From contig NZ_PGDQ01000016.1 in the NCBI RefSeq assembly GCF_003073135.1, positions 1 through 64,000 on the forward strand: a DNA stretch of 64,000 nucleotides, read 5' to 3'. The position numbers were made by a program, and so were the translations under genes. Under the pieces are notes generated by a model. It saw only the letters and a program-made list of their open reading frames with translations. It did not search any database and was not told where the DNA came from. Below are positions 1 to 64,000 of the stretch, in pieces. The stretch's first letter is position 1, and every line of letters begins with the position of its first letter. The stretch is from Euzebya rosea. Its GTDB lineage: Bacteria; Actinomycetota; Nitriliruptoria; Euzebyales; Euzebyaceae.

Positions 1-7
1 GCCCTCC

Positions 8-1315
8 CTACGCGCCGCCTGCGGCGGCGGCGGCGATGGCGGCCTCGTTCGCGGTGAACCACGCGCGGGCCTCGTCGGCGATGGCGGCGATCTGGTCGTC
101 GACCTCCGGCGCCCCCTCGCCCAGCTCGATGTCGTAGTCACCGAGGTAGTCGAAGTGCCAGTCCTGGCCGCTGGTGGACCACCACAGCATGGTCATGGCG
201 GCGTCGGTCACGTTGGACCAGGCGGAGATGTCGAAGCCGATCGAGTCCGACCGGCCGTCGTAGGCGGTGAACGACACCGAGCCCAGGCCACCGTCCTCGA
301 AGTCGGCCAGGTGATCGCTGATGACGGTCGGGATGGCTTCCAGCGCCTTCATGGACTCCCAGGCGTTCATGGCGGCACCGCGGACGAAGGGGTGGACGTT
401 GGTCCGGGCGACGTCGGCCGCGTCGTAGACCTCCTGCCAGCGGGGGTCGCTGCGGTCGACGGTGGCCATCATCTCACCGAGGGCCTTGAGCGACCCGCCG
501 TGGATGGCGAAGTTCTCGTGGCCGAGGTTGGCCGTCAGCGCCGTGTAGAAGTCGTCGAAAGCCGCCAGCTGGCTGGGGCTGCCCGTCTCGATGCGGAAGG
601 TTCCCACCTTGTTGAGGTAGTCGACGTCGGAGCTGACGGCCTCAAGGTAGAGGGCCTCCACGGCCGGGTTGCCCTCCCAGTCCGCCTGCCAGATCTCGTT
701 GGCCACCGCGGCGTCCAGGGCTGGATCGTCGATGTCGGCGGCGAGGGCGAGCATCGCGTCGAGCAGCTCGGCGGGCTCCTCGTCCAGGTTCAGCGCCTTG
801 CCGCCCAGCTCGATGGCCGCGGTCACGATGTTGGGATCGGTGTCGGCGGACAGGTGGCTGGTGACGACGGACAGGAACTCCTCGTCGATCGGGTTGCACC
901 CGTCGAACTCCCCGGGGCAGTAGCTCTCGTCGAGCGCCTGCAGCGCCGCGCGCACCAGCGTCGGGTCGGTCTCCGTGGCCGCCAGGTAGAGGAAGAGGGG
1001 GCCGTTGGCCTGCTCGTCCTCGAGCTCGTAGGGGAACGACTCGCCGTCGATCATGGCCGCCAGCGCGGCGGCGTCGGCGGCACGCGGGTCATCGGCAGCC
1101 GGGGCGGCGTCCTCGGTGGGCTCGGCGTCCACCTGGGTGAGCTCGGCCTCCTCGGCGGCCGGTTCCTCGGTCGGGTCGGGCGTGTCCTCGACGGTCTCGG
1201 CGGCGGCCTCGTCGGTCGGATCGGCGGCCGTCGTGTCCGACGCCTCCTCCCCTCCTCCACATGCGGCGAGCACGAGTGCGAGCACGGCGAACAGGGCGAT
1301 GTAACGGGTCTTCAC
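8..1315 (-). CDS. Lipoprotein with HEAT-like helical repeats
   Basis: Predicted exported lipoprotein of 435 residues, function unknown. The N-terminus is a lipoprotein signal (MKTRYIALFAVLALVLAAC) with lipobox LAAC, so the mature protein should be anchored outside the membrane by a lipidated cysteine near residue 19. A Glu/Thr/Pro/Ala-rich linker of about 70 residues follows, then short alpha-helical segments about 35-40 residues apart (DPTLVRAALQAL, DPNIVTAAIELG, HPFVRGAAMNAWESM) that resemble HEAT/armadillo repeats. The GTG at 1313-1315 is preferred to the longer reading frame because it begins the signal peptide and follows a GAGGGG ribosome-binding sequence. No catalytic motif is visible; a scaffold or binding role is only a guess. 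The stop is 8 bases from the window edge. Confidence 0.8.
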   Translation of the reverse strand: MKTRYIALFAVLALVLAACGGGEEASDTTAADPTDEAAAETVEDTPDPTEEPAAEEAELTQVDAEPTEDAAPAADDPRAADAAALAAMIDGESFPYELEDEQANGPLFLYLAATETDPTLVRAALQALDESYCPGEFDGCNPIDEEFLSVVTSHLSADTDPNIVTAAIELGGKALNLDEEPAELLDAMLALAADIDDPALDAAVANEIWQADWEGNPAVEALYLEAVSSDVDYLNKVGTFRIETGSPSQLAAFDDFYTALTANLGHENFAIHGGSLKALGEMMATVDRSDPRWQEVYDAADVARTNVHPFVRGAAMNAWESMKALEAIPTVISDHLADFEDGGLGSVSFTAYDGRSDSIGFDISAWSNVTDAAMTMLWWSTSGQDWHFDYLGDYDIELGEGAPEVDDQIAAIADEARAWFTANEAAIAAAAAGGA

Positions 1316-1463
1316 GATGTTGCTTCCCCTCAGAAGGTTTGTACTGCCCGGTGACCCTACACAGGGCCCCCGGGGATCCGACGAGGCGGAAAGGACCGTG
1401 TAAGGAACGGTGGTCCGCACCCCGGTGCAGGTGCTCGAATCGCTGCGGTGCATGGATGCCGAC

Positions 1464-1469
1464 TAGGAT
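1464..1469 (+). promoter_or_regulatory. -10 box for a probably leaderless pccB mRNA
   Basis: TAGGAT ends nine bases before the ATG at 1479, and no purine-rich ribosome-binding sequence lies between. Transcription would start at or next to the start codon. No convincing -35 was found. Confidence 0.45.
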
Positions 1470-1478
1470 CCGCCTCCG

Positions 1479-3032
1479 ATGTCGACCACTGAACAGAAGC
1501 TGCAGGAGCTCCGTCGCCGCATCGACGAAGCTGAACACGCCGGATCCGCGAGGGCGGTGGAGAAGCAGCACGCGAAGGGCAAGCTGACCGCGCGCGAGCG
1601 CCTCGACCTGTTGCTCGACGAAGGATCCTTCGTCGAGACCGATCGGCTCGCCGTCCACCGCGCCACCGGATTCGGGCTGGAGGAGAAGAAGATCCCCGGC
1701 GACGGGGTCGTGACCGGCTACGGCACGATCGACGGCCGGCAGGTCTGCGTCTTCGCGCAGGACTTCACCGTCTTCGGGGGGTCCCTCGGCGAGGTGTTCG
1801 CCGAGAAGATCGTCAAGGTCATGGACCTCAGCCTGAAGATGGGCGTCCCGATGATCGGCCTGAACGACTCGGGCGGTGCACGCATCCAGGAGGGTGTGGT
1901 GGCGCTGGGCGGGTACGGCGAGATCTTCTACCGCAACGTCCAGGCGAGCGGCGTGGTGCCCCAGATCTCGGCGATCATGGGCCCCTGCGCCGGCGGCGCC
2001 GTCTACTCCCCCGCGATGACCGACTTCATCTTCATGGTGAAGGAGACCTCGCACATGTTCATCACGGGCCCGGAGGTCATCAAGACCGTCACCGGTGAGG
2101 ACGTGTCCATGGAGGAGCTCGGTGGCGCGATGAGCCACAACACCAGGTCCGGTGTGGCCCACTTCGCCGCTGACGACGAGCCGGCCTGCATCGAGGACAT
2201 CAAGTACCTGCTGAGCTTCCTGCCGCAGAACAACCTCGAGGACCCGCCCTGGGAGGCACCCAGCGACAGCCCCGACCGGGTCGACGAGTCGCTGGACACC
2301 TTCCTGCCCGACTCGCCGAACGTCCCCTACGACATGCGGGACATCATCACCCGGGTCGTCGACGACGAGGAGTTCTTCGAGGTCCAGCCGCACTGGGCGA
2401 CCAACCTCGTCACCGGCTTCGCACGGCTGAACGGGTATCCCGTCGGCATCGTGGCGAACCAGCCGATGTCCCTGGCCGGCACCCTCAACATCTCCGCGTC
2501 GGAGAAGGGGGCGCGCTTCGTGCGGACCTGCGACGCGTTCAACCTGCCGATCATCACCTTCGAGGACGTGCCCGGGTTCCTGCCCGGCACCGAGCAGGAG
2601 TGGGGCGGCATCATCCGCCACGGCGCCAAGCTGCTGTACGCCTACTGCGAGGCGACGGTGCCGAAGCTGACCGTCATCACCCGCAAGGCCTACGGCGGGG
2701 CCTACGACGTGATGGGCTCCAAGCACGCCGGTGCGGACATGAACTTCGCCTGGCCGTCGGCGGAGGTCGCCGTGATGGGTGCACAGGGTGCGGTCAACAT
2801 CCTGTACCGCAGCGAGCTGGCCGAGGCCGAGGATCCCGAGGCCAAGCGCCAGGAGATCATCGACGGCTACAACGAGCGGTTCGCGACCCCCTACATCGCT
2901 GCCGAGCGCGGCTACGTCGACGAGGTCATCGAGCCGTCGCAGACCCGCCCGATGCTGATCAAGGCGCTGGAGCTGACCAAGTCCAAGCGCGAGTCCAGGC
3001 CACCGCGCAAGCACGGCAACATCCCCCTCTAG
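1479..3032 (+). CDS. pccB: Propionyl-CoA carboxylase beta (carboxyltransferase) subunit
   Basis: Carboxyltransferase subunit of a biotin-dependent acyl-CoA carboxylase. It moves CO2 from carboxybiotin to propionyl-CoA, giving methylmalonyl-CoA, in the cytoplasm. The 517-residue length is normal for AccD/PccB. Visible are the N-terminal crotonase half ([13 protein letters not shown], residues 128-140; [12 protein letters not shown], 167-178) and the C-terminal half ([15 protein letters not shown], 361-375). The [15 protein letters not shown] segment has Asp410 where Streptomyces PccB has the aspartate that selects propionyl-CoA; acetyl-CoA enzymes usually carry a hydrophobic residue there. The likely partners are the alpha subunit at 14205 and the epsilon subunit at 4748. 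They are not in one operon, which is common in actinobacteria. Acetyl-CoA as an extra substrate cannot be excluded. Confidence 0.93.
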
Positions 3033-3045
3033 GTTCGACACCGCC

Positions 3046-3525
3046 ATGACCGAGTTCGACGCCGCACCGCTGGACAGCACCGCCAGGGTGGTGTCCGCGG
3101 TGCTGGTCGTGATGCTCGTCGTCATCGGCGTCGTCCTGTGGACCGTGGCCGGTCCGGCCGTCGGGCCGCTCGTGGCGATGCTGTACGTCGTCATCCTGGC
3201 CTTCAGCTGGGCCATGGCGCCGCGGTCCTACGAGGTGCAGGGCGGCGACCTCGTCGTCAACCGCAACGCCTGGCGCCCGTTCCGGTCACCGCTGCGGGGG
3301 CTGGCGGAGATGTCGGAGCCGGGCCGCATGGGCCTGCGGATCGCTGGTTCCGGCGGCGGGTTCGGCTACTACGGCCGCTTCCGCCGCGGCGACATCGGCA
3401 CCTACCGTGCGTACCTGACCAGCCGTGACCACGCCACCGTGGTGCCCGTCACCACCGACGTCGGCATCGTGACCGTCAGTCCCGCCGACCCGCAGTCGTT
3501 CGTGGCGAGGGTCACCGGCCGCTGA
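3046..3525 (+). CDS. Membrane protein with bacterial PH-like domain
   Basis: A 159-residue protein with two adjacent hydrophobic helices (about residues 13-33 and 36-54) separated by a short GPAVGP turn. A beta-rich domain (about 60-155) follows that resembles the bacterial pleckstrin-homology-like bPH_5 family, for example SYEVQGGDLVVNRNAW and the Gly-rich FGYYGRFRRGDIG. Such proteins are usually small inner-membrane proteins of unknown role. It begins 13 bases after pccB and is probably co-transcribed with it, but nothing ties it to carboxylation. It converges on the AlkC-like gene 26 bases away. Confidence 0.6.
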   Translation: MTEFDAAPLDSTARVVSAVLVVMLVVIGVVLWTVAGPAVGPLVAMLYVVILAFSWAMAPRSYEVQGGDLVVNRNAWRPFRSPLRGLAEMSEPGRMGLRIAGSGGGFGYYGRFRRGDIGTYRAYLTSRDHATVVPVTTDVGIVTVSPADPQSFVARVTGR

Positions 3526-3551
3526 GCCACGTCCGTCGCGGGGCCGGACGG

Positions 3552-4664
3552 TCACCGGACCACCTCGAACGGAACCGCCTCGCCGACGATCCGCCCGTTG
3601 ACCTGGACAGCCACCGTGTGGGGTCCGGGGTGGTGGGTGCGGGTGGTGTGCTGCCGCAGCGAGACGGTCTTGACGACCTGCTGGGCCATGTCCGGTTCGA
3701 GGAGGAGCTCGGCGCCCTTGAACACCTTGGGCCGCACCGAACCATCCGCCTTCACGAAGCCGACGACGAGGTCGACCAGGGCAGGGGTCGGGGTCGACGC
3801 CGGCGTGCGCACGTCGACGGTGATGCGCACGCGATCGCCGATGACCCCGACCGGCGGGTCGACGGTGACACGGTCCACGACCACCGCGGCGTCCGCCGCG
3901 TACCCGAGGACCGCCAGCGCGCCGGGGTGGCCCCGCTTGACCAACGTCCGCAGGGCGTGGCGGACCAGCCGTCGCCGGGTGTCGTCGCCGTCGGCCCACC
4001 ACCGCGCGGCGATGTCGACGACGAGGTCGGGATGGTCCTTGGCGATGTCGTTGAGGTTGTTGGCCACCGACCGGCGGACGTACTCGGAGGGATCGTCCCG
4101 CAGCAGCTCCAGCAGGGCCAGGACGGGCGAGGGGTCGGCGACGAATTCGCGCAGGACGGGCGCCCACGGCAGGCGCGGCCTCGTGCCCTCGCTGACCAAC
4201 CGTCGGACGTGGTGGTTGTCGTCGGTGGCCCAGCGACGAAGGCGGGCCATCGTCGCCTCGGGAGCCTGCTGGACGAAGGTGCGGATGCTGAACTCCGCGG
4301 TGAACCGTTGGGTGAGGGCGTGCTGGAGGTCGAGGGCCGCGTCGACGTCAGCCAGTCCGTGCGTGGCAACCCAGTGGCCGTAGGGCATGTAGCGGAAGGC
4401 GTCCATGCCCTCCAGCGACTCGCCCAGGGGGTCGCCGAGCGCCGCCACGATCATGTGCATCGCCGACGTCGGATCACCGGGCAGGTGCACGGCAAGGGCA
4501 CCTGCGATGTGGCGGGACCGGTCGGTCAGCTCGAGCGCCTCGAACCCGTCGAGTGCCATGGCGGTGAAGCCGTCGACGTCGAAGGTCGGATCGACGCGGG
4601 ACAGGTCGGTGGCCAGGCCGTGGACGACGTCGGGCCCGAACCGGGACTTCAGGGTGTCTGCCAC
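3552..4664 (-). CDS. AlkC-like DNA glycosylase: HEAT-like repeats plus C-terminal Ig-like domain
   Basis: Probable DNA-repair glycosylase of the AlkC/AlkD superfamily, which excises positively charged alkylated bases without flipping them out. Residues 1-255 are alpha-helical with HEAT-like units (LRRWATDDNHHVRRLVSEGTR; LLELLRDDPSEYVRRSVANN, followed by LNDIAK). Residues 260-370 are beta-rich and look immunoglobulin-like, ending in HTVAVQVNGRIVGEAVPFEV. That two-part design is the known AlkC form in which the Ig-like domain is needed for 3-methylcytosine excision; AlkD lacks it. At 370 residues it fits AlkC. The GTG start at 4662-4664 sits seven bases after a TAGCGT box, suggesting a leaderless mRNA. 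It is divergent from the epsilon-subunit gene across 83 bases. Which lesions it acts on is inferred from family only. Confidence 0.72.
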   Translation of the reverse strand: MADTLKSRFGPDVVHGLATDLSRVDPTFDVDGFTAMALDGFEALELTDRSRHIAGALAVHLPGDPTSAMHMIVAALGDPLGESLEGMDAFRYMPYGHWVATHGLADVDAALDLQHALTQRFTAEFSIRTFVQQAPEATMARLRRWATDDNHHVRRLVSEGTRPRLPWAPVLREFVADPSPVLALLELLRDDPSEYVRRSVANNLNDIAKDHPDLVVDIAARWWADGDDTRRRLVRHALRTLVKRGHPGALAVLGYAADAAVVVDRVTVDPPVGVIGDRVRITVDVRTPASTPTPALVDLVVGFVKADGSVRPKVFKGAELLLEPDMAQQVVKTVSLRQHTTRTHHPGPHTVAVQVNGRIVGEAVPFEVVR

Positions 4665-4671
4665 GGGCGGG

Positions 4672-4677
4672 ACGCTA
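4672..4677 (-). promoter_or_regulatory. -10 box for leaderless AlkC-like gene
   Basis: On the minus strand TAGCGT is followed after seven bases by the GTG start of the AlkC-like gene, with no ribosome-binding sequence between. Confidence 0.5.
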
Positions 4678-4734
4678 GCGCCCCTGTCGGTCGCCCGACG
4701 AGCTGCCGGTTGTGGGCTGCTGCCATCGCCATGG

Positions 4735-4740
4735 CAGGAT
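4735..4740 (+). promoter_or_regulatory. -10-like box for epsilon-subunit gene
   Basis: CAGGAT lies seven bases before the GTG at 4748, with TTGTGG at 4710-4715 as a possible -35 at 19-base spacing. It is back-to-back with the promoter of the AlkC-like gene. Confidence 0.4.
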
Positions 4741-4747
4741 CGTCGGC

Positions 4748-4999
4748 GTGAGCAGCGACGACACCCCTTCGGTCAGCATCCACGTCACGGCGGGCAACCC
4801 CACCGACGAGGAGCTGGCTGCCGTGACCGTCGCGGTCCTGGGCCTCGGCGCCGGCAGCGCCCCCGAACCCGTGCACCGCGCACCGGCGTGGGCTCGCGCC
4901 GCCCGCTTCGAGGCGATCGGCCAGGCCCCCTTCATCGCCTCCAACGACCCGCGGCTGACCCACCGCACCTCCGGTGCGCTTCCTCCCGCGGCCACCTGA
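4748..4999 (+). CDS. Acyl-CoA carboxylase epsilon subunit
   Basis: An 83-residue small subunit of the actinobacterial acyl-CoA carboxylase complex. It is known to bind the carboxyltransferase (PccB/AccD5-type) subunit and raise activity. The diagnostic region is the central GNPTDEELAAVTVAV motif, preceded by a beta strand (SVSIHVTA) and followed by a variable, Pro/Ala-rich and basic tail (APAWARAARFEAIG). The GTG at 4748 is chosen because it gives the usual epsilon N-terminus and follows a -10-like box by seven bases. The gene is 1.7 kb from pccB on the same strand, separated by a PH-like gene and an opposite-strand gene, so it needs its own promoter. The function call rests on the short conserved motif and the presence of the other two subunits. 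Confidence 0.8.
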   Translation: MSSDDTPSVSIHVTAGNPTDEELAAVTVAVLGLGAGSAPEPVHRAPAWARAARFEAIGQAPFIASNDPRLTHRTSGALPPAAT

Positions 5000-5038
5000 C
5001 CCGCCGCCCGTCCGGCCAGCACCACCTGAACGACCGGT

Positions 5039-5062
5039 CTCCTGACACACACCTGTCAGGAG
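5039..5062. promoter_or_regulatory. Perfect 9-bp inverted repeat upstream of DrrAB-type exporter
   Basis: CTCCTGACA, six bases, then TGTCAGGAG. It lies 40 bases after the epsilon-subunit stop and 39 bases before the TAGCGT box of the exporter. No T-run follows it on either strand, so it could be a weak terminator or an operator for a repressor of the ABC genes (TGACA-N6-TGTCA layout). Confidence 0.45.
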
Positions 5063-5101
5063 GCGGCACCCGCGTCGGGACCTCGTCGTCGACGCCCCGA
5101 G

Positions 5102-5107
5102 TAGCGT
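5102..5107 (+). promoter_or_regulatory. -10 box before mini-ORF and ABC genes
   Basis: TAGCGT is followed after seven bases by an ATG at 5115 that opens an 11-codon frame. The spacing matches other leaderless starts in this window. Confidence 0.45.
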
Positions 5108-5114
5108 GTGGCCG

Positions 5115-5150
5115 ATGAACGCACTCAGGAGCATCCCGTGGACGCGATGA
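5115..5150 (+). CDS. Candidate 11-codon leader ORF overlapping the ABC ATPase start
   Basis: Reads MNALRSIPWTR and stops at TGA 5148-5150. It sits seven bases after TAGCGT, so it could be translated from a leaderless mRNA. Its stop overlaps an ATG at 5147-5149 (ATGA) in the frame of the ABC ATPase, and it contains the AGGAG that serves the GTG at 5138. It could couple translation into the exporter gene, or it could be chance. Confidence 0.3.
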   Translation: MNALRSIPWTR

Positions 5151-6130
5151 TCCACGCAGAGGCGCTGACGAAGGCCTACGGCGACGTCACGGCGCTGGCG
5201 GGCATCGACCTGTCGGTCCCCGAAGGCACCGTCCAGGGCGTCCTGGGTCCCAACGGCGCGGGCAAGACCACCGCCGTCCGGATCCTGTCGACGCTGCTGA
5301 AGCCCGACGCCGGACGCGCCACGATCGCCGGGGTCGACCTGCTGTCCGACCCGTCGGGCGTCCGCGAGCTGATCGGCCTGTCGGGCCAGTCCGCCGCCGT
5401 CGACGAGTACCTGACCGGGGTCGAGAACCTGCAGATGGTCGGCGAGCTGTACGGCATGTCCCGCTCGAAGGCGAAGGCCCGCGCGACCGAGCTGCTGGCG
5501 CAGTTCTCGCTGACCGACGCCGGCGACCGGATCATCAAGACCTACTCCGGCGGCATGCGGCGACGGCTGGACCTCGCCGCAGCGCTGGTCGCGCGGCCGC
5601 CCGTGCTCTTCATGGACGAGCCAACGACGGGACTGGACCCGCGCGCACGGAACGAGCTGTGGGACGTCATCCGTGAGCTGGTCGACGGCGGCGCCACCCT
5701 CCTGCTGACCACCCAGTACCTGGAGGAGGCCGACAAGCTGGCCGACGACATCGTCGTCATGGACCACGGCCGCATCATCGCCCAGGGCGACGCCGACCAG
5801 CTCAAGGCCCAGGTCGGTGGCAAACGGGCCGAGGTCACCGTGGAACGCCCCGAGGACGTCGACCGCGCCCGCACCGTGCTGGCCACCCACGCCGTCGGTG
5901 ACGTGCGAGTCACCCCCCAGTCGCGCCTGCTGACCGCCCAGGTTGCCGACGGCGCCTCGTCGTTGCGTCGCCTGCTCGACGGCCTGGACGACGCCGGCGT
6001 CGCGGTGCTGGACTTCGGCCTGCGCCGCCCCACCCTCGACGACGTGTTCCTCACCCTCACCGGCCATCGGGCAGAGACGACCACCGACGCCACCGACGCG
6101 GCCGCGACGACCCAGGAGGCCACCCGATGA
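5138..6130 (+). CDS. DrrA-type ABC transporter ATP-binding protein
   Basis: Cytoplasmic ATPase of a two-gene drug or lipid exporter of the daunorubicin-resistance type. At about 330 residues it has all ABC motifs: Walker A GPNGAGKTT, signature SGGMRRRLDLA, Walker B LFMDEPTTGLDP, and the H-loop region LLTTQYLEEAD, where the usual His is replaced by Gln as in many DrrA proteins. The C-terminal 80 residues form the DrrA-specific domain (VEVTVERPEDVDRA-like strands, ending in a PTLDDVFLTLTG motif). The start is uncertain: the GTG at 5138 has AGGAG six bases upstream, while the ATG at 5147 overlaps the stop of a mini-ORF. Its stop overlaps the permease start (ATGA). The substrate is unknown. Confidence 0.88.
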   Translation: MDAMIHAEALTKAYGDVTALAGIDLSVPEGTVQGVLGPNGAGKTTAVRILSTLLKPDAGRATIAGVDLLSDPSGVRELIGLSGQSAAVDEYLTGVENLQMVGELYGMSRSKAKARATELLAQFSLTDAGDRIIKTYSGGMRRRLDLAAALVARPPVLFMDEPTTGLDPRARNELWDVIRELVDGGATLLLTTQYLEEADKLADDIVVMDHGRIIAQGDADQLKAQVGGKRAEVTVERPEDVDRARTVLATHAVGDVRVTPQSRLLTAQVADGASSLRRLLDGLDDAGVAVLDFGLRRPTLDDVFLTLTGHRAETTTDATDAAATTQEATR

Positions 6131-6933
6131 GCACCATGGCCCGGACGTTCCGCGACTCGCGCATCGTCGCGCGACGCAACCTCATCAAGATCAAGCGGGT
6201 TCCCGACCTGCTGGTCTTCACGCTGCTCAGCCCGATCATGTTCGTGCTGCTGTTCGCCTACGTCTTCGGCGGGTCGATCTCCCCGCCGGGAGTGGACTAC
6301 CGCGAGTTCCTCATGGCCGGCATCTTCGCCCAGACCGTCATCTTCGGCGCGACGATCACCGGGGCCGGGCTGGCCGAGGACCTGCAGAAGGGCATCATCG
6401 ACCGCTTCCGGTCGTTGCCGATGTCCCGCTCGGCGGTCCTCGCCGGACGCACGGCCAGTGACGTGGTGAACAACGTGCTCGTCATCATCGTGATGTCGGT
6501 GACCGGACTGATCATCGGCTGGCGGATCCGCAGCACCCCGCTGGAGGCGATCGGCGGGTTCCTGCTGCTGCTCGCCTTCGCGTACGCGATCTCGTGGATG
6601 ATGGCGTGGGTGGGGCTGCTGGTGCCCTCACCCGAGGTCGTCAACAACGCCTCGTTCATGGTGATCTTCCCGATCACCTTCATCGCCAACACGTTCGTGC
6701 CGTCCGACAACCTGCCCACCCCGCTGCGACATTTCGCCGAATGGAACCCGGTGTCGTCGGTGACACAGGCGGCGCGTGAGCTCTTCGGCAACACCGCTGC
6801 CAACATCCCCGCCCCGGATGTGTGGTCGCTGCAGCACCCGGTGCTCTACACGATGATCTGGATCGGCATCATCCTGGCGATCTTCGTGCCCCTGTCGGCC
6901 CGGCAGTACCAGCGGACCACCGAGCGGGGCTGA
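6127..6933 (+). CDS. DrrB-type ABC-2 permease
   Basis: Membrane partner of the preceding ATPase, 268 residues, ABC-2 family. It shows about six hydrophobic helices, beginning LLVFTLLSPIMFVLLFAYVFG, with the family signature region LAEDLQKGIIDRFRSLPMSRSAVLAGR between the second and third helices. That segment is the cytosolic coupling element typical of DrrB and ABC-2 permeases. The start ATG overlaps the ATPase stop by four bases, indicating translational coupling and equal production. The pair could export a hydrophobic antibiotic, glycolipid or other lipid; sequence alone does not say which. It is convergent with the DUF2470 gene, nine bases away. Confidence 0.87.
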   Translation: MSTMARTFRDSRIVARRNLIKIKRVPDLLVFTLLSPIMFVLLFAYVFGGSISPPGVDYREFLMAGIFAQTVIFGATITGAGLAEDLQKGIIDRFRSLPMSRSAVLAGRTASDVVNNVLVIIVMSVTGLIIGWRIRSTPLEAIGGFLLLLAFAYAISWMMAWVGLLVPSPEVVNNASFMVIFPITFIANTFVPSDNLPTPLRHFAEWNPVSSVTQAARELFGNTAANIPAPDVWSLQHPVLYTMIWIGIILAIFVPLSARQYQRTTERG

Positions 6934-6942
6934 CCCGCCCGG

Positions 6943-7203
6943 TCAGGCCTCCTCGCGAGCCCGGCGGGTCATGTCGACCATGACCTGCCGGACCTCCGAC
7001 GGGTCGATCGGCCCGCCAGGGAAGGGGATGCGGGCGGTGCCGTCGGTGTCGTCGTCGGCGATGTCCACGTCGAACCCCCGGTCGTCCATCGCGGTGATGG
7101 TCACGTCGGTCACGTGCATCCCCGTGACGTGGCGGACGATGTCGACCAGCGCGTCGGCGTGGTCGGCGTTCATGTGGTCAACGGCCCGCTGGTAGTCGCT
7201 CAT
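6943..7203 (-). CDS. Small DUF2470 protein
   Basis: An 86-residue protein matching DUF2470, the domain usually found at the C-terminus of haem-utilisation or FMN split-barrel proteins. The diagnostic N-terminal helix is YQRAVDHMNADHADALVDIV, followed by three strands and the segment ARIPFPGGPIDPSEVRQVMV. Here the domain stands alone, without the usual FMN barrel. The ATG at 7201-7203 is chosen because the domain begins at once; the longer frame adds residues without similarity. A CACACT sequence lies seven bases upstream, so the start may be leaderless. The role is unknown. Confidence 0.75.
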   Translation of the reverse strand: MSDYQRAVDHMNADHADALVDIVRHVTGMHVTDVTITAMDDRGFDVDIADDDTDGTARIPFPGGPIDPSEVRQVMVDMTRRAREEA

Positions 7204-7346
7204 GGGCGGCAGTGTGCCCGCGACCGGCCGGTCCATGCCTGTCCACCTTGTCGGAGGATCGCGCCCGCACAACCCCGCCGCGTGTCGGGAAATCACCACC
7301 CACGGCCCAGAACCCGACAGGCGCCGGGTGGGCGATGCAACGGCGC

Positions 7347-7381
7347 GGGCCCCGGCCGGATCCGTGATCCAGCCGGGGCCC
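7347..7381 (-). terminator. Strong hairpin after the beta-propeller gene
   Basis: A 10-bp perfect inverted repeat (GGGCCCCGGC / GCCGGGGCCC) continues, after one mismatch, into GGATC-CGT-GATCC, giving one long hairpin. It starts 20 bases beyond the stop of the gene at 7402-8901. No U-tract follows. Confidence 0.65.
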
Positions 7382-7401
7382 GTCGAGCCGTCGGTCGTGC
7401 G

Positions 7402-8901
7402 TCAGCCGGTGGCGGCCAGGCGGCACCACGCGCGTTCGTTGGGGGCAACCGACCCGACGATGCCGAGGTTGGTCAGCCATGCGTTGTCCAGCTCGACCTG
7501 CGAGGGGGTGGGGGCGCCCCGGTCGAAGCTGACGATGTCGATGCCGCGGGCGTAGTCCACGGAGTAGACGAACTCGTCGTCGACCCAGTAGGCCGCGCCG
7601 GCCTCGGTGGCGATCGGCTGGAAGAAGCCGACCTCGTCGATCGTGCCGACCTCCATGTCGATGTCGAAGAAGTGGATGCCGTGCTCGTACCAGCTGGCCG
7701 CCACGACACCGTCGCGGATGGTGAACCAGTGGCCGGAGCAGCCGAGGGCGTTGACGAGCGGACTGCCGTCGACGTAGGTGCCCTTCAGCGGACGGAAGAC
7801 CTCCAGGGGCTGCATCTCCGCGCCCTGGTCGAAGTTGGCCATCGACCAGGTGCTCAGGCCGCCGGCGGCGCTGCAGCCGGTGTTGAGGTTGGACTCGGAG
7901 TTGCCGATCAGCAGCTCGCCCTCGCGCAGGACGGGTCGGTCGTCGAGCTCCGACAGGCTCCGCTCCCGGCCGGTGACGGTCCGGGTCTCGATGGCGTCGG
8001 CCGGGTCGGACGGATCACGGGGCGTCCAGTCCAGGGCGCCGGGACGGCGGTTGTTGTGCTGCAGCCGGTCGTCGTTCACCGGACGCTCGCCGATGGACAG
8101 CACCGCCGGGTTCTCGGGGGTGGCCAGCGGCTCGAACAGGCCGAGGGGGTCCAGGACCAGGCGCGGGGTGGAGTCGGCGATCACGAGGCCGGACTCGTCC
8201 CGGTCGAGTGCGTGGATCTGGGTGGTCTGGCGGAACTGCCCGGTGGTGGGGTCGAGGAACTGGTTCCACTGGCGCTGGATCGGGGTGATCGTGCCGGCCT
8301 CGAAGTCGACGGTGTAGATGCGGCCGGTCCGCCCGTAGATGACCGAGCAGTCGTCGACGGCGCACTCCGCGGTGTGCTCGGCGATGCCGCGGTTGGTCCC
8401 GCGTCCCATGACCAGGTCGTTGGAGGACGCGACGATCTCGGGGAGGGCCGGGTCGGTGACGTCGATCAGGGTGATGCCGACGGTCAGCGGGGCGATGGGG
8501 ACCAGGATCGAGCCGTCGGCGGCGATCATGACCATCGTGCCGTCCGCGGAGGTCCGGACGTCCTCGTTCTGTGCGTGCCAGAACGGGAAGGTGCTGACCA
8601 GGATCGGGAGGGCCGGGTCGGTGATGTCGTAGATCGACAGGCCCTTCGCCCCGGTGGCGTAGAAGAACGTCTTGTCGAGGTCCTCGCGGTGGACGACCTC
8701 GCCGCCGACACCGGGCGAGTCGATCGGGATGGTGCCGTGGTAGGTGACGTTGTCGGACGTCAGGACCTGCTGGTCGAGCTGCAGCAGGTCGACGGGACCG
8801 GTCTCGCTGCGGACGACCGACAGTGCGTCGATCGCCCCGGCCGGGACAGCGACGCTGCCCAGCAGGAGGAGTGCGAGGAGGACGACGAGGCGTGCACGCA
8901 T
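7402..8901 (-). CDS. Secreted LVIVD-type beta-propeller protein
   Basis: A 499-residue exported protein of unknown function. It has a Sec signal peptide (MRARLVVLLALLLLGSVAVPAGA, cut after AGA) and then repeated blades of the LVIVD type, each with a strand and a turn like GLSIYDITDPALPILVSTF, ITLIDVTDPALPEIVAS and IHFFDIDMEVGTIDEVGFF. Several Cys pairs (ECAVDDC; the region around NTGCSAAGG and ALGCSGHW) suggest disulfides outside the cell. The ATG start follows AAGGAG with nine-base spacing. Similar propellers occur at 25935 and, fused to wall-binding repeats, at 34703, so this organism invests in this surface fold. The ligand is unknown; such domains often mediate adhesion or protein binding. 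Confidence 0.75.
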   Translation of the reverse strand: MRARLVVLLALLLLGSVAVPAGAIDALSVVRSETGPVDLLQLDQQVLTSDNVTYHGTIPIDSPGVGGEVVHREDLDKTFFYATGAKGLSIYDITDPALPILVSTFPFWHAQNEDVRTSADGTMVMIAADGSILVPIAPLTVGITLIDVTDPALPEIVASSNDLVMGRGTNRGIAEHTAECAVDDCSVIYGRTGRIYTVDFEAGTITPIQRQWNQFLDPTTGQFRQTTQIHALDRDESGLVIADSTPRLVLDPLGLFEPLATPENPAVLSIGERPVNDDRLQHNNRRPGALDWTPRDPSDPADAIETRTVTGRERSLSELDDRPVLREGELLIGNSESNLNTGCSAAGGLSTWSMANFDQGAEMQPLEVFRPLKGTYVDGSPLVNALGCSGHWFTIRDGVVAASWYEHGIHFFDIDMEVGTIDEVGFFQPIATEAGAAYWVDDEFVYSVDYARGIDIVSFDRGAPTPSQVELDNAWLTNLGIVGSVAPNERAWCRLAATG

Positions 8902-8995
8902 CCGGAGTTGCTCCTTGGACGTTGAGGGGATGTCGCCGCTCTGTTCGACACCCGAGCCCGGTCCTCCTGCACGACTTGGCGCCGATCCCCCTCCG

Positions 8996-10540
8996 TCAGG
9001 CCGCGGTGGTGCGTGCGCGTTGCGAGCGCACGCGCCCCGTCAGGCGCGGCATGCCCGTCGGCACCTTCCCGCGGGTGACGAAGCTGTCGACGACACGGCC
9101 GCCGACGCTGCGGGTGCCCAGCGACTCGATGGTGGCGCCCTCGTCGGCCAGCCAGCGGCAGATCGCCGCCAGCGTGCCCAGATGGTCATCGGCCTCGACG
9201 GTGACCAGGGTCCGGTCCTCGGTCTGGCCGTGGATGCGCACCACGGGGGCGGACGAGCGGGGGGTCGGGACGGGCACGGGCGTGCCGTCGGCCTGCTGCA
9301 GCCGCGCGCCGATGGCGTTCCAGCGCTGGACCGAGAAGTGCTCGTCGGGCTCGACGGTCAGGGAGTGCAGCGCCATGCCGAGGCGAGCCCACGTGATCGC
9401 GCTGGCCCCGAGGATCGACAGGCCCTCCCCAGCCAGGATCGCGGTGGTGTCGGCCAGCAGGCCCGGGCGGTCATGGGCGACGACGGTCAGCCGCAGCAGG
9501 CGGCTGTCCTCGATCGGCACGACGACGGCACGGACCTCCCCGTCCTCCAGCGGCGGCGTGCACAGCGCCAGGTCACCGGCGAGGGTGCGTTCGTCCTCGC
9601 TCATCAGCCACAGCGGCGACGCCTCGTCGAGCAGCCGGCGACGGTCCTCCGCCGACATCGGCGTCTGGGACAGCAGGTCGTCGAGGGCCTCCAGCCGGCT
9701 GGCGTTGGTGCGGCTGCGGTGCTCGGCGACCTGCACGTCGACGACGTTTGCCAGCACCTCGCCCATCGAGTCCGGGTCGGTCAGCAGCCACGAGTGCCGG
9801 CCGGCGACCACGTGGCCGTCGGTGCCGATGGCGGCGCAGAGCGCCTCGAAGGCAGCCTGCGGGATGACGGAGTCGGCGTCGCTGGTCAGCGCCAGGACCG
9901 GGATCCGCCGAGATCGAAGCCACGCCAGCTCGGCGGTCAGGTTGGCCCGGCGGGCCATGTGGGCCGACCGCCACACCCCCATCGGGTTGCGGACCAGGTT
10001 GCCCACCACCTCGGGCACCACCGAGCGGATCGCCTTGACATCGGTCGTGGCGACGGCCGCCTCGCGGGCGAAGTGCATCGCCCAGTCCCACAGCGGGCGG
10101 TCGGCCAGCGGTCGGCTGTCGCCCACGAGGCCCGACCACCGTCCCCCGCCCACGGCGTTCAGCAGCACCAGGTACTGCACGAGGTCCGGTTGGGAGTGGG
10201 CCATCCCGATGGCGACCGCCCCGCCGAAGGAGTGCCCGATGACGATCACCGGCTCGGACACGCCGACCGACGCCAGGAACCGGGCCGCCCACCAGCCGTA
10301 GCCGGCGACGGTCCGGGCATGTGGCGCCAGGTCGGCGGTACCCCCCAGTCCGGGCAGGGCGGGCGCGTAGATGCGGCATCCGCGGCGGATCAACCGTCGC
10401 AGCGGCCGACGGTAGGCGCGCGTCCCCAGCGCCCAGCCGTGGAGGAACAGGACCGGTGGCCCCTCGCCACCGACGGCGTACCGCGTGGGCACGCCGTCGA
10501 CGTCGACCTGTCGCCAGGAGAGGACGTCGGAGGTACCCAT
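8996..10540 (-). CDS. Alpha/beta hydrolase fused to two ACT domains (GlnD-like C-terminus)
   Basis: A 514-residue cytoplasmic protein of unusual build. Residues 25-275 are an alpha/beta hydrolase: oxyanion region LFLHGW (31-36), nucleophile elbow GHSFGG with Ser104, acid Asp221 or Asp223 in LTSDADS, and His249 in GRHSW. After a helical linker (285-335) residues 348-400 form an ACT domain (LRLTVVAHDRPGLLADTTAIL) and 433-490 a second one. The linker and ACT pair resemble the C-terminal part of the nitrogen sensor GlnD (SPLWLMSEDE recalls its pre-ACT helix). ACT domains bind amino acids or similar small ligands, so hydrolase activity may be allosterically controlled; that is inference. The ATG follows TATCGT by eight bases, suggesting a leaderless mRNA. 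The substrate is unknown. Confidence 0.82.
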   Translation of the reverse strand: MGTSDVLSWRQVDVDGVPTRYAVGGEGPPVLFLHGWALGTRAYRRPLRRLIRRGCRIYAPALPGLGGTADLAPHARTVAGYGWWAARFLASVGVSEPVIVIGHSFGGAVAIGMAHSQPDLVQYLVLLNAVGGGRWSGLVGDSRPLADRPLWDWAMHFAREAAVATTDVKAIRSVVPEVVGNLVRNPMGVWRSAHMARRANLTAELAWLRSRRIPVLALTSDADSVIPQAAFEALCAAIGTDGHVVAGRHSWLLTDPDSMGEVLANVVDVQVAEHRSRTNASRLEALDDLLSQTPMSAEDRRRLLDEASPLWLMSEDERTLAGDLALCTPPLEDGEVRAVVVPIEDSRLLRLTVVAHDRPGLLADTTAILAGEGLSILGASAITWARLGMALHSLTVEPDEHFSVQRWNAIGARLQQADGTPVPVPTPRSSAPVVRIHGQTEDRTLVTVEADDHLGTLAAICRWLADEGATIESLGTRSVGGRVVDSFVTRGKVPTGMPRLTGRVRSQRARTTAA

Positions 10541-10548
10541 GCCGGGCG

Positions 10549-10554
10549 ACGATA
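10549..10554 (-). promoter_or_regulatory. -10 box for leaderless hydrolase-ACT gene
   Basis: On the minus strand TATCGT lies eight bases before the ATG, without a ribosome-binding sequence between. Confidence 0.5.
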
Positions 10555-10576
10555 CGCCCGGTCCGTTTCGCCAGCG

Positions 10577-12271
10577 TTACGCGGTGCCGAGGGGGTTGGC
10601 GCTGTCGCCGGCCACCTGCTCGACGGTCCCGCCACGGGGGACGTGGAAGGCCGCAAGGGTGGACACGCCCGACCGGTCCTCCTCCACGGTGTCGACGACC
10701 CTGTAGGTGTTGGTCACCCCGTCGGGGGTGAACTCGATGATCGCGTAGCCCTTGCGGGTGCCCTCGAACCACTTGAGGTGGCGGTTGTGCAGGTACGCGT
10801 CGCTGCGAACCGGTTCGTTGCCGCCGACCTGCTCGAAGCCCGGGGAGGTAACGGACGTGCCGACGAACTCCGTGCCCACCGACGGGGCACCGGCGTCGTC
10901 GAAGTCCCGGGTCAGGTCGAACACCCAGTGGGAGTGGATGTCGCCGGTCAGCACGACGGTGTCGGGGATGGCGTTGTCGGCCAGGTGGTCCAGCAGCGCC
11001 TGGCGTTCGACCCGGTAGCCGTCCCACTGATCGATGTTGAAGTACAGGTTGCCGGCACCGCCGTCGGGGACCTCGGCGGGCAGCCCGAGGGTGCGCAGCT
11101 GGCTGACCATGACCTGCTGGGCGATGCAGCGCCATGCGGTGGTCGACGTCGACAGGTTGCCGAACAGCCAGTCCTTCTGGGTGGCGCCGAGCATGGTGGC
11201 GTCGGGGTCGTCCTGCTCGGCGCAGCGCGCGACGACGAACTGTTCACCACCCGTCAGCGGGTTCTCGCACGGCTGGTCGGTCCGGTACTGCCGAGTGTCC
11301 AGGACGCTGAGGTCCAGCAGGTCGCCGAAGACGAACTGACGGTAGATCTGGTAGTCCGGGGCGTTCACGGCGTTGCGGTCCGGTGCGGGCCGGATCGGCA
11401 GGTTCTCGTGGTAGGCCTGGAAGGCGTTGAAGCGCCGTTCGGCGTACGCCACCGGGGTGGCGTTTCCGACGTCGGTGGTGTTCTCCGGGGTCTCCCCGGC
11501 CCAGTTGTTGTCGATCTCGTGGTCGTCCCACGTCGTGATGAACGGGAAGCGGGCGTGACAGGCCCGCAGCCAGGGGTCCCCGCGATACGCGGCGTAGCGG
11601 ACACGGTAGGAGTTCAGCGAGAAGACCTGGTCCACCGGGGGGCTGGAACGCAGGTCGCCGTAGCCCCCCTCGCCGTACTCGTACATGTAGTCGCCGAGGT
11701 GGAAGACCACGTCCACGTCCTCCTGGAGGAGGTTCTGGTAGGCGGTGAAGTAGCCGTGGGGGAAGCTCTGGCACGACAAGTAGGCGATCCGCAGCTGCTG
11801 CAGCGGCGCGATGCCGGCCGTCCTGGTCCGCCCGATGCGTGACGTCGCCCCGAGCGCGGCGAACCGATACCAGTACACCCTGCCGGGCTCCAGTCCGGTC
11901 ACGTCGACGTGCACGGCATGTCCGGTGGCCGACGACGAGCCGACCGTGCCCCGGGCCACGACGCGACGCAGGCGGGCGTCCTCGGCCACCACCCACTCCA
12001 CCTCGACGTCCTCGGGGACGGTGCCCCACGGGGCGTCGAGGTCGAAGGGGGCATCCGACAGGCGGGTCTGCAGGATGACGCTGTCCGCGGTCGGGTCACC
12101 CGAGGCGACGCCCAGCGGGAACGGGGCGGCGTCGAAGCGCACGCCCAGCGGCTGCATCTGCGCCTCGGCGTCGTCGCGCAGCATGCCGACCCCGTAGGGC
12201 AGCATCAGCCCGCCGACCCCGGCGGCTGCTGCGGCGGACATGAAGGAACGGCGGGTCCAGGTGGTCGACAC
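10577..12271 (-). CDS. phoD: PhoD-family alkaline phosphatase/phosphodiesterase, Tat-exported
   Basis: Exported metallophosphoesterase of the PhoD family (564 residues), which hydrolyses phosphate mono- and diesters outside the cell, typically for phosphate scavenging. The N-terminus is a twin-arginine signal (TRRSFMSAAAAAGVGGLML). A fibronectin-like PhoD N-domain (about 45-140, beginning PFPLGVASGDPTADSVILQT) precedes the catalytic domain with metal-binding motifs DVVFHLGDYMYEY, TWDDHEIDNNW and VVLTGDIHSHW. Family members use Fe/Ca or Ca centres. The GTG start has AAAGGG six bases upstream. It lies between the hydrolase-ACT gene and a wall-binding gene, all leftward, with short gaps. No Pho box was recognised. 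Confidence 0.9.
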   Translation of the reverse strand: MSTTWTRRSFMSAAAAAGVGGLMLPYGVGMLRDDAEAQMQPLGVRFDAAPFPLGVASGDPTADSVILQTRLSDAPFDLDAPWGTVPEDVEVEWVVAEDARLRRVVARGTVGSSSATGHAVHVDVTGLEPGRVYWYRFAALGATSRIGRTRTAGIAPLQQLRIAYLSCQSFPHGYFTAYQNLLQEDVDVVFHLGDYMYEYGEGGYGDLRSSPPVDQVFSLNSYRVRYAAYRGDPWLRACHARFPFITTWDDHEIDNNWAGETPENTTDVGNATPVAYAERRFNAFQAYHENLPIRPAPDRNAVNAPDYQIYRQFVFGDLLDLSVLDTRQYRTDQPCENPLTGGEQFVVARCAEQDDPDATMLGATQKDWLFGNLSTSTTAWRCIAQQVMVSQLRTLGLPAEVPDGGAGNLYFNIDQWDGYRVERQALLDHLADNAIPDTVVLTGDIHSHWVFDLTRDFDDAGAPSVGTEFVGTSVTSPGFEQVGGNEPVRSDAYLHNRHLKWFEGTRKGYAIIEFTPDGVTNTYRVVDTVEEDRSGVSTLAAFHVPRGGTVEQVAGDSANPLGTA

Positions 12272-12313
12272 GATGTGCCCTTTCGGTGCTGGAGGAGGAG
12301 GGAGGCGACGGGG

Positions 12314-12330
12314 GCCCGCGGTCAGCGGGC
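12314..12330 (-). terminator. Hairpin overlapping a stop codon
   Basis: GCCCGC, five bases, GCGGGC. The loop and one arm include the TGA of the wall-binding gene at 12322, and no U-tract is present. It may be a weak terminator or 3' mRNA stabiliser. Confidence 0.35.
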
Positions 12331-13353
12331 GTCCTCGGCGGCGGTCAGGGCAGCGGGGCCGACGCGGTCGGTCCCGCCCAGCACGACCAGCTCGCCGTTG
12401 CGGCCGGCCAGCGCCTCGACGACGACGCCGGAGAGGGTGTCGACGTCCGGCCCGTTGAGCAGCAGCGGCTGCAGCAGGGTGGCGCCGGCGTTGGCGAGCA
12501 CCCAGCCATCGTCGGCGAAGCCCTGGACGATGGTGGTGCCGGTCACGTCGGTGCCGAACTCGGCCACCATGGCGGCGGCCGTGTGAGCGCGAGTCGGGCC
12601 GGTCACCCGCCGGTCGGCGTCCAGCGCGGTGAACACCGACGCCTCGATGGCGGCGGGGCCGCCCAGCACCACGACCTCGTGGTCGGGGTGGGCCCGGAGC
12701 CAGTCGACGGTGGCCGCCGAGGCGCCGGATCCGTCGGTGAGGAGCAGCGGGAGCCGTTCGCTGGCGGCGAGGGCCCCACCGGCGACGGCGTCGGGCCAGC
12801 GGTCCGCTCGCGCGACGAGGACGGTGTCAGCGGGGCCGTACAGCGTGGTCGCCTCGTCCGCGATGGCCGCGGCCGTGGCCGTGCGCTCCTCCCCCGCGAG
12901 CCGCACGACGCGATACCCGAGAGCCTCGACGGCGCTGACGATGTCCTCGGAGACCGCGGCGGCCCCGCCCGCGACGAACACGTCGGCAGCCGGGGGCAGG
13001 AGCCGTTGCAGCTCCGTCGCGACCGGACCCGGCAGCGTCCCGTCGGGGCCGCCGGGCACGTACAGCAACGGCCCGCCGTCGAGCAGCGGGCCCGCCGCCA
13101 GCGAGTCGGCGAACTCGTCGTCGCGCCCGAGCACGACGTGGCGGGCGGTCGTCCCGGCCCCACCGGCGTCGTCGAACGTCGCCGTCGACACCGCGATGGC
13201 CTGGCTCGAGGGGTCCGTCCCCTCCAGGCGCACCGCTGCGGGAGCGGACTGGGCGATCGCCACGCCGACCGGGACGAGTCCCACGGCGAGGGCGACCGCC
13301 ACCATCCAGGGGGCACGACGACGGAGACGCGACGGGGGCAACGGGGACAGCAC
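12322..13353 (-). CDS. Cell-wall-binding-2 repeat protein
   Basis: Exported protein of about 343 residues made almost wholly of three cell-wall-binding-2 repeats (PF04122 type). Each repeat has a DxFADxLAAGPL-like core: DEFADSLAAGPLLDGGPLLYV, a second around WPDAVAGGALAASERLPLLL, and a degenerate third around WVLANAGATLLQPLLL. Each is followed by a VxVLGGxxxV strand. A signal/anchor segment (APWMVAVALAVGLVPVGVAIA) precedes them. In clostridia such repeats bind anionic wall polymers and hold S-layer proteins. With no other domain, this may be a pure surface-binding protein. The GTG at 13353 is preferred (GAGG eight bases upstream); a GTG three codons earlier is possible. Confidence 0.8.
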   Translation of the reverse strand: MLSPLPPSRLRRRAPWMVAVALAVGLVPVGVAIAQSAPAAVRLEGTDPSSQAIAVSTATFDDAGGAGTTARHVVLGRDDEFADSLAAGPLLDGGPLLYVPGGPDGTLPGPVATELQRLLPPAADVFVAGGAAAVSEDIVSAVEALGYRVVRLAGEERTATAAAIADEATTLYGPADTVLVARADRWPDAVAGGALAASERLPLLLTDGSGASAATVDWLRAHPDHEVVVLGGPAAIEASVFTALDADRRVTGPTRAHTAAAMVAEFGTDVTGTTIVQGFADDGWVLANAGATLLQPLLLNGPDVDTLSGVVVEALAGRNGELVVLGGTDRVGPAALTAAEDAR

Positions 13354-13537
13354 GGCGAACACCTCGGGCAGGACGAACCCGACCCCGGGACGAGGTCAGG
13401 ACGCGCGCGGCGGACTGCTCGCCCACGCACCTACCGGACGGTAACCACGGCAGGTGAACCCACGATGGCCGGCTGGTTGCCCCCAGCCGACCGGTGGACG
13501 ACCCCCGAACGACGACGCCGGACCGACGCCGGAGGGG

Positions 13538-13981
13538 CTACCCGACCGTGATCTCGCCCTCCATGCCGGCCGCACGGTGGCCCGGGATACCGCAGTAGTA
13601 GGTGTAGGTGCCGGCCGGGATCGTGTTCACCGCGGCGAACTCGCCCTCACCCGGACCGTCGACCAGCACGCGGTCGCCCTCGAGGCCCTCGAAGATGACG
13701 TTGTGCGGCAGGCCACCGATGACCTGCAGGCCCATGACGACCTCGTCGGCAGGCATGCTGGAGGGGGCGCTGGTGAAGGCCAGCTGCTCGGCGACCCAGA
13801 CGGCCTCGGCAGACGCGAAGTCGGCCTCGGCGGCCGCTTCGCCCTCTTCGCCTTCAGCAACCTCGGCGACCGCCTGCGCGGCGGGCACCTGCTCGTTCAG
13901 GACGACCTCTGGCTCCTGGGCGCTGCACGCCGTCAGGAACATGCCGAGGACGAGGACGAGGACGATGGACGTGCGACGCAT
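13538..13981 (-). CDS. Cupredoxin (plastocyanin-like) lipoprotein
   Basis: A 147-residue copper-binding lipoprotein, probably an electron carrier or copper-handling protein outside the membrane. The signal ends in lipobox LTAC (Cys19). An acidic, Ala/Glu-rich linker (35-60) leads to a cupredoxin fold with the complete type 1 copper ligand set: His93 in LPHNVIF, Cys130 in YTYYCGIPGH, His135, and Met140 in AAGMEGEI. The ATG start has AAGGAG ten bases upstream. It is transcribed leftward, away from the carboxylase alpha gene. The same ligand pattern occurs in the N-terminal domain of the multicopper oxidase at 27163, so the two could share electron-transfer partners; that link is inference. Confidence 0.85.
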   Translation of the reverse strand: MRRTSIVLVLVLGMFLTACSAQEPEVVLNEQVPAAQAVAEVAEGEEGEAAAEADFASAEAVWVAEQLAFTSAPSSMPADEVVMGLQVIGGLPHNVIFEGLEGDRVLVDGPGEGEFAAVNTIPAGTYTYYCGIPGHRAAGMEGEITVG

Positions 13982-14134
13982 GGTCTGATGACTCCTTGCA
14001 GGACGCGTGAGTAGTCGGGGCGTGACCGAGCCGGCACAACGAAGGACGTCGCGGCGGTCGGCACGGAGCTATCCGACTGCGGAGGGTACGACGGACAGGG
14101 TGCCCGGCGCGAAGCGAGGTCACGCAGCCCTCGC

Positions 14135-14165
14135 TTGAAGGCTTCGGGTGTCCGACCGCTAGCAT
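14135..14165 (+). promoter_or_regulatory. Candidate promoter of pccA
   Basis: TTGAAG (14135-14140) and TAGCAT (14160-14165) with 19-base spacing, 39 bases before the GTG start at 14205. Confidence 0.4.
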
Positions 14166-14204
14166 CCCGGCGAACGACCGCTCAGCCGTCGAAAGGGTCG
14201 ACCC

Positions 14205-16025
14205 GTGTCCGCTTCTGCATCCGCCAACCCCTCCTCCGCGCTCGCCTCTCTCGGGCCGGTTCTGGTGGCCAACCGTGGGGAGATCGCCCTGCGTGTGTTC
14301 CGCACGTGCCGCGACCTGGGCCTGCCCACCGTGGCGGTGTACTCCGAGGCCGACCGTGACGCCCCGTGGCTGCGCTACGCCGACGAGGCCTACCTGCTGG
14401 GCGGTGCAGCGCCCGCGGAGTCCTACCTCAACACCGAGCGGATCGTGGAGGTCATCGAGCAGTCCGGTGCACGGTCGGTGCACCCCGGATACGGGTTCCT
14501 CAGCGAGAACGCCGACTTCGCGCAGGCGATGACCGACGCGAACGTCACATGGATCGGCCCGCCGCCCCAGTCGATCGTGAAGATGGGCGACAAGCTGAGC
14601 GCTCGCGAGGCCGCCAAGGCCGCCGAGTGCCCGCTGGTGCCGGGGATGATGGAGCCCACCGACGACGCCGAGGAGGTCAAGGCCTTCGCGGCCGAGCACG
14701 GCTACCCGCTGATCATCAAGGCTGCCTACGGCGGTGGTGGTCGCGGCATGAAGGTCGTCAACGCCGACAACGAGCTGCAGGAGGCCCTGGACTCCGCCCA
14801 GCGCGAGGCGGTCGCGGCCTTCGGTCGGGGTGAGGTCTACGTCGAGCGCTACCTGGCCCGTCCGCGCCACATCGAGATCCAGATCCTGGCCGACACCCAC
14901 GGCACGACCCTGTACCTGGGCGACCGCGACTGCTCCACGCAGCGCCGACACCAGAAGCTGATCGAGGAGGCGCCTGCGCCCGGGCTGTCCGACGCCACCC
15001 GTGCGGCGATGGGTGCCTCCGCGGTCCGCGTCAGCGAGCAGGTCGGCTACACCGGCGCCGGCACCTGCGAGTACCTCTACGACCCCGCGACGGCGTCCTC
15101 GCCCGGCGCAGGCGACGGCGACTTCTTCTTCCTGGAGATGAACACCCGCCTGCAGGTCGAGCACCCCGTCACCGAGCAGGTCACCGGCATGGACCTGGTG
15201 GAGTGGCAGCTTCGGATCGCTGCGGGCGAGGCGCTGCCCCTGACCCAGGACGACGTCGAGCTGACCGGCCACTCCATCGAGGCGCGCATCAACGCCGAGA
15301 ACGTGGGCATGGGCTTCGTCCCCTCCCCCGGCCTGATCACCGGGTGGCGCGCACCGTCGGGCCCGGGTGTGCGCGTCGATGGCGTCGGCGAGGCGGGCTG
15401 GGAGATCCCCCGGTCCTACGACTCGCTGATCGCCAAGCTCATCACCACCGGTTCCGACCGCGACCAGGCCCGCCGGCGCATGGTTCGTGCCCTGACCGAG
15501 CTGGAGATCGAGGGTGTCCCCACGACCGTGGACTTCTTCCGCGTCGCCTTCGAGCACGACGACTTCATCACCGCCAACACGGCGACCATCTCGGTGGAGA
15601 AGGAGTGGGACCTGTCGGGTATCCCCGTCGCCCCGATGCCGGGTGCGGCCGACGACGACGAGGCCCCCGCACAGGAGGTGACCGTCGAGGTCGGCGGCAA
15701 GCGACTCGCCGTCACCGTCCGGGGGCTCGCCGCCGCAGCGGCACCGGCCCCCACCAAGGCCAAGCGCACGCGTGGTTCCTCCGGCAGCGGCGGTGCCGCA
15801 GCCAGCGGTGACGACCTGGCGGCCCCCATGCAGGGGACCATCGTCAAGGTTGCCGTCGAGGAGGGCGCCACCGTCGAGGTGGGCGACCTGGTCGTGGTGC
15901 TGGAGGCCATGAAGATGGAGAACGCCATCAAGGCCCACAAGGCCGGGACCGTGACCGCGCTGCCCGTCGAGGCCGGCGCCGTCGTGAACTCCGGGGACGT
16001 GCTGGCCACGATCGCCGACGCGTAG
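14205..16025 (+). CDS. pccA: Acyl-CoA carboxylase alpha subunit (biotin carboxylase + biotin carrier)
   Basis: ATP-dependent biotin carboxylase fused to the biotin carboxyl carrier domain, 606 residues, the actinobacterial AccA3/PccA layout. It carboxylates its own biotin with bicarbonate and ATP and feeds the beta subunit (1479) with the epsilon subunit (4748). Domains: biotin carboxylase N-domain (VLVANRGEIALRVFRTC, about 19-35), ATP-grasp (Gly-rich AAYGGGGRGMKVV; EMNTRLQVEHPVTEQ), C-domain, and biotinyl domain with the biotin-attachment motif EAMKMEN, Lys570. A low-complexity Ala/Ser linker precedes the biotinyl domain. The GTG start follows GAAAGGG. It may also serve acetyl-CoA carboxylation with other beta subunits. 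A small lipoprotein gene follows four bases later. Confidence 0.93.
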   Translation: MSASASANPSSALASLGPVLVANRGEIALRVFRTCRDLGLPTVAVYSEADRDAPWLRYADEAYLLGGAAPAESYLNTERIVEVIEQSGARSVHPGYGFLSENADFAQAMTDANVTWIGPPPQSIVKMGDKLSAREAAKAAECPLVPGMMEPTDDAEEVKAFAAEHGYPLIIKAAYGGGGRGMKVVNADNELQEALDSAQREAVAAFGRGEVYVERYLARPRHIEIQILADTHGTTLYLGDRDCSTQRRHQKLIEEAPAPGLSDATRAAMGASAVRVSEQVGYTGAGTCEYLYDPATASSPGAGDGDFFFLEMNTRLQVEHPVTEQVTGMDLVEWQLRIAAGEALPLTQDDVELTGHSIEARINAENVGMGFVPSPGLITGWRAPSGPGVRVDGVGEAGWEIPRSYDSLIAKLITTGSDRDQARRRMVRALTELEIEGVPTTVDFFRVAFEHDDFITANTATISVEKEWDLSGIPVAPMPGAADDDEAPAQEVTVEVGGKRLAVTVRGLAAAAAPAPTKAKRTRGSSGSGGAAASGDDLAAPMQGTIVKVAVEEGATVEVGDLVVVLEAMKMENAIKAHKAGTVTALPVEAGAVVNSGDVLATIADA

Positions 16026-16029
16026 GACG

Positions 16030-16749
16030 ATGGGGTCGGTGCCGATCGTGACCGATCCCCGAACAGTCGGCGCCGCCCTCGTGGCGGCGCTGCTGCTGTC
16101 CGGCTGCGCCGGAGGCGGTGGCGCGGACACAGCGGCCCCCACGTCGGCCCCCGCGTCTGCGGCGACGACGGACACGGCCCAGCAGGACCAGCAGGACCAG
16201 CAGGGCGAGGACAAGACCTATCCGGAGCTGCAGCTCGACGACCGGCTCGAGCCGATCCCGGCACCGCCCGCCGGCGCCGACCCGACGGTCGCACCCGCGG
16301 CCTCGGAGCCGGCAGCGGACGCCGGCGGCAGCCCGACGTTCAGCCTGCCGACGGTGCCGCTGGGCACCCCGGCGGTCAGCGGGAGCTGGGAGGTCACGAT
16401 CCACGGGATCGTCGACCCGCTGGAACCGGTCAACACCATCTCGGTGCCGGAGGAGGGCAGCCGGTTCGTCGGCCTCGACATGGAGGTGCACCACCTCGGC
16501 ACCGAGCCGCGGACGTTCTCCGCGTCGTTCTCCACCGAGATGCTGCTGACCGACGGCACGTTCGTCGACGTGCGGGTGGCGACGCTCCACGAACCGCCGG
16601 GGCCCGGCGGGGAGATGAAGCCCGGCGAACGACAGCGCGGGATCGTCGTCTACGAGGTCCGGCAAGCCGTGGACGTCATCACCGACGCCGTCATCGTCCT
16701 GGGCCGCGCGTTCGCGACCAGCGAACCGGCGTACCTGGCCCTTCGCTGA
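16030..16749 (+). CDS. Lipoprotein with a DUF4352-like beta domain
   Basis: A 239-residue putative lipoprotein. The signal ends in LLLSGC (Cys26), followed by a long Ala/Thr/Pro/Gln-rich linker. The C-terminal 130 residues form an Ig-like beta domain resembling DUF4352/telokin-type extracellular domains (FVGLDMEVHHLGTEP; GIVVYEVRQAVD). The function is unknown. It begins four bases after the carboxylase alpha stop and is probably co-transcribed. Its last codons (LALR stop) are the first unit of a five-copy 15-base tandem repeat that continues into the intergenic region. Confidence 0.7.
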   Translation: MGSVPIVTDPRTVGAALVAALLLSGCAGGGGADTAAPTSAPASAATTDTAQQDQQDQQGEDKTYPELQLDDRLEPIPAPPAGADPTVAPAASEPAADAGGSPTFSLPTVPLGTPAVSGSWEVTIHGIVDPLEPVNTISVPEEGSRFVGLDMEVHHLGTEPRTFSASFSTEMLLTDGTFVDVRVATLHEPPGPGGEMKPGERQRGIVVYEVRQAVDVITDAVIVLGRAFATSEPAYLALR

Positions 16750-16809
16750 CTGGCCCTTCGCTGACCGGCCCTTCGCTGACCGGCCTTCGCTGCCCGGCCC
16801 TTCGCTGAC
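16736..16809. repeat. Five tandem copies of a 15-bp unit spanning a stop codon
   Basis: The unit is YGGCCCTTCGCTGAC. Copies lie at 16736-16750, 16751-16765, 16766-16780, 16781-16794 (one base short, with a substitution) and 16795-16809. The first contains the final codons and TGA of the lipoprotein gene, so each later copy also carries a TGA in the same phase. It looks like slippage or duplication seeded by the gene end. Confidence 0.92.
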
Positions 16810-16826
16810 TCACCCCGGGCTGTCGC

Positions 16827-17888
16827 TCAGTCGGCGAACACGTCGATCTCGGTGGCCTTGACCGACACCCAGATGCCACCGCCGCGGCCGAGCTCGAGGT
16901 CGGCGACGGCGGTCGCCGTCACCTCGGCCACGATGGGGACCCGCCCGGCGATGGAGACCCGCATGCGACCGGCCCGTCCGTCGACGGAGACCACGCCGCC
17001 GTGCCAGACGTTGCGCGGGCTGCCGCTGGGGCGCCCGCGGTGCAACGACACCGCTCGCGGGAGGATCGTCGCGAGGGCGGGACCGCGGACGTCGGTCGCC
17101 ACCGCCAGGCTCTGGTCGCTGTCGGCCAGGTGGAACCGTCCGTCCTCGACCCGTCCCCGGTACAGGTTCAGCCCGACCAGCGCCGCGACCCAGTCGGTCC
17201 GCGGCCGCCGCGTGACGGCGCGCAGGTCACCGGACTGGCTGACCGTGCCGTCCTCGACCACGACGAGCCGGTCGGCCAGCGCGTAGGCGTCGACCGGATC
17301 GTGGGTGACGATCACGGTTGGCCCCTCGATGCGCGCGAGGACCGTGGCCAGCAGGCGGCGAACCTCTGCCCGGGTGCGGACGTCGAGGTTCGCCAGCGGC
17401 TCGTCCAGCAACAGGACCCGCGGATCCGACGCCAGCGCCCGCCCGAGCGACACCCGCTGGGCCTGCCCCGTAGACAGGGTGTCGGCCCGGTGGTGGCCGA
17501 TCTCCGACAGCCCGAGGGCGTCGATCCAGCCGTCGGCATCCACCAGCGCGTCGGGGCCGCCGACCCCGGCGTCCAGGGCGATGGCGACGTTGGTGCGCAC
17601 GTCCAGGTGTGGCAACAACAACGGCTCGGCGAGGACGAGCCCGACGCGGCGGTCGGCGGTGGGCACCCGTCGCCGTCCGCCGTCGTCCCACACCTCCTCC
17701 CCCAGGGCAACCGTGCCCCGATGCGGCCGGTCGAGGCCGGCGATCGCCCGCAGCACCGTGGTCTTGCCAGCACCCGAGGGACCGACCACACCGATGACCT
17801 CGCCGGGTTCGGCGGTGAACGCCACGTCGACGTCACGGTCGGGGACGACGACGTGGACGTGCAGCTCCCCCGGGACCCCTGCGGTCAT
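16827..17888 (-). CDS. modC: Molybdate ABC transporter ATPase with C-terminal MOP domain
   Basis: ATP-binding subunit of the molybdate (or tungstate) importer, 353 residues. Walker A is VGPSGAGKTT, the signature is the variant LSTGQAQRVSLGRAL, and Walker B is VLLLDEPLANLD, followed by the H-loop VIVTHDPVDAY. The C-terminal 70 residues are a molybdate-binding MOP/TOBE domain (VSVDGRAGRMRVSIAGRVPI), which lets intracellular oxyanion inhibit transport in ModC proteins. The start ATG overlaps the permease stop (ATGA, 17885-17888). It is the last gene of lpdA-modA-modB-modC. Choice of molybdate over sulfate or iron rests on the MOP domain and the adjacent ModA. Confidence 0.88.
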   Translation of the reverse strand: MTAGVPGELHVHVVVPDRDVDVAFTAEPGEVIGVVGPSGAGKTTVLRAIAGLDRPHRGTVALGEEVWDDGGRRRVPTADRRVGLVLAEPLLLPHLDVRTNVAIALDAGVGGPDALVDADGWIDALGLSEIGHHRADTLSTGQAQRVSLGRALASDPRVLLLDEPLANLDVRTRAEVRRLLATVLARIEGPTVIVTHDPVDAYALADRLVVVEDGTVSQSGDLRAVTRRPRTDWVAALVGLNLYRGRVEDGRFHLADSDQSLAVATDVRGPALATILPRAVSLHRGRPSGSPRNVWHGGVVSVDGRAGRMRVSIAGRVPIVAEVTATAVADLELGRGGGIWVSVKATEIDVFAD

Positions 17889-18655
17889 GTCGTCACACCC
17901 AGGCGGCCACGCAGGCCGACGAGGACCAGCAAGCTGATCGCGAGCAGCAGCAGGCTGAGCAGGACGGCCGAGGGCTGGTCGGTCTGCAGCTGCAGGTAGG
18001 TGGCCAGCGGCATGGTCTGGGTCCGGCCGGGCAAGTTGCCGGCGAAGGTGATCGTCGCGCCGAACTCCCCGAGCGCCCTGGCCCATGCCACGGCCAGTCC
18101 GGCGCGGATCCCGGGCCCGGCCAGCGGCAGGGTGACCCGCCTGAACAGCCGATAGCCGGACATGCCGTAGACGCCGGCCATCTCCTCCATGCGGGGATCG
18201 ACGCCACGGACGCCGGTCTCCACCGCGAGGACGCAGAACGGCAGGGCGACGAACACCTGCGCGAGGACGACCGCAGCGGAGGTGAAGGGGACGACGATGC
18301 CGATGCCGGCCAGGACCTCCCCGAACACGCCGGACCGGCCCCAGAGCAGCTGCAGGGCGACACCGCCGACGACCGGTGGCAGCACCATGGGGACCAGCAC
18401 GACGGGACGGAGCCACGACCAGCGCTCGTCCCGGGCGAGCACCCATCCCAGCGGCACGCCCACGAGCGCGACGACCACCGTGGCGATCGACGCCGTCACG
18501 ATCGACAGCGTCATCGCCCCGATCACCCGCTCGTCGAACAGCCGGGAGGGCAGGGTCGACCACGGCGCGGCGAACACCAACGCCAGCAGCGGCAGCGCCA
18601 GGAGGGCGACCGCGATGGCGGCGAGCGGGTGCAGGGGGCCGGCGGTTCGGTTCAC
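17885..18655 (-). CDS. modB: Molybdate ABC transporter permease
   Basis: Membrane subunit of the molybdate importer, 256 residues, with about six hydrophobic helices. It has the conserved binding-protein-dependent permease loop EMAGVYGMSGYRLFRRVTLP followed by ARALGEFGATITFAGN, the typical ModB/CysT signature. It is between modA (10 bases upstream) and modC (four-base overlap). The GTG start lacks a clear ribosome-binding sequence and probably depends on upstream translation. No ModE-type site was recognised near the operon. Confidence 0.88.
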   Translation of the reverse strand: MNRTAGPLHPLAAIAVALLALPLLALVFAAPWSTLPSRLFDERVIGAMTLSIVTASIATVVVALVGVPLGWVLARDERWSWLRPVVLVPMVLPPVVGGVALQLLWGRSGVFGEVLAGIGIVVPFTSAAVVLAQVFVALPFCVLAVETGVRGVDPRMEEMAGVYGMSGYRLFRRVTLPLAGPGIRAGLAVAWARALGEFGATITFAGNLPGRTQTMPLATYLQLQTDQPSAVLLSLLLLAISLLVLVGLRGRLGVTT

Positions 18656-18665
18656 GTGTCCCGGA

Positions 18666-19400
18666 TCATGGACCGGCGAACCCGAAGCGGCGCAGGATTT
18701 GCTGCGCCTCGGTGGTGGCGAGGAACTCGAGGAAGCCGCCGGCGGCGTCGGTCAGCAGCAGCACCTCGTAGGTGATCTCCGGCTGGACGTCCGCCGGCAG
18801 CTCGATGCCGTCGACCGTGTCGAGGGCGACGACATCGGAGGCGTAGGCGATGGCCGCGTCGGCATCGCCCTGCACGACCCGGCTGACGACCGCGCGGGTG
18901 TCGGGCTCCAGCGAGACCGGCTGCAGGTCCACCCCGGCCGCGTCGAGCGCCTCCAGCGCGTAGGCCCCGACGGGCACCTCCGCCGCACCGAGCACGACAT
19001 CGAGGTCGGTGAGGTCGGCCAGCGACGCGACGTCCTGCGGGTTGCCGGCGGGCACGACGATCACCAGCCGGTTGGTGGCCAGCACGATCGGCTCGCCCTG
19101 CCCGAGCCCGGCGTCGGTGACCGAGCGGACCGACTGCGGGTTGGCCGAGGCGAACAGGTCCGCCGGCGCACCGTCGACGATCTGGCCGGCCAGGATCTGG
19201 CTCCCACCGAGGTTCAGGACGATGTCGACGTCGGGATGGTCGTCCTCGTAGGCCCGCTCGAGCTCGTCGAAGGCCTCGGTCAGCGAGGCAGCCGCAGACA
19301 CCACCACCTGCTGGGGCCCCGCGACCGAGCAGGCGGCCCCGGCCGGACCCAGCACGAGCAGGCACACCGCGAGCAGTGCACCGACCCCGCGCGGAGTCAC
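18666..19400 (-). CDS. modA: Molybdate-binding periplasmic protein
   Basis: Extracytoplasmic molybdate-binding protein, 244 residues. The N-terminal signal ends ...AGAAC, a possible lipobox, so it is probably tethered. The family hallmark VVVSAAASLTEAFDELERAY begins the mature domain, followed by LNLGGSQILAGQIVDGAPADLFASA, the oxyanion-pocket region, and YASDVVALDTVDGIELP. The GTG start (19398-19400) overlaps the TGA of the flavoprotein gene lpdA in a GTGA, so modA translation should be coupled to it, an unusual partner for a molybdate operon. The longer open frame upstream lies inside lpdA and is not used. Confidence 0.88.
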   Translation of the reverse strand: MTPRGVGALLAVCLLVLGPAGAACSVAGPQQVVVSAAASLTEAFDELERAYEDDHPDVDIVLNLGGSQILAGQIVDGAPADLFASANPQSVRSVTDAGLGQGEPIVLATNRLVIVVPAGNPQDVASLADLTDLDVVLGAAEVPVGAYALEALDAAGVDLQPVSLEPDTRAVVSRVVQGDADAAIAYASDVVALDTVDGIELPADVQPEITYEVLLLTDAAGGFLEFLATTEAQQILRRFGFAGP

Positions 19401-20821
19401 TGCGCTGCGGCGGTGGCCAGGCCCATCAGCTGTCGGGCGGCCTCGGCGGTCGATCCGCCCATGGAGGGGTAGATGGTGAACGCCTGGGCGACCTGGCCGA
19501 CCGTCAGCCGGTTGTGGACGGCGACGCTCAGTGGGGTGATCAGGTCCGAGGCGTTGGGCGCCACGACGGTCGCCCCCAGCACGGTACCCGACCCCTTCCG
19601 CGCATGGATCTTGACGAACCCGACGGTCGCCTCCTCCATCTTGGCGCGCGGGTTGCCGGCGAAGTCCAGCCGGATGGTGTCGACCGGACCGTTCGCCGTG
19701 TCGTCGTCGGGCCCCTGCATCCCGACCGTGGCGACCTGGGGGCTGGTGAACACGCAGGCCGCGACGGCGTCCCACCGAAGCGGCGCGACGGCCATCCCGA
19801 GGGCGTGGTACATGGCGTTGCGGCCCTGCATCGCGGCAACGGAGGCCAGCATGATGCCGCCCGTGACGTCACCGGCCGCGTAGACGGTCCGCACGTTGGT
19901 CCGGCTGACCGCATCGACGGGGATCGCGCCGTCCGGACGGGTCAGCACGCCCGCGGCCTCCAGGCCCATGCGACGGGAGTTGGGGATCATGCCGACGCAG
20001 TACAGGGCGTGGCTGGCCTCGATCCACTCCTCCTGCCCGCCGTCCTTGTCGCCGACCTTGACCCGGACGCCGTCGTCGTTGACCTCCATGTCGTAGGCAC
20101 GACGACGCCGATGGATGGTCATCCCCCAGCGCTCGAACTCGCCCTCCAGCACCGCCGCGGCGTCGGGGTCCTCGCTGGGCAGGATCATGTCGCGGGAGCT
20201 GACGAGGTGGACGTCGACGCCGAACTTGGCGAACGCCTGGGCGTACTCGGCGCCGGTGACGCCCGAGCCGACGACGACCAGCCGCTCCGGGGGTTCCTGC
20301 AGCGCGAACAGCTCACGGGAGGTGAACACGCGCCTGCCGTCGGGGGTGGAGAAGGGCAGTCGACGCGGGTGGGAGCCGGTGGCCACCAGGATCGCGTCGG
20401 CGTGCAGCACCTCGACCGTGCCGTCCTCGGTCTCCACCTCGACGGTCTCCGGACCGGCCAGGCGACCGGTGCCGCGGAGGATCGTGGCCCCCGCGGCGGC
20501 GACCTTGGACTCGATGTCGGCGGACTGGTCCAGGCCGAGCAGGCGAACGCGGTCCATGACGGCCGCGATGTCGGCGTGGGTGCGCCCGCTCAGGTCGACA
20601 CCCCCCTCCAGGTGCACGCCCAAGCGGCTGGCGGTCTGCATCGACCCCATCGCGACCGACGAGACAATCATCGCCTTGGAGGGCACGCAGTCCCACAGGA
20701 CGCTGTTGCCGCCGAGGCCCTCACGGGACACCACGGTCACGTCGGCGCCCTGCTCCGCTGCGACGAGCGCCGCTTCGTAGCCGCCGGGGCCTCCGCCGAG
20801 AATCACGATCCGCTGTTGCAT
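19397..20821 (-). CDS. lpdA: NAD(P)H-quinone dehydrogenase of the LpdA family
   Basis: FAD-dependent pyridine-nucleotide oxidoreductase, 474 residues, with the dihydrolipoamide dehydrogenase fold: FAD site IVILGGGPGGYEAALVAAEQ at residues 5-24, NAD site VVVGSGVTGAEYA, FAD site VYAAGDVTGG, and a C-terminal dimerisation domain. The redox motif is incomplete: Ser40 and Cys45 (GGNSVLWDCVPSK) replace the usual CxxxxC pair. That is the pattern of mycobacterial LpdA (Rv3303c), which reduces quinones rather than lipoamide. The ATG is seven bases after TACGGT, suggesting a leaderless start; the longer upstream frame is rejected. Overlap with modA makes it first gene of a four-gene operon. Confidence 0.85.
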   Translation of the reverse strand: MQQRIVILGGGPGGYEAALVAAEQGADVTVVSREGLGGNSVLWDCVPSKAMIVSSVAMGSMQTASRLGVHLEGGVDLSGRTHADIAAVMDRVRLLGLDQSADIESKVAAAGATILRGTGRLAGPETVEVETEDGTVEVLHADAILVATGSHPRRLPFSTPDGRRVFTSRELFALQEPPERLVVVGSGVTGAEYAQAFAKFGVDVHLVSSRDMILPSEDPDAAAVLEGEFERWGMTIHRRRRAYDMEVNDDGVRVKVGDKDGGQEEWIEASHALYCVGMIPNSRRMGLEAAGVLTRPDGAIPVDAVSRTNVRTVYAAGDVTGGIMLASVAAMQGRNAMYHALGMAVAPLRWDAVAACVFTSPQVATVGMQGPDDDTANGPVDTIRLDFAGNPRAKMEEATVGFVKIHARKGSGTVLGATVVAPNASDLITPLSVAVHNRLTVGQVAQAFTIYPSMGGSTAEAARQLMGLATAAAQ

Positions 20822-20828
20822 CGTCTGG

Positions 20829-20834
20829 ACCGTA
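20829..20834 (-). promoter_or_regulatory. -10 box for leaderless lpdA-mod operon
   Basis: TACGGT on the minus strand lies seven bases before the lpdA ATG. It is just downstream of the 16-bp repeat tract. Confidence 0.5.
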
Positions 20835-20850
20835 TCCGACGACGGAAGAT

Positions 20851-20910
20851 CGTCCAGAAGCGGAGTCGTCCAGAAGCGGAGTCGTCCAGAAGCGGAGTCG
20901 GTCAGAAGCG
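20851..20910. repeat. Three exact plus one partial copy of a 16-bp tandem repeat at a gene end
   Basis: The unit CGTCCAGAAGCGGAGT occurs exactly at 20851-20866, 20867-20882 and 20883-20898. A degenerate copy CGGTCAGAAGCG at 20899-20910 contains the reverse-strand stop (TGA at 20902-20904) and last codons of the FMN-barrel gene. The repeats also sit just upstream of the lpdA promoter. Confidence 0.92.
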
Positions 20911-21312
20911 TCGCCCGGTCACCTGGTCGACCTCGATCGTGACGTAGGTGGGCTTGAGTCCGCCCGCGGAGGGCTCCAGCCGGCTCAGGCGGAGGAAGGC
21001 GGCTTCGTCCTCGTCGGTCACGACCGACGACCGTCCACGGACCAGCACGCTCCAGGCGTGGGCGACGTGGCCGTCGGCCACGACGACGGAGTCGATCTCG
21101 AAGGCCATCATCCGACCGTCGGCGGCGGCGTCGATCTTGCTGCCCGCGGCCGACCGGAACACGATGCGGCCCGCATCCAGCACGTAGTTGACGGGGAAGA
21201 TGACGGGCAGGCCGTCGTCGAAGGCCACCCGTCCGACGCCGTGCTGGTGCTCGCGCAGCAGGCGGACGCACTCGTCCATGGACAGCACTCTGGTCCGGTC
21301 AGCGGTGAACAT
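20902..21312 (-). CDS. FMN split-barrel (pyridoxamine 5'-phosphate oxidase-like) protein
   Basis: A 136-residue flavin/nucleotide-binding protein of the pyridoxamine phosphate oxidase-like group. The fold is seen in VGRVAFDDGLPVIFPVNYVLDAGRIVFRS and then KIDAAADGRMMAFEID, with HAWSVLVRGRSSVVTDEDE. Such small actinobacterial proteins bind FMN or F420 and act as reductases or nucleotide-binding stress proteins; several mycobacterial relatives belong to the DosR dormancy regulon. The ATG has GAGGAG six bases upstream. The gene lies beside a DevRS-like two-component system with DevR-type boxes 0.5 kb upstream, so shared regulation is plausible through co-transcription with the next gene. Its end carries the 16-bp repeat. 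Confidence 0.8.
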   Translation of the reverse strand: MFTADRTRVLSMDECVRLLREHQHGVGRVAFDDGLPVIFPVNYVLDAGRIVFRSAAGSKIDAAADGRMMAFEIDSVVVADGHVAHAWSVLVRGRSSVVTDEDEAAFLRLSRLEPSAGGLKPTYVTIEVDQVTGRRF

Positions 21313-21354
21313 GACGCGCTCCTCGTCTCGTGGGTGGGGTGGGCGGTCGTGGGA

Positions 21355-21831
21355 TCAGGCGGCAGTGCGGGAGGCGTTGGTCAGGCCGGGGACGAGCTCC
21401 TCGAGCAGGCGGTTGAGGGTGTGCCGGGCAACGTGGTGCATGACGAGGGCGTCGACGCCCCGTCCTGCGGCCCCGCCGGGCGGCTCGTACGCCCCGGTCA
21501 CCACCAGCAGGCTCTCGCCCTCGTCGCCGTCCGGAAGCAGCTGCACGCGACCATCGAAGGCCGGCAGCACGGTGTCCCTGTGGCTCGCGTCCGGTCGCAG
21601 CGGCACCCAGCGCAGCCTCCGGCCGATGCGGCCGTCGCTGATCACGACGCCACCGATGTGGGCACGAACGGCACGTGTGGCCCGCCCGGCCCGGACCAGC
21701 AGCAGCCAGCCGGCGCCGGAGCGTCGGGCATCTCCCGGTAGCCACTCGGCGGGATCCCGCTGGAGCAGCCTCGCGGCGACCCGGGCATCGTCGGGCCCGA
21801 GGACGGTGGCGGCGCGGACGGTGGTGGACAC
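21355..21831 (-). CDS. Unknown protein, possible relative of the divergent gene at 21939
   Basis: A 158-residue protein not confidently assigned. It is cytoplasmic, with no signal or membrane helix. Visible features are an N-terminal DPAEWLPG segment, strands around AHIGGVVISDG and RRLRWVPLRP, GAYEPPGG, and a C-terminal helix ARHTLNRLLEELV. The order of these elements (xPxxWLxG, strand, LP, GxY.P, terminal helix) resembles the divergently transcribed 21939 product, so the two may be distant relatives, perhaps of a START/SRPBCC-like fold. The GTG start is 36 bases from a GGGACGAAGGTCCC palindrome, so it is probably controlled with the DevRS-like system. The FMN-barrel gene follows after 42 bases. 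Confidence 0.55.
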   Translation of the reverse strand: MSTTVRAATVLGPDDARVAARLLQRDPAEWLPGDARRSGAGWLLLVRAGRATRAVRAHIGGVVISDGRIGRRLRWVPLRPDASHRDTVLPAFDGRVQLLPDGDEGESLLVVTGAYEPPGGAAGRGVDALVMHHVARHTLNRLLEELVPGLTNASRTAA

Positions 21832-21866
21832 GTGATCAGCTTGCGGGGAGCACCGGCCTGGGGGCA

Positions 21867-21895
21867 GGGACGAAGGTCCCGCGGACCTTGGGACC
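21867..21895. promoter_or_regulatory. Candidate DevR/DosR-type box pair
   Basis: GGGACGAAGGTCCC at 21867-21880 (on the other strand GGGACCTTCGTCCC), then a partial second copy GGACCTTGG within 21882-21895. It lies between divergent genes and upstream of the DevS/DevR-like genes. It matches the core GGGAC-N4-GTCCC of mycobacterial DosR sites and the boxes at 28823-28860. Confidence 0.6.
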
Positions 21896-21938
21896 CTCGA
21901 CGGGTGCTGGTCGTCCGCGACGCGGGTGTCATGGTGGC

Positions 21939-22403
21939 ATGGCGCGCCTCGTCCACTTCTGCTTCCACACCCCGAGCGACCCCGAGCAGGTCCTCGAGGC
22001 CCTCGTCGGCAAGCCCGAGGGGTGGCTGGGCGGCCAACGCGTCGACGACGCCGTGGTGCTCGTGACGCTCCGGCCGGCGGGGCTGCTGCCGGATCCGTCG
22101 ACGCCCGTGGCCGTGGAGGTCACCGTGGGCCCGGTGACCACCGACGCATCCGGACTCGTGCGCCGGCTGTCCTATCGGGTGGAGGGCCTGGTCCCCCTCG
22201 TCCGCTGCGACCTCGCGGTCGGCCCGGCCCCCGGGAACGGTGTCCGCGTCCGCCTGCAGGGCGAGTACCGTCCGACCCTCGCCTCGGCCGGAACGCTGAA
22301 CGGGCGCGAACCCCACGACGAGCACGCTGCGGCGGAGGCGATCGCCCAGCCGCTCGTTCTGTCCATCATCGAGCACGCCGTGGGCGGTAGGTTGCCCGTG
22401 TGA
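21939..22403 (+). CDS. Unknown protein upstream of the DevS-like kinase
   Basis: A 154-residue protein of unknown function, first gene of a three-gene operon with a sensor kinase and response regulator. No signal or membrane segment. Elements include KPEGWLGG near the N-terminus, a beta-rich middle (VAVEVTVGPVTTDASGLVRRL), GEYRPTL and a C-terminal helix AAEAIAQPLVLSIIEHAV. The layout recalls the divergent 21355 product. The start at 21939 is the first ATG giving a compact domain; an in-frame start further upstream is possible. Its TGA overlaps the kinase GTG (GTGA). A DevR-like box pair lies 44-72 bases upstream, so the operon is probably autoregulated. Confidence 0.55.
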   Translation: MARLVHFCFHTPSDPEQVLEALVGKPEGWLGGQRVDDAVVLVTLRPAGLLPDPSTPVAVEVTVGPVTTDASGLVRRLSYRVEGLVPLVRCDLAVGPAPGNGVRVRLQGEYRPTLASAGTLNGREPHDEHAAAEAIAQPLVLSIIEHAVGGRLPV

Positions 22404-23590
22404 ACGAGCCAACGACCACCACGAGGACCGAGCCACGAAGCGCGTCGAGGGCCGACCTAGAGACGCTGCTGGCGCAGATCGCCGAGGAGCTGTCGGGGCA
22501 GATCGACCTCGACCAGCTGCTGATGCGGATCGTCTCCGCCGCCCGGCACGTCACCGGCGCCCCCTACGCCGCGCTCGGCGTCCTGGCTCCCTCTGGCGAG
22601 TCGCTGGTGCGCTTCATCCACGAGGGAATGGACGCCGAGACGGTCAGGCGGATCGGTCCGCACCCCACGGGGGGTGGGCTGCTCGGGGAGCTGATCCGAC
22701 ACCCCGAGCCGCTGGTCGTCGACCAGCTCGACGCCCACCCCGCCTACCGGGGCTTCCCGCCGAACCATCCTCCGATGACGAACTTCCTCGGTGTCCCGGT
22801 CCGCGCGGGCGGACGGATCTTCGGCAACCTCTACCTGACCGACCGGCCGGGCGGCTTCGCCGAGGAGGACCTGCGCGCGGTGGCCATCCTTGCGGCGCAG
22901 GCGGGTGCGGCCATCCACGCCTCGGAGCTGGCCGACCGCTTGCGGGACGCCGCCGTCCAGGACGAACGCGAACGCATCAGCCGTGACCTCCACGACGGGG
23001 TCATCCAGTCGCTGTTCAGCGTCGGGATGGGGCTGGAAGGCGCCAAGGCCCTGGTCGATCGCGACTCCGAGCGGCTGCAGACCAGGATCGACATCGCGGT
23101 CGACCAGCTCGACGACACCATCCGCGAGATCCGCAACACCATCTTCACGCTGCGGCCGGGCGCCGCCGACCTCGGGCTGCAGCGCGGGTTGGTCGACCTC
23201 GCCCGGGAGTACGAGGTCAACGAGATCCTGCGGCCGGTGCTCAACGTCTCGCAGTCCCTCGACGTCCACGTCGAGGAGGAGCTGGTGCCCGACGTCCTGC
23301 ACATCGTGCGCGAGGCCCTGTCGAACGTGGCGAAGCACGCCACCGCGACACAGGTCATGCTGGACGCAGAGATCATCGCCGGCGAGCTGGTGATCAGCGT
23401 TCGTGACACCGGCGGTGGCTTCGACGCCGACACCGTCGTCCGCGGGAACGGCCTGGAGAACATGGCCGAACGCGCCGTGCTGCTCGGCGCCCACCTCGGT
23501 GTCACCTCCACGATCGGTGAGGGCACCACGGTCACCCTGACGGTGCCGCTGTACCCGCCCACCCCCGAGCCGGAGGACACCCAGGGATGA
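22400..23590 (+). CDS. DevS/DosS-like sensor histidine kinase with one GAF domain
   Basis: Soluble 396-residue sensor kinase. Residues 20-175 are a GAF domain close to those of mycobacterial DosS/DosT, with the segment FPPNHPPMTNFLGVPVRAGG and FGNLYLTDRPGG. His123 of HPPM lies in the region that supplies the haem ligand in DosS/DosT GAF-A, so haem binding is plausible but unproven. Mycobacterial homologues carry two GAF domains; here there is one. A HisKA_3 dimerisation domain follows with the phosphorylated His198 (ERISRDLHDGVIQSLFS) and a HATPase domain (VREALSNVAKHA; DTGGGF; GNGLENMAERA). The start overlaps the upstream stop (GTGA) and the stop overlaps the regulator (ATGA). A TAGGTT lies six bases before the GTG, perhaps an extra internal promoter. 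Confidence 0.87.
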   Translation: MNEPTTTTRTEPRSASRADLETLLAQIAEELSGQIDLDQLLMRIVSAARHVTGAPYAALGVLAPSGESLVRFIHEGMDAETVRRIGPHPTGGGLLGELIRHPEPLVVDQLDAHPAYRGFPPNHPPMTNFLGVPVRAGGRIFGNLYLTDRPGGFAEEDLRAVAILAAQAGAAIHASELADRLRDAAVQDERERISRDLHDGVIQSLFSVGMGLEGAKALVDRDSERLQTRIDIAVDQLDDTIREIRNTIFTLRPGAADLGLQRGLVDLAREYEVNEILRPVLNVSQSLDVHVEEELVPDVLHIVREALSNVAKHATATQVMLDAEIIAGELVISVRDTGGGFDADTVVRGNGLENMAERAVLLGAHLGVTSTIGEGTTVTLTVPLYPPTPEPEDTQG

Positions 23591-24243
23591 CCGAGGAGGA
23601 GGAAGCGCCGACCCGCGTGATGTTGGTCGACGACCACGAGGTGGTCCGGCAGGGACTCAAGGCGCTGGTCGAGTCGACGGGTGAGATGGAGGTCGTGGCC
23701 CAGGCCGGCACCGTCGCCGAGGCGGTGCTCCGGGCTCGGTCCTACCACCCGGACGTCATCGTGATGGACGTGCGCCTGCCCGACGGCAGCGGCGTCGAGG
23801 CCTGTCGTGACATCCGTGCCGAGGACCCGTCGGCCCGGGTGCTGATGCTGACGTCGTTCTCCGACGACAAGGCGCTGTTCGATTCGATCATGGCGGGCGC
23901 GGCGGGCTACGTGCTGAAGCAGATCAGGGGTCACGACCTGCTCGACGGGATCCGTCGGGTTGCCGCGGGCGAGTCCCTGCTCGACCCTGCGGTGACTGCG
24001 CAGGTCCTGGAACGCATCCGGAACCCGCGGTCGGGCGACCCGCGCCTCGCCCGCCTGACCCCCACCGAACGACGAATCCTCGACCAGATCGCGGTTGGGT
24101 CGACCAACCGGCAGATCGGTGACGAGCTCGGACTGGCGGAGAAGACGATCAAGAACTACGTCTCGACGATCCTCTCCAAGCTGCAGGTGGTCCGTCGGGC
24201 CGAGGCTGCCGCATACCTCGTCGCACATCGCGACGAGAGCTGA
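23587..24243 (+). CDS. DevR/DosR-like NarL-family response regulator
   Basis: A 218-residue response regulator, partner of the preceding kinase. The receiver domain has the acidic pair in MLVDDHE, phospho-acceptor Asp61 in VIVMDVRLPDGSG, and the conserved Lys in VLKQIRG. The C-terminal LuxR-type helix-turn-helix reads RLTPTERRILDQIAVGSTN followed by a recognition helix AEKTIKNYVSTILSKL. In mycobacterial DevR the corresponding KTVKNYVS helix contacts GGGAC half-sites through its Lys and Asn residues, which are kept here. This supports the GGGAC-N4-GTCCC palindromes at 21867 and 28823-28860 as targets. The start overlaps the kinase stop. Confidence 0.88.
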   Translation: MTEEEEAPTRVMLVDDHEVVRQGLKALVESTGEMEVVAQAGTVAEAVLRARSYHPDVIVMDVRLPDGSGVEACRDIRAEDPSARVLMLTSFSDDKALFDSIMAGAAGYVLKQIRGHDLLDGIRRVAAGESLLDPAVTAQVLERIRNPRSGDPRLARLTPTERRILDQIAVGSTNRQIGDELGLAEKTIKNYVSTILSKLQVVRRAEAAAYLVAHRDES

Positions 24244-24262
24244 GCCGATCGGGGGCAGCGGG

Positions 24263-25894
24263 TCAGTCCCCCACGGTGGTGAACGTGGACTCGAGGTCGT
24301 TGCCGACCGCCTGCCAGTCACCCAGCTCCAGGAAGTCACCCCAGATGAAGCACGGGTCGCACCCGTCCAGCACGTAGTCGTTGTCGGCGAACCGGTTGTT
24401 GCCCTCCTCGTAGAGGAAGGTCTGGTCGGTGGTGACCGACAGCCCTACGAACCCGTCGGTGAGGGTGATGTGGTTGCCGGTCACCTGCAGGTCCTCCACG
24501 AGCCGGGGGATGTCGATCTCGTCCCCGTGGTAGGACTGCACCCCGACGACCTCGTTGGTGTTGCCCGACAGCGTGTTGTTGCGGACCGTCACCCCGGGTG
24601 AGTTGGCGACGAAGATGCCGGCGGCCAGCGCACCCCCCTCGGCCCCGTTGTCGGTGATGACGTTGTCCTCCACGAGCGCGCCGGAGCTGAGCTCGTAGAA
24701 CACGCCGTTGATGGCGTTGCCGCTGATCTCGTTGCCGACGATCGTGGCGTCGGTGTTCATGGTGTCGAACCAGATGCCCGGGCCGGTGTTGTCCAGCACG
24801 GCGTTGTTCCGGAAGACCAGTCCGTGGGTGTCGATGAACTTGGTGGCCCCGGCTTCCCAGGTCCAGTCGAAGCCGAGCACGCCGTTGCCCTCGATGTGGC
24901 AGCCCGTCACGAGCATCGGCCGGTCACCCTCTTCCTGATGCCAGCCGATCACCCCCATCTGGCCGTTCCCCTCCGCCCAGCAGCCGTGCACCTCCGTGCC
25001 GGAACCGAGGCGCACACCGGCCCCGTGGTTGTCGACGGTGCGGACGGCAACCAGCGTCCAGTCATGGGTCTCGGTCGCGCTGATCGCCCCCTCCTGGGCC
25101 CACACGGCGTAGTGGCGCAGCTCGACCCCTCGGACCGTGACGTCCCTGGTGCCCCTGCCGGTGACACCGACCTGGACCACGGCGAGCTCGACGAGGGCAT
25201 CGGTGGGGTCGGTGCCGATCACCAGCTGGTCATTGTCGTAGTCCAGCCAGTACGTGCCCGGTCCGACGTCGTCCCTGGACAGGACGTGCCGCTGCCGCGC
25301 ACCGTCCACGAAGAGGTCGTGGGGGTTGGCCTCGTTGTCCCAGCCCTCGAGCATGACGCCGTGGGGGGCAGGGTCCTCGGTCCGTCCCGAGGCAACCCAG
25401 ACGTCGCCGTCGGCGACGAAGCCCTCGACCACGACCGAGCCGTCCAGGACCGCTCCGGGTTCGCCGACGAGGGTGTCGCCGTCCCGGAGTGACACCGACT
25501 GGGCCCGGTGCACGCCCGAGGCAAGGAGGAAGGTCGACCCTGCAGGGGACGCGTCCACCACGTCCTGCAGGGGTGCACCCACCTCGAGGCGGACGGCGTC
25601 GGCCAGGTCGGGTTCGGGGGGCAGCACCGCCCCGGGTCGCACGTGTCCCTCGAGTCCCGCGGGGACGGTCGCGACCTCCGTCGGCTCCGCGCCCTCCGTG
25701 GAGGCCTCCTCGGCGGGGTCCGCGCCGTCTGCCGGCACGTCCGGCTCGGCGGCCTCGCTGGCGTCGCCGTCGGCATCGGCGTTGGCCCCCGGATCGGCCT
25801 CCGCGGTCGAGGCGTCGTCGGCCGCCGGGTCGGTGGCCTCGCCCGTGCAGGCGACGAGGGCGAACAGGAGCAGGGAGGTCACGAGGAGTCGCAC
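24263..25894 (-). CDS. Lipoprotein with right-handed parallel beta-helix
   Basis: A 543-residue lipoprotein: signal with lipobox LVAC (Cys16), then about 80 residues of Asp/Ala/Glu-rich linker. The main part is a right-handed parallel beta-helix of roughly 20-25-residue rungs with Asn/Asp turns (NPHDLFVDGARQRHVLS; VTVRGVELRHYAVWA; IVGNEISGNAINGVFYE; VEDNVITDNGAEGGALAAG). Such folds usually bind or cleave polysaccharides, but no catalytic signature was recognised. It is the last of three leftward genes (multicopper oxidase, propeller, beta-helix) and converges on the DevR-like gene. The GTG start has no strong ribosome-binding sequence. A surface carbohydrate role is inference. Confidence 0.75.
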   Translation of the reverse strand: MRLLVTSLLLFALVACTGEATDPAADDASTAEADPGANADADGDASEAAEPDVPADGADPAEEASTEGAEPTEVATVPAGLEGHVRPGAVLPPEPDLADAVRLEVGAPLQDVVDASPAGSTFLLASGVHRAQSVSLRDGDTLVGEPGAVLDGSVVVEGFVADGDVWVASGRTEDPAPHGVMLEGWDNEANPHDLFVDGARQRHVLSRDDVGPGTYWLDYDNDQLVIGTDPTDALVELAVVQVGVTGRGTRDVTVRGVELRHYAVWAQEGAISATETHDWTLVAVRTVDNHGAGVRLGSGTEVHGCWAEGNGQMGVIGWHQEEGDRPMLVTGCHIEGNGVLGFDWTWEAGATKFIDTHGLVFRNNAVLDNTGPGIWFDTMNTDATIVGNEISGNAINGVFYELSSGALVEDNVITDNGAEGGALAAGIFVANSPGVTVRNNTLSGNTNEVVGVQSYHGDEIDIPRLVEDLQVTGNHITLTDGFVGLSVTTDQTFLYEEGNNRFADNDYVLDGCDPCFIWGDFLELGDWQAVGNDLESTFTTVGD

Positions 25895-25934
25895 GGGCGC
25901 ATTGGACCATCACGGACCCACCGGTGTCAGATCA

Positions 25935-27158
25935 TCAGGCGGTCCGGACGAGGGTGCAGCGCGGCAGGGTCGCCCGGAACTCCTCGGTCGTGTCGTAGGG
26001 CAGCTCCGCGACCGGCAGCACGGTGGCATGTGTGCGCCGGGTGGCGGTGGGGATCCGGTCCAGCCACGGGATGCGGTTGTCACCGAAGCCGACGGTCATC
26101 GTCCGGTCGACGGCATGCAGTCGCACGACCACCCGCGGGCATCCATCCAGCGGCTGCTCGGCGTGCATGCTGGTCAGCTCGTCGGGGATGTCGAGGTCGG
26201 CGACCATCGCCGGCTCCTCGAAGAGCTCCCTGGTGATGTCGTAGACGTGCACCATGCCCGTCGGGCAGTCCAGGCCGTCCACGCGAGGACGCACGACGAA
26301 GAGCTCACGGGTCCCGAGCATCGGGTCGTCGATGGTCAGCGACTCGATGCGCCAGTAGTTGCGGACGAGGGGGTCGGCGATCTGGCCGAGCTTGGTGGGG
26401 ACGGTCCGGTCGGCCATGTCGATGGCGACGGCGTGCGTGGCTGCCGTCGCGTACAGGACGGTCCCGTCCGCGGAGAAGGCCATGTCGTCGGCAGCGACGC
26501 CGTTGCCCGTCGGCGTGCCGGCGATCAGTCGTGGCGTGTCGGGATCCGCGACGTCCACGACGTCGGCCCAGCCGCTGCGGTCGTGCAGCTCGGTGTCGGC
26601 GACCACGAGTGTCCGCCCGTCGGGGCTGGACGCCATGGACCGGACGACGTCGTCGCGCGACACCGTGGACCGCACGACGGCGTCCGTGGCGTCGGTCACG
26701 TCGAGCAGGGCCACAGCGGGCATGGCGGTCGGGCACGGCGACGTGCTGCCGCCCAGCGCAACCGCGACGACCGCCGGCCCGTGTGCACGCTGCACCGGGA
26801 CGACGCTGCGCGGATCGACGTGGCCCGCCGCAGCGGCAGCCGGCGTGCCGGTGGTCGCGGCGGGGACGAGCTCCGCACAGGTGACCGAGTCGGTCACGGT
26901 CCCGTCGGCCGGATCGACGATCGCGACCCCTTCGGCGACCGGACGGACGACGAAGGGGGCTTCGCCACGGTCCTCGGGGTACAGCAGGACCGCGCCCGTC
27001 CCGGCCCCGGCTGCCCCGTCGACCACGAGCACGGTCTCGGGAACGATCGCCGCGGCGACGCGAGGAGCAGGGGGTGGACCGACGGAGGTGGCCATCGCGG
27101 CCACCGTGGCCACACCGGCCACCGCGGCCGCCAGGACCGCGGCAACTGGTGTGGGCAT
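25935..27158 (-). CDS. Exported beta-propeller protein next to the multicopper oxidase
   Basis: A 407-residue protein with an N-terminal hydrophobic signal or anchor (VAAVLAAAVAGVATVAAM) and a propeller of repeated blades (AVALLDVTDATDAVVRSTV; ADVVDVADPDTPRLIAG; MAFSADGTVLYATAA; MVHVYDITRELFEEP). Paired Cys residues suggest extracellular disulfides. It starts four bases after the stop of the multicopper oxidase gene and is almost certainly co-transcribed, so it may bind or deliver electrons to that enzyme; there is no direct evidence. No metal-binding motif is obvious. Confidence 0.7.
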   Translation of the reverse strand: MPTPVAAVLAAAVAGVATVAAMATSVGPPPAPRVAAAIVPETVLVVDGAAGAGTGAVLLYPEDRGEAPFVVRPVAEGVAIVDPADGTVTDSVTCAELVPAATTGTPAAAAAGHVDPRSVVPVQRAHGPAVVAVALGGSTSPCPTAMPAVALLDVTDATDAVVRSTVSRDDVVRSMASSPDGRTLVVADTELHDRSGWADVVDVADPDTPRLIAGTPTGNGVAADDMAFSADGTVLYATAATHAVAIDMADRTVPTKLGQIADPLVRNYWRIESLTIDDPMLGTRELFVVRPRVDGLDCPTGMVHVYDITRELFEEPAMVADLDIPDELTSMHAEQPLDGCPRVVVRLHAVDRTMTVGFGDNRIPWLDRIPTATRRTHATVLPVAELPYDTTEEFRATLPRCTLVRTA

Positions 27159-27162
27159 CGGG

Positions 27163-28734
27163 CTAGGCCTCGTCGGTGGCGGGCTCGTCGGCGTCGGGCT
27201 CGTCCTCGCCGGTGTCGGGGGTCACCGCCGCCTCCTGGCCCGGGAAGCTCGGGACCTGGTCGCGTCCCAGCTCGCGGGACAGGTCGGCGTTGACGTCGGG
27301 GTCGTCACTCGGCTCGACGATGAGCGCGGTGAACATGCCGAACACCGAACCGTCGTCCTTCTCGACGTGGGACAGGATGTGGCAGTGGTAGACCCACGTG
27401 CCGGGCACCTCGGCGAAGATCACGACGGTGTAGCGCTCACCCGGCGCGACGTTGACGGTGTCCATCACGATCGGCGTGGCCAGCGGGTACCCGTCCTTGG
27501 CGATCACCATCTGCGCGTTGTTGTGCAGGTGCATCGGATGGGCCGACAGGCCCTCGTTGTAGTAGTGCAGGATCATCTGCTCGCCCTCGGTGAGGACGTA
27601 GGGCGTGGTCGCCGGGAAGCTCTTGGCGTTGAGGGTCAGTCCGATCTCACCGGCGTCGTTGAGGATCATGACGTCCTCCGCGACGACGTTGTCGGCAACG
27701 GCCGGCAGCGGGACCTGCCCGACGGTGAAGGCACCGAACGCCCCGTTGATGACCTGGTGCACACCGTTGTCGTGCCCGTGGTACATGCCGACGGAGGTCT
27801 CCTGGGCGACGAACGTCTGCTCCCAGACGTCACCCGGCATGATCGGCTCCATGGAGATCATGCCGACCCCGTCGACCTCGAAGGGGTGCATGAAGATGCC
27901 GTGCGGGTGCAGGGTCGTGGCCTCGTCGTCCAGCTCGTTGACGACGCGGATGGTGACCTCGTCACCGACGTCGACCTGGATCCACGGTCCGGGGACCTGG
28001 CCGTTGTAGGCGACGGCCTCGACGAAGTCGCCGGGGGCGACCTCCCACTCCGTCTCGTCGAGGGTCAGCTCGAAGATCTTCTCGCCGTTGTCGCCGATCT
28101 CGGGTTCCATCGGCTGGTTGCCCATGGCGGCGGTCTCGGCCGGGAACTGGCTGACGGAGGACTCGTAGTTGGCGCGAAGCCACTCGGCGCGCTCCATGCC
28201 GGTCAGGGACTCGCCGTCGACTGCGCCCTCGCCCGCGGCGGCGGGACCGGCCGGGTCGATGACAAGCGTCCCGGTCATGCCGGACTCGGCGTGGCCGACG
28301 ATCGAGCAGTACAGCGGGTACTCGCCGGGCTCGAGCCCGGACAGGTCGATGTTGGCGGACTCACCGGCGTTCAGGTCGATGGTGCCGTACTGCTCCTCGT
28401 AGCCCTCCAGCTTCAGGTTGTGCGGGATGGCGCCGCTGTTGGTGACCTCGATCGTCCCCGACGGTCCGAGCACGATGTCCCCGGGCTCGAGCGCGAACTC
28501 GATGAGTCCGACGCTGGCAGTCCCACCCGAGCCGGCCTCGGCCGACACGGGAACGGTCTCGGCGGGCTCGTCCCCAGCGGGGGTGTCCCCGGCCGGCGCA
28601 GCGCCCTCCTCCAGCGCAACAGGGGCGGCGGTGCTGCCGCCACCGGAATCGATCGCGACGATGCTCGTGATCAGGGCGATCACCGAGACGATCGCGACCA
28701 ACGCGATGGCAGGCGAAAAGCGGGACTCGTTCAC
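27163..28734 (-). CDS. Multicopper oxidase with extra N-terminal plastocyanin-like domain
   Basis: Exported copper oxidase of 523 residues. After a membrane signal/anchor (residues 8-28) and acidic linker, residues 75-160 are a cupredoxin domain with a full type 1 site: His105, Cys143, His148, Met153. Two Cu-oxidase domains follow with the type 2/3 cluster: HPHG (276-279), YHGH (318-321), HPMHLH (399-404) and HCHILSH (450-456), with Cys451 flanking and Met467 as the likely axial type 1 ligand. It should reduce O2 to water with an unknown substrate. The GTG start has GGAGGA upstream and replaces a longer frame. Two DevR-like boxes 90-125 bases upstream suggest redox or oxygen control. It heads the group with the propeller and beta-helix genes. 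Confidence 0.88.
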   Translation of the reverse strand: MNESRFSPAIALVAIVSVIALITSIVAIDSGGGSTAAPVALEEGAAPAGDTPAGDEPAETVPVSAEAGSGGTASVGLIEFALEPGDIVLGPSGTIEVTNSGAIPHNLKLEGYEEQYGTIDLNAGESANIDLSGLEPGEYPLYCSIVGHAESGMTGTLVIDPAGPAAAGEGAVDGESLTGMERAEWLRANYESSVSQFPAETAAMGNQPMEPEIGDNGEKIFELTLDETEWEVAPGDFVEAVAYNGQVPGPWIQVDVGDEVTIRVVNELDDEATTLHPHGIFMHPFEVDGVGMISMEPIMPGDVWEQTFVAQETSVGMYHGHDNGVHQVINGAFGAFTVGQVPLPAVADNVVAEDVMILNDAGEIGLTLNAKSFPATTPYVLTEGEQMILHYYNEGLSAHPMHLHNNAQMVIAKDGYPLATPIVMDTVNVAPGERYTVVIFAEVPGTWVYHCHILSHVEKDDGSVFGMFTALIVEPSDDPDVNADLSRELGRDQVPSFPGQEAAVTPDTGEDEPDADEPATDEA

Positions 28735-28822
28735 AGGGCTTCCTCCGAGGGTGGTGGTGACTCGAGTGGAAGCGTCGTCGTGAGGCCGCGGTGCGCCACA
28801 GGCCACGGGTCCCCGCCCACGG

Positions 28823-28860
28823 GGGACCTTGGTCCCGGGCGGTCCCGGGACCTTCGTCGC
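28823..28860. promoter_or_regulatory. Tandem DevR/DosR-type boxes upstream of the multicopper oxidase
   Basis: GGGACCTTGGTCCC at 28823-28836 and GGGACCTTCGTCGC at 28847-28860, centres 24 bases apart. The second is nearly identical to the box at 21867 read on the other strand. A perfect GGTCCCGGGACC palindrome (28841-28852) joins them. They lie between the divergent multicopper oxidase and AurF-like genes. Confidence 0.6.
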
Positions 28861-28897
28861 CCCGGTCGTCGCGGGAAACCACTGGACGCACCAACCA

Positions 28898-28927
28898 TTT
28901 ATGTGCCATTGTTATGTGGCACATTAA
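28898..28927. promoter_or_regulatory. AT-rich operator-like dyad upstream of the AurF-like gene
   Basis: TTTATGTGCCA, eight bases, TGGCACATTAA: an 11-bp inverted repeat with one mismatch in a clearly AT-rich stretch. It ends 18 bases before the AurF-like ATG, as expected for a repressor site over the promoter. The cognate regulator is not in the window. Confidence 0.6.
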
Positions 28928-28945
28928 TCAGTGGGAGGCATCGCC

Positions 28946-29878
28946 ATGACCGCCGTCGACACCGATCTCGACTACCGCACCAACGGCAAGCACCGCACCA
29001 GCGACCGCGAGACCACCGCCGAGCGGTTGCTGCGCTCGAGCGCCAAGCTGAGCTTCGACCCCACCGTCGACATCGACTGGGACCTGCCGCACGAGGACGG
29101 CAAGTGGTACATGCAGCCCGAGCGGCTGTCGTTGTACGGCACCGACCTGTGGCAGGAGATGACGCCCCAGCAACAGGTCGACCTGAGCCGCCACGAGGTC
29201 GCCAGCATCGCGGCGACCGGCATCTTCTTCGAGATGGTGCTGATGCGGATGTTGCTCAAGCACCTCGGCAAGCACGACGCCCAGTCCAAGCACTTCCAGT
29301 ACGGCCTGACCGAGGTCGCCGACGAGTGTCACCACTCGACGATGTTCGGCAGGATGATCGAGTGGCTCGGGGTCCCCAGCTACGGCCCGGGCCGGAAGGT
29401 CCGACGCCTGGCGGAGCTCATGCAGACGCCGGTCATCAACGAGGCCATCGCCTTCGGCGGGACCTACTACGTCGAGGCCGTGCTCGACGCGATCCAGCGC
29501 GAGGGTGCGACCGACGAGCGCGTGCACGACGTCTGCCGTCGGGTCTCCTACATCCACGTGGTCGAGGAGGCACGCCACATGCGCTACGCCGACGAGGAGC
29601 TCGCCCGCACGATGGACGGGATGGGCTTCCTGGACCGGCAGCGGACGCGCGTCCTGCTCCCGCTGGTGGCGGCGGTCTGCAACGAGATCCTGATCCACCC
29701 CCGGGTGTACGCCAACGTCGGGCTCGACGTCGACCGGGCGAAGGCCGAGGCGGCAGCCAACCCCTACTGGCAGGAGACCATCCGTTGGGCGGCCAGAAAG
29801 CCCGTGGGCATCTTCCGGGAACAGGGCCTGCTGGACGGCCCGGCCGTGCTCGCCTGGACGCGCATGGGCCTGGCCTGA
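28946..29878 (+). CDS. AurF-like di-iron oxygenase
   Basis: A 310-residue soluble enzyme of the AurF (p-aminobenzoate N-oxygenase-like) family with a ferritin-like helical bundle. All seven carboxylate/histidine ligands expected from AurF can be placed: Glu96, Glu127 and His130 (DECHH), Glu177 (YYVEAVL), His204, Glu208 and His211 (HVVEEARH). It should activate O2 at a di-iron centre; AurF oxidises an arylamine to a nitro group, but family substrates vary widely and the one here is unknown. The ATG has GGGAGG eight bases upstream. A strong dyad overlaps its promoter region. A BioD-like and a methyltransferase gene follow, with their own -10 box. Confidence 0.83.
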   Translation: MTAVDTDLDYRTNGKHRTSDRETTAERLLRSSAKLSFDPTVDIDWDLPHEDGKWYMQPERLSLYGTDLWQEMTPQQQVDLSRHEVASIAATGIFFEMVLMRMLLKHLGKHDAQSKHFQYGLTEVADECHHSTMFGRMIEWLGVPSYGPGRKVRRLAELMQTPVINEAIAFGGTYYVEAVLDAIQREGATDERVHDVCRRVSYIHVVEEARHMRYADEELARTMDGMGFLDRQRTRVLLPLVAAVCNEILIHPRVYANVGLDVDRAKAEAAANPYWQETIRWAARKPVGIFREQGLLDGPAVLAWTRMGLA

Positions 29879-29920
29879 CCGTCGTCCGAGCGGTCGAGGA
29901 CACCCGGCGGGCGGCGCCGA

Positions 29921-29926
29921 TAGCCT
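29921..29926 (+). promoter_or_regulatory. -10 box before mini-ORF and BioD-like gene
   Basis: TAGCCT, ten bases before an ATG at 29937 that opens a 14-codon frame. Confidence 0.35.
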
Positions 29927-29936
29927 CGACCGCGCC

Positions 29937-29981
29937 ATGGTCCCCTCCTCCGACGCGTCCCCGATCGTGCAGGTGCCATGA
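29937..29981 (+). CDS. Candidate 14-codon leader ORF overlapping the BioD-like start
   Basis: Reads MVPSSDASPIVQVP and ends with a TGA (29979-29981) that overlaps the ATG of the BioD-like gene (29978-29980). No ribosome-binding sequence precedes either start, so the mini-ORF may be read from a leaderless mRNA and pass ribosomes on by termination-reinitiation. It has the same arrangement as the mini-ORF at 5115. Confidence 0.3.
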   Translation: MVPSSDASPIVQVP

Positions 29982-30583
29982 CGAGCGGTGTCCTCGTCAC
30001 CGGCACCGACGATGGGGTCGACACGGCCATCGTGTCGGCGGCGCTGGTGGCGTCGCGGCCCGGGGCGGTCCACGTCAGGCCGGTCCGCACCGGATCGGCT
30101 GACCACGACGCCGTCGTGGCGGCGCTGACCGGGCACGACACGGTGTGGGGAACCACGCTGGAGGTGGCGCTGCCCCCGGGTCCGGCCGCTCGGCATGCCG
30201 GCGTCCGCCTCGAGCGACCGCACCTCCTGGCGCCGTTCCGCGGGGTGGAGCTGGCCGTCGGGGAGGGCGCAGGTGGGCTGCTCGTCGAGCTGGGCACCGA
30301 CGGGACGACCCTGGCCGACCTGGCCACGGACCTGGAGCTTCCGCTGGTCCTGGCAACCCGAGCGGTGCCGAGCGCGATCAACCACACCCGCCTGACCCTG
30401 GAGGCCTCGTGGGCCAGGGGACTCCGCGTCCTCGGCCTGGTCGTCACCGGCTACCCTTCCGATCCCGACCTGTCCGCCGCCACGACCATGGCCGAGCTGG
30501 AGCGCATGGCACCCGTCATGGCCACCGTTCCCCTCCTCGACCGTCCGTTGGTGGCCGCCGACCTCCCCCGGATCGAGTGGTGA
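29978..30583 (+). CDS. BioD-like protein with a degenerate P-loop
   Basis: A 201-residue protein resembling dethiobiotin synthetase (BioD), the ATP-dependent ureido-ring-forming enzyme of biotin synthesis. N-terminal VLVTGTDDGVDTAIV matches the BioD GTDTGVGKT nucleotide loop in position, but the essential Lys and following Thr are missing. The later KPVxTG-type motif reads VRPVRTG (Lys to Arg). The glycine-rich EGAGGLLVELG, corresponding to EGAGGLLVPL of BioD, is kept, as are late strands (GLVVTGYP). It may be a catalytically changed or inactive relative. Its neighbours are an AurF-like oxygenase and a methyltransferase. Its start overlaps a mini-ORF stop. Confidence 0.7.
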   Translation: MTSGVLVTGTDDGVDTAIVSAALVASRPGAVHVRPVRTGSADHDAVVAALTGHDTVWGTTLEVALPPGPAARHAGVRLERPHLLAPFRGVELAVGEGAGGLLVELGTDGTTLADLATDLELPLVLATRAVPSAINHTRLTLEASWARGLRVLGLVVTGYPSDPDLSAATTMAELERMAPVMATVPLLDRPLVAADLPRIEW

Positions 30584-30590
30584 GCACCCC

Positions 30591-31238
30591 GTGAGCATCA
30601 CCTGGCTGGACCCCATATCCCCCGAGACGATGCCCGACGACGTCGTCGCGATGGGACAGCGCCATCCCATGCGGACAGTCACCCATGCCGCCGCGGCGGA
30701 GGTGGGCGTCTGGCAGGGCGACACGCCACGGATGGTGCAGCGGTGGTTCGACGACCTCGCCGGCGAGTGGCACACCCATGCCTCCCCCGACCGCCTGCTG
30801 CCGCTGGTCGACGCCCTCGAGCGTGGCGGCCCGATCCCCGATCACGGGACCTGGTTGGAGCTCGGCTGCGGCGACGGCTGGATGACGTCGACCCTCGCCG
30901 AGCGGGCCCCACGCCTGATCGCCACCGACCTGTCGTGGGAGATGGTCCGCCGCGTCCCTGCCGGCCCCACCCCCGTGCTGCAGGCCGACGCCGCCCACCT
31001 GCCGCTGGACGACCACGCCGTCACCGTGGCCGTCCTGGTCAACATGCTGCTGTTCCCGTGGGAGCTCGACCGCGTGATCGCCCCCGGCGGGGTGCTGGTC
31101 TGGCTGTCCTCCCGCGGACCGGCCACCCCCATCCACCTGGCCCCGGAGCAGGTCGCCGCGGCGATGCCCGGCCGCTGGGGCGGGACGGCGGGCCAGCACG
31201 GCACCGGCGTCTGGACCGTCCTGCGCCGCCTCGGCTGA
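30591..31238 (+). CDS. SAM-dependent methyltransferase
   Basis: A 215-residue class I methyltransferase. Motif I is WLELGCGDGWMTS, followed by acidic motif II (LIATDLSWEMV), the motif III-like ADAAHLPLDDHAVTVAVL, and a late GGVLVWLS strand. The N-terminal 75 residues are a helical cap with unusual sequence. It starts seven bases after the BioD-like stop, so they are co-transcribed. A BioC-like role (malonyl-ACP methylation in biotin synthesis) is tempting beside a BioD-like gene, but the sequence does not prove it; substrate unknown. Convergent with paaK. Confidence 0.72.
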   Translation: MSITWLDPISPETMPDDVVAMGQRHPMRTVTHAAAAEVGVWQGDTPRMVQRWFDDLAGEWHTHASPDRLLPLVDALERGGPIPDHGTWLELGCGDGWMTSTLAERAPRLIATDLSWEMVRRVPAGPTPVLQADAAHLPLDDHAVTVAVLVNMLLFPWELDRVIAPGGVLVWLSSRGPATPIHLAPEQVAAAMPGRWGGTAGQHGTGVWTVLRRLG

Positions 31239-31256
31239 CCCCGCCCCCAGGCCGGG

Positions 31257-32552
31257 TCAGCGCTGGTCGACGACGCGCCGGGCCTTGCCGACGGAGCGGT
31301 CCAGCGCCTCGGGTGGCAGCACGTCGACCGCGACCGTGACGCCGACGCGGTGCTTGACGGCGGACGCGAGCGTTCGGGCCGCCTCGTCGGGATCGCCGCC
31401 CCACCCGTCGCGTCGTTCGACCCGGACGGTCAGCACGTCCAGCCGCTCGGGTCGGGTCAGGACGCACTCGAAGTGCGGGGCGAGCCCGTCGATGCCCAGC
31501 AGCAGCTCCTCGATCTGGGTCGGGAAGACGTTCACGCCCCGCAGGATCATCATGTCGTCGGAGCGCCCGGTGACCTTCTCCATCCGCCGCATCGTCCGGG
31601 CGGTTCCCGGCAGCAGGCGGGTCAGGTCGCGGGTGCGATACCGGATGATCGGCAGGGCCTGCTTGGTCAGCGACGTGAAGACCAGCTCGCCCTCCTCGCC
31701 GTCGGGCAGGACCTCACCGGTCTCCGGGTCGATGACCTCGGGGTAGAAATGGTCCTCCCAGATGTGCAGGCCGTCCTTGGTGTCCACGCATTCCTGTGAC
31801 ACGCCGGGACCGATCACCTCCGACAGGCCGTAGATGTCGACGGCGTGCATGTCGAGGGCGTCCTCGATCTCGCGCCGCATCGCGTCGGTCCACGGTTCGG
31901 CGCCGAACACGCCGACCTTCAGCGAGGTCGAGCGTGGGTCGACGCCCTGCACCCGCATCTCGTCGAGGATGGACAGCATGTAGGAGGGGGTGACGAGGAT
32001 GACGTCGGGCTCGAAGTCGGTGATCAGCTGGACCTGCCGCTCGGTCATCCCACCGGACACGGGGATGACGGTGCAGCCGAGCCGCTCGGCCCCGTAGTGC
32101 ACGCCGAGCCCGCCGGTGAACAGGCCGTACCCGTAGGCGACGTGGACGCGCATGCTGGGCCGGACGCCGGCGGCGCGCAACGAGCGGGCGACCACGTCGG
32201 CCCACATGTCGACGTCGTCGGCAGTGTAGCCGACCACGGTCGGCTGGCCCGTCGTGCCGGAGGATGCGTGGATACGGGCGACCTGCGCGGTCGGAACGGC
32301 GAACATGCCGAAGGGGTAGGCGTCGCGCAGGTCCTGCTTGGTGGTGAACGGGACGCGGGCGAGGTCGGCCAACGACGTGATGTCGTCGGGGTGGACCCGC
32401 GCCTCGGCGAACGCCTGCCGGTAGTGCGGCACGTTGTCGTGGGCGTGGCGCAGCGTCCAGCGCAGCCGGTCGAGCTGCAGCGCGCGCAGCTCCTCGATCG
32501 GGGCGGTCTCGATGGGATCGAGCGACGCAGGGTCGGGGGTCAGGTCCAGCAA
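31257..32552 (-). CDS. paaK: Phenylacetate-CoA ligase
   Basis: AMP-forming ligase that activates phenylacetate to phenylacetyl-CoA with ATP and CoA, in the cytoplasm; 431 residues, the usual PaaK length. The adenylation P-loop is ASSGTTGQPTVVGYT; other core motifs are VFGAEPWTDAMR, DIYGLSEVIGPGVSQEC and the hinge region YRTRDLTRLLPG, then GRSDDMMILRGVNVFPTQIEE and C-terminal SVGKARRV with the catalytic Lys. The TTG start has GAGGAG seven bases upstream. No other phenylacetate genes (paaABCDE) are in the window, so it may serve another aryl acid or act alone. A dyad at 32640 lies between it and the divergent VOC operon. Confidence 0.9.
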   Translation of the reverse strand: MLDLTPDPASLDPIETAPIEELRALQLDRLRWTLRHAHDNVPHYRQAFAEARVHPDDITSLADLARVPFTTKQDLRDAYPFGMFAVPTAQVARIHASSGTTGQPTVVGYTADDVDMWADVVARSLRAAGVRPSMRVHVAYGYGLFTGGLGVHYGAERLGCTVIPVSGGMTERQVQLITDFEPDVILVTPSYMLSILDEMRVQGVDPRSTSLKVGVFGAEPWTDAMRREIEDALDMHAVDIYGLSEVIGPGVSQECVDTKDGLHIWEDHFYPEVIDPETGEVLPDGEEGELVFTSLTKQALPIIRYRTRDLTRLLPGTARTMRRMEKVTGRSDDMMILRGVNVFPTQIEELLLGIDGLAPHFECVLTRPERLDVLTVRVERRDGWGGDPDEAARTLASAVKHRVGVTVAVDVLPPEALDRSVGKARRVVDQR

Positions 32553-32639
32553 GAGTCGGCTCCTCGAGATGGCGGAAGCCGCAGCCTAGCCCCGACCTCG
32601 GCGGTGACCGGTGGCGGATGGGATCGCAGGAAGGGGACT

Positions 32640-32665
32640 AACCGTATAAGATCGTTTTATCGGTT
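32640..32665. promoter_or_regulatory. AT-rich imperfect dyad between paaK and the VOC operon
   Basis: AACCGTATAA, six bases, TTTATCGGTT: outer AACCG/CGGTT arms match exactly. It contains -10-like TATAAG on the plus strand and TTATAC on the minus strand. It is probably an operator and promoter for one or both divergent units; ACTAACCG half-sites recall TetR-family sites at actinobacterial paa genes, a weak resemblance. Confidence 0.45.
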
Positions 32666-32718
32666 ATCCCGTACGGAGGCCGACCCGACACCGAGTCCCA
32701 ACCCCTCGAGGAGCGCCC

Positions 32719-33168
32719 ATGTCCACCCCGCTCAGCACCGGCCACGTCGGCCTCAACGTCAGCGATCTCGACCGGAGCGTCGCCTTCTACACCGATGTCC
32801 TGGACCTCGACGTGCTGGAGCGACATGACGACCGGGCCCGCCGGTACGCCTACCTCGGCGTCGACGGGTCGCTCCTGCTGACCCTGTGGCAGCAGGCATC
32901 CGGTGGCTTCGATGCAACCCTGGCGGGCCTGCATCACCTGGCCTTCCTCGTCTCCGACCTCGAGGCCGTCAACGGCGTGCAGTCCCGGGTCGTCGAGTCG
33001 GGAGGGACACTGGTGCACGACCGCGTGGTCGCCCATGACGAGGGCGCCTCCTCGGGTGGCGTGTTCTTCCTCGACCCCGACGGCACACGGCTGGAGGTCT
33101 ACACCGCCAGCGGACTGGACGGCACCGCCGCCGCCAGCGGCGACGGCCCCTCCTGCGGGTTCTTCTAG
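32719..33168 (+). CDS. VOC-family (glyoxalase/dioxygenase fold) protein
   Basis: A 149-residue metal-dependent enzyme or binding protein of the vicinal oxygen chelate fold. Two beta-alpha-beta-beta-beta modules are visible: TGHVGLNVSDLDRSVAFYTDV at the start and LHHLAFLVSDLEAV at residue 71. Likely metal ligands are His9, His72 or His73, and Glu126 in TRLEVYT. The FFLDPDGTRLEVYT ending resembles extradiol dioxygenases and fosfomycin-resistance-type proteins. First gene of a tight operon with an FMN-barrel protein (adjacent stop and start) and a CGNR regulator. Substrate unknown; an aromatic or thiol-conjugate substrate would suit the neighbours. Confidence 0.8.
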   Translation: MSTPLSTGHVGLNVSDLDRSVAFYTDVLDLDVLERHDDRARRYAYLGVDGSLLLTLWQQASGGFDATLAGLHHLAFLVSDLEAVNGVQSRVVESGGTLVHDRVVAHDEGASSGGVFFLDPDGTRLEVYTASGLDGTAAASGDGPSCGFF

Positions 33169-34137
33169 ATGTCGCCCGCACCCGATACCGCTCCCCCTGC
33201 TGACCATCGCTGGCATGCCGGGGAACGGGCAGTGCAGTCCCGGCTGGGCGCATCCGACGTCGCCGCGCGCATCGCCCGCTCCATCCGTCCGACGCTGCCA
33301 CCGGTCGCAGCGGCGTTCCTCGCCGATCAACCGATGCTCGTCATCGGCGCCAGCGACGACGAGGGGTCACCCTGGGCGTCGCTGCTGGTGGGGCCACCCG
33401 GCTTCATCCACCCGACCAGCAGCACGTCGGTCGACGTGCGGGCGCTGCCCGCGCCGGGCGATCCGCTGCACACCACGCTGGCCGAGGCCCCCGCGGAGGT
33501 GGGAACGATCGCCATCGAGCCGGCCAGTCGACGACGCATGCGCCTCAACGGTCACAGCCGACCGACGCTGTCCACCGGTGACCAGCCCGGCCTGGCCCTC
33601 ACCCTGCGAGAGGTGTTCGCCAACTGCCCCAAGTACATCAGCGCGAGGACCGTGGCGACGACATCCGGCGGGGCGGCAGGGCCCTCACGCCGGTCGCCCG
33701 CGCTCTCCGATGCCGACGTGTCCCTGATCCGGGCAGCCGACACGTTCTTCATCACGACCAGCGACGCTGAAGGTGGCGTTGATTCGTCCCACCGTGGAGG
33801 CCGACCCGGGTTCGTTTCCGTCGACGACCGCGAGATCTCCTTCGCTGACTACGCCGGCAACTCCATGTACATCACGTTGGGGAACCTCGAGGTGAACCCA
33901 CGGGCGGGGCTGCTGTTCCTGGACTTCGCGTCGGGCGACATCCTGCAGGTCACCGGCAGCGCATGGGTCGACTTCGGCCTGGTCCATCCCGGTGCCGCAG
34001 GAGCGCTGCGGACGGTCCGGTTCCGGGTCCGGGAGGTCGTCCGACAACCGGGTGCCACCGGGCTGGTGTGGGGGCCTGCGGAGGCCAGCCGGTTCTCCCC
34101 GGATCCTGCGGCGATCGGTGGCACGATCCAGCCATGA
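33169..34137 (+). CDS. Pyridoxamine phosphate oxidase-like flavoprotein with two split barrels
   Basis: A 322-residue flavin-binding protein of the pyridoxamine 5'-phosphate oxidase-like superfamily. It contains two split-barrel units: residues 50-125 (LVIGASDDEGSPWASLLVGPPGFI) and 185-305 (DTFFITTSDAEGGVDSSHRGGRPGFVS; NSMYITLGNLEVNPRAGLLFLDF). The CPKYISAR segment between them is typical of this group. Longer relatives carry a ferredoxin reductase-like domain, absent here. The start directly abuts the VOC stop and the end overlaps the CGNR gene by four bases, so the three act together, perhaps in detoxification of a small reactive compound. Confidence 0.75.
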   Translation: MSPAPDTAPPADHRWHAGERAVQSRLGASDVAARIARSIRPTLPPVAAAFLADQPMLVIGASDDEGSPWASLLVGPPGFIHPTSSTSVDVRALPAPGDPLHTTLAEAPAEVGTIAIEPASRRRMRLNGHSRPTLSTGDQPGLALTLREVFANCPKYISARTVATTSGGAAGPSRRSPALSDADVSLIRAADTFFITTSDAEGGVDSSHRGGRPGFVSVDDREISFADYAGNSMYITLGNLEVNPRAGLLFLDFASGDILQVTGSAWVDFGLVHPGAAGALRTVRFRVREVVRQPGATGLVWGPAEASRFSPDPAAIGGTIQP

Positions 34138-34694
34138 GCTCGTTCCAGTGGATCGGCAACCATCCCGGCATCGACCTGGTCAACACCGTGCGAGCATCCA
34201 CCCCCGGCCAGCTCGTCGACCTGCTGCCCGACTGGGCGGCGATCACGCGGTGGGCTGCGGCGGCGACGCTCGTGGAGCCGTCCGTCGGGGCGGCGGCGAC
34301 TCCCGACGACCCACGGGCCGAGGAGGCCCATGCGGTCGTCGTCGGCATGCGGGATGCCCTTCGGGCCGTCCTCGACGGCGAGGCGGCCGACGAGGACCTC
34401 GACGCGCACCTGGCCGGTGTACCCGTTCGGCTCACGACCGCCACGGGCCCGCCGTGGGTCGGCCCGCAGGCCGACGCAGACCCGGTCGACCTCGTCACCG
34501 TGCCGATCGCCCTGGCCGTGGTCGACGCGGCGGGACTGCCACGGGCGAGGGTCCGACGCTGCGCCAATCACGACTGCGTGCTGCGGTTCCACGACACCAC
34601 CCGCGGCGGCCGACGGCGGTGGTGTGACATGGCGACCTGCGGGAACCGCGCCAAGCAGGCGGCACACGCCCGCCGCCAGCAACGCCGCAGCTGA
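34134..34694 (+). CDS. CGNR zinc-finger transcription regulator with ABATE domain
   Basis: A 186-residue probable DNA-binding regulator. The N-terminal ABATE domain begins WIGNHPGIDLVNTVRA. The C-terminal zinc finger has Cys143, Cys148, Cys164 and Cys169, with the name-giving CGNR at 169-172 followed by a basic helix (AKQAAHARRQQRR). ABATE-CGNR proteins are thought to be stress-response regulators. The ATG overlaps the preceding stop (ATGA); the longer upstream frame is within the flavoprotein gene. As the last gene of the VOC operon it probably regulates it, possibly through the dyad at 32640. Convergent with the next gene, eight bases apart. Confidence 0.83.
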   Translation: MSSFQWIGNHPGIDLVNTVRASTPGQLVDLLPDWAAITRWAAAATLVEPSVGAAATPDDPRAEEAHAVVVGMRDALRAVLDGEAADEDLDAHLAGVPVRLTTATGPPWVGPQADADPVDLVTVPIALAVVDAAGLPRARVRRCANHDCVLRFHDTTRGGRRRWCDMATCGNRAKQAAHARRQQRRS

Positions 34695-34702
34695 CGCGCG
34701 GG

Positions 34703-37084
34703 TCAGGCCGGGGCGAGGGATCTGGCCACGGCGTCTCGCACGGACCGACCCACGGCGGCCTCGCCGCCGAAGACGATCGCGCGACGGATGCTGGTGGCGT
34801 TGGCGGTGAGGTGATCGGCCACGGCCGGGGGGAGGGTGTCGCGCCCGACCAGCAGCACGGGGCCCTCTGCACGGCGGCCCAGCACCGCCCCGGCGGTCAG
34901 GGCATCGGCGAAGTCGTCGCCGCGGGCGATGCCGACCCGGGCGGGACCGGCGAAGCCGACGGTGGCGACGTCCACAGAGAGGTCGCCGGACACGCTGCCG
35001 TCGATCACCTCCTCGGCGTCGGGTGCCGCCGACGCCGCACCCTGCCCGATGGCGGTCACGGGCAGGTCGGCCTGTCCGTCCAGCCAGTCCCGGGTGGCGT
35101 CCGGCACCACGTCGCCGTCGGTCAGCAGGACCACGGCGCCTCGGTCGGCCGCCAACGGCGCCGCGACGACCGCGTCGGCGAAGGTGCCACCGTCGGCGAG
35201 GATCACACTCGCCGCATCGCCGATCCGATCGGCAACCTCCACCGCCGTGGCGAACCGGTCGGCCCCTCCGTGTCGCTCGACGGCCACACCGAGCGCACGC
35301 ACGTCCGCCTCCACCCGAGCAGACAGCGCAGCCGTCCCGCCGAGCAGGTGCACGGTGCCCCCGTCGGCCAGCACGCGCTGGATCTCCGCACCCGACGCGG
35401 GATGCAACCCGTCGGAACCGGACAGCAGGATCGGTCCGCCGAGGTGGACGGCCAACGGCCCCCCGGTGATGGCGTCGGCGAAGTCGTCGGCCCGGGACAC
35501 CACGACCACCTCGGCCGCACCGTCGGCGAAGGCGTCCCGTGACGCCGCCACCGCGGTCTCGATCCGCGAGGGGCCGGCCAGGCGGTCCACCGAGGCGTCG
35601 AAGGGCCACACCCCGTTGGTCAGCCGGACAGCCCAGAACCCGCTGGCCGTGTCGGAGTACCAGATCTCCCCGCGTTCGGGCACGAACGCCGGGGCGGACA
35701 TGGCGAAGGACGCCCCGTCGGCGTTGAGGACCAGCGAGGAGGGGTTGGCCGGCGCGTTGAAGTAGGCGATCTCCCGTGGTGCACGCGGGTCACGGATGTC
35801 GAACACCCGCAGCCCCGAGCCGATCATGGAGCACGCCACCACGCCCGGTTCGTCGCGCTGGGGCACCGCGCAGTAGTGACCGGCGTAGCCCTGGTAGGGC
35901 CGGGTGGCCCCGGGGTCGTCGGCGAAGGAGGGGCGCAGCGCCGGGTCGTGGACCTCCAGCCGGATGTCGGCGACCACCTCGGGGGCGGTCTCGTCGCTGA
36001 TGTCGATGATCCGCCCCACGCCCGGCGCGAAGTCCAGGGGCGAGGCGAACTCGGTGAAGTCCACGAACTCGTCGATCTCCACCAGGTACGGGTCGCCGTC
36101 GATGACCACCGGGATCGCCGTCTGGGCGATCGAGCTGTGCTCCCAGCTCAGCTCCGACAGCAGCTCGGCCTGCGCCAGCGGCTCGCGGTCCTGGATGGCG
36201 GAGATGTCGTAGACGGCGATGCCGCCGTCGAGCTCGCCGGTGGTCGGGATCGGCCCGCTGCCGATGTCCAGCGGCGTCATGTAGGCACGGGTGCCGTCGT
36301 CGGAGATCTGGATGCCGTGGGAGTTGACCGGCAGGAAGGCCACCGGCGTCGGCACGGCCGGGTCGGTCAGGTCGACCGCCACGACCGAGGACAGGGCGGT
36401 GGACGCGGTGTAGAAGGTCATGCCGTCCGGGGCGAAGCCCGACTCGTGGCCGAAGAACCCGACCGGCGCGGAGGCCTCGAGCTCGGGCTGGGTGCAGTCC
36501 TGGCTGACGTCGTAGACGTCGACGATGCCCGGGTAGGTCGCGGCCGTCCCGGTGACGGCGGCGAGCAGTCCGCGTGCCTGGTTCAGCTCCAGCGACTCGT
36601 GCGGCGACAGCATCGCAGGGGTGACCAGCTGGTCGGTCAGGACCGGGTTGGACGGGTCCGCCATGTCCAGCACGAGCACACCGGCGCCGGTGCTCGCCTG
36701 CACCAGCAGGTCGAGTCCGAAGATCAGCGTCGAGTCGTAGTAGGCGCACTCCTGCCCCTGCGCGTCGACGTAGCGATGGACCTTGAACCCGCCGGTGGCA
36801 CCGTGGTGGCCGACGAGCTCGGTGTTGCAGGTGTAGGGGCTGTCGGCCCGACCGGAGTCGTGGTCGGCGGCCGGCACGCGGCCCTGCTCGGCGGACTCGG
36901 GGGCGCTGCCCGGTCCGCAGTCGGCTCGGGGCACGCCCGGCAGCGACGAGGACTGGCCGGTGACCGGGCTGCCCCACGGGGCGAACGCCAGGCCGGTGGA
37001 CAGGAGGAGGACGAGGACGGCGAGCCCTCGTCGCAGCCGCACACGGTGGGCGATGGCGGTCGGGGGTTCGGCGAACGCGGGCAT
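34703..37084 (-). CDS. Secreted LVIVD beta-propeller fused to three cell-wall-binding-2 repeats
   Basis: A 793-residue surface protein. A signal peptide (LAVLVLLLSTGLAFAPWGSP) is followed by a propeller of LVIVD-like blades over residues 60-500 (GVLVLDMADPSNPVLTDQL; VVAVDLTDPAVPTPVAFLP; GGIAVYDISAIQDREPLAQ; GLRVFDIRDPRAPREIAYF). The last 290 residues hold three cell-wall-binding-2 repeats with cores DDFADAITGGPLAVHLGGPI, GTFADAVVAAPLAADRGAVV and DDFADALTAGAVLGRRAEGP. The repeats probably anchor the propeller non-covalently to a wall polymer. The ATG at 37084 is preferred (AAGGAC upstream) over one 19 codons earlier. It combines the domain types found separately at 7402 and 12322. Confidence 0.83.
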   Translation of the reverse strand: MPAFAEPPTAIAHRVRLRRGLAVLVLLLSTGLAFAPWGSPVTGQSSSLPGVPRADCGPGSAPESAEQGRVPAADHDSGRADSPYTCNTELVGHHGATGGFKVHRYVDAQGQECAYYDSTLIFGLDLLVQASTGAGVLVLDMADPSNPVLTDQLVTPAMLSPHESLELNQARGLLAAVTGTAATYPGIVDVYDVSQDCTQPELEASAPVGFFGHESGFAPDGMTFYTASTALSSVVAVDLTDPAVPTPVAFLPVNSHGIQISDDGTRAYMTPLDIGSGPIPTTGELDGGIAVYDISAIQDREPLAQAELLSELSWEHSSIAQTAIPVVIDGDPYLVEIDEFVDFTEFASPLDFAPGVGRIIDISDETAPEVVADIRLEVHDPALRPSFADDPGATRPYQGYAGHYCAVPQRDEPGVVACSMIGSGLRVFDIRDPRAPREIAYFNAPANPSSLVLNADGASFAMSAPAFVPERGEIWYSDTASGFWAVRLTNGVWPFDASVDRLAGPSRIETAVAASRDAFADGAAEVVVVSRADDFADAITGGPLAVHLGGPILLSGSDGLHPASGAEIQRVLADGGTVHLLGGTAALSARVEADVRALGVAVERHGGADRFATAVEVADRIGDAASVILADGGTFADAVVAAPLAADRGAVVLLTDGDVVPDATRDWLDGQADLPVTAIGQGAASAAPDAEEVIDGSVSGDLSVDVATVGFAGPARVGIARGDDFADALTAGAVLGRRAEGPVLLVGRDTLPPAVADHLTANATSIRRAIVFGGEAAVGRSVRDAVARSLAPA

Positions 37085-37104
37085 GGCGGGTCCTTCGACT
37101 GCAC

Positions 37105-37124
37105 GGCCCCTCGGCTCGGGGGCC
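37105..37124 (-). terminator. Hairpin downstream of ileS
   Basis: GGCCCC, eight bases, GGGGCC, 31 bases beyond the ileS stop and 20 bases upstream of the next leftward gene. No U-tract. Confidence 0.4.
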
Positions 37125-37154
37125 GGCAGCGGTTCTACCATGCGCGAGGCGGCA

Positions 37155-40100
37155 TCACTCCAGCGTGATCCTGACGTCGTCGGCGCCCAGCTGGTCGTCG
37201 GTGTCGCCGTGCAGGGTGGTCGCGAGGGTCTCCGCCGCGATCATGTCACGGTGGACCTCCAGGGCGCCCGTGCGACCGGGCGGCACGACGAGGGTCAGCA
37301 CGATCCGGTCCGACACGTGGAGGTCGGCGTCACGCCGTGCGTCGGCGACCCTGCGGATGACGTCGCGGGCCCAGCCCTCGGCCTCGAGCTCCGGCGTGAC
37401 GGTGGTGTCCAGCAGGACGAAGCCGCCGGAGGGGATCTGGCCGACGACCGAGTGGTCACCGGACCCCTCAACGACCGTGGCCAGCTCGAACTCGGCCGGC
37501 TCCAGCGCCACACCGCCGCAGACGACGGTGTCGCCGTCCACCGACCAGTCGCCGGTCTTGGAGGCCTTGATGACGCCCTGCACGTCCTTGCCGAGTCGCG
37601 GTCCGGCGGCGCGGGCGTTGACGGTCAGCTGCTGGCTGACCCCGACGCCGGCGGCCTCGGCCTCGGCGATGGACACCAGGCGGACGTCCTTGACGTTGAC
37701 CTCGTCGGCCAGCAGGCCGACGTAGGGCTCCAGCGCCGCGGGGTCCTCGACGGCCACGGTCAGGCTCGACAGCGGCAGCCGCACCCGCAGGCCCGCGGCG
37801 GTCCGCAGGGCCAGCACGGCCGACGCGGCCGCGCGGATCCCGTCCATGCCGGCGACCAGGTCGTGGTCGGCGGGCAGCTCGTCGGGGGTCGGCCAGTCGG
37901 TGAGGTGGACCGACCGTTCGCCGGTCAGGCCACGCCACACCTCCTCGGCGACCAGCGGCAGCAGCGGCGCCGCCAGCCGGCACAGCACCTCCAGCACCGT
38001 GTGGAGGGTGTCGACGGCGGCCTGCCCCTCCGGCGTCTCGGCGTTCCAGAACCGGTCACGGGAGCGACGCACGTACCAGTTGGTCACGCTGTCGAGGGTG
38101 TCGCCGAACGTGGCCGTGGCCCCGGCGATGTCACCCGACTCAAGTGCGCTGGTCATCCCCTCGACGGCCTCGCGGACGCGGGCCATGACGTAGCGGTCCA
38201 GCACGTCGGTGGACGCCGTCGACGTCGAACCCGCCGTCCCGGCCGCGCCGGCGTACAGCTGCAGGAAGTACCAGGTGTTCCACAGCGGCAGCAGGACCTG
38301 CCGGACCGAGTCGCGGATGCCCTGCTCGGTCACGATCAGGTTGCCGCCCCGCAGGACCGGTGAGGACATCAGGAACCAGCGCATCGCGTCGGCGCCGTCC
38401 CGGTCGAACACCTCGCGCACGTCAGGGTAGTTCTTCAGCGACTTGCTCATCTTGCGGCCGTCGTCGCCCAGCAGGATCCCGTGGGCGAGGCAGGTCGTGA
38501 ACGCCGGGCGGTCGAACAGCGCCGTGGCCAGGACGTGGAGGGTGTAGAACCAGCCGCGGGTCTGGCCGTTGTACTCGACGATGAAGTCGCCCGGGTAGTG
38601 GTCCTCGAACCATTCGGCGTTCTCGAAGGGGTAGTGGACCTGGGCGAACGGCATCGAGCCGGACTCGAACCAGCAGTCCAGCACCTCGGGGACCCGGCGC
38701 ATCGTGGACCGGCCCGTCGGGTCGTCGGGGTTGGGGCGGGTCAGCTTGTCGATCGCCGGCCGGTGGAGGTCGGTCAGGCGGACGCCGAAGTCGGCCTCGA
38801 GCTCGTCCAGCGAGCCGTAGACGTCGGTGCGGGGGTAGCGCGGGTCGTCGGACTGCCACACGGGGATCGGGGAGCCCCAGTAGCGGTTGCGGCTGATCGA
38901 CCAGTCGCGGGCGCCGGCGAGCCACTGGCCGAACGAGCCGTCCTTGATGTGGCCGGGCACCCAGTCGATCTGCTGGTTCAGCTCGACCATGCGGTCGCGG
39001 ATCTTCGTGACCTCCACGAACCACGACGAGACCGCCCGGTAGATCAGCGGGTTGTCACACCGCCAGCAGTGCGGGTAGGGGTGCTCGTAGGTCTCGTGGC
39101 GGACCAGCAGGCCGGCGTCGCGCAGGGCCCGGGTGATGGGGGTGTTGGCCTCGAAGACGTGCATGCCGGCGAAGTCGGCGACCTCGGCGGTGAACAGGCC
39201 CTGGGAGTCGACCGGCACGACCGGGGTGATCCCGGCGGCGTCGGTGACGAGCTTGTCGTCCTCACCGAACGCGGGGGCGATGTGGACCAGACCGGTGCCG
39301 TCCTCGGCCGAGACGTAGTCGGCCGCGAGGACCTGGTGGGCGTTCTCCGCGCCCGCGAAGTAGTCGAAGGGCGGGGTGTAGCGGCGGCCGAGCAGGTCGG
39401 TGCCGGTCAGGCGTGCGACAACCGGTGGCTCCTCCCCGAGCTCCCGGGCGTAGCGGGCGACGGCGGCCTCGGCGAGCACCAGCTTCTGTCCTGCGAAGTC
39501 GCCCTCGGTCGGCTGCACGACGACGTAGTCCAGGTCGGGGTGGACGGCGGCGGCCAGGTTGGAGGGAAGGGTCCACGGCGTGGTGGTCCAGATCAGCGCC
39601 AGCGCGTTGTCGAGCGCGTCACCGACCTCGGCCAGGCGCAGCCCGACGGTGACCGCCGGGTCCTGGCGCTGGCGGTAGGTGTCGTCCATCCGGGTCTCGG
39701 TGTTGGACAGCGGGGTCTCGCAGCGCCAGCAGTAGGCGAGGACCCGGAAGCCCTCGTAGATCAGGCCCTTGTCGTGAAGGGCCTTGAACGCCCACATCAC
39801 CGACTCCATGTAGTCGGTGTCGAGGGTCTTGTAGTCGCCCTCGAAGTCGACCCAGCGAGCCTGCCGGGTGACGTACTGCTCCCACTCGTCGGTGTAGCGC
39901 AGGACCGAGGTGCGGCAGGCGTCGTTGAAGACCTCGATGCCCATGTCCTCGATCTCGGACTTGTGGCTGATCCCGAGCTGCTTCTCGGCTTCGACCTCGG
40001 CGGGCAGCCCGTGGCAGTCCCAGCCGAACCGACGCTCGACCCGCCGACCGGTCATCGTGCGGAACCGCGGCACGACGTCCTTCACGTAGCCGGTCAGCAG

Positions 40101-40331
40101 GTGGCCGTAGTGCGGCAGGCCGTTGGCGAACGGCGGGCCGTCGTAGAAGACGTACTCGTTGTCCCCGTTGGCGCCGGCTGGACGTGCGTCGACCGACGCC
40201 TCGAAGGTGGCGTCGTCGGCCCAGTAGCGCAGCACGGCCGTCTCGATCTCGGGGAAGGAGGGCGCGGCGGGCACGGTGCCGCCGTGACGGGGGTAGGCGG
40301 CACGGGTGGTCTGGGGTACGGAAGCGGTCAC
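37155..40331 (-). CDS. ileS: Isoleucyl-tRNA synthetase
   Basis: Class I aminoacyl-tRNA synthetase that charges tRNA-Ile, cytoplasmic. At 1058 residues it is the long, eukaryote-like type usual in actinobacteria. Nucleotide-binding signatures are the HIGH variant in [15 protein letters not shown] and [15 protein letters not shown]. The editing domain includes [20 protein letters not shown], and the catalytic core [15 protein letters not shown]. The C-terminal 250 residues form the anticodon-binding and extra domains. The GTG start (40329-40331) has GAGGAC eight bases upstream, locked in a hairpin of the T-box leader, so translation should rise when uncharged tRNA-Ile accumulates. Confidence 0.96.
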
Positions 40332-40338
40332 GGCGTGG

Positions 40339-40550
40339 GTCCTCGGGGCATCGGAGCTGTGCCGAGGACGAGGGCCGACGCGCTCGTCGGCCTCCGCGGT
40401 ACCACCTCGTTTGTCACCGGCGGACGGCGACCACTCGTTGACGGCTGTGACGGGCCTGCCCGACCGGTTCTACTTGGCCGAGGGGTCCGCTTGGACCGCC
40501 CGACCGTTCTTCCGGTGGCTCCCCGGTGATGGCCGGATCAACGCCGCTGG
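40339..40550 (-). promoter_or_regulatory. T-box riboswitch of the translational type, Ile specifier
   Basis: The ileS leader shows, in order on the minus strand: a short Stem I with CCGGCCATCACCGG holding the ATC (Ile) specifier at 40530-40528; the T-box GAGGTGGTACCGCGG at 40408-40394, whose core pairs with the free tRNA acceptor end; an 8-bp hairpin GGCCGACG/CGTCGGCC (40392-40373); and a sequestering hairpin GTCCTCGG/CCGAGGAC (40369-40362 with 40346-40339) that buries the ribosome-binding GAGGAC. There is no terminator U-run, so control is at translation, as in other actinobacterial ileS T-boxes. Confidence 0.93.
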
Positions 40551-40555
40551 ACCAG

Positions 40556-40561
40556 AGGATA
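40556..40561 (-). promoter_or_regulatory. -10 box for the ileS leader
   Basis: TATCCT on the minus strand, placing the transcription start near 40550, just upstream of Stem I. Confidence 0.45.
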
Positions 40562-40613
40562 GCGCCGGGTGCCAGCCCGCCAACCCGGCCGGTTCGCCCG
40601 CCTTCCGGGGTGC

Positions 40614-42443
40614 TCAGGCGGAGCGTGCGCTGGAGGTGCCGGCCTCCCACGCCCCGTGCATGCGGCTGTACAACCCCCCGGCCTCGACCAGGTCGGCGTG
40701 TGGCCCGTCCTCGACGATGCGTCCGGCGTCGAACACGAGCACGCGGTCGGCCTGCTCGGCGGTGGACAGCCGGTGGGCGATCGTCACCGTCGTCCGCCCG
40801 GCGGTCAGGCCGGCGAGGGCCCGCTGCAGCCGCATCTCCGCGGCCGGGTCGACGGCCGAGGTTGCTTCGTCCAGGACCAGCACGTCGGGATCGGCGAGGT
40901 AGGCGCGGGCCAGCGCGACCAGCTGGCGTTCCCCGGCCGAGAGGGCGTCTCCGCGTTCGCCGACAGGGGTCTCGAGGCCCTGCGGGAGGCTGGCGACCCA
41001 GTCGCCCAGGCCAAGCTCGTCGAAGGCCCGGCGGACCTGTGCGACGGCCAGGTCGCCATCCCCCATGAGCACGTTCTCGGTGATCGTGCCGGCGAACAAC
41101 ATCCCGTCCTGGGGGACCATGACGACGCGAGACCGGAGGCTGCGGAACCGGACGTCGTGCAGGGGCACGCCACCCAGGAGGACGGCACCGCCCGTCGGGT
41201 CCATCAGCCGGGTCAGCAGCTTGGCGAAGGTCGTCTTGCCCGACCCGGTCTCGCCGACGACGGCGATGCGGGTCCGGGGCTCGATGGTGACGTCGACGTC
41301 GAACAGGACCTTGGTCGGCTGGTCGCCGTCGGCCGGCGGATAGGCGAAGTCGACGTGGTCGAAGCGGATGCCGAGCGGTTCGTCGGGCAGGTCGACGCCG
41401 TCGTCACCGGGGTCGGCGACGTCGGGGTCGGTGTCGAGGACCTCGATCACGCGTCGCCAGCCGGCGATGGCGTTCTGGGCTTCGTTGACGGCTTCGCCGA
41501 ACGCCTGCACGGGCTCGACGAACAGCTGGGCGAGGAAGAGGAACGCCACGACCCGGCCGACGGTCGTGACGTCGTTGACGGCCAGCACGGCACCGACGAC
41601 CAGCACTCCGGCGATGACGAGCGAGCTCAGCAGCTCGCCGACACCGGAGAAGGTCGCCGACAACCAGCCGGCCTTCAGCGAGGCCTCCCGATGGTCGGAG
41701 ATGGCGTCGTCGAGGCGTTCGCGAACCCGGTCCTCCATGCCGTAGGCGCGGATGACCTGTGCGCCGACGACGGTCTCGGCCAGCGTGCCGAGCAGCCGGC
41801 CGACGCGGCGACGGACCTCCAGGTAGGCGGCGTCCAGCCGACCCTGGAACGCCTTGATGACCACGGCGATGACCGGCACGAGGACCACGACGACGAGGGC
41901 CAGCTGCCAAGTCAGGACGAGCATCACGGTCAGGGCGAGGGTGGCCTGGCCGAAGTTGATGATCAGCTGCAGGCCGGCCCACTGCATGAAGCGGGAGATC
42001 TGGTCGATGTCGGTGGTGACGCGGGCGACCAGCACGCCGCGCTGCTCGCTGGCCTGGTGCAGCATCGAAAGGTCGTGGATGTGGGCGAACGCGCGCTGGC
42101 GGAGGTTGGACAGGGCCTGCTCGGCCACGACCGCAAGCCGCAGGTTCATCACGCCGGTGGCCAGCGCGGTGAGGGCGACGGCAAGCGCGCCGAACAGCAC
42201 CAGCCGGGTGACGATGCCCATGTCGACGGTACCCTGCGACACGTCGAACCCGCGGTCGAGCACCTGCTGGACCAGGACGGGAACGACGACGCGCCCGGCG
42301 GTCGAGCCGAGCGCCAGCAGGCCGGTGACGCCGAGTCCCACACGCAGCTCCGGCGACAGCGCCAGACCGCGCCGGACCGTCTCCATCGCGCCGAGCTGGT
42401 CTGCCTCGGCCGGCGTGTCGCGAGTCGTCGTGTCGGTGCTCAT
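40614..42443 (-). CDS. Heterodimeric ABC exporter half, canonical ATPase residues with degenerate signature
   Basis: A 609-residue half-transporter: six-helix exporter membrane domain (about 40-320) followed by a nucleotide-binding domain. Walker A VVGETGSGKTTFAKLL, Walker B VLVLDEATSAVD with the catalytic Glu, and H-loop TIAHRLST are intact. Its signature reads LSAGERQ instead of LSGGQ. It overlaps the upstream half (42440) by four bases (ATGA), so they form a heterodimer like TmrAB or BmrCD. The defective signature would complete the ATP site whose Walker B and H-loop are degenerate in the partner, giving one active and one silent site. Export of drugs or lipids is likely; substrate unknown. 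Confidence 0.9.
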   Translation of the reverse strand: MSTDTTTRDTPAEADQLGAMETVRRGLALSPELRVGLGVTGLLALGSTAGRVVVPVLVQQVLDRGFDVSQGTVDMGIVTRLVLFGALAVALTALATGVMNLRLAVVAEQALSNLRQRAFAHIHDLSMLHQASEQRGVLVARVTTDIDQISRFMQWAGLQLIINFGQATLALTVMLVLTWQLALVVVVLVPVIAVVIKAFQGRLDAAYLEVRRRVGRLLGTLAETVVGAQVIRAYGMEDRVRERLDDAISDHREASLKAGWLSATFSGVGELLSSLVIAGVLVVGAVLAVNDVTTVGRVVAFLFLAQLFVEPVQAFGEAVNEAQNAIAGWRRVIEVLDTDPDVADPGDDGVDLPDEPLGIRFDHVDFAYPPADGDQPTKVLFDVDVTIEPRTRIAVVGETGSGKTTFAKLLTRLMDPTGGAVLLGGVPLHDVRFRSLRSRVVMVPQDGMLFAGTITENVLMGDGDLAVAQVRRAFDELGLGDWVASLPQGLETPVGERGDALSAGERQLVALARAYLADPDVLVLDEATSAVDPAAEMRLQRALAGLTAGRTTVTIAHRLSTAEQADRVLVFDAGRIVEDGPHADLVEAGGLYSRMHGAWEAGTSSARSA

Positions 42444-44377
42444 CGGGTTGCCCCGCTCTCGCTGGGGGTGGGCGTGCCGGTGTCGGCCGGGACCGGCTTG
42501 CCGGTGTCATACGCGTCGATCAGGGCCCGGTAGCCGGGCTGGCTGGCGTACAGCTCGTCGTGGCTGCCGCGGCCTGCGACGCGGCCGGCCTCGACGTAGA
42601 CGACCTCGTCGGCGAGGGCGATGGAGGATCGGCGGTAGGCGACCAGCACGACGGTGGTGTCCAGCGCCGACAGGCCACGCAGGATCGCGGACTCCACGCT
42701 GGGGTCGACCGCCGACGTGGCGTCGTCGAGGACCAGCAGGCGGGGTCGGCGCAGCAGCGCGCGGGCCAGGGCGATCCGCTGCCGCTGCCCACCCGACAAC
42801 GAGGCGCCCCGCTCCCCGAGCTGGGTGCGGTAGCCGTCCGGCAGGTCGGTGATGAAGCCGTCGGCCTGGGCCAGCTCGGCGGCCCAGCGGACGTCGTCCT
42901 CGGCCACCGGTTCCCCGAGGGTGAGGTTGCCGATGACGTCGTCGTCGAAGAGAAACGCCTCCTGGAAGACCAGGGCGACGTTGTCGGCCAGGGCGGCACG
43001 CTGGAGGTCGGCGAGGGGTCGGTCGTCCAGCGTGATCCGTCCCTCGTCGGGGTCGAACAGGCGTGCCAGCAGGTGGGCGATGGTGGTCTTGCCCGACCCG
43101 GTCGGGCCGACGACGGCCACGGTGGACCCGGCGGGGACGTCGAGGTCGATCGTCCGAAGGCCACGCGTCTGGTCCACGACCTCCTGCTGTCCCTCGGTCG
43201 TCGTGGGGGCGTCGATCGGTTCGACGACGGCGGCGTTCGAGAGGTCCTGGTAGGCCCCGTCGGGATGGCGGTAGGCCACGCCTCGGACGGTGGCACGGGC
43301 ACCGGCCGCGTCAGCGGACTGACCGGGGACGTCGGTCCCGTAGTCGACCCGGTCGGTCGTGTCGAGCACGGCGTCGATCCGCTCCATGCCGACCACGGCC
43401 CGGGGCAGCTCGCCCAGCAGCCAGCCGAAGACCCGCATCGGCAGGGCCACCAGGCGGAAGAGGTAGGCGAAGGTGACAAGGTCGCCGGCCGTGATGTCGC
43501 CGCTGGCCGCGCGCTGGGCGCCGACGAAGAGGACGAGGAGGATGCCGATGCTCGGGAGGGCCTCCATCACGGGATCGAAGACCGCACGGAGCCTGCCGAC
43601 CTCGATCATCCGGTCCCGCAGGGCATCGCTACGGACGCCGAAGCGCTCGACCTCGGCGTCCTCGCGACCCAGGGTCTTGACGACCAGGGCGGCGTCGAAG
43701 GACTCGTGCGCGGTCTCCGAGACCCGGGCGCGCAGCCGCTGTGCGTCGGCCGCGACGACGCGCATCTTCCGTTGGTAGACGTAGTTGGCGACCCCGAGCA
43801 ACGGACCGACGGCGAACCCGACGAAGGCCAGGAAGGGGTCGGTGGACACCAGCAGGGCCGCGGTGACGACCAGCATGACGATCACGCCGACGGCCATCGG
43901 CAGCGGGGCGGCGATGAAGGACGCGGCCTCGACGTCGTCGTTGACGTTGGCCAGCAGCTGTCCGGTCGGGTGCCGGCGGTGCCAAGCGATCGGCAGCTCG
44001 AGGTACCGGTCGGTGACCTCGCGCCGGTCGCGTTGCTGCAGGCGGAACTGCGCGGCGTAGGCGCCCCCCCGGCGCAGCGCGATGCCGACGGCCCGGACCA
44101 TGGACACCCCGATGACGGCGATCGCGGCGACGGCCAACGACGCGGTGCCGATCGAGCCCGCCTCCACGGCCGGGAACAGCACGGTGTCGGTGACCCAGCC
44201 GATGACGACCGACGACACGACGGTGGCCCCGGCGTAGAACGTGGTGCCCACCATGCCCAGCGCGAACTGCTTGGGGGCGCGCCTGAGCTGGCGGACGATC
44301 AGGCGCCAGCCAGCGCCGGCCAGATGGGCCCCGCCCATCTCGGCACGCTGCACCACGGCAGCTTGGTTCGCGCTCAA
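42440..44377 (-). CDS. Heterodimeric ABC exporter half with degenerate Walker B and H-loop
   Basis: A 645-residue half-transporter, partner of the 40614 product. Exporter membrane domain in residues 30-350 (FALGMVGTTFYAGATVVSSV starts helix 1), then a nucleotide domain with Walker A VVGPTGSGKTTIAHLL and a canonical LSGGQRQRIALARAL signature. Walker B is VLDDATSAVD, Asp in place of the catalytic Glu, and the H-loop His is Tyr (VLVAYRRSS). This is the degenerate-site half of an asymmetric exporter. The TTG at 44375-44377 is preferred because AAAGG lies eight bases upstream; an ATG 13 codons later is possible. A TetR-like operator at 44452 lies just upstream, and the tetR gene precedes it. Confidence 0.88.
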   Translation of the reverse strand: MSANQAAVVQRAEMGGAHLAGAGWRLIVRQLRRAPKQFALGMVGTTFYAGATVVSSVVIGWVTDTVLFPAVEAGSIGTASLAVAAIAVIGVSMVRAVGIALRRGGAYAAQFRLQQRDRREVTDRYLELPIAWHRRHPTGQLLANVNDDVEAASFIAAPLPMAVGVIVMLVVTAALLVSTDPFLAFVGFAVGPLLGVANYVYQRKMRVVAADAQRLRARVSETAHESFDAALVVKTLGREDAEVERFGVRSDALRDRMIEVGRLRAVFDPVMEALPSIGILLVLFVGAQRAASGDITAGDLVTFAYLFRLVALPMRVFGWLLGELPRAVVGMERIDAVLDTTDRVDYGTDVPGQSADAAGARATVRGVAYRHPDGAYQDLSNAAVVEPIDAPTTTEGQQEVVDQTRGLRTIDLDVPAGSTVAVVGPTGSGKTTIAHLLARLFDPDEGRITLDDRPLADLQRAALADNVALVFQEAFLFDDDVIGNLTLGEPVAEDDVRWAAELAQADGFITDLPDGYRTQLGERGASLSGGQRQRIALARALLRRPRLLVLDDATSAVDPSVESAILRGLSALDTTVVLVAYRRSSIALADEVVYVEAGRVAGRGSHDELYASQPGYRALIDAYDTGKPVPADTGTPTPSESGATR

Positions 44378-44451
44378 CGCACCGACCTTTCGTCGTCCTC
44401 GGCGGCAACGAGCGGACCCGCATCGGCGTGCGCGGATCCGCCCGGTCCCAT

Positions 44452-44465
44452 ACTGATCGGTCGGT
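44452..44465. promoter_or_regulatory. Palindromic operator upstream of the ABC exporter
   Basis: ACTGATCGGTCGGT is a 14-bp near-palindrome (10 of 14 positions symmetric, consensus ACYGAYCGRTCRGT) overlapping a CAGTAT -10-like sequence on the minus strand. It is 75 bases upstream of the exporter start and is probably bound by the adjacent TetR protein. Confidence 0.45.
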
Positions 44466-44525
44466 CCACTCGCTGCAGGGGCCGAAACGCGGGCCACTTC
44501 GCGGCCCACTGCGGTGTCGGCGGGG

Positions 44526-45221
44526 TCAGCTGCCGGGCGGGACCCGTCGCCGGAGGCCGTCGAGGATCAGGTCAAGGCCCCATTCGAACTCCGCGGCGAA
44601 GCTGTACCCGGGTTGCAGGACGTGGGCCGTGACCAGCTCGGCGAGGTGGGGGTGGGCGTCGCCGTCCATGGGCGCCATGATCTCCTCGACGTCCTTGCTG
44701 ACCTGCTCACCGTCGGTGGCGTCGAACGGCAGGGCCGCCTCGGTCAGCACGAACCCGTAGACGTAGGCGTCGACGACCGAGACGGCGCGGGCAGCCATGG
44801 CGACGTCGAAGCCGTCCCGACGGTAGGCACCGATCACGGCGTCGTGGTGGCGCAGCGTGGCCGGGCCGGGTGACCGCCTGGACTCCAGCAGCGGGACGGC
44901 CCATGGGTGGGCGGACAGGACGCGACGGGCCGATCGCGCCCGAAGCCGAGCCGCCTCCTCCCAGCCGAGCTCCGCGGGCGGCAGCTCGATCTCGGCGAAG
45001 ACCGCGTCGACCATGCCGTCCACCACCTCGTCCTTGTTGGCCAGGTGGTGGTACAGCGACATCGGCTTGACGTCGACGGCCTCGGCCAGCCGCCGCATCG
45101 TGACCGCGTCGATCCCGTGGGCGTCGGCGAGGGCGACGGCTGCCCGGAGGACCCGCTCCCGTGACAACGCCGGCCGGGTGGGCCGGGACGTCGGGCGGGA
45201 GGAGGTGTCACGAGCAGGCAT
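44526..45221 (-). CDS. TetR-family repressor
   Basis: A 231-residue regulator. The N-terminal helix-turn-helix is RVLRAAVALADAHGIDAVTM followed by RRLAEAVDVKPMSLYHHLANKDE. The C-terminal ligand domain resembles the tetracycline-repressor class (TetR_C): HPWAVPLLESRRSPGPATL and VYGFVLTEAALPF. The ATG at 45221 follows a TACGGT box by nine bases, and that box lies inside a CCGTAC-ACC-GTACGG palindrome, the expected layout for self-repression. The ABC exporter genes follow on the same strand after 148 bases, so they are its probable targets. The inducer is unknown. Confidence 0.87.
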   Translation of the reverse strand: MPARDTSSRPTSRPTRPALSRERVLRAAVALADAHGIDAVTMRRLAEAVDVKPMSLYHHLANKDEVVDGMVDAVFAEIELPPAELGWEEAARLRARSARRVLSAHPWAVPLLESRRSPGPATLRHHDAVIGAYRRDGFDVAMAARAVSVVDAYVYGFVLTEAALPFDATDGEQVSKDVEEIMAPMDGDAHPHLAELVTAHVLQPGYSFAAEFEWGLDLILDGLRRRVPPGS

Positions 45222-45230
45222 CGACGTCTG

Positions 45231-45246
45231 ACCGTACACCGTACGG
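45231..45246. promoter_or_regulatory. Operator and -10 box of the tetR gene
   Basis: CCGTAC, three bases, GTACGG (45232-45246) is a perfect inverted repeat. The minus-strand -10 TACGGT (45236-45231) overlaps it, nine bases before the tetR ATG. Confidence 0.55.
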
Positions 45247-45316
45247 CCGGGGGAGTCCGTGTTGTGGTCCACGTCGGAGCCCTCGGGCGGAGCGCAACCG
45301 TGCACACTGGGTGACC

Positions 45317-46477
45317 ATGCCTCCCGTTGACCTGCACCTGGACGTCGACGAGCTCGTGGACGTCGCGCAGCGGGTGTCGACCTTCTGCGACGACGACGAG
45401 GGCTGGCCGCTCGGCCACGTGCTGCTGACCTCCCACGCCGGCCGGCGTCGGTGGATCGGCGGCAGCAGCAACGTCTACGTGATGCTCGACACGGTCGAGG
45501 GCGGGCCGATGCCGAGGGCGCTGCTGTCCCCTCGCCTGCTGCCCATGCCGTCGTTGGTCAGCGAGCTGGAGGTCGACAGCGTGCGGCTGTCGCTGCCCGC
45601 TCCGGACGAGGACGGCCTGTGCACCGGCGCGGTGGAGCTGACGGTCGGGCCGATGCGCGTCGTCCAGCCGGCGGGTGTCGGCTTCTACCCCGACGTCGCC
45701 GACACGCTCCGCACCGACACCCACGCCCGGGCCAGGACCTCCACCGTCGCGCTGCTGGCCGTGGTCGAGCAGATCCGCACGGTGCCCGGCGGCCTGGAGC
45801 TCGGCCCCGACTACCCGCCGCCGCTGGCCTGGTTCATCGCCGAGTCCGGTCGGGTGGGGGTCCGGGTCGACTGGCCGGGCGTCGGCCGGGCCGAGGCGTT
45901 CGTGGACGCCGAGGTCGAGGGAGCCGCACGCATGACCGTGCCGCTGGGGGTGCTCGAACGGCTGCTGCAGACGGCCACGGATCCCGAGATCGAGCTGTTC
46001 CTGCCGATCCAGGAGGCCAGCTGGTTGGTCATGCGCCAAGCCGGCTGGACGGGCGGCGTGGCGCGGTTCCGCCCCTTCCCCACCACCTCCGAGCTGCAGA
46101 CCCGCCTGCAGCTCTGGCTGGAGGACGACTTCGGCCAGGGCGACGCGGGCCCCGACGCCGACGGTGACCTGCCGATGCGGTTCGAGGAGCAGCGGCTGTT
46201 CCTGCGGGTGGCCGACGGCGAACCCCCGGTGGTCCAGGTCTTCGCGGTCCTCGGCGAGGGCGAGGAGGACGACGGCCTGCTGCTGAACACCATCAACGGG
46301 CTGAACGCCGACGTCCGGCATGCACGGGTGTTCATCACCGGCGGGCAGATCCTGGTCGAGACCGACCTCGGCCACGACCTCAGCGTGGCCGACCTCCGCG
46401 AGGGCGCCCGCCGCATCGCCGACCTGGCACGCATGTTGCCCAGCGTCCTCGCGATCCGCCAGCAGCGCCTCCTCTGA
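45317..46477 (+). CDS. YbjN-like domain protein with long unassigned N-terminal region
   Basis: A 386-residue cytoplasmic protein. The C-terminal part (about 265-386) resembles YbjN/type III chaperone-like folds: FLRVADGEPPVVQVFAVLG, LLLNTINGLNADVRHARVF, TGGQILVETDLGH and a closing helical segment ADLREGARRIADLARML. The N-terminal 250 residues are unassigned beta-rich sequence (GHVLLTSHAGRRRWIGGSSN; VDSVRLSLPAPDEDG; AARMTVPLGVLERLLQ). Their spacing loosely recalls sliding-clamp repeats, too weak to claim. An in-frame GTG two codons upstream could be the start. It is divergent from tetR and possibly leads into the next membrane-protein gene. Confidence 0.55.
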   Translation: MPPVDLHLDVDELVDVAQRVSTFCDDDEGWPLGHVLLTSHAGRRRWIGGSSNVYVMLDTVEGGPMPRALLSPRLLPMPSLVSELEVDSVRLSLPAPDEDGLCTGAVELTVGPMRVVQPAGVGFYPDVADTLRTDTHARARTSTVALLAVVEQIRTVPGGLELGPDYPPPLAWFIAESGRVGVRVDWPGVGRAEAFVDAEVEGAARMTVPLGVLERLLQTATDPEIELFLPIQEASWLVMRQAGWTGGVARFRPFPTTSELQTRLQLWLEDDFGQGDAGPDADGDLPMRFEEQRLFLRVADGEPPVVQVFAVLGEGEEDDGLLLNTINGLNADVRHARVFITGGQILVETDLGHDLSVADLREGARRIADLARMLPSVLAIRQQRLL

Positions 46478-46504
46478 CGAGCGGGCCGGACGTCGGGCGG
46501 CCCG

Positions 46505-46510
46505 TACCAT
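46505..46510 (+). promoter_or_regulatory. -10 box deciding the start of the flippase-like gene
   Basis: TACCAT, seven bases before GTG 46518. The ATG at 46509-46511 overlaps this box, so the GTG is the better start if the mRNA is leaderless. Confidence 0.4.
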
Positions 46511-46517
46511 GACCGCC

Positions 46518-47531
46518 GTGCGCCTTCCCTCCCTGCCGACGTTGTCGCCGGCCGTCCGGTTCGTCCTCCGCTGGGCCGTGTCCCTCGGGGTGTTCGTGGT
46601 GGTGGCGCTGGTGCTGCGAGGCCGGTTCACCACCGTGGCCGACGCGGGGGTGCCGTGGCCGACGGCGACGTCGATCGTGCTCACGGTCGTCCTGTTCGTG
46701 GTCGCCAACGAGATCCTCGTCCGGGCGTGGCTGGCGCTGGTCCACCTCGGACACGGACACATCGACCGGAAGCTCGGCCGGTGGGTGTGGTCCAAGAGCC
46801 AGCTGGCCCGCTACGCGATGGCGATGGCGCAGGTGGCCAGCCGCGCCGTGGTGGCCCGGCGTCACGGCATGACGGCGTCGATGGGGGCGATCACGACCCT
46901 GCTCGAGGTCGTCTGGTACACGTGCATCAACGGCCTGCTGGCCGCCGCGACGATCCCGTGGTGGCTGCCCGAGACCGGGCTGACCTGGGCGGCATGGTTC
47001 GCGGTGCTGCCCGGCCTGGTCATCGCCCTCGCCGTGGTGTCCCCACGGTCGTTCGTGCAGCTCGCGGTGCTGGCCTCCAGGCTGCCGGTGCTCAACAGGA
47101 TCGAGCAGCTGGGCAGGGCCGGCGACGTGGACATCTCGCGCCGCCAGACGATGCACCTGACGCTGCTCTACACCGGCAACGCGCTGGTGCGCCTCGCCGG
47201 GTTCCTCGCGCTCTACGTCGGGGTCGGTGGGTCGCTGGACGACATCCTGCGGGTGACCGGCGCCTTCGCGCTCGGGCACCTGATCGGTGCGGTCGCCGTG
47301 TTCGCGCCGGGCGGCCTCGGCCCCCGGGAGGGCGTGACGGCGCTGGCCCTGGCGCCCGTCATCGGCGGCGGTCCGGTCCTGATGCTGGTCGGTGCCACCC
47401 GCCTGTTCGAGCTGGTGGCCGAGCTCGGCTACGCCGCGTTCGCCCGCTGGCGCTGGTCGCTGTACGTCGAGGCGCATCCGGACGCCGCCGACGAGGACGA
47501 CATGACGGTCGCCCTCGCCGACCCGGCGTGA
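46518..47531 (+). CDS. LPG synthase/flippase-like membrane protein (UPF0104/YbhN type)
   Basis: Integral membrane protein of about 337 residues with some eight hydrophobic helices, similar to the membrane part of lysylphosphatidylglycerol synthase (YbhN/AglD-type). The family signature PGGLGPREGVTALAL, near the C-terminal third, is clear, with LLEVVWYTCINGLLAA and GHLIGAVAVFAPGG before it. Members move or modify lipids, or pass lipid-linked sugars across the membrane; no aminoacyl-transferase domain is attached here, so it is not a full MprF. The GTG at 46518 is chosen over ATG 46509 from the -10 spacing. Confidence 0.8.
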   Translation: MRLPSLPTLSPAVRFVLRWAVSLGVFVVVALVLRGRFTTVADAGVPWPTATSIVLTVVLFVVANEILVRAWLALVHLGHGHIDRKLGRWVWSKSQLARYAMAMAQVASRAVVARRHGMTASMGAITTLLEVVWYTCINGLLAAATIPWWLPETGLTWAAWFAVLPGLVIALAVVSPRSFVQLAVLASRLPVLNRIEQLGRAGDVDISRRQTMHLTLLYTGNALVRLAGFLALYVGVGGSLDDILRVTGAFALGHLIGAVAVFAPGGLGPREGVTALALAPVIGGGPVLMLVGATRLFELVAELGYAAFARWRWSLYVEAHPDAADEDDMTVALADPA

Positions 47532-47592
47532 TCCGCCACCCCTGAACGAGGATCGGCCGACGGGACGAGGACAGCCCCCGCGGTCGAGCGGC

Positions 47593-47598
47593 TACCGT
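47593..47598 (+). promoter_or_regulatory. -10 box for leaderless methyltransferase gene
   Basis: TACCGT, six bases before the GTG at 47605, without a ribosome-binding sequence. Confidence 0.45.
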
Positions 47599-47604
47599 GA
47601 CGGT

Positions 47605-48393
47605 GTGAGCACCCAAGCCGACGCACACGTCGACAAGGTCCGTCGGAACTACGACGACCGTGTCGCTCAGTGGCAGACGATCTACTCCGGCCAGACCTTC
47701 CACGACCACGTCATCCAGCGACGCATGGACCGTTGCCTGGAAGCCGTCGATCACCTCGGTCCGGTCGACGAGGCGCCCGGGCGCGCCCTCGACGTCGGCT
47801 GCGGTGCCGGCCAGATGGCGCTTGCCATGGCCGAACGCGGCTACGACGTCAGCGCCGTCGACATCTCCGAGGGCATGGTCGAGGCCACCACGGCGACCTT
47901 CGCCGAGGCCGGCCGGACCGCCGACATCCGCACCGCGGACATGCGCGACCTGCCCTACGAGGACGACACCTTCGACTGGGTCTCGGGCCTGGGTGCCATC
48001 GAGTACCTGACCGACCCCGGTGAGGCGGTCGAGGAGTACGCACGGGTGACCCGTCCGGGCGGCCACGTCGTCGTGACCTCCCCCAACCCGTACCGGATCG
48101 CGTTCGCGCTGGACCCCATCGGCGTGGCCATGGGTGTGTTCGGCCCGCCACCGACGGGGTACCCGCGGCAGTACATCTCGCGGAGCCAGCTCGAGGGCTA
48201 CGCCCGGCGTGCCGGACTCGAGACGGTCGGGATCCTCGGCCACGGGGTCGGCCCGCTGCAGGTCGCCAAGAAGCCACTGCTGCCCCCACGCGTGTCCATG
48301 CGCCTGAGCCACGCGGCGGAGACGCACCTCCCCCTCTCGTGGCTGTCGCGGATCGGGGCCAACCTGATCCTCGTGGCTCGCAAGCCCGCCTGA
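47605..48393 (+). CDS. SAM-dependent methyltransferase (UbiE/Coq5-like fold)
   Basis: A 262-residue class I methyltransferase. SAM-binding motif I is ALDVGCGAGQMALAMAERG, with the acidic VSAVDISEGMVEA after strand 2, TADMRDLPYEDDTFDWVSGL, and VTRPGGHVVVTSPN as the post III motif. The C-terminal 70 residues (residues 180-250, GYPRQYISRSQLEGYARRAG) probably shape the substrate pocket. Similar proteins methylate quinones, lipids or other small molecules; the substrate cannot be read here. It lies alone between a membrane-protein gene and an acetyltransferase gene with its own -10 box. Confidence 0.8.
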   Translation: MSTQADAHVDKVRRNYDDRVAQWQTIYSGQTFHDHVIQRRMDRCLEAVDHLGPVDEAPGRALDVGCGAGQMALAMAERGYDVSAVDISEGMVEATTATFAEAGRTADIRTADMRDLPYEDDTFDWVSGLGAIEYLTDPGEAVEEYARVTRPGGHVVVTSPNPYRIAFALDPIGVAMGVFGPPPTGYPRQYISRSQLEGYARRAGLETVGILGHGVGPLQVAKKPLLPPRVSMRLSHAAETHLPLSWLSRIGANLILVARKPA

Positions 48394-48425
48394 TCGACCG
48401 GATTCCCCGACCCGACACGGCTGGC

Positions 48426-48431
48426 TAGACT
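48426..48431 (+). promoter_or_regulatory. -10 box for leaderless acetyltransferase gene
   Basis: TAGACT, nine bases before the ATG at 48441. Confidence 0.45.
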
Positions 48432-48440
48432 CCCACCGGC

Positions 48441-49493
48441 ATGGACGCCCCCGCTCCACCAGGACTCCGACTGCGAGACGCAACGCCGGAGGATCGCGAT
48501 GCCGTCTGCGCCCTGCTGGCCGAGGCCGCGGCGCAGACCGCAGGCGAGGCCCACCATGCCCCGCCGGTGCTTGCCGACCCGGCCGCACACGACTGGCTGT
48601 ACTGGGACAACCCGTGGGGGCCGCCGGCCAACGTGCTGTGGGAGCAGGACGGCGAGATCGTCGCCCACGCGGGGATGTACCGGCTTCCCGGCCTCGTCGA
48701 GGGGCACGAGGTCCGCGTCGGACGGACCGCCCACGCGGTGACGACCCGGGCCTACCGGGGTCGCGGCCTGTTCGGCAGCCTTGCCCGCCGCCAGCGGCAA
48801 CACCTCGGTCGCGACGTCGACCTGCTCGTGGCGCTGCCCACCGCCGCCGCCGTACCCGGGCTGGAGGGCGCCGGCGTCACCCAGCGGGACCGCGCCCAGC
48901 GCTGGTTCCGTCCGATCGACGACGACTTCCGCGACCTGGGCCGGGTCCCCCGACCGCTCGCGGCCACGATGACCCGTGTGGCCTTCGGGCCCCGTCCGCT
49001 GGGCACCGGCCAGCCGATGGAGGGCATCCCGGACGGCCTCGACGACCTCGCCCGGTCGGCGCAGGACGACGGTCCGCTGTGCGACGCCACGTGGTGGCGC
49101 TGGCGCTTCCTGGACAACCCCGTCCACACCTACGACCGGTACGTCGCCACGGACGGCCACGGCAGGATCACCGCCGCCATCGCCGTGCGGCCCGACCGGT
49201 ACTTCGGGGCCGAGTTCCTCCAGATCCTGCACTGGCAGGCCATCGACGCCGACCACGCCGCCGGGGTCCTCGGCACGGCGCTGGAGGCCTCCAGCAGCGC
49301 CGTCGCCGCGACCCTCCTTGCCACCGAGGGCAGCCAGGTCGCCGAGTGGGCCCGCCGCTGCGGACTGCGTCGGCTGCCCAGCCTGATCGACGACACCTCG
49401 GGCCACATCAGCATCGCCAGCGACCCCTCGGCCGGCGCCGTCGTGCCCGGTCGCCACTGGAGCATCTCGCTGGCCGCCCACCACGACCGCTGA
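48441..49493 (+). CDS. GNAT-family acetyltransferase
   Basis: A 350-residue protein with an N-terminal GNAT domain: LRLRDATPEDRDAVCALLAEA at the start, ANVLWEQDGEIVAHAGMYRL, and the acetyl-CoA-binding loop TTRAYRGRGLFGSLARR near residue 110. Residues 190-345 form a second, more divergent GNAT-like half (RWRFLDNPVHTYDRYVATDG; EFLQILHWQAIDADHAAGVLG), as in double-GNAT proteins. The acceptor is unknown. Its TGA shares a base with the next ATG (TGATG), so it is translationally coupled to the FAD oxidase. Confidence 0.78.
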   Translation: MDAPAPPGLRLRDATPEDRDAVCALLAEAAAQTAGEAHHAPPVLADPAAHDWLYWDNPWGPPANVLWEQDGEIVAHAGMYRLPGLVEGHEVRVGRTAHAVTTRAYRGRGLFGSLARRQRQHLGRDVDLLVALPTAAAVPGLEGAGVTQRDRAQRWFRPIDDDFRDLGRVPRPLAATMTRVAFGPRPLGTGQPMEGIPDGLDDLARSAQDDGPLCDATWWRWRFLDNPVHTYDRYVATDGHGRITAAIAVRPDRYFGAEFLQILHWQAIDADHAAGVLGTALEASSSAVAATLLATEGSQVAEWARRCGLRRLPSLIDDTSGHISIASDPSAGAVVPGRHWSISLAAHHDR

Positions 49494-50872
49494 TGCCGGC
49501 GGCCGGCCCGACGCCAGGCGGGGACGGCCTCCTCGAGGCCCTGCAGGACGTGGTCGGCCACGCCCACGTCCTGACCGACGACCACGCCACGGCCGGCTAT
49601 CGCCTCGACTGGACCGGCCGGTTCGGCGGCCCCACCCGCGCGGTCGTCCGGCCTGCCGACACCGATCAGGTCGCCGCGACGCTGCGCATCTGCAGTGATG
49701 CGGGGGTCCCGGTCGTGCCCCAGGGCGGCAACACCGGACTCGTCGGCGGCGGTGTGCCACGCGATGGTGAGCTGGTCCTGTCGCTGCGTCGCCTCGACAC
49801 CGTCGGTCCGGTCGACCCCCACACCCCGTCGATCACCGTGGGCGCAGGGGTCACCGCCGCCGCGGTCCAGCAGGCCGTCGCTGGCCACGGCCTGGCCCTC
49901 GGGGTGGACCTCGCGGCCCGCGACAGCGCCACGATCGGGGGGATGGTGGCCACCAACGCCGGCGGGATCCACGTCGTCGCCCACGGCTCGATGCGCCAGC
50001 AGGTCCTGGGTGTGGAAGCCGTGCTGTCCGACGGCACCGTCGTGCGGCACATGGCCGGGCTGGTCAAGGACAACGCCGGGCCCGACCTGGGACAGCTGCT
50101 GACGGGCAGCGAGGGCATCCTGGCCGTCATCACGTCGGTGATCCTGCGCCTGGTCCCCCGACCCACCCGCACCACCGTCGCCGTCATCGGCTGCGCCACC
50201 GTCGACGACGCCCTCGAGCTGCTGGCGGGGGTCAGGCGTGCCCGTCCGCTGGCGGTGGAGGTCATGCGGGGAGCCGGCGTCGCGATGGTCGCCCAGCACA
50301 CCGGTACGTCCGTCCCGATCGATCCGGTTCCCCCGTGGCTGGTGCTGGTCGAGGTCGAGGGAGCAGGGGACGACGGCGGGGACGATGCCGGATCGGCGCA
50401 GCTGGTCGATGCGGTCGGCGATCGACCGACGGCGCTGGCGCAGGACGCCGCCGACGCCCGCCGGCTCTGGCAGCTGCGCGAGCGCCACACCGAGGCCATC
50501 AACGCACGGGGGGTGCCGATCAAGCTCGACGTCACCGTCCCGCTGGGCCGCTTGACGGCCTTCCTGGACCGTCTCGACGCGATCGTTCCCGCCGCCGTCT
50601 GCTTCGGCCACCTCGCCGAGGGCAACCTGCACGTGAACCTGCTGGGCGAGGAGGCAACGGCCGCCAACGAGGTTGCGGTGCTGCGTCTGGTGGCCGAGCA
50701 CCGCGGCTCCATCGCGTCCGAACACGGGGTCGGGGTGGCCAAGGTCGCCCACCTGCACCTGACCCGGACCGCCGAGGAGGTCGAGGCCCTGCGCCGGATC
50801 CGCCGGGCGCTGGACCCGGCCGGCATCCTCAACCCTGGGGTGGTCCTGCCGGTGTCACGTTCCGGTCGCTGA
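49493..50872 (+). CDS. FAD-linked oxidase of the GlcD / D-2-hydroxyacid dehydrogenase type
   Basis: A 459-residue flavoenzyme with a vanillyl-alcohol-oxidase-type FAD domain (VVPQGGNTGLVGGGVPRDGEL near residue 70; RDSATIGGMVATNAGG; GSEGILAVITSVILRL) and a C-terminal substrate domain with the metal-site motifs FGHLAEGNLHVNLL and SEHGVGVAK. This matches glycolate oxidase GlcD and D-2-hydroxyglutarate or D-lactate dehydrogenases, which oxidise D-2-hydroxy acids and pass electrons to a carrier. The ATG at 49493 overlaps the preceding stop; the much longer frame upstream is in the acetyltransferase gene. Its last 44 bases overlap the convergent sensor-kinase gene. Confidence 0.87.
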   Translation: MPAAGPTPGGDGLLEALQDVVGHAHVLTDDHATAGYRLDWTGRFGGPTRAVVRPADTDQVAATLRICSDAGVPVVPQGGNTGLVGGGVPRDGELVLSLRRLDTVGPVDPHTPSITVGAGVTAAAVQQAVAGHGLALGVDLAARDSATIGGMVATNAGGIHVVAHGSMRQQVLGVEAVLSDGTVVRHMAGLVKDNAGPDLGQLLTGSEGILAVITSVILRLVPRPTRTTVAVIGCATVDDALELLAGVRRARPLAVEVMRGAGVAMVAQHTGTSVPIDPVPPWLVLVEVEGAGDDGGDDAGSAQLVDAVGDRPTALAQDAADARRLWQLRERHTEAINARGVPIKLDVTVPLGRLTAFLDRLDAIVPAAVCFGHLAEGNLHVNLLGEEATAANEVAVLRLVAEHRGSIASEHGVGVAKVAHLHLTRTAEEVEALRRIRRALDPAGILNPGVVLPVSRSGR

Positions 50873-52220
50873 GCGGGGGCGCGGGCTGGCCGAGCGGGAT
50901 CGGCGGCATGGGGTGCTCGGGGGCGGGCGGCTGCTCGGCGTCGGGCCGACGGGCAGGCAAGCGGACGTAGAAACGGCAGCCGTCGGCCACGTTGCCGACG
51001 CTGATCGTCCCGCCGTGCGCTTCGACGAAGCCCTTGGCGATCGCCAGCCCGAGCCCGGCCCCGCCGTCGTGTCGGGGCGTGCGGGCGGACTCACCCCGGT
51101 AGGACGCGTCGAAGACCCGGTCGATGACGTCCTGGGGGATGCCGCCGCAGGTGTCCTGGACGGCCAGGAAGCCGCAGTCCTGTTCCCAGGCCGTGTCGAT
51201 GCCGGCCTCGACGAGGACCGCACCGCCGTCGGCTGACTCGCGGATGGCGTTGGAGACGAGGTTGCGCAGCACCCGGGAGACCTCCGGCAGCGACGCCTCG
51301 ATGCTGGCCTCGGGGTCCGCGACCCGCCCGTACACCCGGATGTGTCGCTGCTCGGCGACGGGGATCGCGGCGGCCAGGGTGTCGCTCACGAGGTCACCCA
51401 GGTTGACGTCGGTGTAGTCCAGGCGCAGCGCGCCGGCTTCGATCTTGGAGACCTCGAACAGGTCACCGACGAGGGCCGAGAGCTTGTCGGCCTCGCGGCG
51501 GAGCGTGCCGTAGTAGCCGCGGATCTCCTCGGGGTCGTCGACGATGTCGTCCTCGAGCAGCTCGGTGATGGCACGGATGCCCGCCAGCGGCGTGCGCAGG
51601 TCGTGGGACACCCAGCTCACCAGCTCGCGACGTGCCCGGTCGGTGGCCTGCTCGCGTTCGCGGGACATCTCCAGCTCGTGCCGGGTGGCCTCCAGCTGCT
51701 CGGCGAGCCGGGCGAACTCGCGGATCATCGACTCCGGCATGACGCCGTGTTCCTCGGGGTCCAGGGCGTGCTCGAGGTCGCCGAGGCGTCGGGCTGCCTC
51801 GCCGAGGGATCGGCTGGCCGCCCCGACGCGTTCGCCCAGCAGGAGGGCAGCGACGATCGCGACGACCGCCCCCACCGGCACGACGACGGCGAGGGTCTGC
51901 AGGTCACGGGTCTCCAGGAACATCGCGTTGCCGGCCGCCAACGACCCGGCGGTGACCGCGGCGGTCGAGGTGAGCGCCACGACCACGACCTGGGCGGAGA
52001 ACGAGCGCCCGCGGAGCAGGTGCAGTGCCAGTCCTCCGAGTGCCCCGGTGATGAGCGCGGCCCCTCCCGCGATCATGATCAGCTCGATCGTGTCGGCGGC
52101 GGGCTTGCCCAGCGCCGAGGCGATGCCGACCACGACGATCAGGCCGACGACACCGGCGACGACCGCCGACGTGCGAGAGCTCCTGACCGTGCTCGGCGTC
52201 GGCTGGTCGGCGGGACTCAT
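50829..52220 (-). CDS. Membrane sensor histidine kinase
   Basis: A 463-residue kinase with four membrane helices in the first 140 residues (TSAVVAGVVGLIVVVGIASA; IELIMIAGGAALITGALGGL; AQVVVVALTSTAAVTAGSLA; LQTLAVVVPVGAVVAIVAAL) and little extracellular sequence, so it senses within the membrane or cytoplasm. A linker, HisKA domain with phospho-acceptor His in SWVSHDLRTPLAGI, and HATPase domain (NLVSNAIRESADGG; GGAGLGLAIAKGFVEAHGG) follow. The ATG overlaps the regulator stop (ATGA). The long Pro-rich C-terminus, ending PAGPPQG, overlaps the convergent FAD-oxidase gene by 44 bases. The signal is unknown. Confidence 0.88.
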   Translation of the reverse strand: MSPADQPTPSTVRSSRTSAVVAGVVGLIVVVGIASALGKPAADTIELIMIAGGAALITGALGGLALHLLRGRSFSAQVVVVALTSTAAVTAGSLAAGNAMFLETRDLQTLAVVVPVGAVVAIVAALLLGERVGAASRSLGEAARRLGDLEHALDPEEHGVMPESMIREFARLAEQLEATRHELEMSREREQATDRARRELVSWVSHDLRTPLAGIRAITELLEDDIVDDPEEIRGYYGTLRREADKLSALVGDLFEVSKIEAGALRLDYTDVNLGDLVSDTLAAAIPVAEQRHIRVYGRVADPEASIEASLPEVSRVLRNLVSNAIRESADGGAVLVEAGIDTAWEQDCGFLAVQDTCGGIPQDVIDRVFDASYRGESARTPRHDGGAGLGLAIAKGFVEAHGGTISVGNVADGCRFYVRLPARRPDAEQPPAPEHPMPPIPLGQPAPPLSDRNVTPAGPPQG

Positions 52221-52948
52221 GGTCCGAACTTGTACCCCACACCCCACACGGTCTGCACGAACGTGGGGTTGGACGGGTCGGGCTCGATCTTCTCGCGCAG
52301 CCGACGCACGTGCACCGTCACGGTGGAGGTGTCCCCGAAGGTGTAGCCCCAGACGTGCTCGAGCAGCACCTCGCGGCGGAAGACCTCCTTGGGGTGCTCC
52401 ATCAGGAAGGCCAGCAGGTCGAACTCGCGCTGGGTCAGGTCGACGCTGCGACCCTCGATCTCGACCTCGCGGGACTTGCGGTCCAGGCGGATGCCACCGA
52501 CCTCCAGCTGCGAGCTGTTGTCGGACCGACCGTCACCGCTGCCCGACCGCTTCAGCACGTTCTTCACCCGAGCGACGAGCTCACGGGGGCTGAACGGCTT
52601 GGCCAGGTAGTCGTCGGCCCCGAGCTCGAGCCCGGCGATCCGGTCACCGGTCTCGCCCAGGGCGGTCAGCATGATGATCGGCACGTCGCTGACCGCACGG
52701 ACCCGGCGACAGACCTCACGACCGTCCACGCCGGGCAGCATCAGGTCCAGCACGATCAGGTCCGGCATGCGGTCCTGCACACGGGCCAGCGCCACACCGC
52801 CGTCGGCCACGTGCTCCACCGCGAACCCCTCACGCACGAGGTAGCGCGAGACCACCTCGGCCACGGTCTTGTCGTCCTCGACGACGAGGATGCTGGCGGA
52901 GGAGTCGGACGGCGCGTGAGTCGATGCGTTCATGGTGATGGTCGACAT
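52217..52948 (-). CDS. OmpR-family response regulator
   Basis: A 243-residue response regulator, partner of the overlapping kinase. Receiver: ILVVEDDKTVAEVVSRYL, phospho-acceptor Asp in LIVLDLMLPGVDG, Thr in IIMLTALGE and Lys in YLAKPFSPREL. Winged-helix effector: VDLTQREFDLLAFLMEHPKE, then VLLEHVWGYTFGDTSTVTVH and VRRLREKIEPDPSNPTFVQT, followed by VWGVGYKF. A Ser/Gly/Asp linker joins them. The ATG at 52948 is used; an in-frame ATG at 52933 is possible. It is divergent from a small ORF and the spermidine-synthase-like gene. Confidence 0.9.
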   Translation of the reverse strand: MSTITMNASTHAPSDSSASILVVEDDKTVAEVVSRYLVREGFAVEHVADGGVALARVQDRMPDLIVLDLMLPGVDGREVCRRVRAVSDVPIIMLTALGETGDRIAGLELGADDYLAKPFSPRELVARVKNVLKRSGSGDGRSDNSSQLEVGGIRLDRKSREVEIEGRSVDLTQREFDLLAFLMEHPKEVFRREVLLEHVWGYTFGDTSTVTVHVRRLREKIEPDPSNPTFVQTVWGVGYKFGP

Positions 52949-53032
52949 GAAAGCATCTTCGGCCACAGGAGGCAGGAAGAGTGTGACGACTTCCTTGCCT
53001 CCGCACGGGGTCCGAGACCGTCGGCGGGCGGG

Positions 53033-53038
53033 TAGCGT
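53033..53038 (+). promoter_or_regulatory. -10 box before the small Cys-rich ORF
   Basis: TAGCGT, seven bases before ATG 53046, identical in sequence and spacing to the boxes at 4672 and 5102. Confidence 0.45.
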
Positions 53039-53045
53039 CGTGGCG

Positions 53046-53222
53046 ATGACCAGCCGGGAGGAGACCTCGTGCGACCGGTGCGGCCGACCCCATCCGGGTG
53101 AGCCGTGCGGTGGCGAACGTGCCCGGATCCGTCCTGCCCAGCCGCAGCAGGTCCAGACGGGCCGACCCGGCGGCCCGTCGACGGGCGGGCCGGGCGACCG
53201 GGCTGCCGCGCAGCAGCAGTAG
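53046..53222 (+). CDS. Small protein with CxxC-type zinc-ribbon-like start
   Basis: A 58-residue candidate protein. The N-terminal SCDRCGRPHPGEPCGG has three Cys and one His in a compact pattern that could hold zinc; the rest is Gln/Gly/Pro-rich and probably disordered. The ATG lies seven bases after TAGCGT, as in other leaderless genes here, and the stop is six bases before the GTG of the spermidine-synthase-like gene, so it may be a real first cistron. With no recognised homologue it could still be a chance frame. Confidence 0.4.
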   Translation: MTSREETSCDRCGRPHPGEPCGGERARIRPAQPQQVQTGRPGGPSTGGPGDRAAAQQQ

Positions 53223-53228
53223 CCGACC

Positions 53229-54086
53229 GTGGGACGACAACGCCGCCGCCGGGCCGAGCAGGAGTCCACGACGGCACCGCCGGTCGGCGTGGCCACCGGC
53301 GTCGGCGTCGTTCGCGTCGCCGACGACCCCACCCGACCCCGGGTGTCGCTGCTGGCCATCGACCAGCACGTCCACGGGGCCGTCGACACCGGTGACCCGA
53401 CGCATCTGGCGCTCGGCTACCTGGACCGCCTCGGTCGCCTCGTGGAGGTGTTGCGCCCCGACACCGGCGGCGAACCCGGCACGATCGTGCACCTGGGCGG
53501 TGGGGCGTTCGCGCTGCCACGTGCGCTGCTGGCCCGGGCGCGAGCGGCCGGTCGGCCCGCCGACACGCAGCTGGTCATGGAGCGGTCCAGGGCGGTGATC
53601 CGGGTGGCCCGCGAGCAGCTCGGCCTGCGCGACCAGCCGGATCTGGTGGTGCGCAGCGGCGATGCGCGAGCGGGCATCGAACGCCTCGGCGACCGGCAGG
53701 CGCTGATGGTGGTGGGCGACGCCTTCGTGGGCCTGGAGACCCCTCGGCAGCTGGCCACGGTCGAGTTCCTCGACCACGTCCGACGGGTGCTCGTGCCAGA
53801 CGGCGTCTACGTGGTGAACCTCGTCGACCAGCCGCCCCACCCCGTCGTGGCCGCGCAGGCAGCCACCGCCCGAGCGGTCTTCGACACCGTCTTCGTCGTC
53901 GCCGACCGAGGGGTCGCCAACCTCAGGGACCCCGGCAACGCGTTCCTCGTCGCCACCGACCGCGACGTCGCGCTCGGCGAGCTGGGGCACCTCCTCGCGG
54001 TGGGCGCCCATCCCTCCGCGGTGGTCAGGCCCGGCCGCCTGACCGCGCTCGCGGACTCGGCGCGGCCGCGGCACGACTCCGACTGA
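53229..54086 (+). CDS. Spermidine synthase-like protein
   Basis: A 285-residue protein with the Rossmann fold of the polyamine (spermidine) synthase family: GTIVHLGGGAFALPRALLARA as the nucleotide-binding turn, LVMERSRAVIRVAREQLGL after strand 2, VVRSGDARAGIERLGDRQAL with the conserved acidic motif, and FLDHVRRVLVPDGVYVVNLVD. The N-terminal beta-hairpin domain of true spermidine synthases is short and divergent, and the key YDVIxxD-type motif reads ALMVVGDAF. Many actinobacterial members of this group are of unknown substrate. The GTG follows a small ORF by six bases and probably depends on it. Confidence 0.7.
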   Translation: MGRQRRRRAEQESTTAPPVGVATGVGVVRVADDPTRPRVSLLAIDQHVHGAVDTGDPTHLALGYLDRLGRLVEVLRPDTGGEPGTIVHLGGGAFALPRALLARARAAGRPADTQLVMERSRAVIRVAREQLGLRDQPDLVVRSGDARAGIERLGDRQALMVVGDAFVGLETPRQLATVEFLDHVRRVLVPDGVYVVNLVDQPPHPVVAAQAATARAVFDTVFVVADRGVANLRDPGNAFLVATDRDVALGELGHLLAVGAHPSAVVRPGRLTALADSARPRHDSD

Positions 54087-54100
54087 CCAGCGGCGGCCCG

Positions 54101-54958
54101 TCAGGTGACGCCACCGAGCTTCGCGGGGTTCAGGACCGCGTTGATCTCCACGATCCGACCGTCCGGCCCGACCTGGAGGGCCATCACCGAGATGACCGCG
54201 CCGCCAGCCGACACGCGCAGGGCGGGGGACGCGTTGACCCAGGTCAGCTCGGCCGTTCCGTCGGGCCGCCCGGCAGCGAGGGCGAGGAGGAACGCCGAGA
54301 CCCGACGCGCCCCCACCAGCTCCTTGCGCGCGGCATGGACCACACCCCCACCGTCGGAGCGGAACACCACGTCGGGGCTGAGCACCGCCATCAACGCGTC
54401 GAGGTCGTCGCCCCGTGCTGCGGCGAGGAACCGTTCGGCGACCTCCTGCCGCCGGGTGCGGTCCGGTTCGAACGGCGGCCCCTGGTCCTTGATCCGCCGA
54501 CGGCCCCGCGCCGCCGCCTGCCGGATGGCCGCGTGGCTGCGCCCGAGCATGTCGGCGACCTCCTGGTGCGGATACCCGAACACGTCGTGCAGGACGAACG
54601 CTGCGCGCTCGACGGGTGTCATCGCCTCCATGACGCGCAGCAGCGCCATCGACACCGACTCGGCCAGCTCGAGGTCGTCCGCGGGGTCGGCGAACCCCTC
54701 CTCGACCGGCTCGGGCAACCACGGGCCCACGTAGACCTCGCGCTGGACGCGTGCCAGGCGCAGGTGGTCGATGGCCAGGCGGGTGGTGACGGTCGTCAGC
54801 CATGCGGCGGGCTGGTCCACGCCATCGGCCACCGCGAGCCTGCCGAACGCCTCCTGCACGAGGTCCTCGGCGTCTGCCCGTGAGCCCGTCAGCCGGTAGG
54901 CCAACCCCAGCAGCCGGGGGCGCTCCCCTGCCCAGGTGCTCGTCACGTCGTCATCCAT
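54101..54958 (-). CDS. ECF41-group sigma factor with SnoaL-like C-terminal extension
   Basis: Extracytoplasmic-function sigma factor of 285 residues. Sigma region 2 is LLGLAYRLTGSRADAEDLVQ and region 4 TPVERAAFVLHDVFGYPHQE with the helix-turn-helix [14 protein letters not shown]. The group-defining features are the linker motif WLPEP, the C-terminal SnoaL-like domain (from about residue 175) with DGGG and the closing NPAKL variant of NPDKL. In ECF41 factors this extension takes the place of a separate anti-sigma factor. The ATG at 54958 is preferred to the one two codons earlier because GGAGGG then has nine-base spacing. It is divergent from a ceramidase-like gene; the usual oxidoreductase partner gene of the group is absent. 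Confidence 0.9.
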   Translation of the reverse strand: MDDDVTSTWAGERPRLLGLAYRLTGSRADAEDLVQEAFGRLAVADGVDQPAAWLTTVTTRLAIDHLRLARVQREVYVGPWLPEPVEEGFADPADDLELAESVSMALLRVMEAMTPVERAAFVLHDVFGYPHQEVADMLGRSHAAIRQAAARGRRRIKDQGPPFEPDRTRRQEVAERFLAAARGDDLDALMAVLSPDVVFRSDGGGVVHAARKELVGARRVSAFLLALAAGRPDGTAELTWVNASPALRVSAGGAVISVMALQVGPDGRIVEINAVLNPAKLGGVT

Positions 54959-55037
54959 CGTCATCAACCCTCCACGTCGGCGTCCGGGGCGGCAAGGCCC
55001 CGCCCACCGACATCGACGGATCGACGCCGGCGCTCGT

Positions 55038-55062
55038 GACGGAGCACGACGGCCTCGTGACA
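55038..55062 (-). promoter_or_regulatory. Possible ECF41-type promoter of the sigma gene
   Basis: On the minus strand TGTCACG (55062-55056) and CGTC (55041-55038) are 14 bases apart. ECF41 promoters are known as TGTCACA and CGTC with about 16 bases between, so the fit is imperfect. Confidence 0.3.
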
Positions 55063-55130
55063 TCCCACAGCAGGAACGCGGCCCTCGGAGGGCGAAAACG
55101 GAAAGCGAGCCGAACTTCCTGGAGCCCCTG

Positions 55131-56828
55131 ATGCTGCACGCACTGCTGTCCCGTGGTCCGGGCGGAACCGCCCGCCGCCTGCTGGTGACGGTCCTGGCCG
55201 CCGCCCTGACCGTGTCCGCCGCCTGGGCAGGTGCCGTCCTGGCCCCCGCCCCCGACATCGACACCGCCGTCGGGACCGCCACCGGTGTGCCGGACGCCTT
55301 CGAGGTCGTCGACGGGGCCCCGCTGGGTGAGGGGCAGCTGCTGGTCGGCGCGTCGAAGGTGTCGCTGTACCCCGATCCCGACCGCATGGCCGCAACCTTC
55401 CCCGGCGCCACGTGGTTGCAGGGCGAGGAGAACGCCGGCGTCTGCACGACGCTCAGCGAGTCGACGTTCACCGAGTCCTTCGGCGACCCCGAGCACCCCG
55501 TGCACCTGGCGACCGCGACGGCCAGCCCGTGGCCGGAGAACCCCGACTGCCTGTACCAGGGCGGCTTCGGCATCGGCCCGGTCAACCCGATCCTCCACTG
55601 GGACCTCGGGCCCGGTGACCCCGGGTACGTCGCCGACGACGACCCCGAGACCGGGTACGGCCTGTGGGCACGCACCATCGTCCTGTCCGACGGGGTCGAC
55701 GAGGCGGTCATCACCGTCATCGACGCCGAGGGTTTCCTGTACGAGTACGCCAACAAGTGCGTGCCCTCGCAGCTGCCCGTCGGCTGCGGGGCCCGCGAGA
55801 TCGCCGAGCGGCTGGGGAGCGAGCTGGGCATCGACCCGTCGGCGTTCGTCATCGCCTCGACCCACTCCCACGCCTCGGTCGACCTCCTCGGAGGCTGGGG
55901 CTTCGTCCCCGACTGGTACTTCAACCAGGCCTACACCGCGATCGAGCAGTCCATCCGCGAGGCCCACGCCAGCATGGTCCCGGCGCACGTCGAGGTCGGC
56001 GAGGAGCGGGCACGGCAGTTCAACAGTGAGCGGCGCGACACCTACCGCTCCGCGGAGGAGCAGCAGCTGGCCTGGATGCGGGCCGTCGACGCCGAGGACG
56101 GCGAGGTCATCGCCACCGTCGGGGCCTACGCCGCACACCCGACCAGCTACGGCAACAACGACGCCACCGCCCACGCGGACTGGGTCGGCGTGTTCACCCG
56201 ACGGCTCGAGGATCGCTTCGGGGGGATCGGGATGCACCTGATGACGGGGCTGGGCAACATGAGCAACCGCAGCGGCCGCACCGGCTCGACGGCGCTGGCT
56301 GACCTGATCCCTGCGGTCGGCGAGGGGCATGTCCTGACAAGCACCGACGTGCGGTCGACCGCCACCGTCTGGCAGCAGCCCGTCACCAACGCGCCGCTGA
56401 ACGCCCTCGGCCTGCCCGGATTCTTCGACCGGACCTTCGTCGCCACGCCTGCCACGATCCGGACGGGCAAGACCCCCGACACCGCCCCGTGCCTGTCCGC
56501 GTCGCCGACCAGCGTGCAGCTGCAGGCCAGCGCGATCCGGATCGGCGAGGACTTCGCCCTGTCTGCCGCGCCCGGCGAGGTGTTCGCCAACCTGACCAAC
56601 ACCGTCAAGGAGCAGTCGCCCGCGCTGGTGACCATGCCGCTGGGACAGGCCAACGATGCGCTCGGCTACATGCCGCAGCAGTTCGAGCTGAACGAGGCCA
56701 ACATGCAGGGCGCCGGCTTCGTCGCCGGCGGCGTGATGGTCGTCAACTACGAGGACAGCTACGCCGTCGACCGCTGCACCGGCGACATGGTGCTGGAGTC
56801 GACCATCGCGATGCTCCGGGGGATGTAG
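55131..56828 (+). CDS. Secreted neutral ceramidase-like protein
   Basis: A 565-residue exported protein similar to the N-terminal catalytic part of neutral/alkaline ceramidases, zinc amidases that cleave the N-acyl bond of ceramide. The signal is LLVTVLAAALTVSAAWAGAV. Zinc-binding candidates are STHSHASVDLLGG, matching the family HTHTG-type motif, and GAYAAHPTSYGN. The active-site loop of ceramidases (GDVSPN) corresponds to GLGNMSNRSG here, with the Asp missing, so substrate or activity may differ. The usual C-terminal Ig-like domain is absent. The ATG has GGAG upstream. It is divergent from the ECF41 gene. Confidence 0.72.
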   Translation: MLHALLSRGPGGTARRLLVTVLAAALTVSAAWAGAVLAPAPDIDTAVGTATGVPDAFEVVDGAPLGEGQLLVGASKVSLYPDPDRMAATFPGATWLQGEENAGVCTTLSESTFTESFGDPEHPVHLATATASPWPENPDCLYQGGFGIGPVNPILHWDLGPGDPGYVADDDPETGYGLWARTIVLSDGVDEAVITVIDAEGFLYEYANKCVPSQLPVGCGAREIAERLGSELGIDPSAFVIASTHSHASVDLLGGWGFVPDWYFNQAYTAIEQSIREAHASMVPAHVEVGEERARQFNSERRDTYRSAEEQQLAWMRAVDAEDGEVIATVGAYAAHPTSYGNNDATAHADWVGVFTRRLEDRFGGIGMHLMTGLGNMSNRSGRTGSTALADLIPAVGEGHVLTSTDVRSTATVWQQPVTNAPLNALGLPGFFDRTFVATPATIRTGKTPDTAPCLSASPTSVQLQASAIRIGEDFALSAAPGEVFANLTNTVKEQSPALVTMPLGQANDALGYMPQQFELNEANMQGAGFVAGGVMVVNYEDSYAVDRCTGDMVLESTIAMLRGM

Positions 56829-56875
56829 GACCCGGCCTGCTCAACTGGGCCGGGGGGACTGCCGATCCCTTCGCC

Positions 56876-58213
56876 ATGGCACGTTCACCCCTCCATCGCA
56901 CGGCCTCGCTGCTGCTGCGCCTCGTCGCGATCATCTACGTCGGCCACTTCCCGACCGAGCGGATCGTCGAGGGGATGCTCGAGGACCGCGTGAACCCGCT
57001 CGGCGAGTTCGTCATCGAGGCTGCGCTGCTGGGGGCCATCACGGGGTCGTTGATCTACCTGCTGGTCGTCCGCCCGCTGCGGCGAAGCCTCGAGGCCGAG
57101 AGCAACGAACGCGCTCGCCGCGAAGCGGAGCTCGCCGCGGAGACCCTACGGCAACGGTTCGAGTCACGGGTCAACCGCGGGACGGAGATGGCGACGACCG
57201 AGGCACAGACGCTGGACGTGCTCCGCAGCGTGCTGGGCACCCTGGAGGAGGAGGTGCCGGCAGCGCTGCTGCTGGCCGACTCCAGCGAGAGCCACCTGAA
57301 GACCGTGCTCGACGACTCGTCCTCTTCGGGATCCACCGCCCGCACCTGCGCGGTGGAGGAACCACGCAGCTGCCCGGTCATCCGTGGCGGCACGGTGCAG
57401 CAGTTCCCCGATGCCGCAGCCGTCGATGCCTGTCCACACCTGCGGACAGGCGGGGGCGGTTCGGCGACGTGCATTCCCGTGACCGCAACCGGTCGAGCCG
57501 TCGGTGTGCTGCACGTGCCGGGCCCCCCGGGCCAGCTGCCGTCGCCGACGACTGTCGCGTCGCTGGAGACCACCATCACCGCGGTCGGCCGCCGGCTGGA
57601 CCTGCTGCGGGTGATGGAGCGCACCGAGCTGCAGGCCGCCACCGACTCGCTCACCGGCCTCATCAACCGACGCTCGGTGGAGGGGGTGGCCGCGGACCTC
57701 CTGCGCCAGCAGGTGCCGATGGCCGTGGCGCTCGCCGACCTCGACCACTTCAAGCGTCTGAACGACACCCACGGCCACGAGCTGGGCGACCGCGCGCTGC
57801 GCCTCTACGCCGCCACCCTCCGTGGATCGATGCGCGAGGCCGACATCGTGTCGCGGTACGGCGGCGAGGAGTTCCTCGTCCTCATGCCCGACACCGACCT
57901 GGCGACCGCGGCGGCGGTGCTCCAGCGGAGCCGTGTCCGCCTCGCCGCAGCCCTCGAACGTGCGCAGATGCCGACGTTCTCCGCCTCCTACGGCCTCGTC
58001 CACAGCGGTGGCAACGACGACCTGGTCGAGCTGATCCGGCTGGCCGACCGAGCCCTGTACCGAGCCAAGGAACGCGGCCGGGACCGGGTCGTCATGGTGG
58101 ATCCGGACGCTGCCGCAACGGATCCCTTCACCGTCGTGGCCCCCTCCCCGGGCGATCGCCACCTCGACGACGAAGTCAACGCCGCCGATGTGCTGGACAG
58201 CCTCCGCACCTGA
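56876..58213 (+). CDS. Diguanylate cyclase with membrane anchor and Cys-rich GAF-like sensor
   Basis: A 445-residue GGDEF protein that should make cyclic di-GMP from GTP. Two hydrophobic segments near the N-terminus (LLLRLVAIIYVGHF; EAALLGAITGSLIYLLVVRP), a coiled-coil linker (RARREAELAAETLRQRF), then a GAF-like region whose four cysteines lie in RTCAVEEPRSCPVIRG, DACPHLRTG and ATCIPVTATG, a pattern that could bind metal or respond to redox. The GGDEF domain has substrate and catalytic residues intact (YGGEEF) and an RxxD inhibitory site (READ) five residues before it, so feedback inhibition is expected. No EAL domain is attached. Confidence 0.88.
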   Translation: MARSPLHRTASLLLRLVAIIYVGHFPTERIVEGMLEDRVNPLGEFVIEAALLGAITGSLIYLLVVRPLRRSLEAESNERARREAELAAETLRQRFESRVNRGTEMATTEAQTLDVLRSVLGTLEEEVPAALLLADSSESHLKTVLDDSSSSGSTARTCAVEEPRSCPVIRGGTVQQFPDAAAVDACPHLRTGGGGSATCIPVTATGRAVGVLHVPGPPGQLPSPTTVASLETTITAVGRRLDLLRVMERTELQAATDSLTGLINRRSVEGVAADLLRQQVPMAVALADLDHFKRLNDTHGHELGDRALRLYAATLRGSMREADIVSRYGGEEFLVLMPDTDLATAAAVLQRSRVRLAAALERAQMPTFSASYGLVHSGGNDDLVELIRLADRALYRAKERGRDRVVMVDPDAAATDPFTVVAPSPGDRHLDDEVNAADVLDSLRT

Positions 58214-58276
58214 CGTCGCCGTCCGGCGCCACGGACACCAGCAGGACACGAGAGCGGAGACGTCGAATCACACGAC

Positions 58277-60835
58277 ATGAGCCGAATCGCAAACCGTCGT
58301 GTCCCCTCACTGCTGGCCGTGCTCGCGTTGATCGCGACCCTCTCGGGTCCGGCAGTCGCGCAGGCCGACCCCGGTGGGGAGACCCCGGACGGGGTGCTCG
58401 TGGAGGCCGACGACTTCACCGGCACGGCCGGACCGCTCACCGAGGGCCAGCTGGAGGTGGCCGTCCTCTCCACCCGGGCCGCGACGGTCACCGGCGGTGA
58501 CGCCCTGATCGGGGTCCGAGGGGTCGACGGCGACCGGGTGACCGTGCACGCGAACGGCGTCGACGTGACGGACGCCTTCGCCAGCGAACCGGACGAGCTG
58601 AACCCCGGTCGGACGATGCTGGTCGGGCTGGTCGACGAGCTCGACGTCGGGGCCAACGACGTCACCGTGGTCGCGACCCACCCTGTCCACGGCAGCCGCA
58701 CGGCGAGCCTGCCGATCGACAACCACCCGATCACCGGACCGGTGTTCTCCGGTCCCCACCAGGAGCCGTTCGCCTGCCGCGTCGCCGACCTGCACGACTA
58801 CTCCCCCGAGCCCCGCGGCACCGACGGCAAGGCGTACCCCGTCCAGCTCGACGACGACTGCTCGATCGATCCCTACGTCCGCTGGTATTACCTGGCCGGC
58901 GCCGGTGACCCCACGGACTTCGACCCCGTGCAGGCCGCCGACGACGAGTCGGCCGCCGGGCTGGCCCTTGACTGGAAGCCGCTGCTGGACCCCTGGGGCG
59001 AGTACCCCGCCGACCTCTCGACGACGGTCACGACCGAGGGCGACGTCGTGCCGGCCATCGCCCGGGTCGAGACCCGCACCATCAACCGGGGCATCACCCG
59101 GGTGGCCATCCTCGACGACCCGGCCGATCGTGGGCCCGAAGCCCCCTTCGCGATGCCCGACGCGTGGAACGGCAAGGTCGTCTACAACTGGGGGGCCTCC
59201 TGCGGCATCGGCCGACAGCAGGGCATCAACACGCCGAACGAGGTGCTGTCCGGTGGTGTCGACGCCGGCGGCGAGGCGCTCGATGTCGGCCCCGAGATCT
59301 TCCGCCCGGCGGTCCTCCAGGGATACCTGGTCCCGCACTCGTCGATGACGATCTTCAACACCCACTGCAACTCGGTGCTGTCGGCGGAGACCATGATGAT
59401 GGTCCGCGAGCACCTCATCGAGGCCTACGGTCGGTTCGACTGGATCATGGGCAACGGTGCCTCCGGTGGCGCCATCCAGCAGCACACGACCATGAACTCC
59501 TACCCCGGGCTGCAGGACGGCGGCCTGCCGCTGGTCAGCTTCCCCGACGTGATCACCACCGCGATGAGCCCGGCCGACTGCCGGCTGCTGCGCCAGTACT
59601 TCGCGCTGGACACCCAGCTGCTGCCCGGCCAGGCACAGCTGCAGGACGGGATAGGTCGTGAGGTGCCGGTCACCGCGGGCGGCCTGACGCTGGAGCAGCG
59701 CAACGCCATCACCGGCCACGAGTTCCAGGGCATCTGCGAGGACTGGGACGACATGTTCGCCGACCTCCTGGTCGCCGACGTGGACTGCTCCCGGATCCCC
59801 AACGACCTGCGGTACAGCCGCGAGGAGGGGGCGGTCAACATCCCCGGAGTCACGCAGCGCTGCACCCTGCAGGACAACCTCGTCCACTACCTGGGCGTGG
59901 ACCCCGACACCGGCTGGGCCCGCCGTCCCGTCGACAACGTCGGTGTGCAGTACGGCTACCGGGCGCTGCTGGACGGGGTGATCGACACCGCCCGGTTCCT
60001 GGACCTCAACCGCAACGTGGGGTCCTTCGACGACGAGGGCTACGGCCCGTGGCACCCGGGTGAGGACCCCCACGCCGAACCCGGCGACGTCCAGCCACGC
60101 ATGTCCATGGACGTCGACCTCGTCGAGGACCTGTACCGCTTCGGCTTCGTCACCGGCCGCGGCGCGATGGACCAGGCCCCGATCATCGACGTGAACCTGT
60201 ACGCCGACCCCGTGCCGATCCTGGGCTTCCACGACCAGGTCCGCGGCTACATGATGGCCGAACGGCTGCAGGAGACCTTCGGTGAGCGGTCCTCCCACGC
60301 CGTCTGGTCCGGCGTCCTGCTGACCAACGACGCCTGGTCGACGATGGCCTCGTGGCTGGACGGCATCGAAGCTGCACGCACCGCCAGCGGCGGGGTCTCC
60401 GACGACGGGTCGTGGGCCGACGAGGTCGCGGCCGCACGTCCTGCACAGGCCGAGGACAGCTGTGTCGTCACGACGGCTGGCTACTCCCCCATGCCGCTGG
60501 CGGCACCGGGCCTTGCGTCGGCGGACGGCGACGGCGCCTGCGAGCAGGTGTTCCGTGTCGGCGGCAGCCCCCGCATCGCTGCCGGTGGCCCGACCACCGA
60601 GGACATCGTCAAGTGCCGGCTGACCACCCCGGAGCGGGCCGACTACCCGGGGGTGTCGTTCACCGCCGACGAATGGGGCCAGCTGCTCGAGATCTTCCCC
60701 GACGGGGTCTGCGACTGGACCCAGCCGGGCGTCGGGGAGGTGTCACGCTCCCTGGTGTGGCTGGACTTCGGCGACGACGACCGGGTGCTGGACGAACCGG
60801 TCGTCATCCCCAACACGGTGGCCCGCACGCGCTGA
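58277..60835 (+). CDS. Large secreted DUF6351-like protein (alpha/beta hydrolase-like)
   Basis: An 852-residue exported protein. The signal (LLAVLALIATLSGPAVAQA) is followed by an Ig-like N-domain (VRGVDGDRVTVHANGVDVTD). The body resembles DUF6351 proteins, with a nucleophile-elbow-like GNGASGGAIQQ around residue 395, WNGKVVYNWGASCGIGRQQG upstream of it, and several Cys that may form disulfides. Similar large secreted proteins are thought to be tannase/feruloyl-esterase-like hydrolases; that is inference from the GxSxG motif. No Tat motif. Flanked by the cyclase gene and an MFS gene on the same strand. Confidence 0.68.
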   Translation: MSRIANRRVPSLLAVLALIATLSGPAVAQADPGGETPDGVLVEADDFTGTAGPLTEGQLEVAVLSTRAATVTGGDALIGVRGVDGDRVTVHANGVDVTDAFASEPDELNPGRTMLVGLVDELDVGANDVTVVATHPVHGSRTASLPIDNHPITGPVFSGPHQEPFACRVADLHDYSPEPRGTDGKAYPVQLDDDCSIDPYVRWYYLAGAGDPTDFDPVQAADDESAAGLALDWKPLLDPWGEYPADLSTTVTTEGDVVPAIARVETRTINRGITRVAILDDPADRGPEAPFAMPDAWNGKVVYNWGASCGIGRQQGINTPNEVLSGGVDAGGEALDVGPEIFRPAVLQGYLVPHSSMTIFNTHCNSVLSAETMMMVREHLIEAYGRFDWIMGNGASGGAIQQHTTMNSYPGLQDGGLPLVSFPDVITTAMSPADCRLLRQYFALDTQLLPGQAQLQDGIGREVPVTAGGLTLEQRNAITGHEFQGICEDWDDMFADLLVADVDCSRIPNDLRYSREEGAVNIPGVTQRCTLQDNLVHYLGVDPDTGWARRPVDNVGVQYGYRALLDGVIDTARFLDLNRNVGSFDDEGYGPWHPGEDPHAEPGDVQPRMSMDVDLVEDLYRFGFVTGRGAMDQAPIIDVNLYADPVPILGFHDQVRGYMMAERLQETFGERSSHAVWSGVLLTNDAWSTMASWLDGIEAARTASGGVSDDGSWADEVAAARPAQAEDSCVVTTAGYSPMPLAAPGLASADGDGACEQVFRVGGSPRIAAGGPTTEDIVKCRLTTPERADYPGVSFTADEWGQLLEIFPDGVCDWTQPGVGEVSRSLVWLDFGDDDRVLDEPVVIPNTVARTR

Positions 60836-60940
60836 CGCGCGGTCGTCGGGGTGCGCGCGCCCGTTCGTCCCGGGGCGGTCCCGGCCCACGAGGGGTGATG
60901 GCACACTCCGGACTCGAGGAGGACCCGTTCCTGCGACGGG

Positions 60941-60971
60941 TTCGCGATTCTCGGAACCCACGGTCTATCTT
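60941..60971 (+). promoter_or_regulatory. Candidate promoter of the MFS gene
   Basis: TTCGCG (60941-60946) and TATCTT (60966-60971) with 19-base spacing, 36 bases before the GTG at 61008, which has its own GGGAG ribosome-binding sequence. Confidence 0.35.
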
Positions 60972-61007
60972 GTGACCCGACGGTGACCCGGGGGGCGAGG
61001 GAGACGC

Positions 61008-62261
61008 GTGGAGCAGTACCGGGAGGTGTTCGTCGACAGACGGGCACGTGCGCTGTTCCTCTCTGCCGCGGTGTCGGGCCTCGGCGACTGGATCGGCCTG
61101 GCCGGCCTGGTGGTCCTGGCCTACCAACGGTCCGGTTCGCCCATCGGCGCCGGGGCCCTGTTCGCGATCCAGGGCGGTGCCGCGGTTGCCGCGACGGTGC
61201 TGCTTGGCCCCTGGCTGGACCGGTTCGAACGCAGCCGGGGACTGGCTGCCACGTACGCCGTCGGCGCCGCGGCGCTGCTGCTGCCGCTCGTCGTCGGCGG
61301 CCTCTGGCCGCTGCTGGTGACCGCCGGCATCGTCGGGGCCCTGCGCCCGACCGCAGCCGCACTGCGCCATGCGATCGCCGGGGCCGAGCTTCCCCCCGAG
61401 CTGCTCGGGCCGGTGGTTGCCCTCCAGAAGGCCACCGGTGACGCCACGGCCGCGGTGGGACTCGCTGCAGGTGGTGCGGTGACGGTCGCCCTCGGGGCAT
61501 CGCTGTCGCTGGGGCTGGACGCCGCCACCTTCGCCGTGGCTGCCGCGATGGCGCTGACCCTGCCGCACAGCCGGGGCGCCCTCGACGTCCGACGTGGTGC
61601 GCTCGTCGGGGCGAAGCTGTGGCTCCACGACCGCCACCTGCGGTTCCTGATGCTCGTGCTCATCGTGCTGGCGATGGTCTCCGCCCTGCCCGAGACGCTC
61701 GCGCCTGCCGTCGCCGGCGACAGCGGCTGGCTGCCGGCGGTCCTGGCAGCGCAGGCGTTCGGCTCGGCCATCGGGGGTGTCGTGCTGGGCCACCGCGACG
61801 ACCTGGAACGCTCCGGACCGCTGGTCATCGGCATGGCCGCGGTCGCCGTCACCCTTGCCCTGGGGGCCGCCGCCGCCCTGGGGCACCCGGTGTGGCTGGC
61901 CGTCGCGAACCTGCTGCTGGGCCTGGCCCTCGGGGTCGGCGTGCTGGCACAGACCGCGTTCACCCGCTCGGCTCCCAGCGACCTGCTGGGTGCTGCGGTG
62001 GCGTCGGCCATCACCGCCGTCCTCGCCGCCGAGGGACTCGGGTCGCTGGCGCTCGGCGCCATCGCCGAACGTGGCGGTCCCGAGGCCGGCTACGCAGCGG
62101 CGGCCGCGGGGGTCGCCGTGGCGGCGATCGCCCTGCTGCGCACGGTCGACGACAACGCGCCGACCTACCCCTCCTCGTCGTCCTCGGTGTCGCCGCCGGC
62201 GCCCACGGCCCCGCCCGCCCCTGAGGCGTCGCGGCGCAGGTCGCGGGACGTGCGCACGTAG
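61008..62261 (+). CDS. MFS transporter
   Basis: A 417-residue major facilitator protein with about 10-12 hydrophobic helices, resembling the MefA/NreA-like drug-efflux branch. It starts with [20 protein letters not shown], typical of this branch, and has the A-like loop [20 protein letters not shown] between helices 2 and 3. The C-terminal tail is a low-complexity Ser/Pro/Ala stretch whose last 97 bases overlap the convergent DUF6065-like gene. Substrate unknown; macrolide-type or metal efflux are family possibilities only. Confidence 0.8.
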
Positions 62262-62989
62262 GAGCCCAGCCGGTCCTCACCGGTCCGGCGCAGGCGGTTC
62301 TTGCGGTACATCGCCCACAGGTCGGCGTCGACGTCGTCGATCGTGCCGACCGTCCCTGCGTCCCGGGAACCGTTCTGCTCCGGCGGGACCAGCTGCAGCT
62401 GCGCGAGGGGCCGGTGGGTGCGGAACTCCACGTCCAGTCCCGGGGTCGTCAGCTCGATGATGGTCGGCAACAACGACACCCACCACCCGGTCTCGATGAT
62501 GCCCTCGAAGACGGTGTGGTCGGTTCGCGGGGGCAGGTTGGCCGGCCCGCGCACGAGGGTCGACCACCCCGGGGCGGTGCGCACGAGGACACCGCTGTAC
62601 ATCTCCACGCGGTTGGGGGCGTTGGGATCGGCGTTGAACAGCCCCGGTGTGTCCTCCTCCAGCCCCTGCTCCCGGAACTCGGCCGGATACCGCGTGCGGT
62701 AGTGCTCGATCCACGACGGGACGATGCCCTCCTCGCCGGGGGTGACGCGGTGCCAGGTGCCCTCGGGATCACGCCAGCTGGTCTGCTGCCCGTCGAAGCG
62801 CAGGGCGAAGTCCATCGGCGGGTACACGTACCACCCCAGCGACGTCGCCCCGACGACGGGCGGGCAGAACCGCAGCGCCTTGCTCGGCAGGTTGCGCACC
62901 ATCGATCCGCCCGCCGGTGTGGGGCGTGGGGCCCCGGGCATCATCTGGTACAGCTCGATCAACGGACGCTCGGCGTCGCTCGTCCCCAT
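62165..62989 (-). CDS. DUF6065-like protein
   Basis: A 274-residue cytoplasmic protein similar to the DUF6065 family, function unknown. Conserved-looking segments are [20 protein letters not shown] followed by [48 protein letters not shown] and the closing QLQLVPPEQ. The fold appears beta-rich. The ATG at 62989 has GAGG six bases upstream and begins the conserved region; the GTG frame 15 codons earlier is less likely. Its Gly/Ala/Asp-rich C-terminus lies on top of the MFS gene end, opposite strand. Divergent from methylmalonyl-CoA mutase. Confidence 0.65.
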
Positions 62990-63068
62990 CCTGTGCCTCA
63001 ACCTCCATGCAGTCCGGCCGGCACCGTAGCCCACGACCGCCGAATCGTCGTGGTGGCAGGGTCGGTTC

Positions 63069-63074
63069 TACGCT
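63069..63074 (+). promoter_or_regulatory. -10 box for leaderless mutase gene
   Basis: TACGCT, eight bases before the ATG at 63083, without a ribosome-binding sequence. Confidence 0.45.
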
Positions 63075-63082
63075 GTCCGATC

Positions 63083-64000
63083 ATGAGCGATGCCATGCCG
63101 GACCGAGCCGCCTGGACCGAGAGGGCCACCAAGGAGTTCAAGGGGGTTGCCCCCGAGGACCGACCGTGGCGCACCCCCGAGGGCATCGACGTCAAGCCGC
63201 TGTACACCGCCGACGACGTCGCCGACCTTCCCGACCCCGGGTTCCCCGGGTTCCCGCCCTACACCCGTGGGCCGTACGCCACCATGTACGCCAACCGGCC
63301 GTGGACGATCCGCCAGTACGCCGGGTTCTCCACCCCCGAGGAGTCCAACGCCTTCTACCGCCGGGCGCTGGCTGCCGGCCAGAAGGGCCTCAGCGTCGCC
63401 TTCGACCTGGCGACCCATCGCGGGTACGACTCCGACCACCCCCGCGTCGTCGGTGACGTGGGCAAGGCGGGTGTGGCCATCGACTCCGTCGCCGACATGC
63501 AGATCCTGTTCGACGGGATCCCGCTGGACGAGATGAGCGTGTCGATGACCATGAACGGCGCCGTGCTGCCGATCATGGCCTGCTACATCGTGGCCGGCGA
63601 GGAGCAGGGGGTGGCGCACGAACAGCTCAGCGGGACCATCCAGAACGACATCCTCAAGGAGTTCATGGTCCGCAACACCTACATCTACCCGCCGGGCCCG
63701 TCGATGCGGATCATCTCCGACATCATCGGCTACGCCTCGCGGGAGATGCCGCGGTTCAACACCATCTCCATCTCCGGGTACCACATGCAGGAGGCCGGGG
63801 CGACGGCCGACCTGGAGCTGGCGTTCACCCTCGCCGACGGCGTGGAGTACGTCCGTGCGGCACGCGCGGCCGGGCTGGACGTCGACGCCTTCGCGCCCCG
63901 CCTGTCCTTCTTCTTCGCCATCGGCATGAACTTCTTCATGGAGGTCGCCAAGCTCCGGGCTGCCCGCCTGCTGTGGGGCGAGCTCATGGAGCAGTTCGAG
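63083..64000 (+). CDS. mcmA: Methylmalonyl-CoA mutase catalytic subunit, N-terminal part
   Basis: The first 306 codons of the adenosylcobalamin-dependent mutase that interconverts methylmalonyl-CoA and succinyl-CoA; the gene runs off the window. The substrate (TIM-barrel) domain is plain: [20 protein letters not shown] with Tyr79 (Tyr89 of the Propionibacterium enzyme), PSMRIISDI with Arg209 (Arg207), and [12 protein letters not shown] with His234 (His244). This Tyr/Arg pair marks methylmalonyl-CoA rather than isobutyryl-CoA specificity. It completes the propionate route begun by the carboxylase subunits in this window. No small subunit gene lies upstream, so it may be a homodimer or pair with a distant subunit. 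Confidence 0.95.

Follow-up and report, generated by a model that had tools for sequence, protein, structure and literature searches.

A Tandem Array of Predicted DosR/DevR-Type Operators Upstream of a Multicopper Oxidase Gene in Euzebya rosea and Its Relatives

Closest Described Systems

The DevR (DosR) protein of Mycobacterium tuberculosis binds closely packed sites cooperatively (PMC3029386), and the multicopper oxidase (MCO) gene of that organism, mmcO, is reported to be controlled by the copper regulator RicR, not by DosR (PMC4801387). For OsdR of Streptomyces, the consensus AGGGCCGATCGGCCCT has been published (PMC5069765), in a paper in which pyridoxamine-oxidase and universal-stress targets of S. 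coelicolor OsdKR are described, copper is unmentioned, and an MCO is not among the targets given in the parts consulted.

The locus described here shares with the DosR/DevR-DosS/DosT system of M. tuberculosis the recognition helix, a heme GAF domain, the GGGAC-N4-GTCCC core and multi-box promoters, and it shares with OsdKR sites of the GGGCC-N4-GGCCC form and the two kinds of targets mentioned above. In contrast to the mycobacterial DosR regulon, the Euzebya-type kinase possesses one GAF domain and an MCO is a predicted target. The first-pass annotation of this DNA had placed such an oxidase outside the mycobacterial regulon, which agrees with the reported assignment of mmcO to RicR.

The Box Array and the Multicopper Oxidase

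The window, i.e., the whole stretch of E. rosea DNA that was analysed (64,000 nucleotides), contains a divergent intergenic region with the MCO gene on the minus strand and an AurF-family gene on the plus strand. Two tandem sites had been claimed in this region by the first-pass annotation; both exist, with a start-to-start distance of 24 bp, and a third box, absent from that annotation, was found here.

28823-28836, minus strand: central DosR-type box, GGGACCTTGGTCCC; GGGACCAAGGTCCC in the MCO sense, 10/10; 88-102 bp 5' of the MCO start codon
28847-28860, minus strand: distal tandem box, GGGACCTTCGTCGC; GCGACGAAGGTCCC in the MCO sense, 9/10; 24 bp from the central box
28800-28813, minus strand: proximal third box, AGGCCACGGGTCCC; GGGACCCGTGGCCT in the MCO sense, 9/10, degenerate and weaker; 23 bp from the central box

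The array thus lies 66-126 bp upstream of the MCO start, with spacings of 23 and 24 bp. All three boxes are kept in genome G003 at 24- and 23-bp spacing, and the central box is also kept in G003, G001, G034 and others. The central letters of the box motif differ from the mycobacterial centre. The 5.5-Mb genome holds only three copies of the perfect GGGACCTTNGTCCC, and the window accounts for two; a survey of 66 genomes of the class, Nitriliruptoria, returned 44 matches to this pattern vs one to the reversed pattern.

The MCO gene heads a minus-strand run of three genes.

27163-28734, minus strand: multicopper oxidase, 523 aa (Pfam, PDB search, invariant ligands, structure model, fold search)
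25935-27158, minus strand: hypothetical protein, 407 aa, no Pfam match, 4 bp downstream of the MCO gene
24263-25894, minus strand: NosD/beta-helix protein (Pfam), third gene of the run, kept in G003

Translation of the MCO starts at GTG 28734, which is preceded by GGAGGAAG. The 407-aa protein is likely encoded on the same transcript as the MCO, and it is also found 3' of the MCO gene in G003 (79%), G001 (30%) and G002 (28%). The MCO consists of an N-terminal hydrophobic helix, a blue-copper cupredoxin domain (C143-x4-H148-x4-M153) and a two-domain MCO core that carries the trinuclear-cluster and C-terminal type-1 motifs; the multicopper oxidase copper-ligand motifs HxHG, YHxH, HPMHLH and HCHxxxH are present. 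In an alignment of 17 MCOs, the N-terminal blue-copper ligands H105, C143, H148 and M153, the His motifs of the trinuclear cluster and the C-terminal type-1 site are all kept. The best sequence and fold matches are two-domain laccases/blue copper oxidases (2zwn, 3g5w), which share the two-domain core, the fold search serving as supporting evidence only because the structure model is moderate (pLDDT 69). Unlike these laccases, the window MCO possesses a fused N-terminal blue-copper domain, and its type-1 Cys is located in the second core domain, not in the first as in 2zwn, with YHGH where 2zwn has YHCH. A cupredoxin fused N-terminally to a two-domain core is likewise found in the Hyphomicrobium denitrificans copper nitrite reductase of three domains (6tfo, 2dv6); in contrast to that enzyme, the window MCO carries the trinuclear-cluster His motifs and lacks a type-1 Cys in core domain 1. 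A NirK identity was ruled out by this lack, seen as YHGH, and by a TIGR02376 score of 69.7 bits against a cut-off of 296.3 bits.

The Kinase-Regulator Operon

A box matching those at the MCO promoter had also been claimed at the kinase locus, and it was found upstream of the following operon.

21867-21880, minus strand: DosR-type box, GGGACCTTCGTCCC; kept in G003 (L087); weak partner at 21890, 23 bp off
21939-22403, plus strand: hypothetical protein, 154 aa, first operon gene (ORF), no Pfam match; kept in G003
22400-23590, plus strand: sensor kinase resembling DosS/DosT; a single heme-type GAF, then HisKA_3 and HATPase (domain matches)
23587-24243, plus strand: DosR/DevR-type NarL-family response regulator (domain and PDB matches)

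The distance of 4.6 kb originally assigned to the array holds when it is measured to where the response-regulator gene ends; from box to box, it is 7.0 kb. In the wider class, a box near the kinase start is rare (2/31), and outside Euzebya-like genomes a strong box is often missing there.

Among solved NarL-family regulators, the regulator is closest to DevR (3c3w, E 2.4e-56), followed by VraR (3.8e-42), and it is the only match in the genome at E <= 1e-55. The recognition helix LAEKT(V/I)KNYVS is present in 33/33 regulator orthologues, as in DevR. By these sequence comparisons, the regulator is identified as a true DosR/DevR relative. A second DosR-type regulator, 51% identical, is encoded in a Euzebya-like genome (G001:C3:216439-217056).

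The GAF domain of the kinase finds its best matches in the heme GAFs of DevS and DosT. When 31 true kinase orthologues were aligned to DevS, the proximal heme His (DevS 149) and the distal Tyr (171) were present in all of them, and the position of DevS Glu87 was Gly in 31/31, as in the DevS variant 2y8h. These residues fit an O2-accessible, DosT-like sensor, a reading based on the literature and on structures of DevS variants that the PDB search returned. The window kinase has one GAF domain, not the tandem GAFs of DosS/DosT; Euzebya-type kinases have HisKA directly beside the GAF domain, leaving one GAF, and in Nitriliruptorales-type kinases the spacing leaves room for a second. Near the operon, the protein encoded at 19397-21271 of the window exceeds the cut-off of the NCBIfam model PRK07845 (NAD(P)H-quinone dehydrogenase), has about 150 extra N-terminal residues, and also adjoins the kinase operon in G003.

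Predicted Activation of the Multicopper Oxidase

The boxes very probably constitute a tandem array of three operators through which the DosR/DevR-type regulator encoded 4.6 kb away activates the MCO as a core member of its regulon in the class. In the proposed mechanism, a change in oxygen, or in another heme ligand or the redox state, would most likely cause the heme-GAF kinase to phosphorylate the regulator. Dimers of the phosphorylated regulator would bind, in a cooperative manner, to palindromes spaced at 22-24 bp, i.e., two helical turns on the same face of the DNA, and the bound regulator would activate the promoter of the MCO gene in the way that DevR acts on promoters of its own. The MCO itself may work as an extracytoplasmic O2-reducing copper enzyme. 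The link between an oxygen/redox sensor and a copper oxidase that was put forward in the first-pass annotation is supported, since the computational tests were all favourable: a DosR-type regulator, a heme-GAF kinase, conserved boxes, adjacency of MCO and regulator genes, and mmcO under RicR.

Regulation in the opposite direction, in which the regulator represses the MCO and shuts an O2-consuming enzyme off in hypoxia, is improbable, though of the alternatives it deserves the most weight. An oxidase would be of little use without O2, but a multi-box array 66-126 bp before the start codon resembles the promoters that DevR activates (PMC3029386), and the co-located PNPOx gene, together with boxed Usp and PFOR genes, resembles induced DosR/OsdR targets. 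The same box is located upstream of a Usp gene in G007 and of a PFOR gene in G001 (L093), and apparently also upstream of, or close to, the PFOR genes of G008 and G012 (L075, L076). Usp and PFOR genes would be of the kind expected in a DosR/OsdR-type or anaerobic regulon.

With activation as the preferred direction, these comparisons suggest that the MCO may belong to the low-oxygen response in this actinobacterium and dozens of its relatives, unlike in M. tuberculosis. We tentatively propose that the cupredoxin-fused MCO could be among the core outputs of the DosR-type heme-sensing system, serving in low oxygen to scavenge O2 outside the cytoplasm or as an electron sink from cytochrome/cupredoxin to O2; if so, such an MCO would represent a branch that the dormancy regulon of mycobacteria is not known to have. 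The DosR-type dormancy/hypoxia regulon would be extended to non-pathogenic actinobacteria of deep-branching lineages, in which an O2-reducing copper enzyme would be a conserved target, whereas mycobacteria control their MCO by copper instead. Why an O2-consuming enzyme should be made as O2 falls is a question raised by this arrangement, and it can be tested in culturable non-pathogens.

The Divergent AurF-Family Gene

28946-29878, plus strand: AurF-family diiron oxygenase (Pfam), divergent from the MCO gene and sharing the intergenic region with the array

In the window, the boxes lie roughly midway between the two gene starts, and the array could control the AurF-family gene, or both genes, rather than mainly the MCO. 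This arrangement is quite unlikely, since in both G003 and G001 the AurF-family and MCO genes are separated by a dapA-like gene (identified by eye from its sequence) and the box stays beside the MCO gene, to which it therefore belongs. Moreover, the array is kept at MCO promoters without any AurF-family neighbour, and the AurF-family gene has a perfect palindrome of its own. On the synteny in relatives, where the box does not adjoin the AurF-family gene, this gene was rejected as the array target. Its own palindrome, ATGTGCCATTGTTATGTGGCACAT at 28901-28924 just upstream of the gene, is unique in the window and looks like a separate, perhaps TetR-type, operator.

Linkage of the Oxidase and the Regulator across Genomes

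Among the 31 genomes of the class with this MCO, the regulator gene is located within about 7 kb of the MCO gene in 24, in at least two gene orders, and a PNPOx-family gene often stands between the kinase-regulator genes and the MCO gene. In the Nitriliruptorales-type order, the histidine kinase gene diverges from the response-regulator gene, which is followed by the PNPOx and MCO genes; the gap between the response-regulator and PNPOx genes contains the GGGCC-N4-GGCCC form in 10/16 cases, the first of 1024 half-sites. A perfect box precedes a DoxX-like/PNPOx/MCO run in G002. Some regulator-positive genomes are without this MCO, and in G007, G006 and others the MCO is unlinked. A related-locus search of the genome contigs returned only four distant loci.

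Control by another regulator, such as a copper sensor, that binds these palindromes and shares their sequence by chance would accord with the frequent copper regulation of MCOs, as for mmcO in the RicR regulon (PMC4801387). It is very unlikely, as the motif, its gap and the tandem spacing are all DosR-type, the same box occurs ahead of the kinase-regulator operon and of Usp/PFOR genes, and boxes are present where the regulator is adjacent. In the first 21 genomes, perfect boxes were found in 12 of the 15 with a regulator orthologue (2 of the 15 being partial) vs none of the 6 without one. Furthermore, of 11 MCOs examined outside the class in a phylum sample, four adjoin a DosR-like regulator (G066, G094, G182, G209), and 10/10 boxes of the degenerate GGG(A/C)C form were found at 4/4 of these vs 0/7 of the non-adjacent MCOs (Fisher p 0.003), such linkage p-values being guides only because the genomes are related. 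The boxed Ilumatobacter MCOs were rejected as regulator-linked and were not counted as such, since the only regulator found near them (L022, 50%, 5 kb) is paired with a kinase-like protein that lacks the heme His.

Motif Statistics

For the promoter sample, as much as 250 bp of upstream sequence was taken from each of 30 MCO genes, of which 27 belong to the window's class and 3 to Ilumatobacter loci. GGGAC-N4-GTCCC at 9/10 positions or better was found in 20/30 of these promoters vs 1.84 expected, and at most 5 promoters contained such a site in any of 300 dinucleotide shuffles, a comparison that overstates independence because the sampled genomes are related. The site is missing from about one third of the promoters (10/30). 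Conservation of the boxes in related genomes, which had been proposed as a check on the first reading, extends far beyond the genus. When every one of the 1024 five-base half-sites was scanned blind, GGGAC ranked top (20 promoters), followed by its variants GGGCC (13) and GGGTC (11), with 7 for the best unrelated half-site, and when gaps of 0-12 were tried for GGGAC, gap 4 alone was enriched (20 vs at most 3 elsewhere). A second box is located 22-24 bp from the best site in 19 of the 28 anchored promoters vs 1.07 expected in shuffles; away from this spacing, second boxes are scarce when anchored on the best site. Three boxes occur in 8/28 anchored promoters vs 0.05 expected.

The box pattern at MCO promoters exceeds chance: a GC content of 72% and the chance-level frequency of the loose pattern GGGACCNNNGNCNC within the window would suit palindromes arising from the composition of GC-rich DNA, but the blind tests of half-site, gap and spacing refute this origin, whose probability is negligible, as does the 20/30 promoter count, set against a box in only 2/31 kinase-adjacent regions, which come largely from the same genomes and are mostly coding. 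Genome-wide, many of the perfect GGGAC-N4-GTCCC sites examined fall inside genes and resemble background. The 22-24-bp spacing provides a clean cis-regulatory signature for predicting regulons of this type.

Two further perfect boxes were observed. In G013, one lies upstream of a gene for a Blh-type beta-carotene 15,15'-dioxygenase (Pfam BCD; L086 near 1501). The third perfect GGGACCTTGGTCCC of the E. rosea genome (G000:C8:64057-64070; L002; L058 near 9058) is accompanied by a second half-box and is located between a 6-phosphogluconate dehydrogenase/G6PD-like run and a membrane protein gene; it is kept in G003 (L090).
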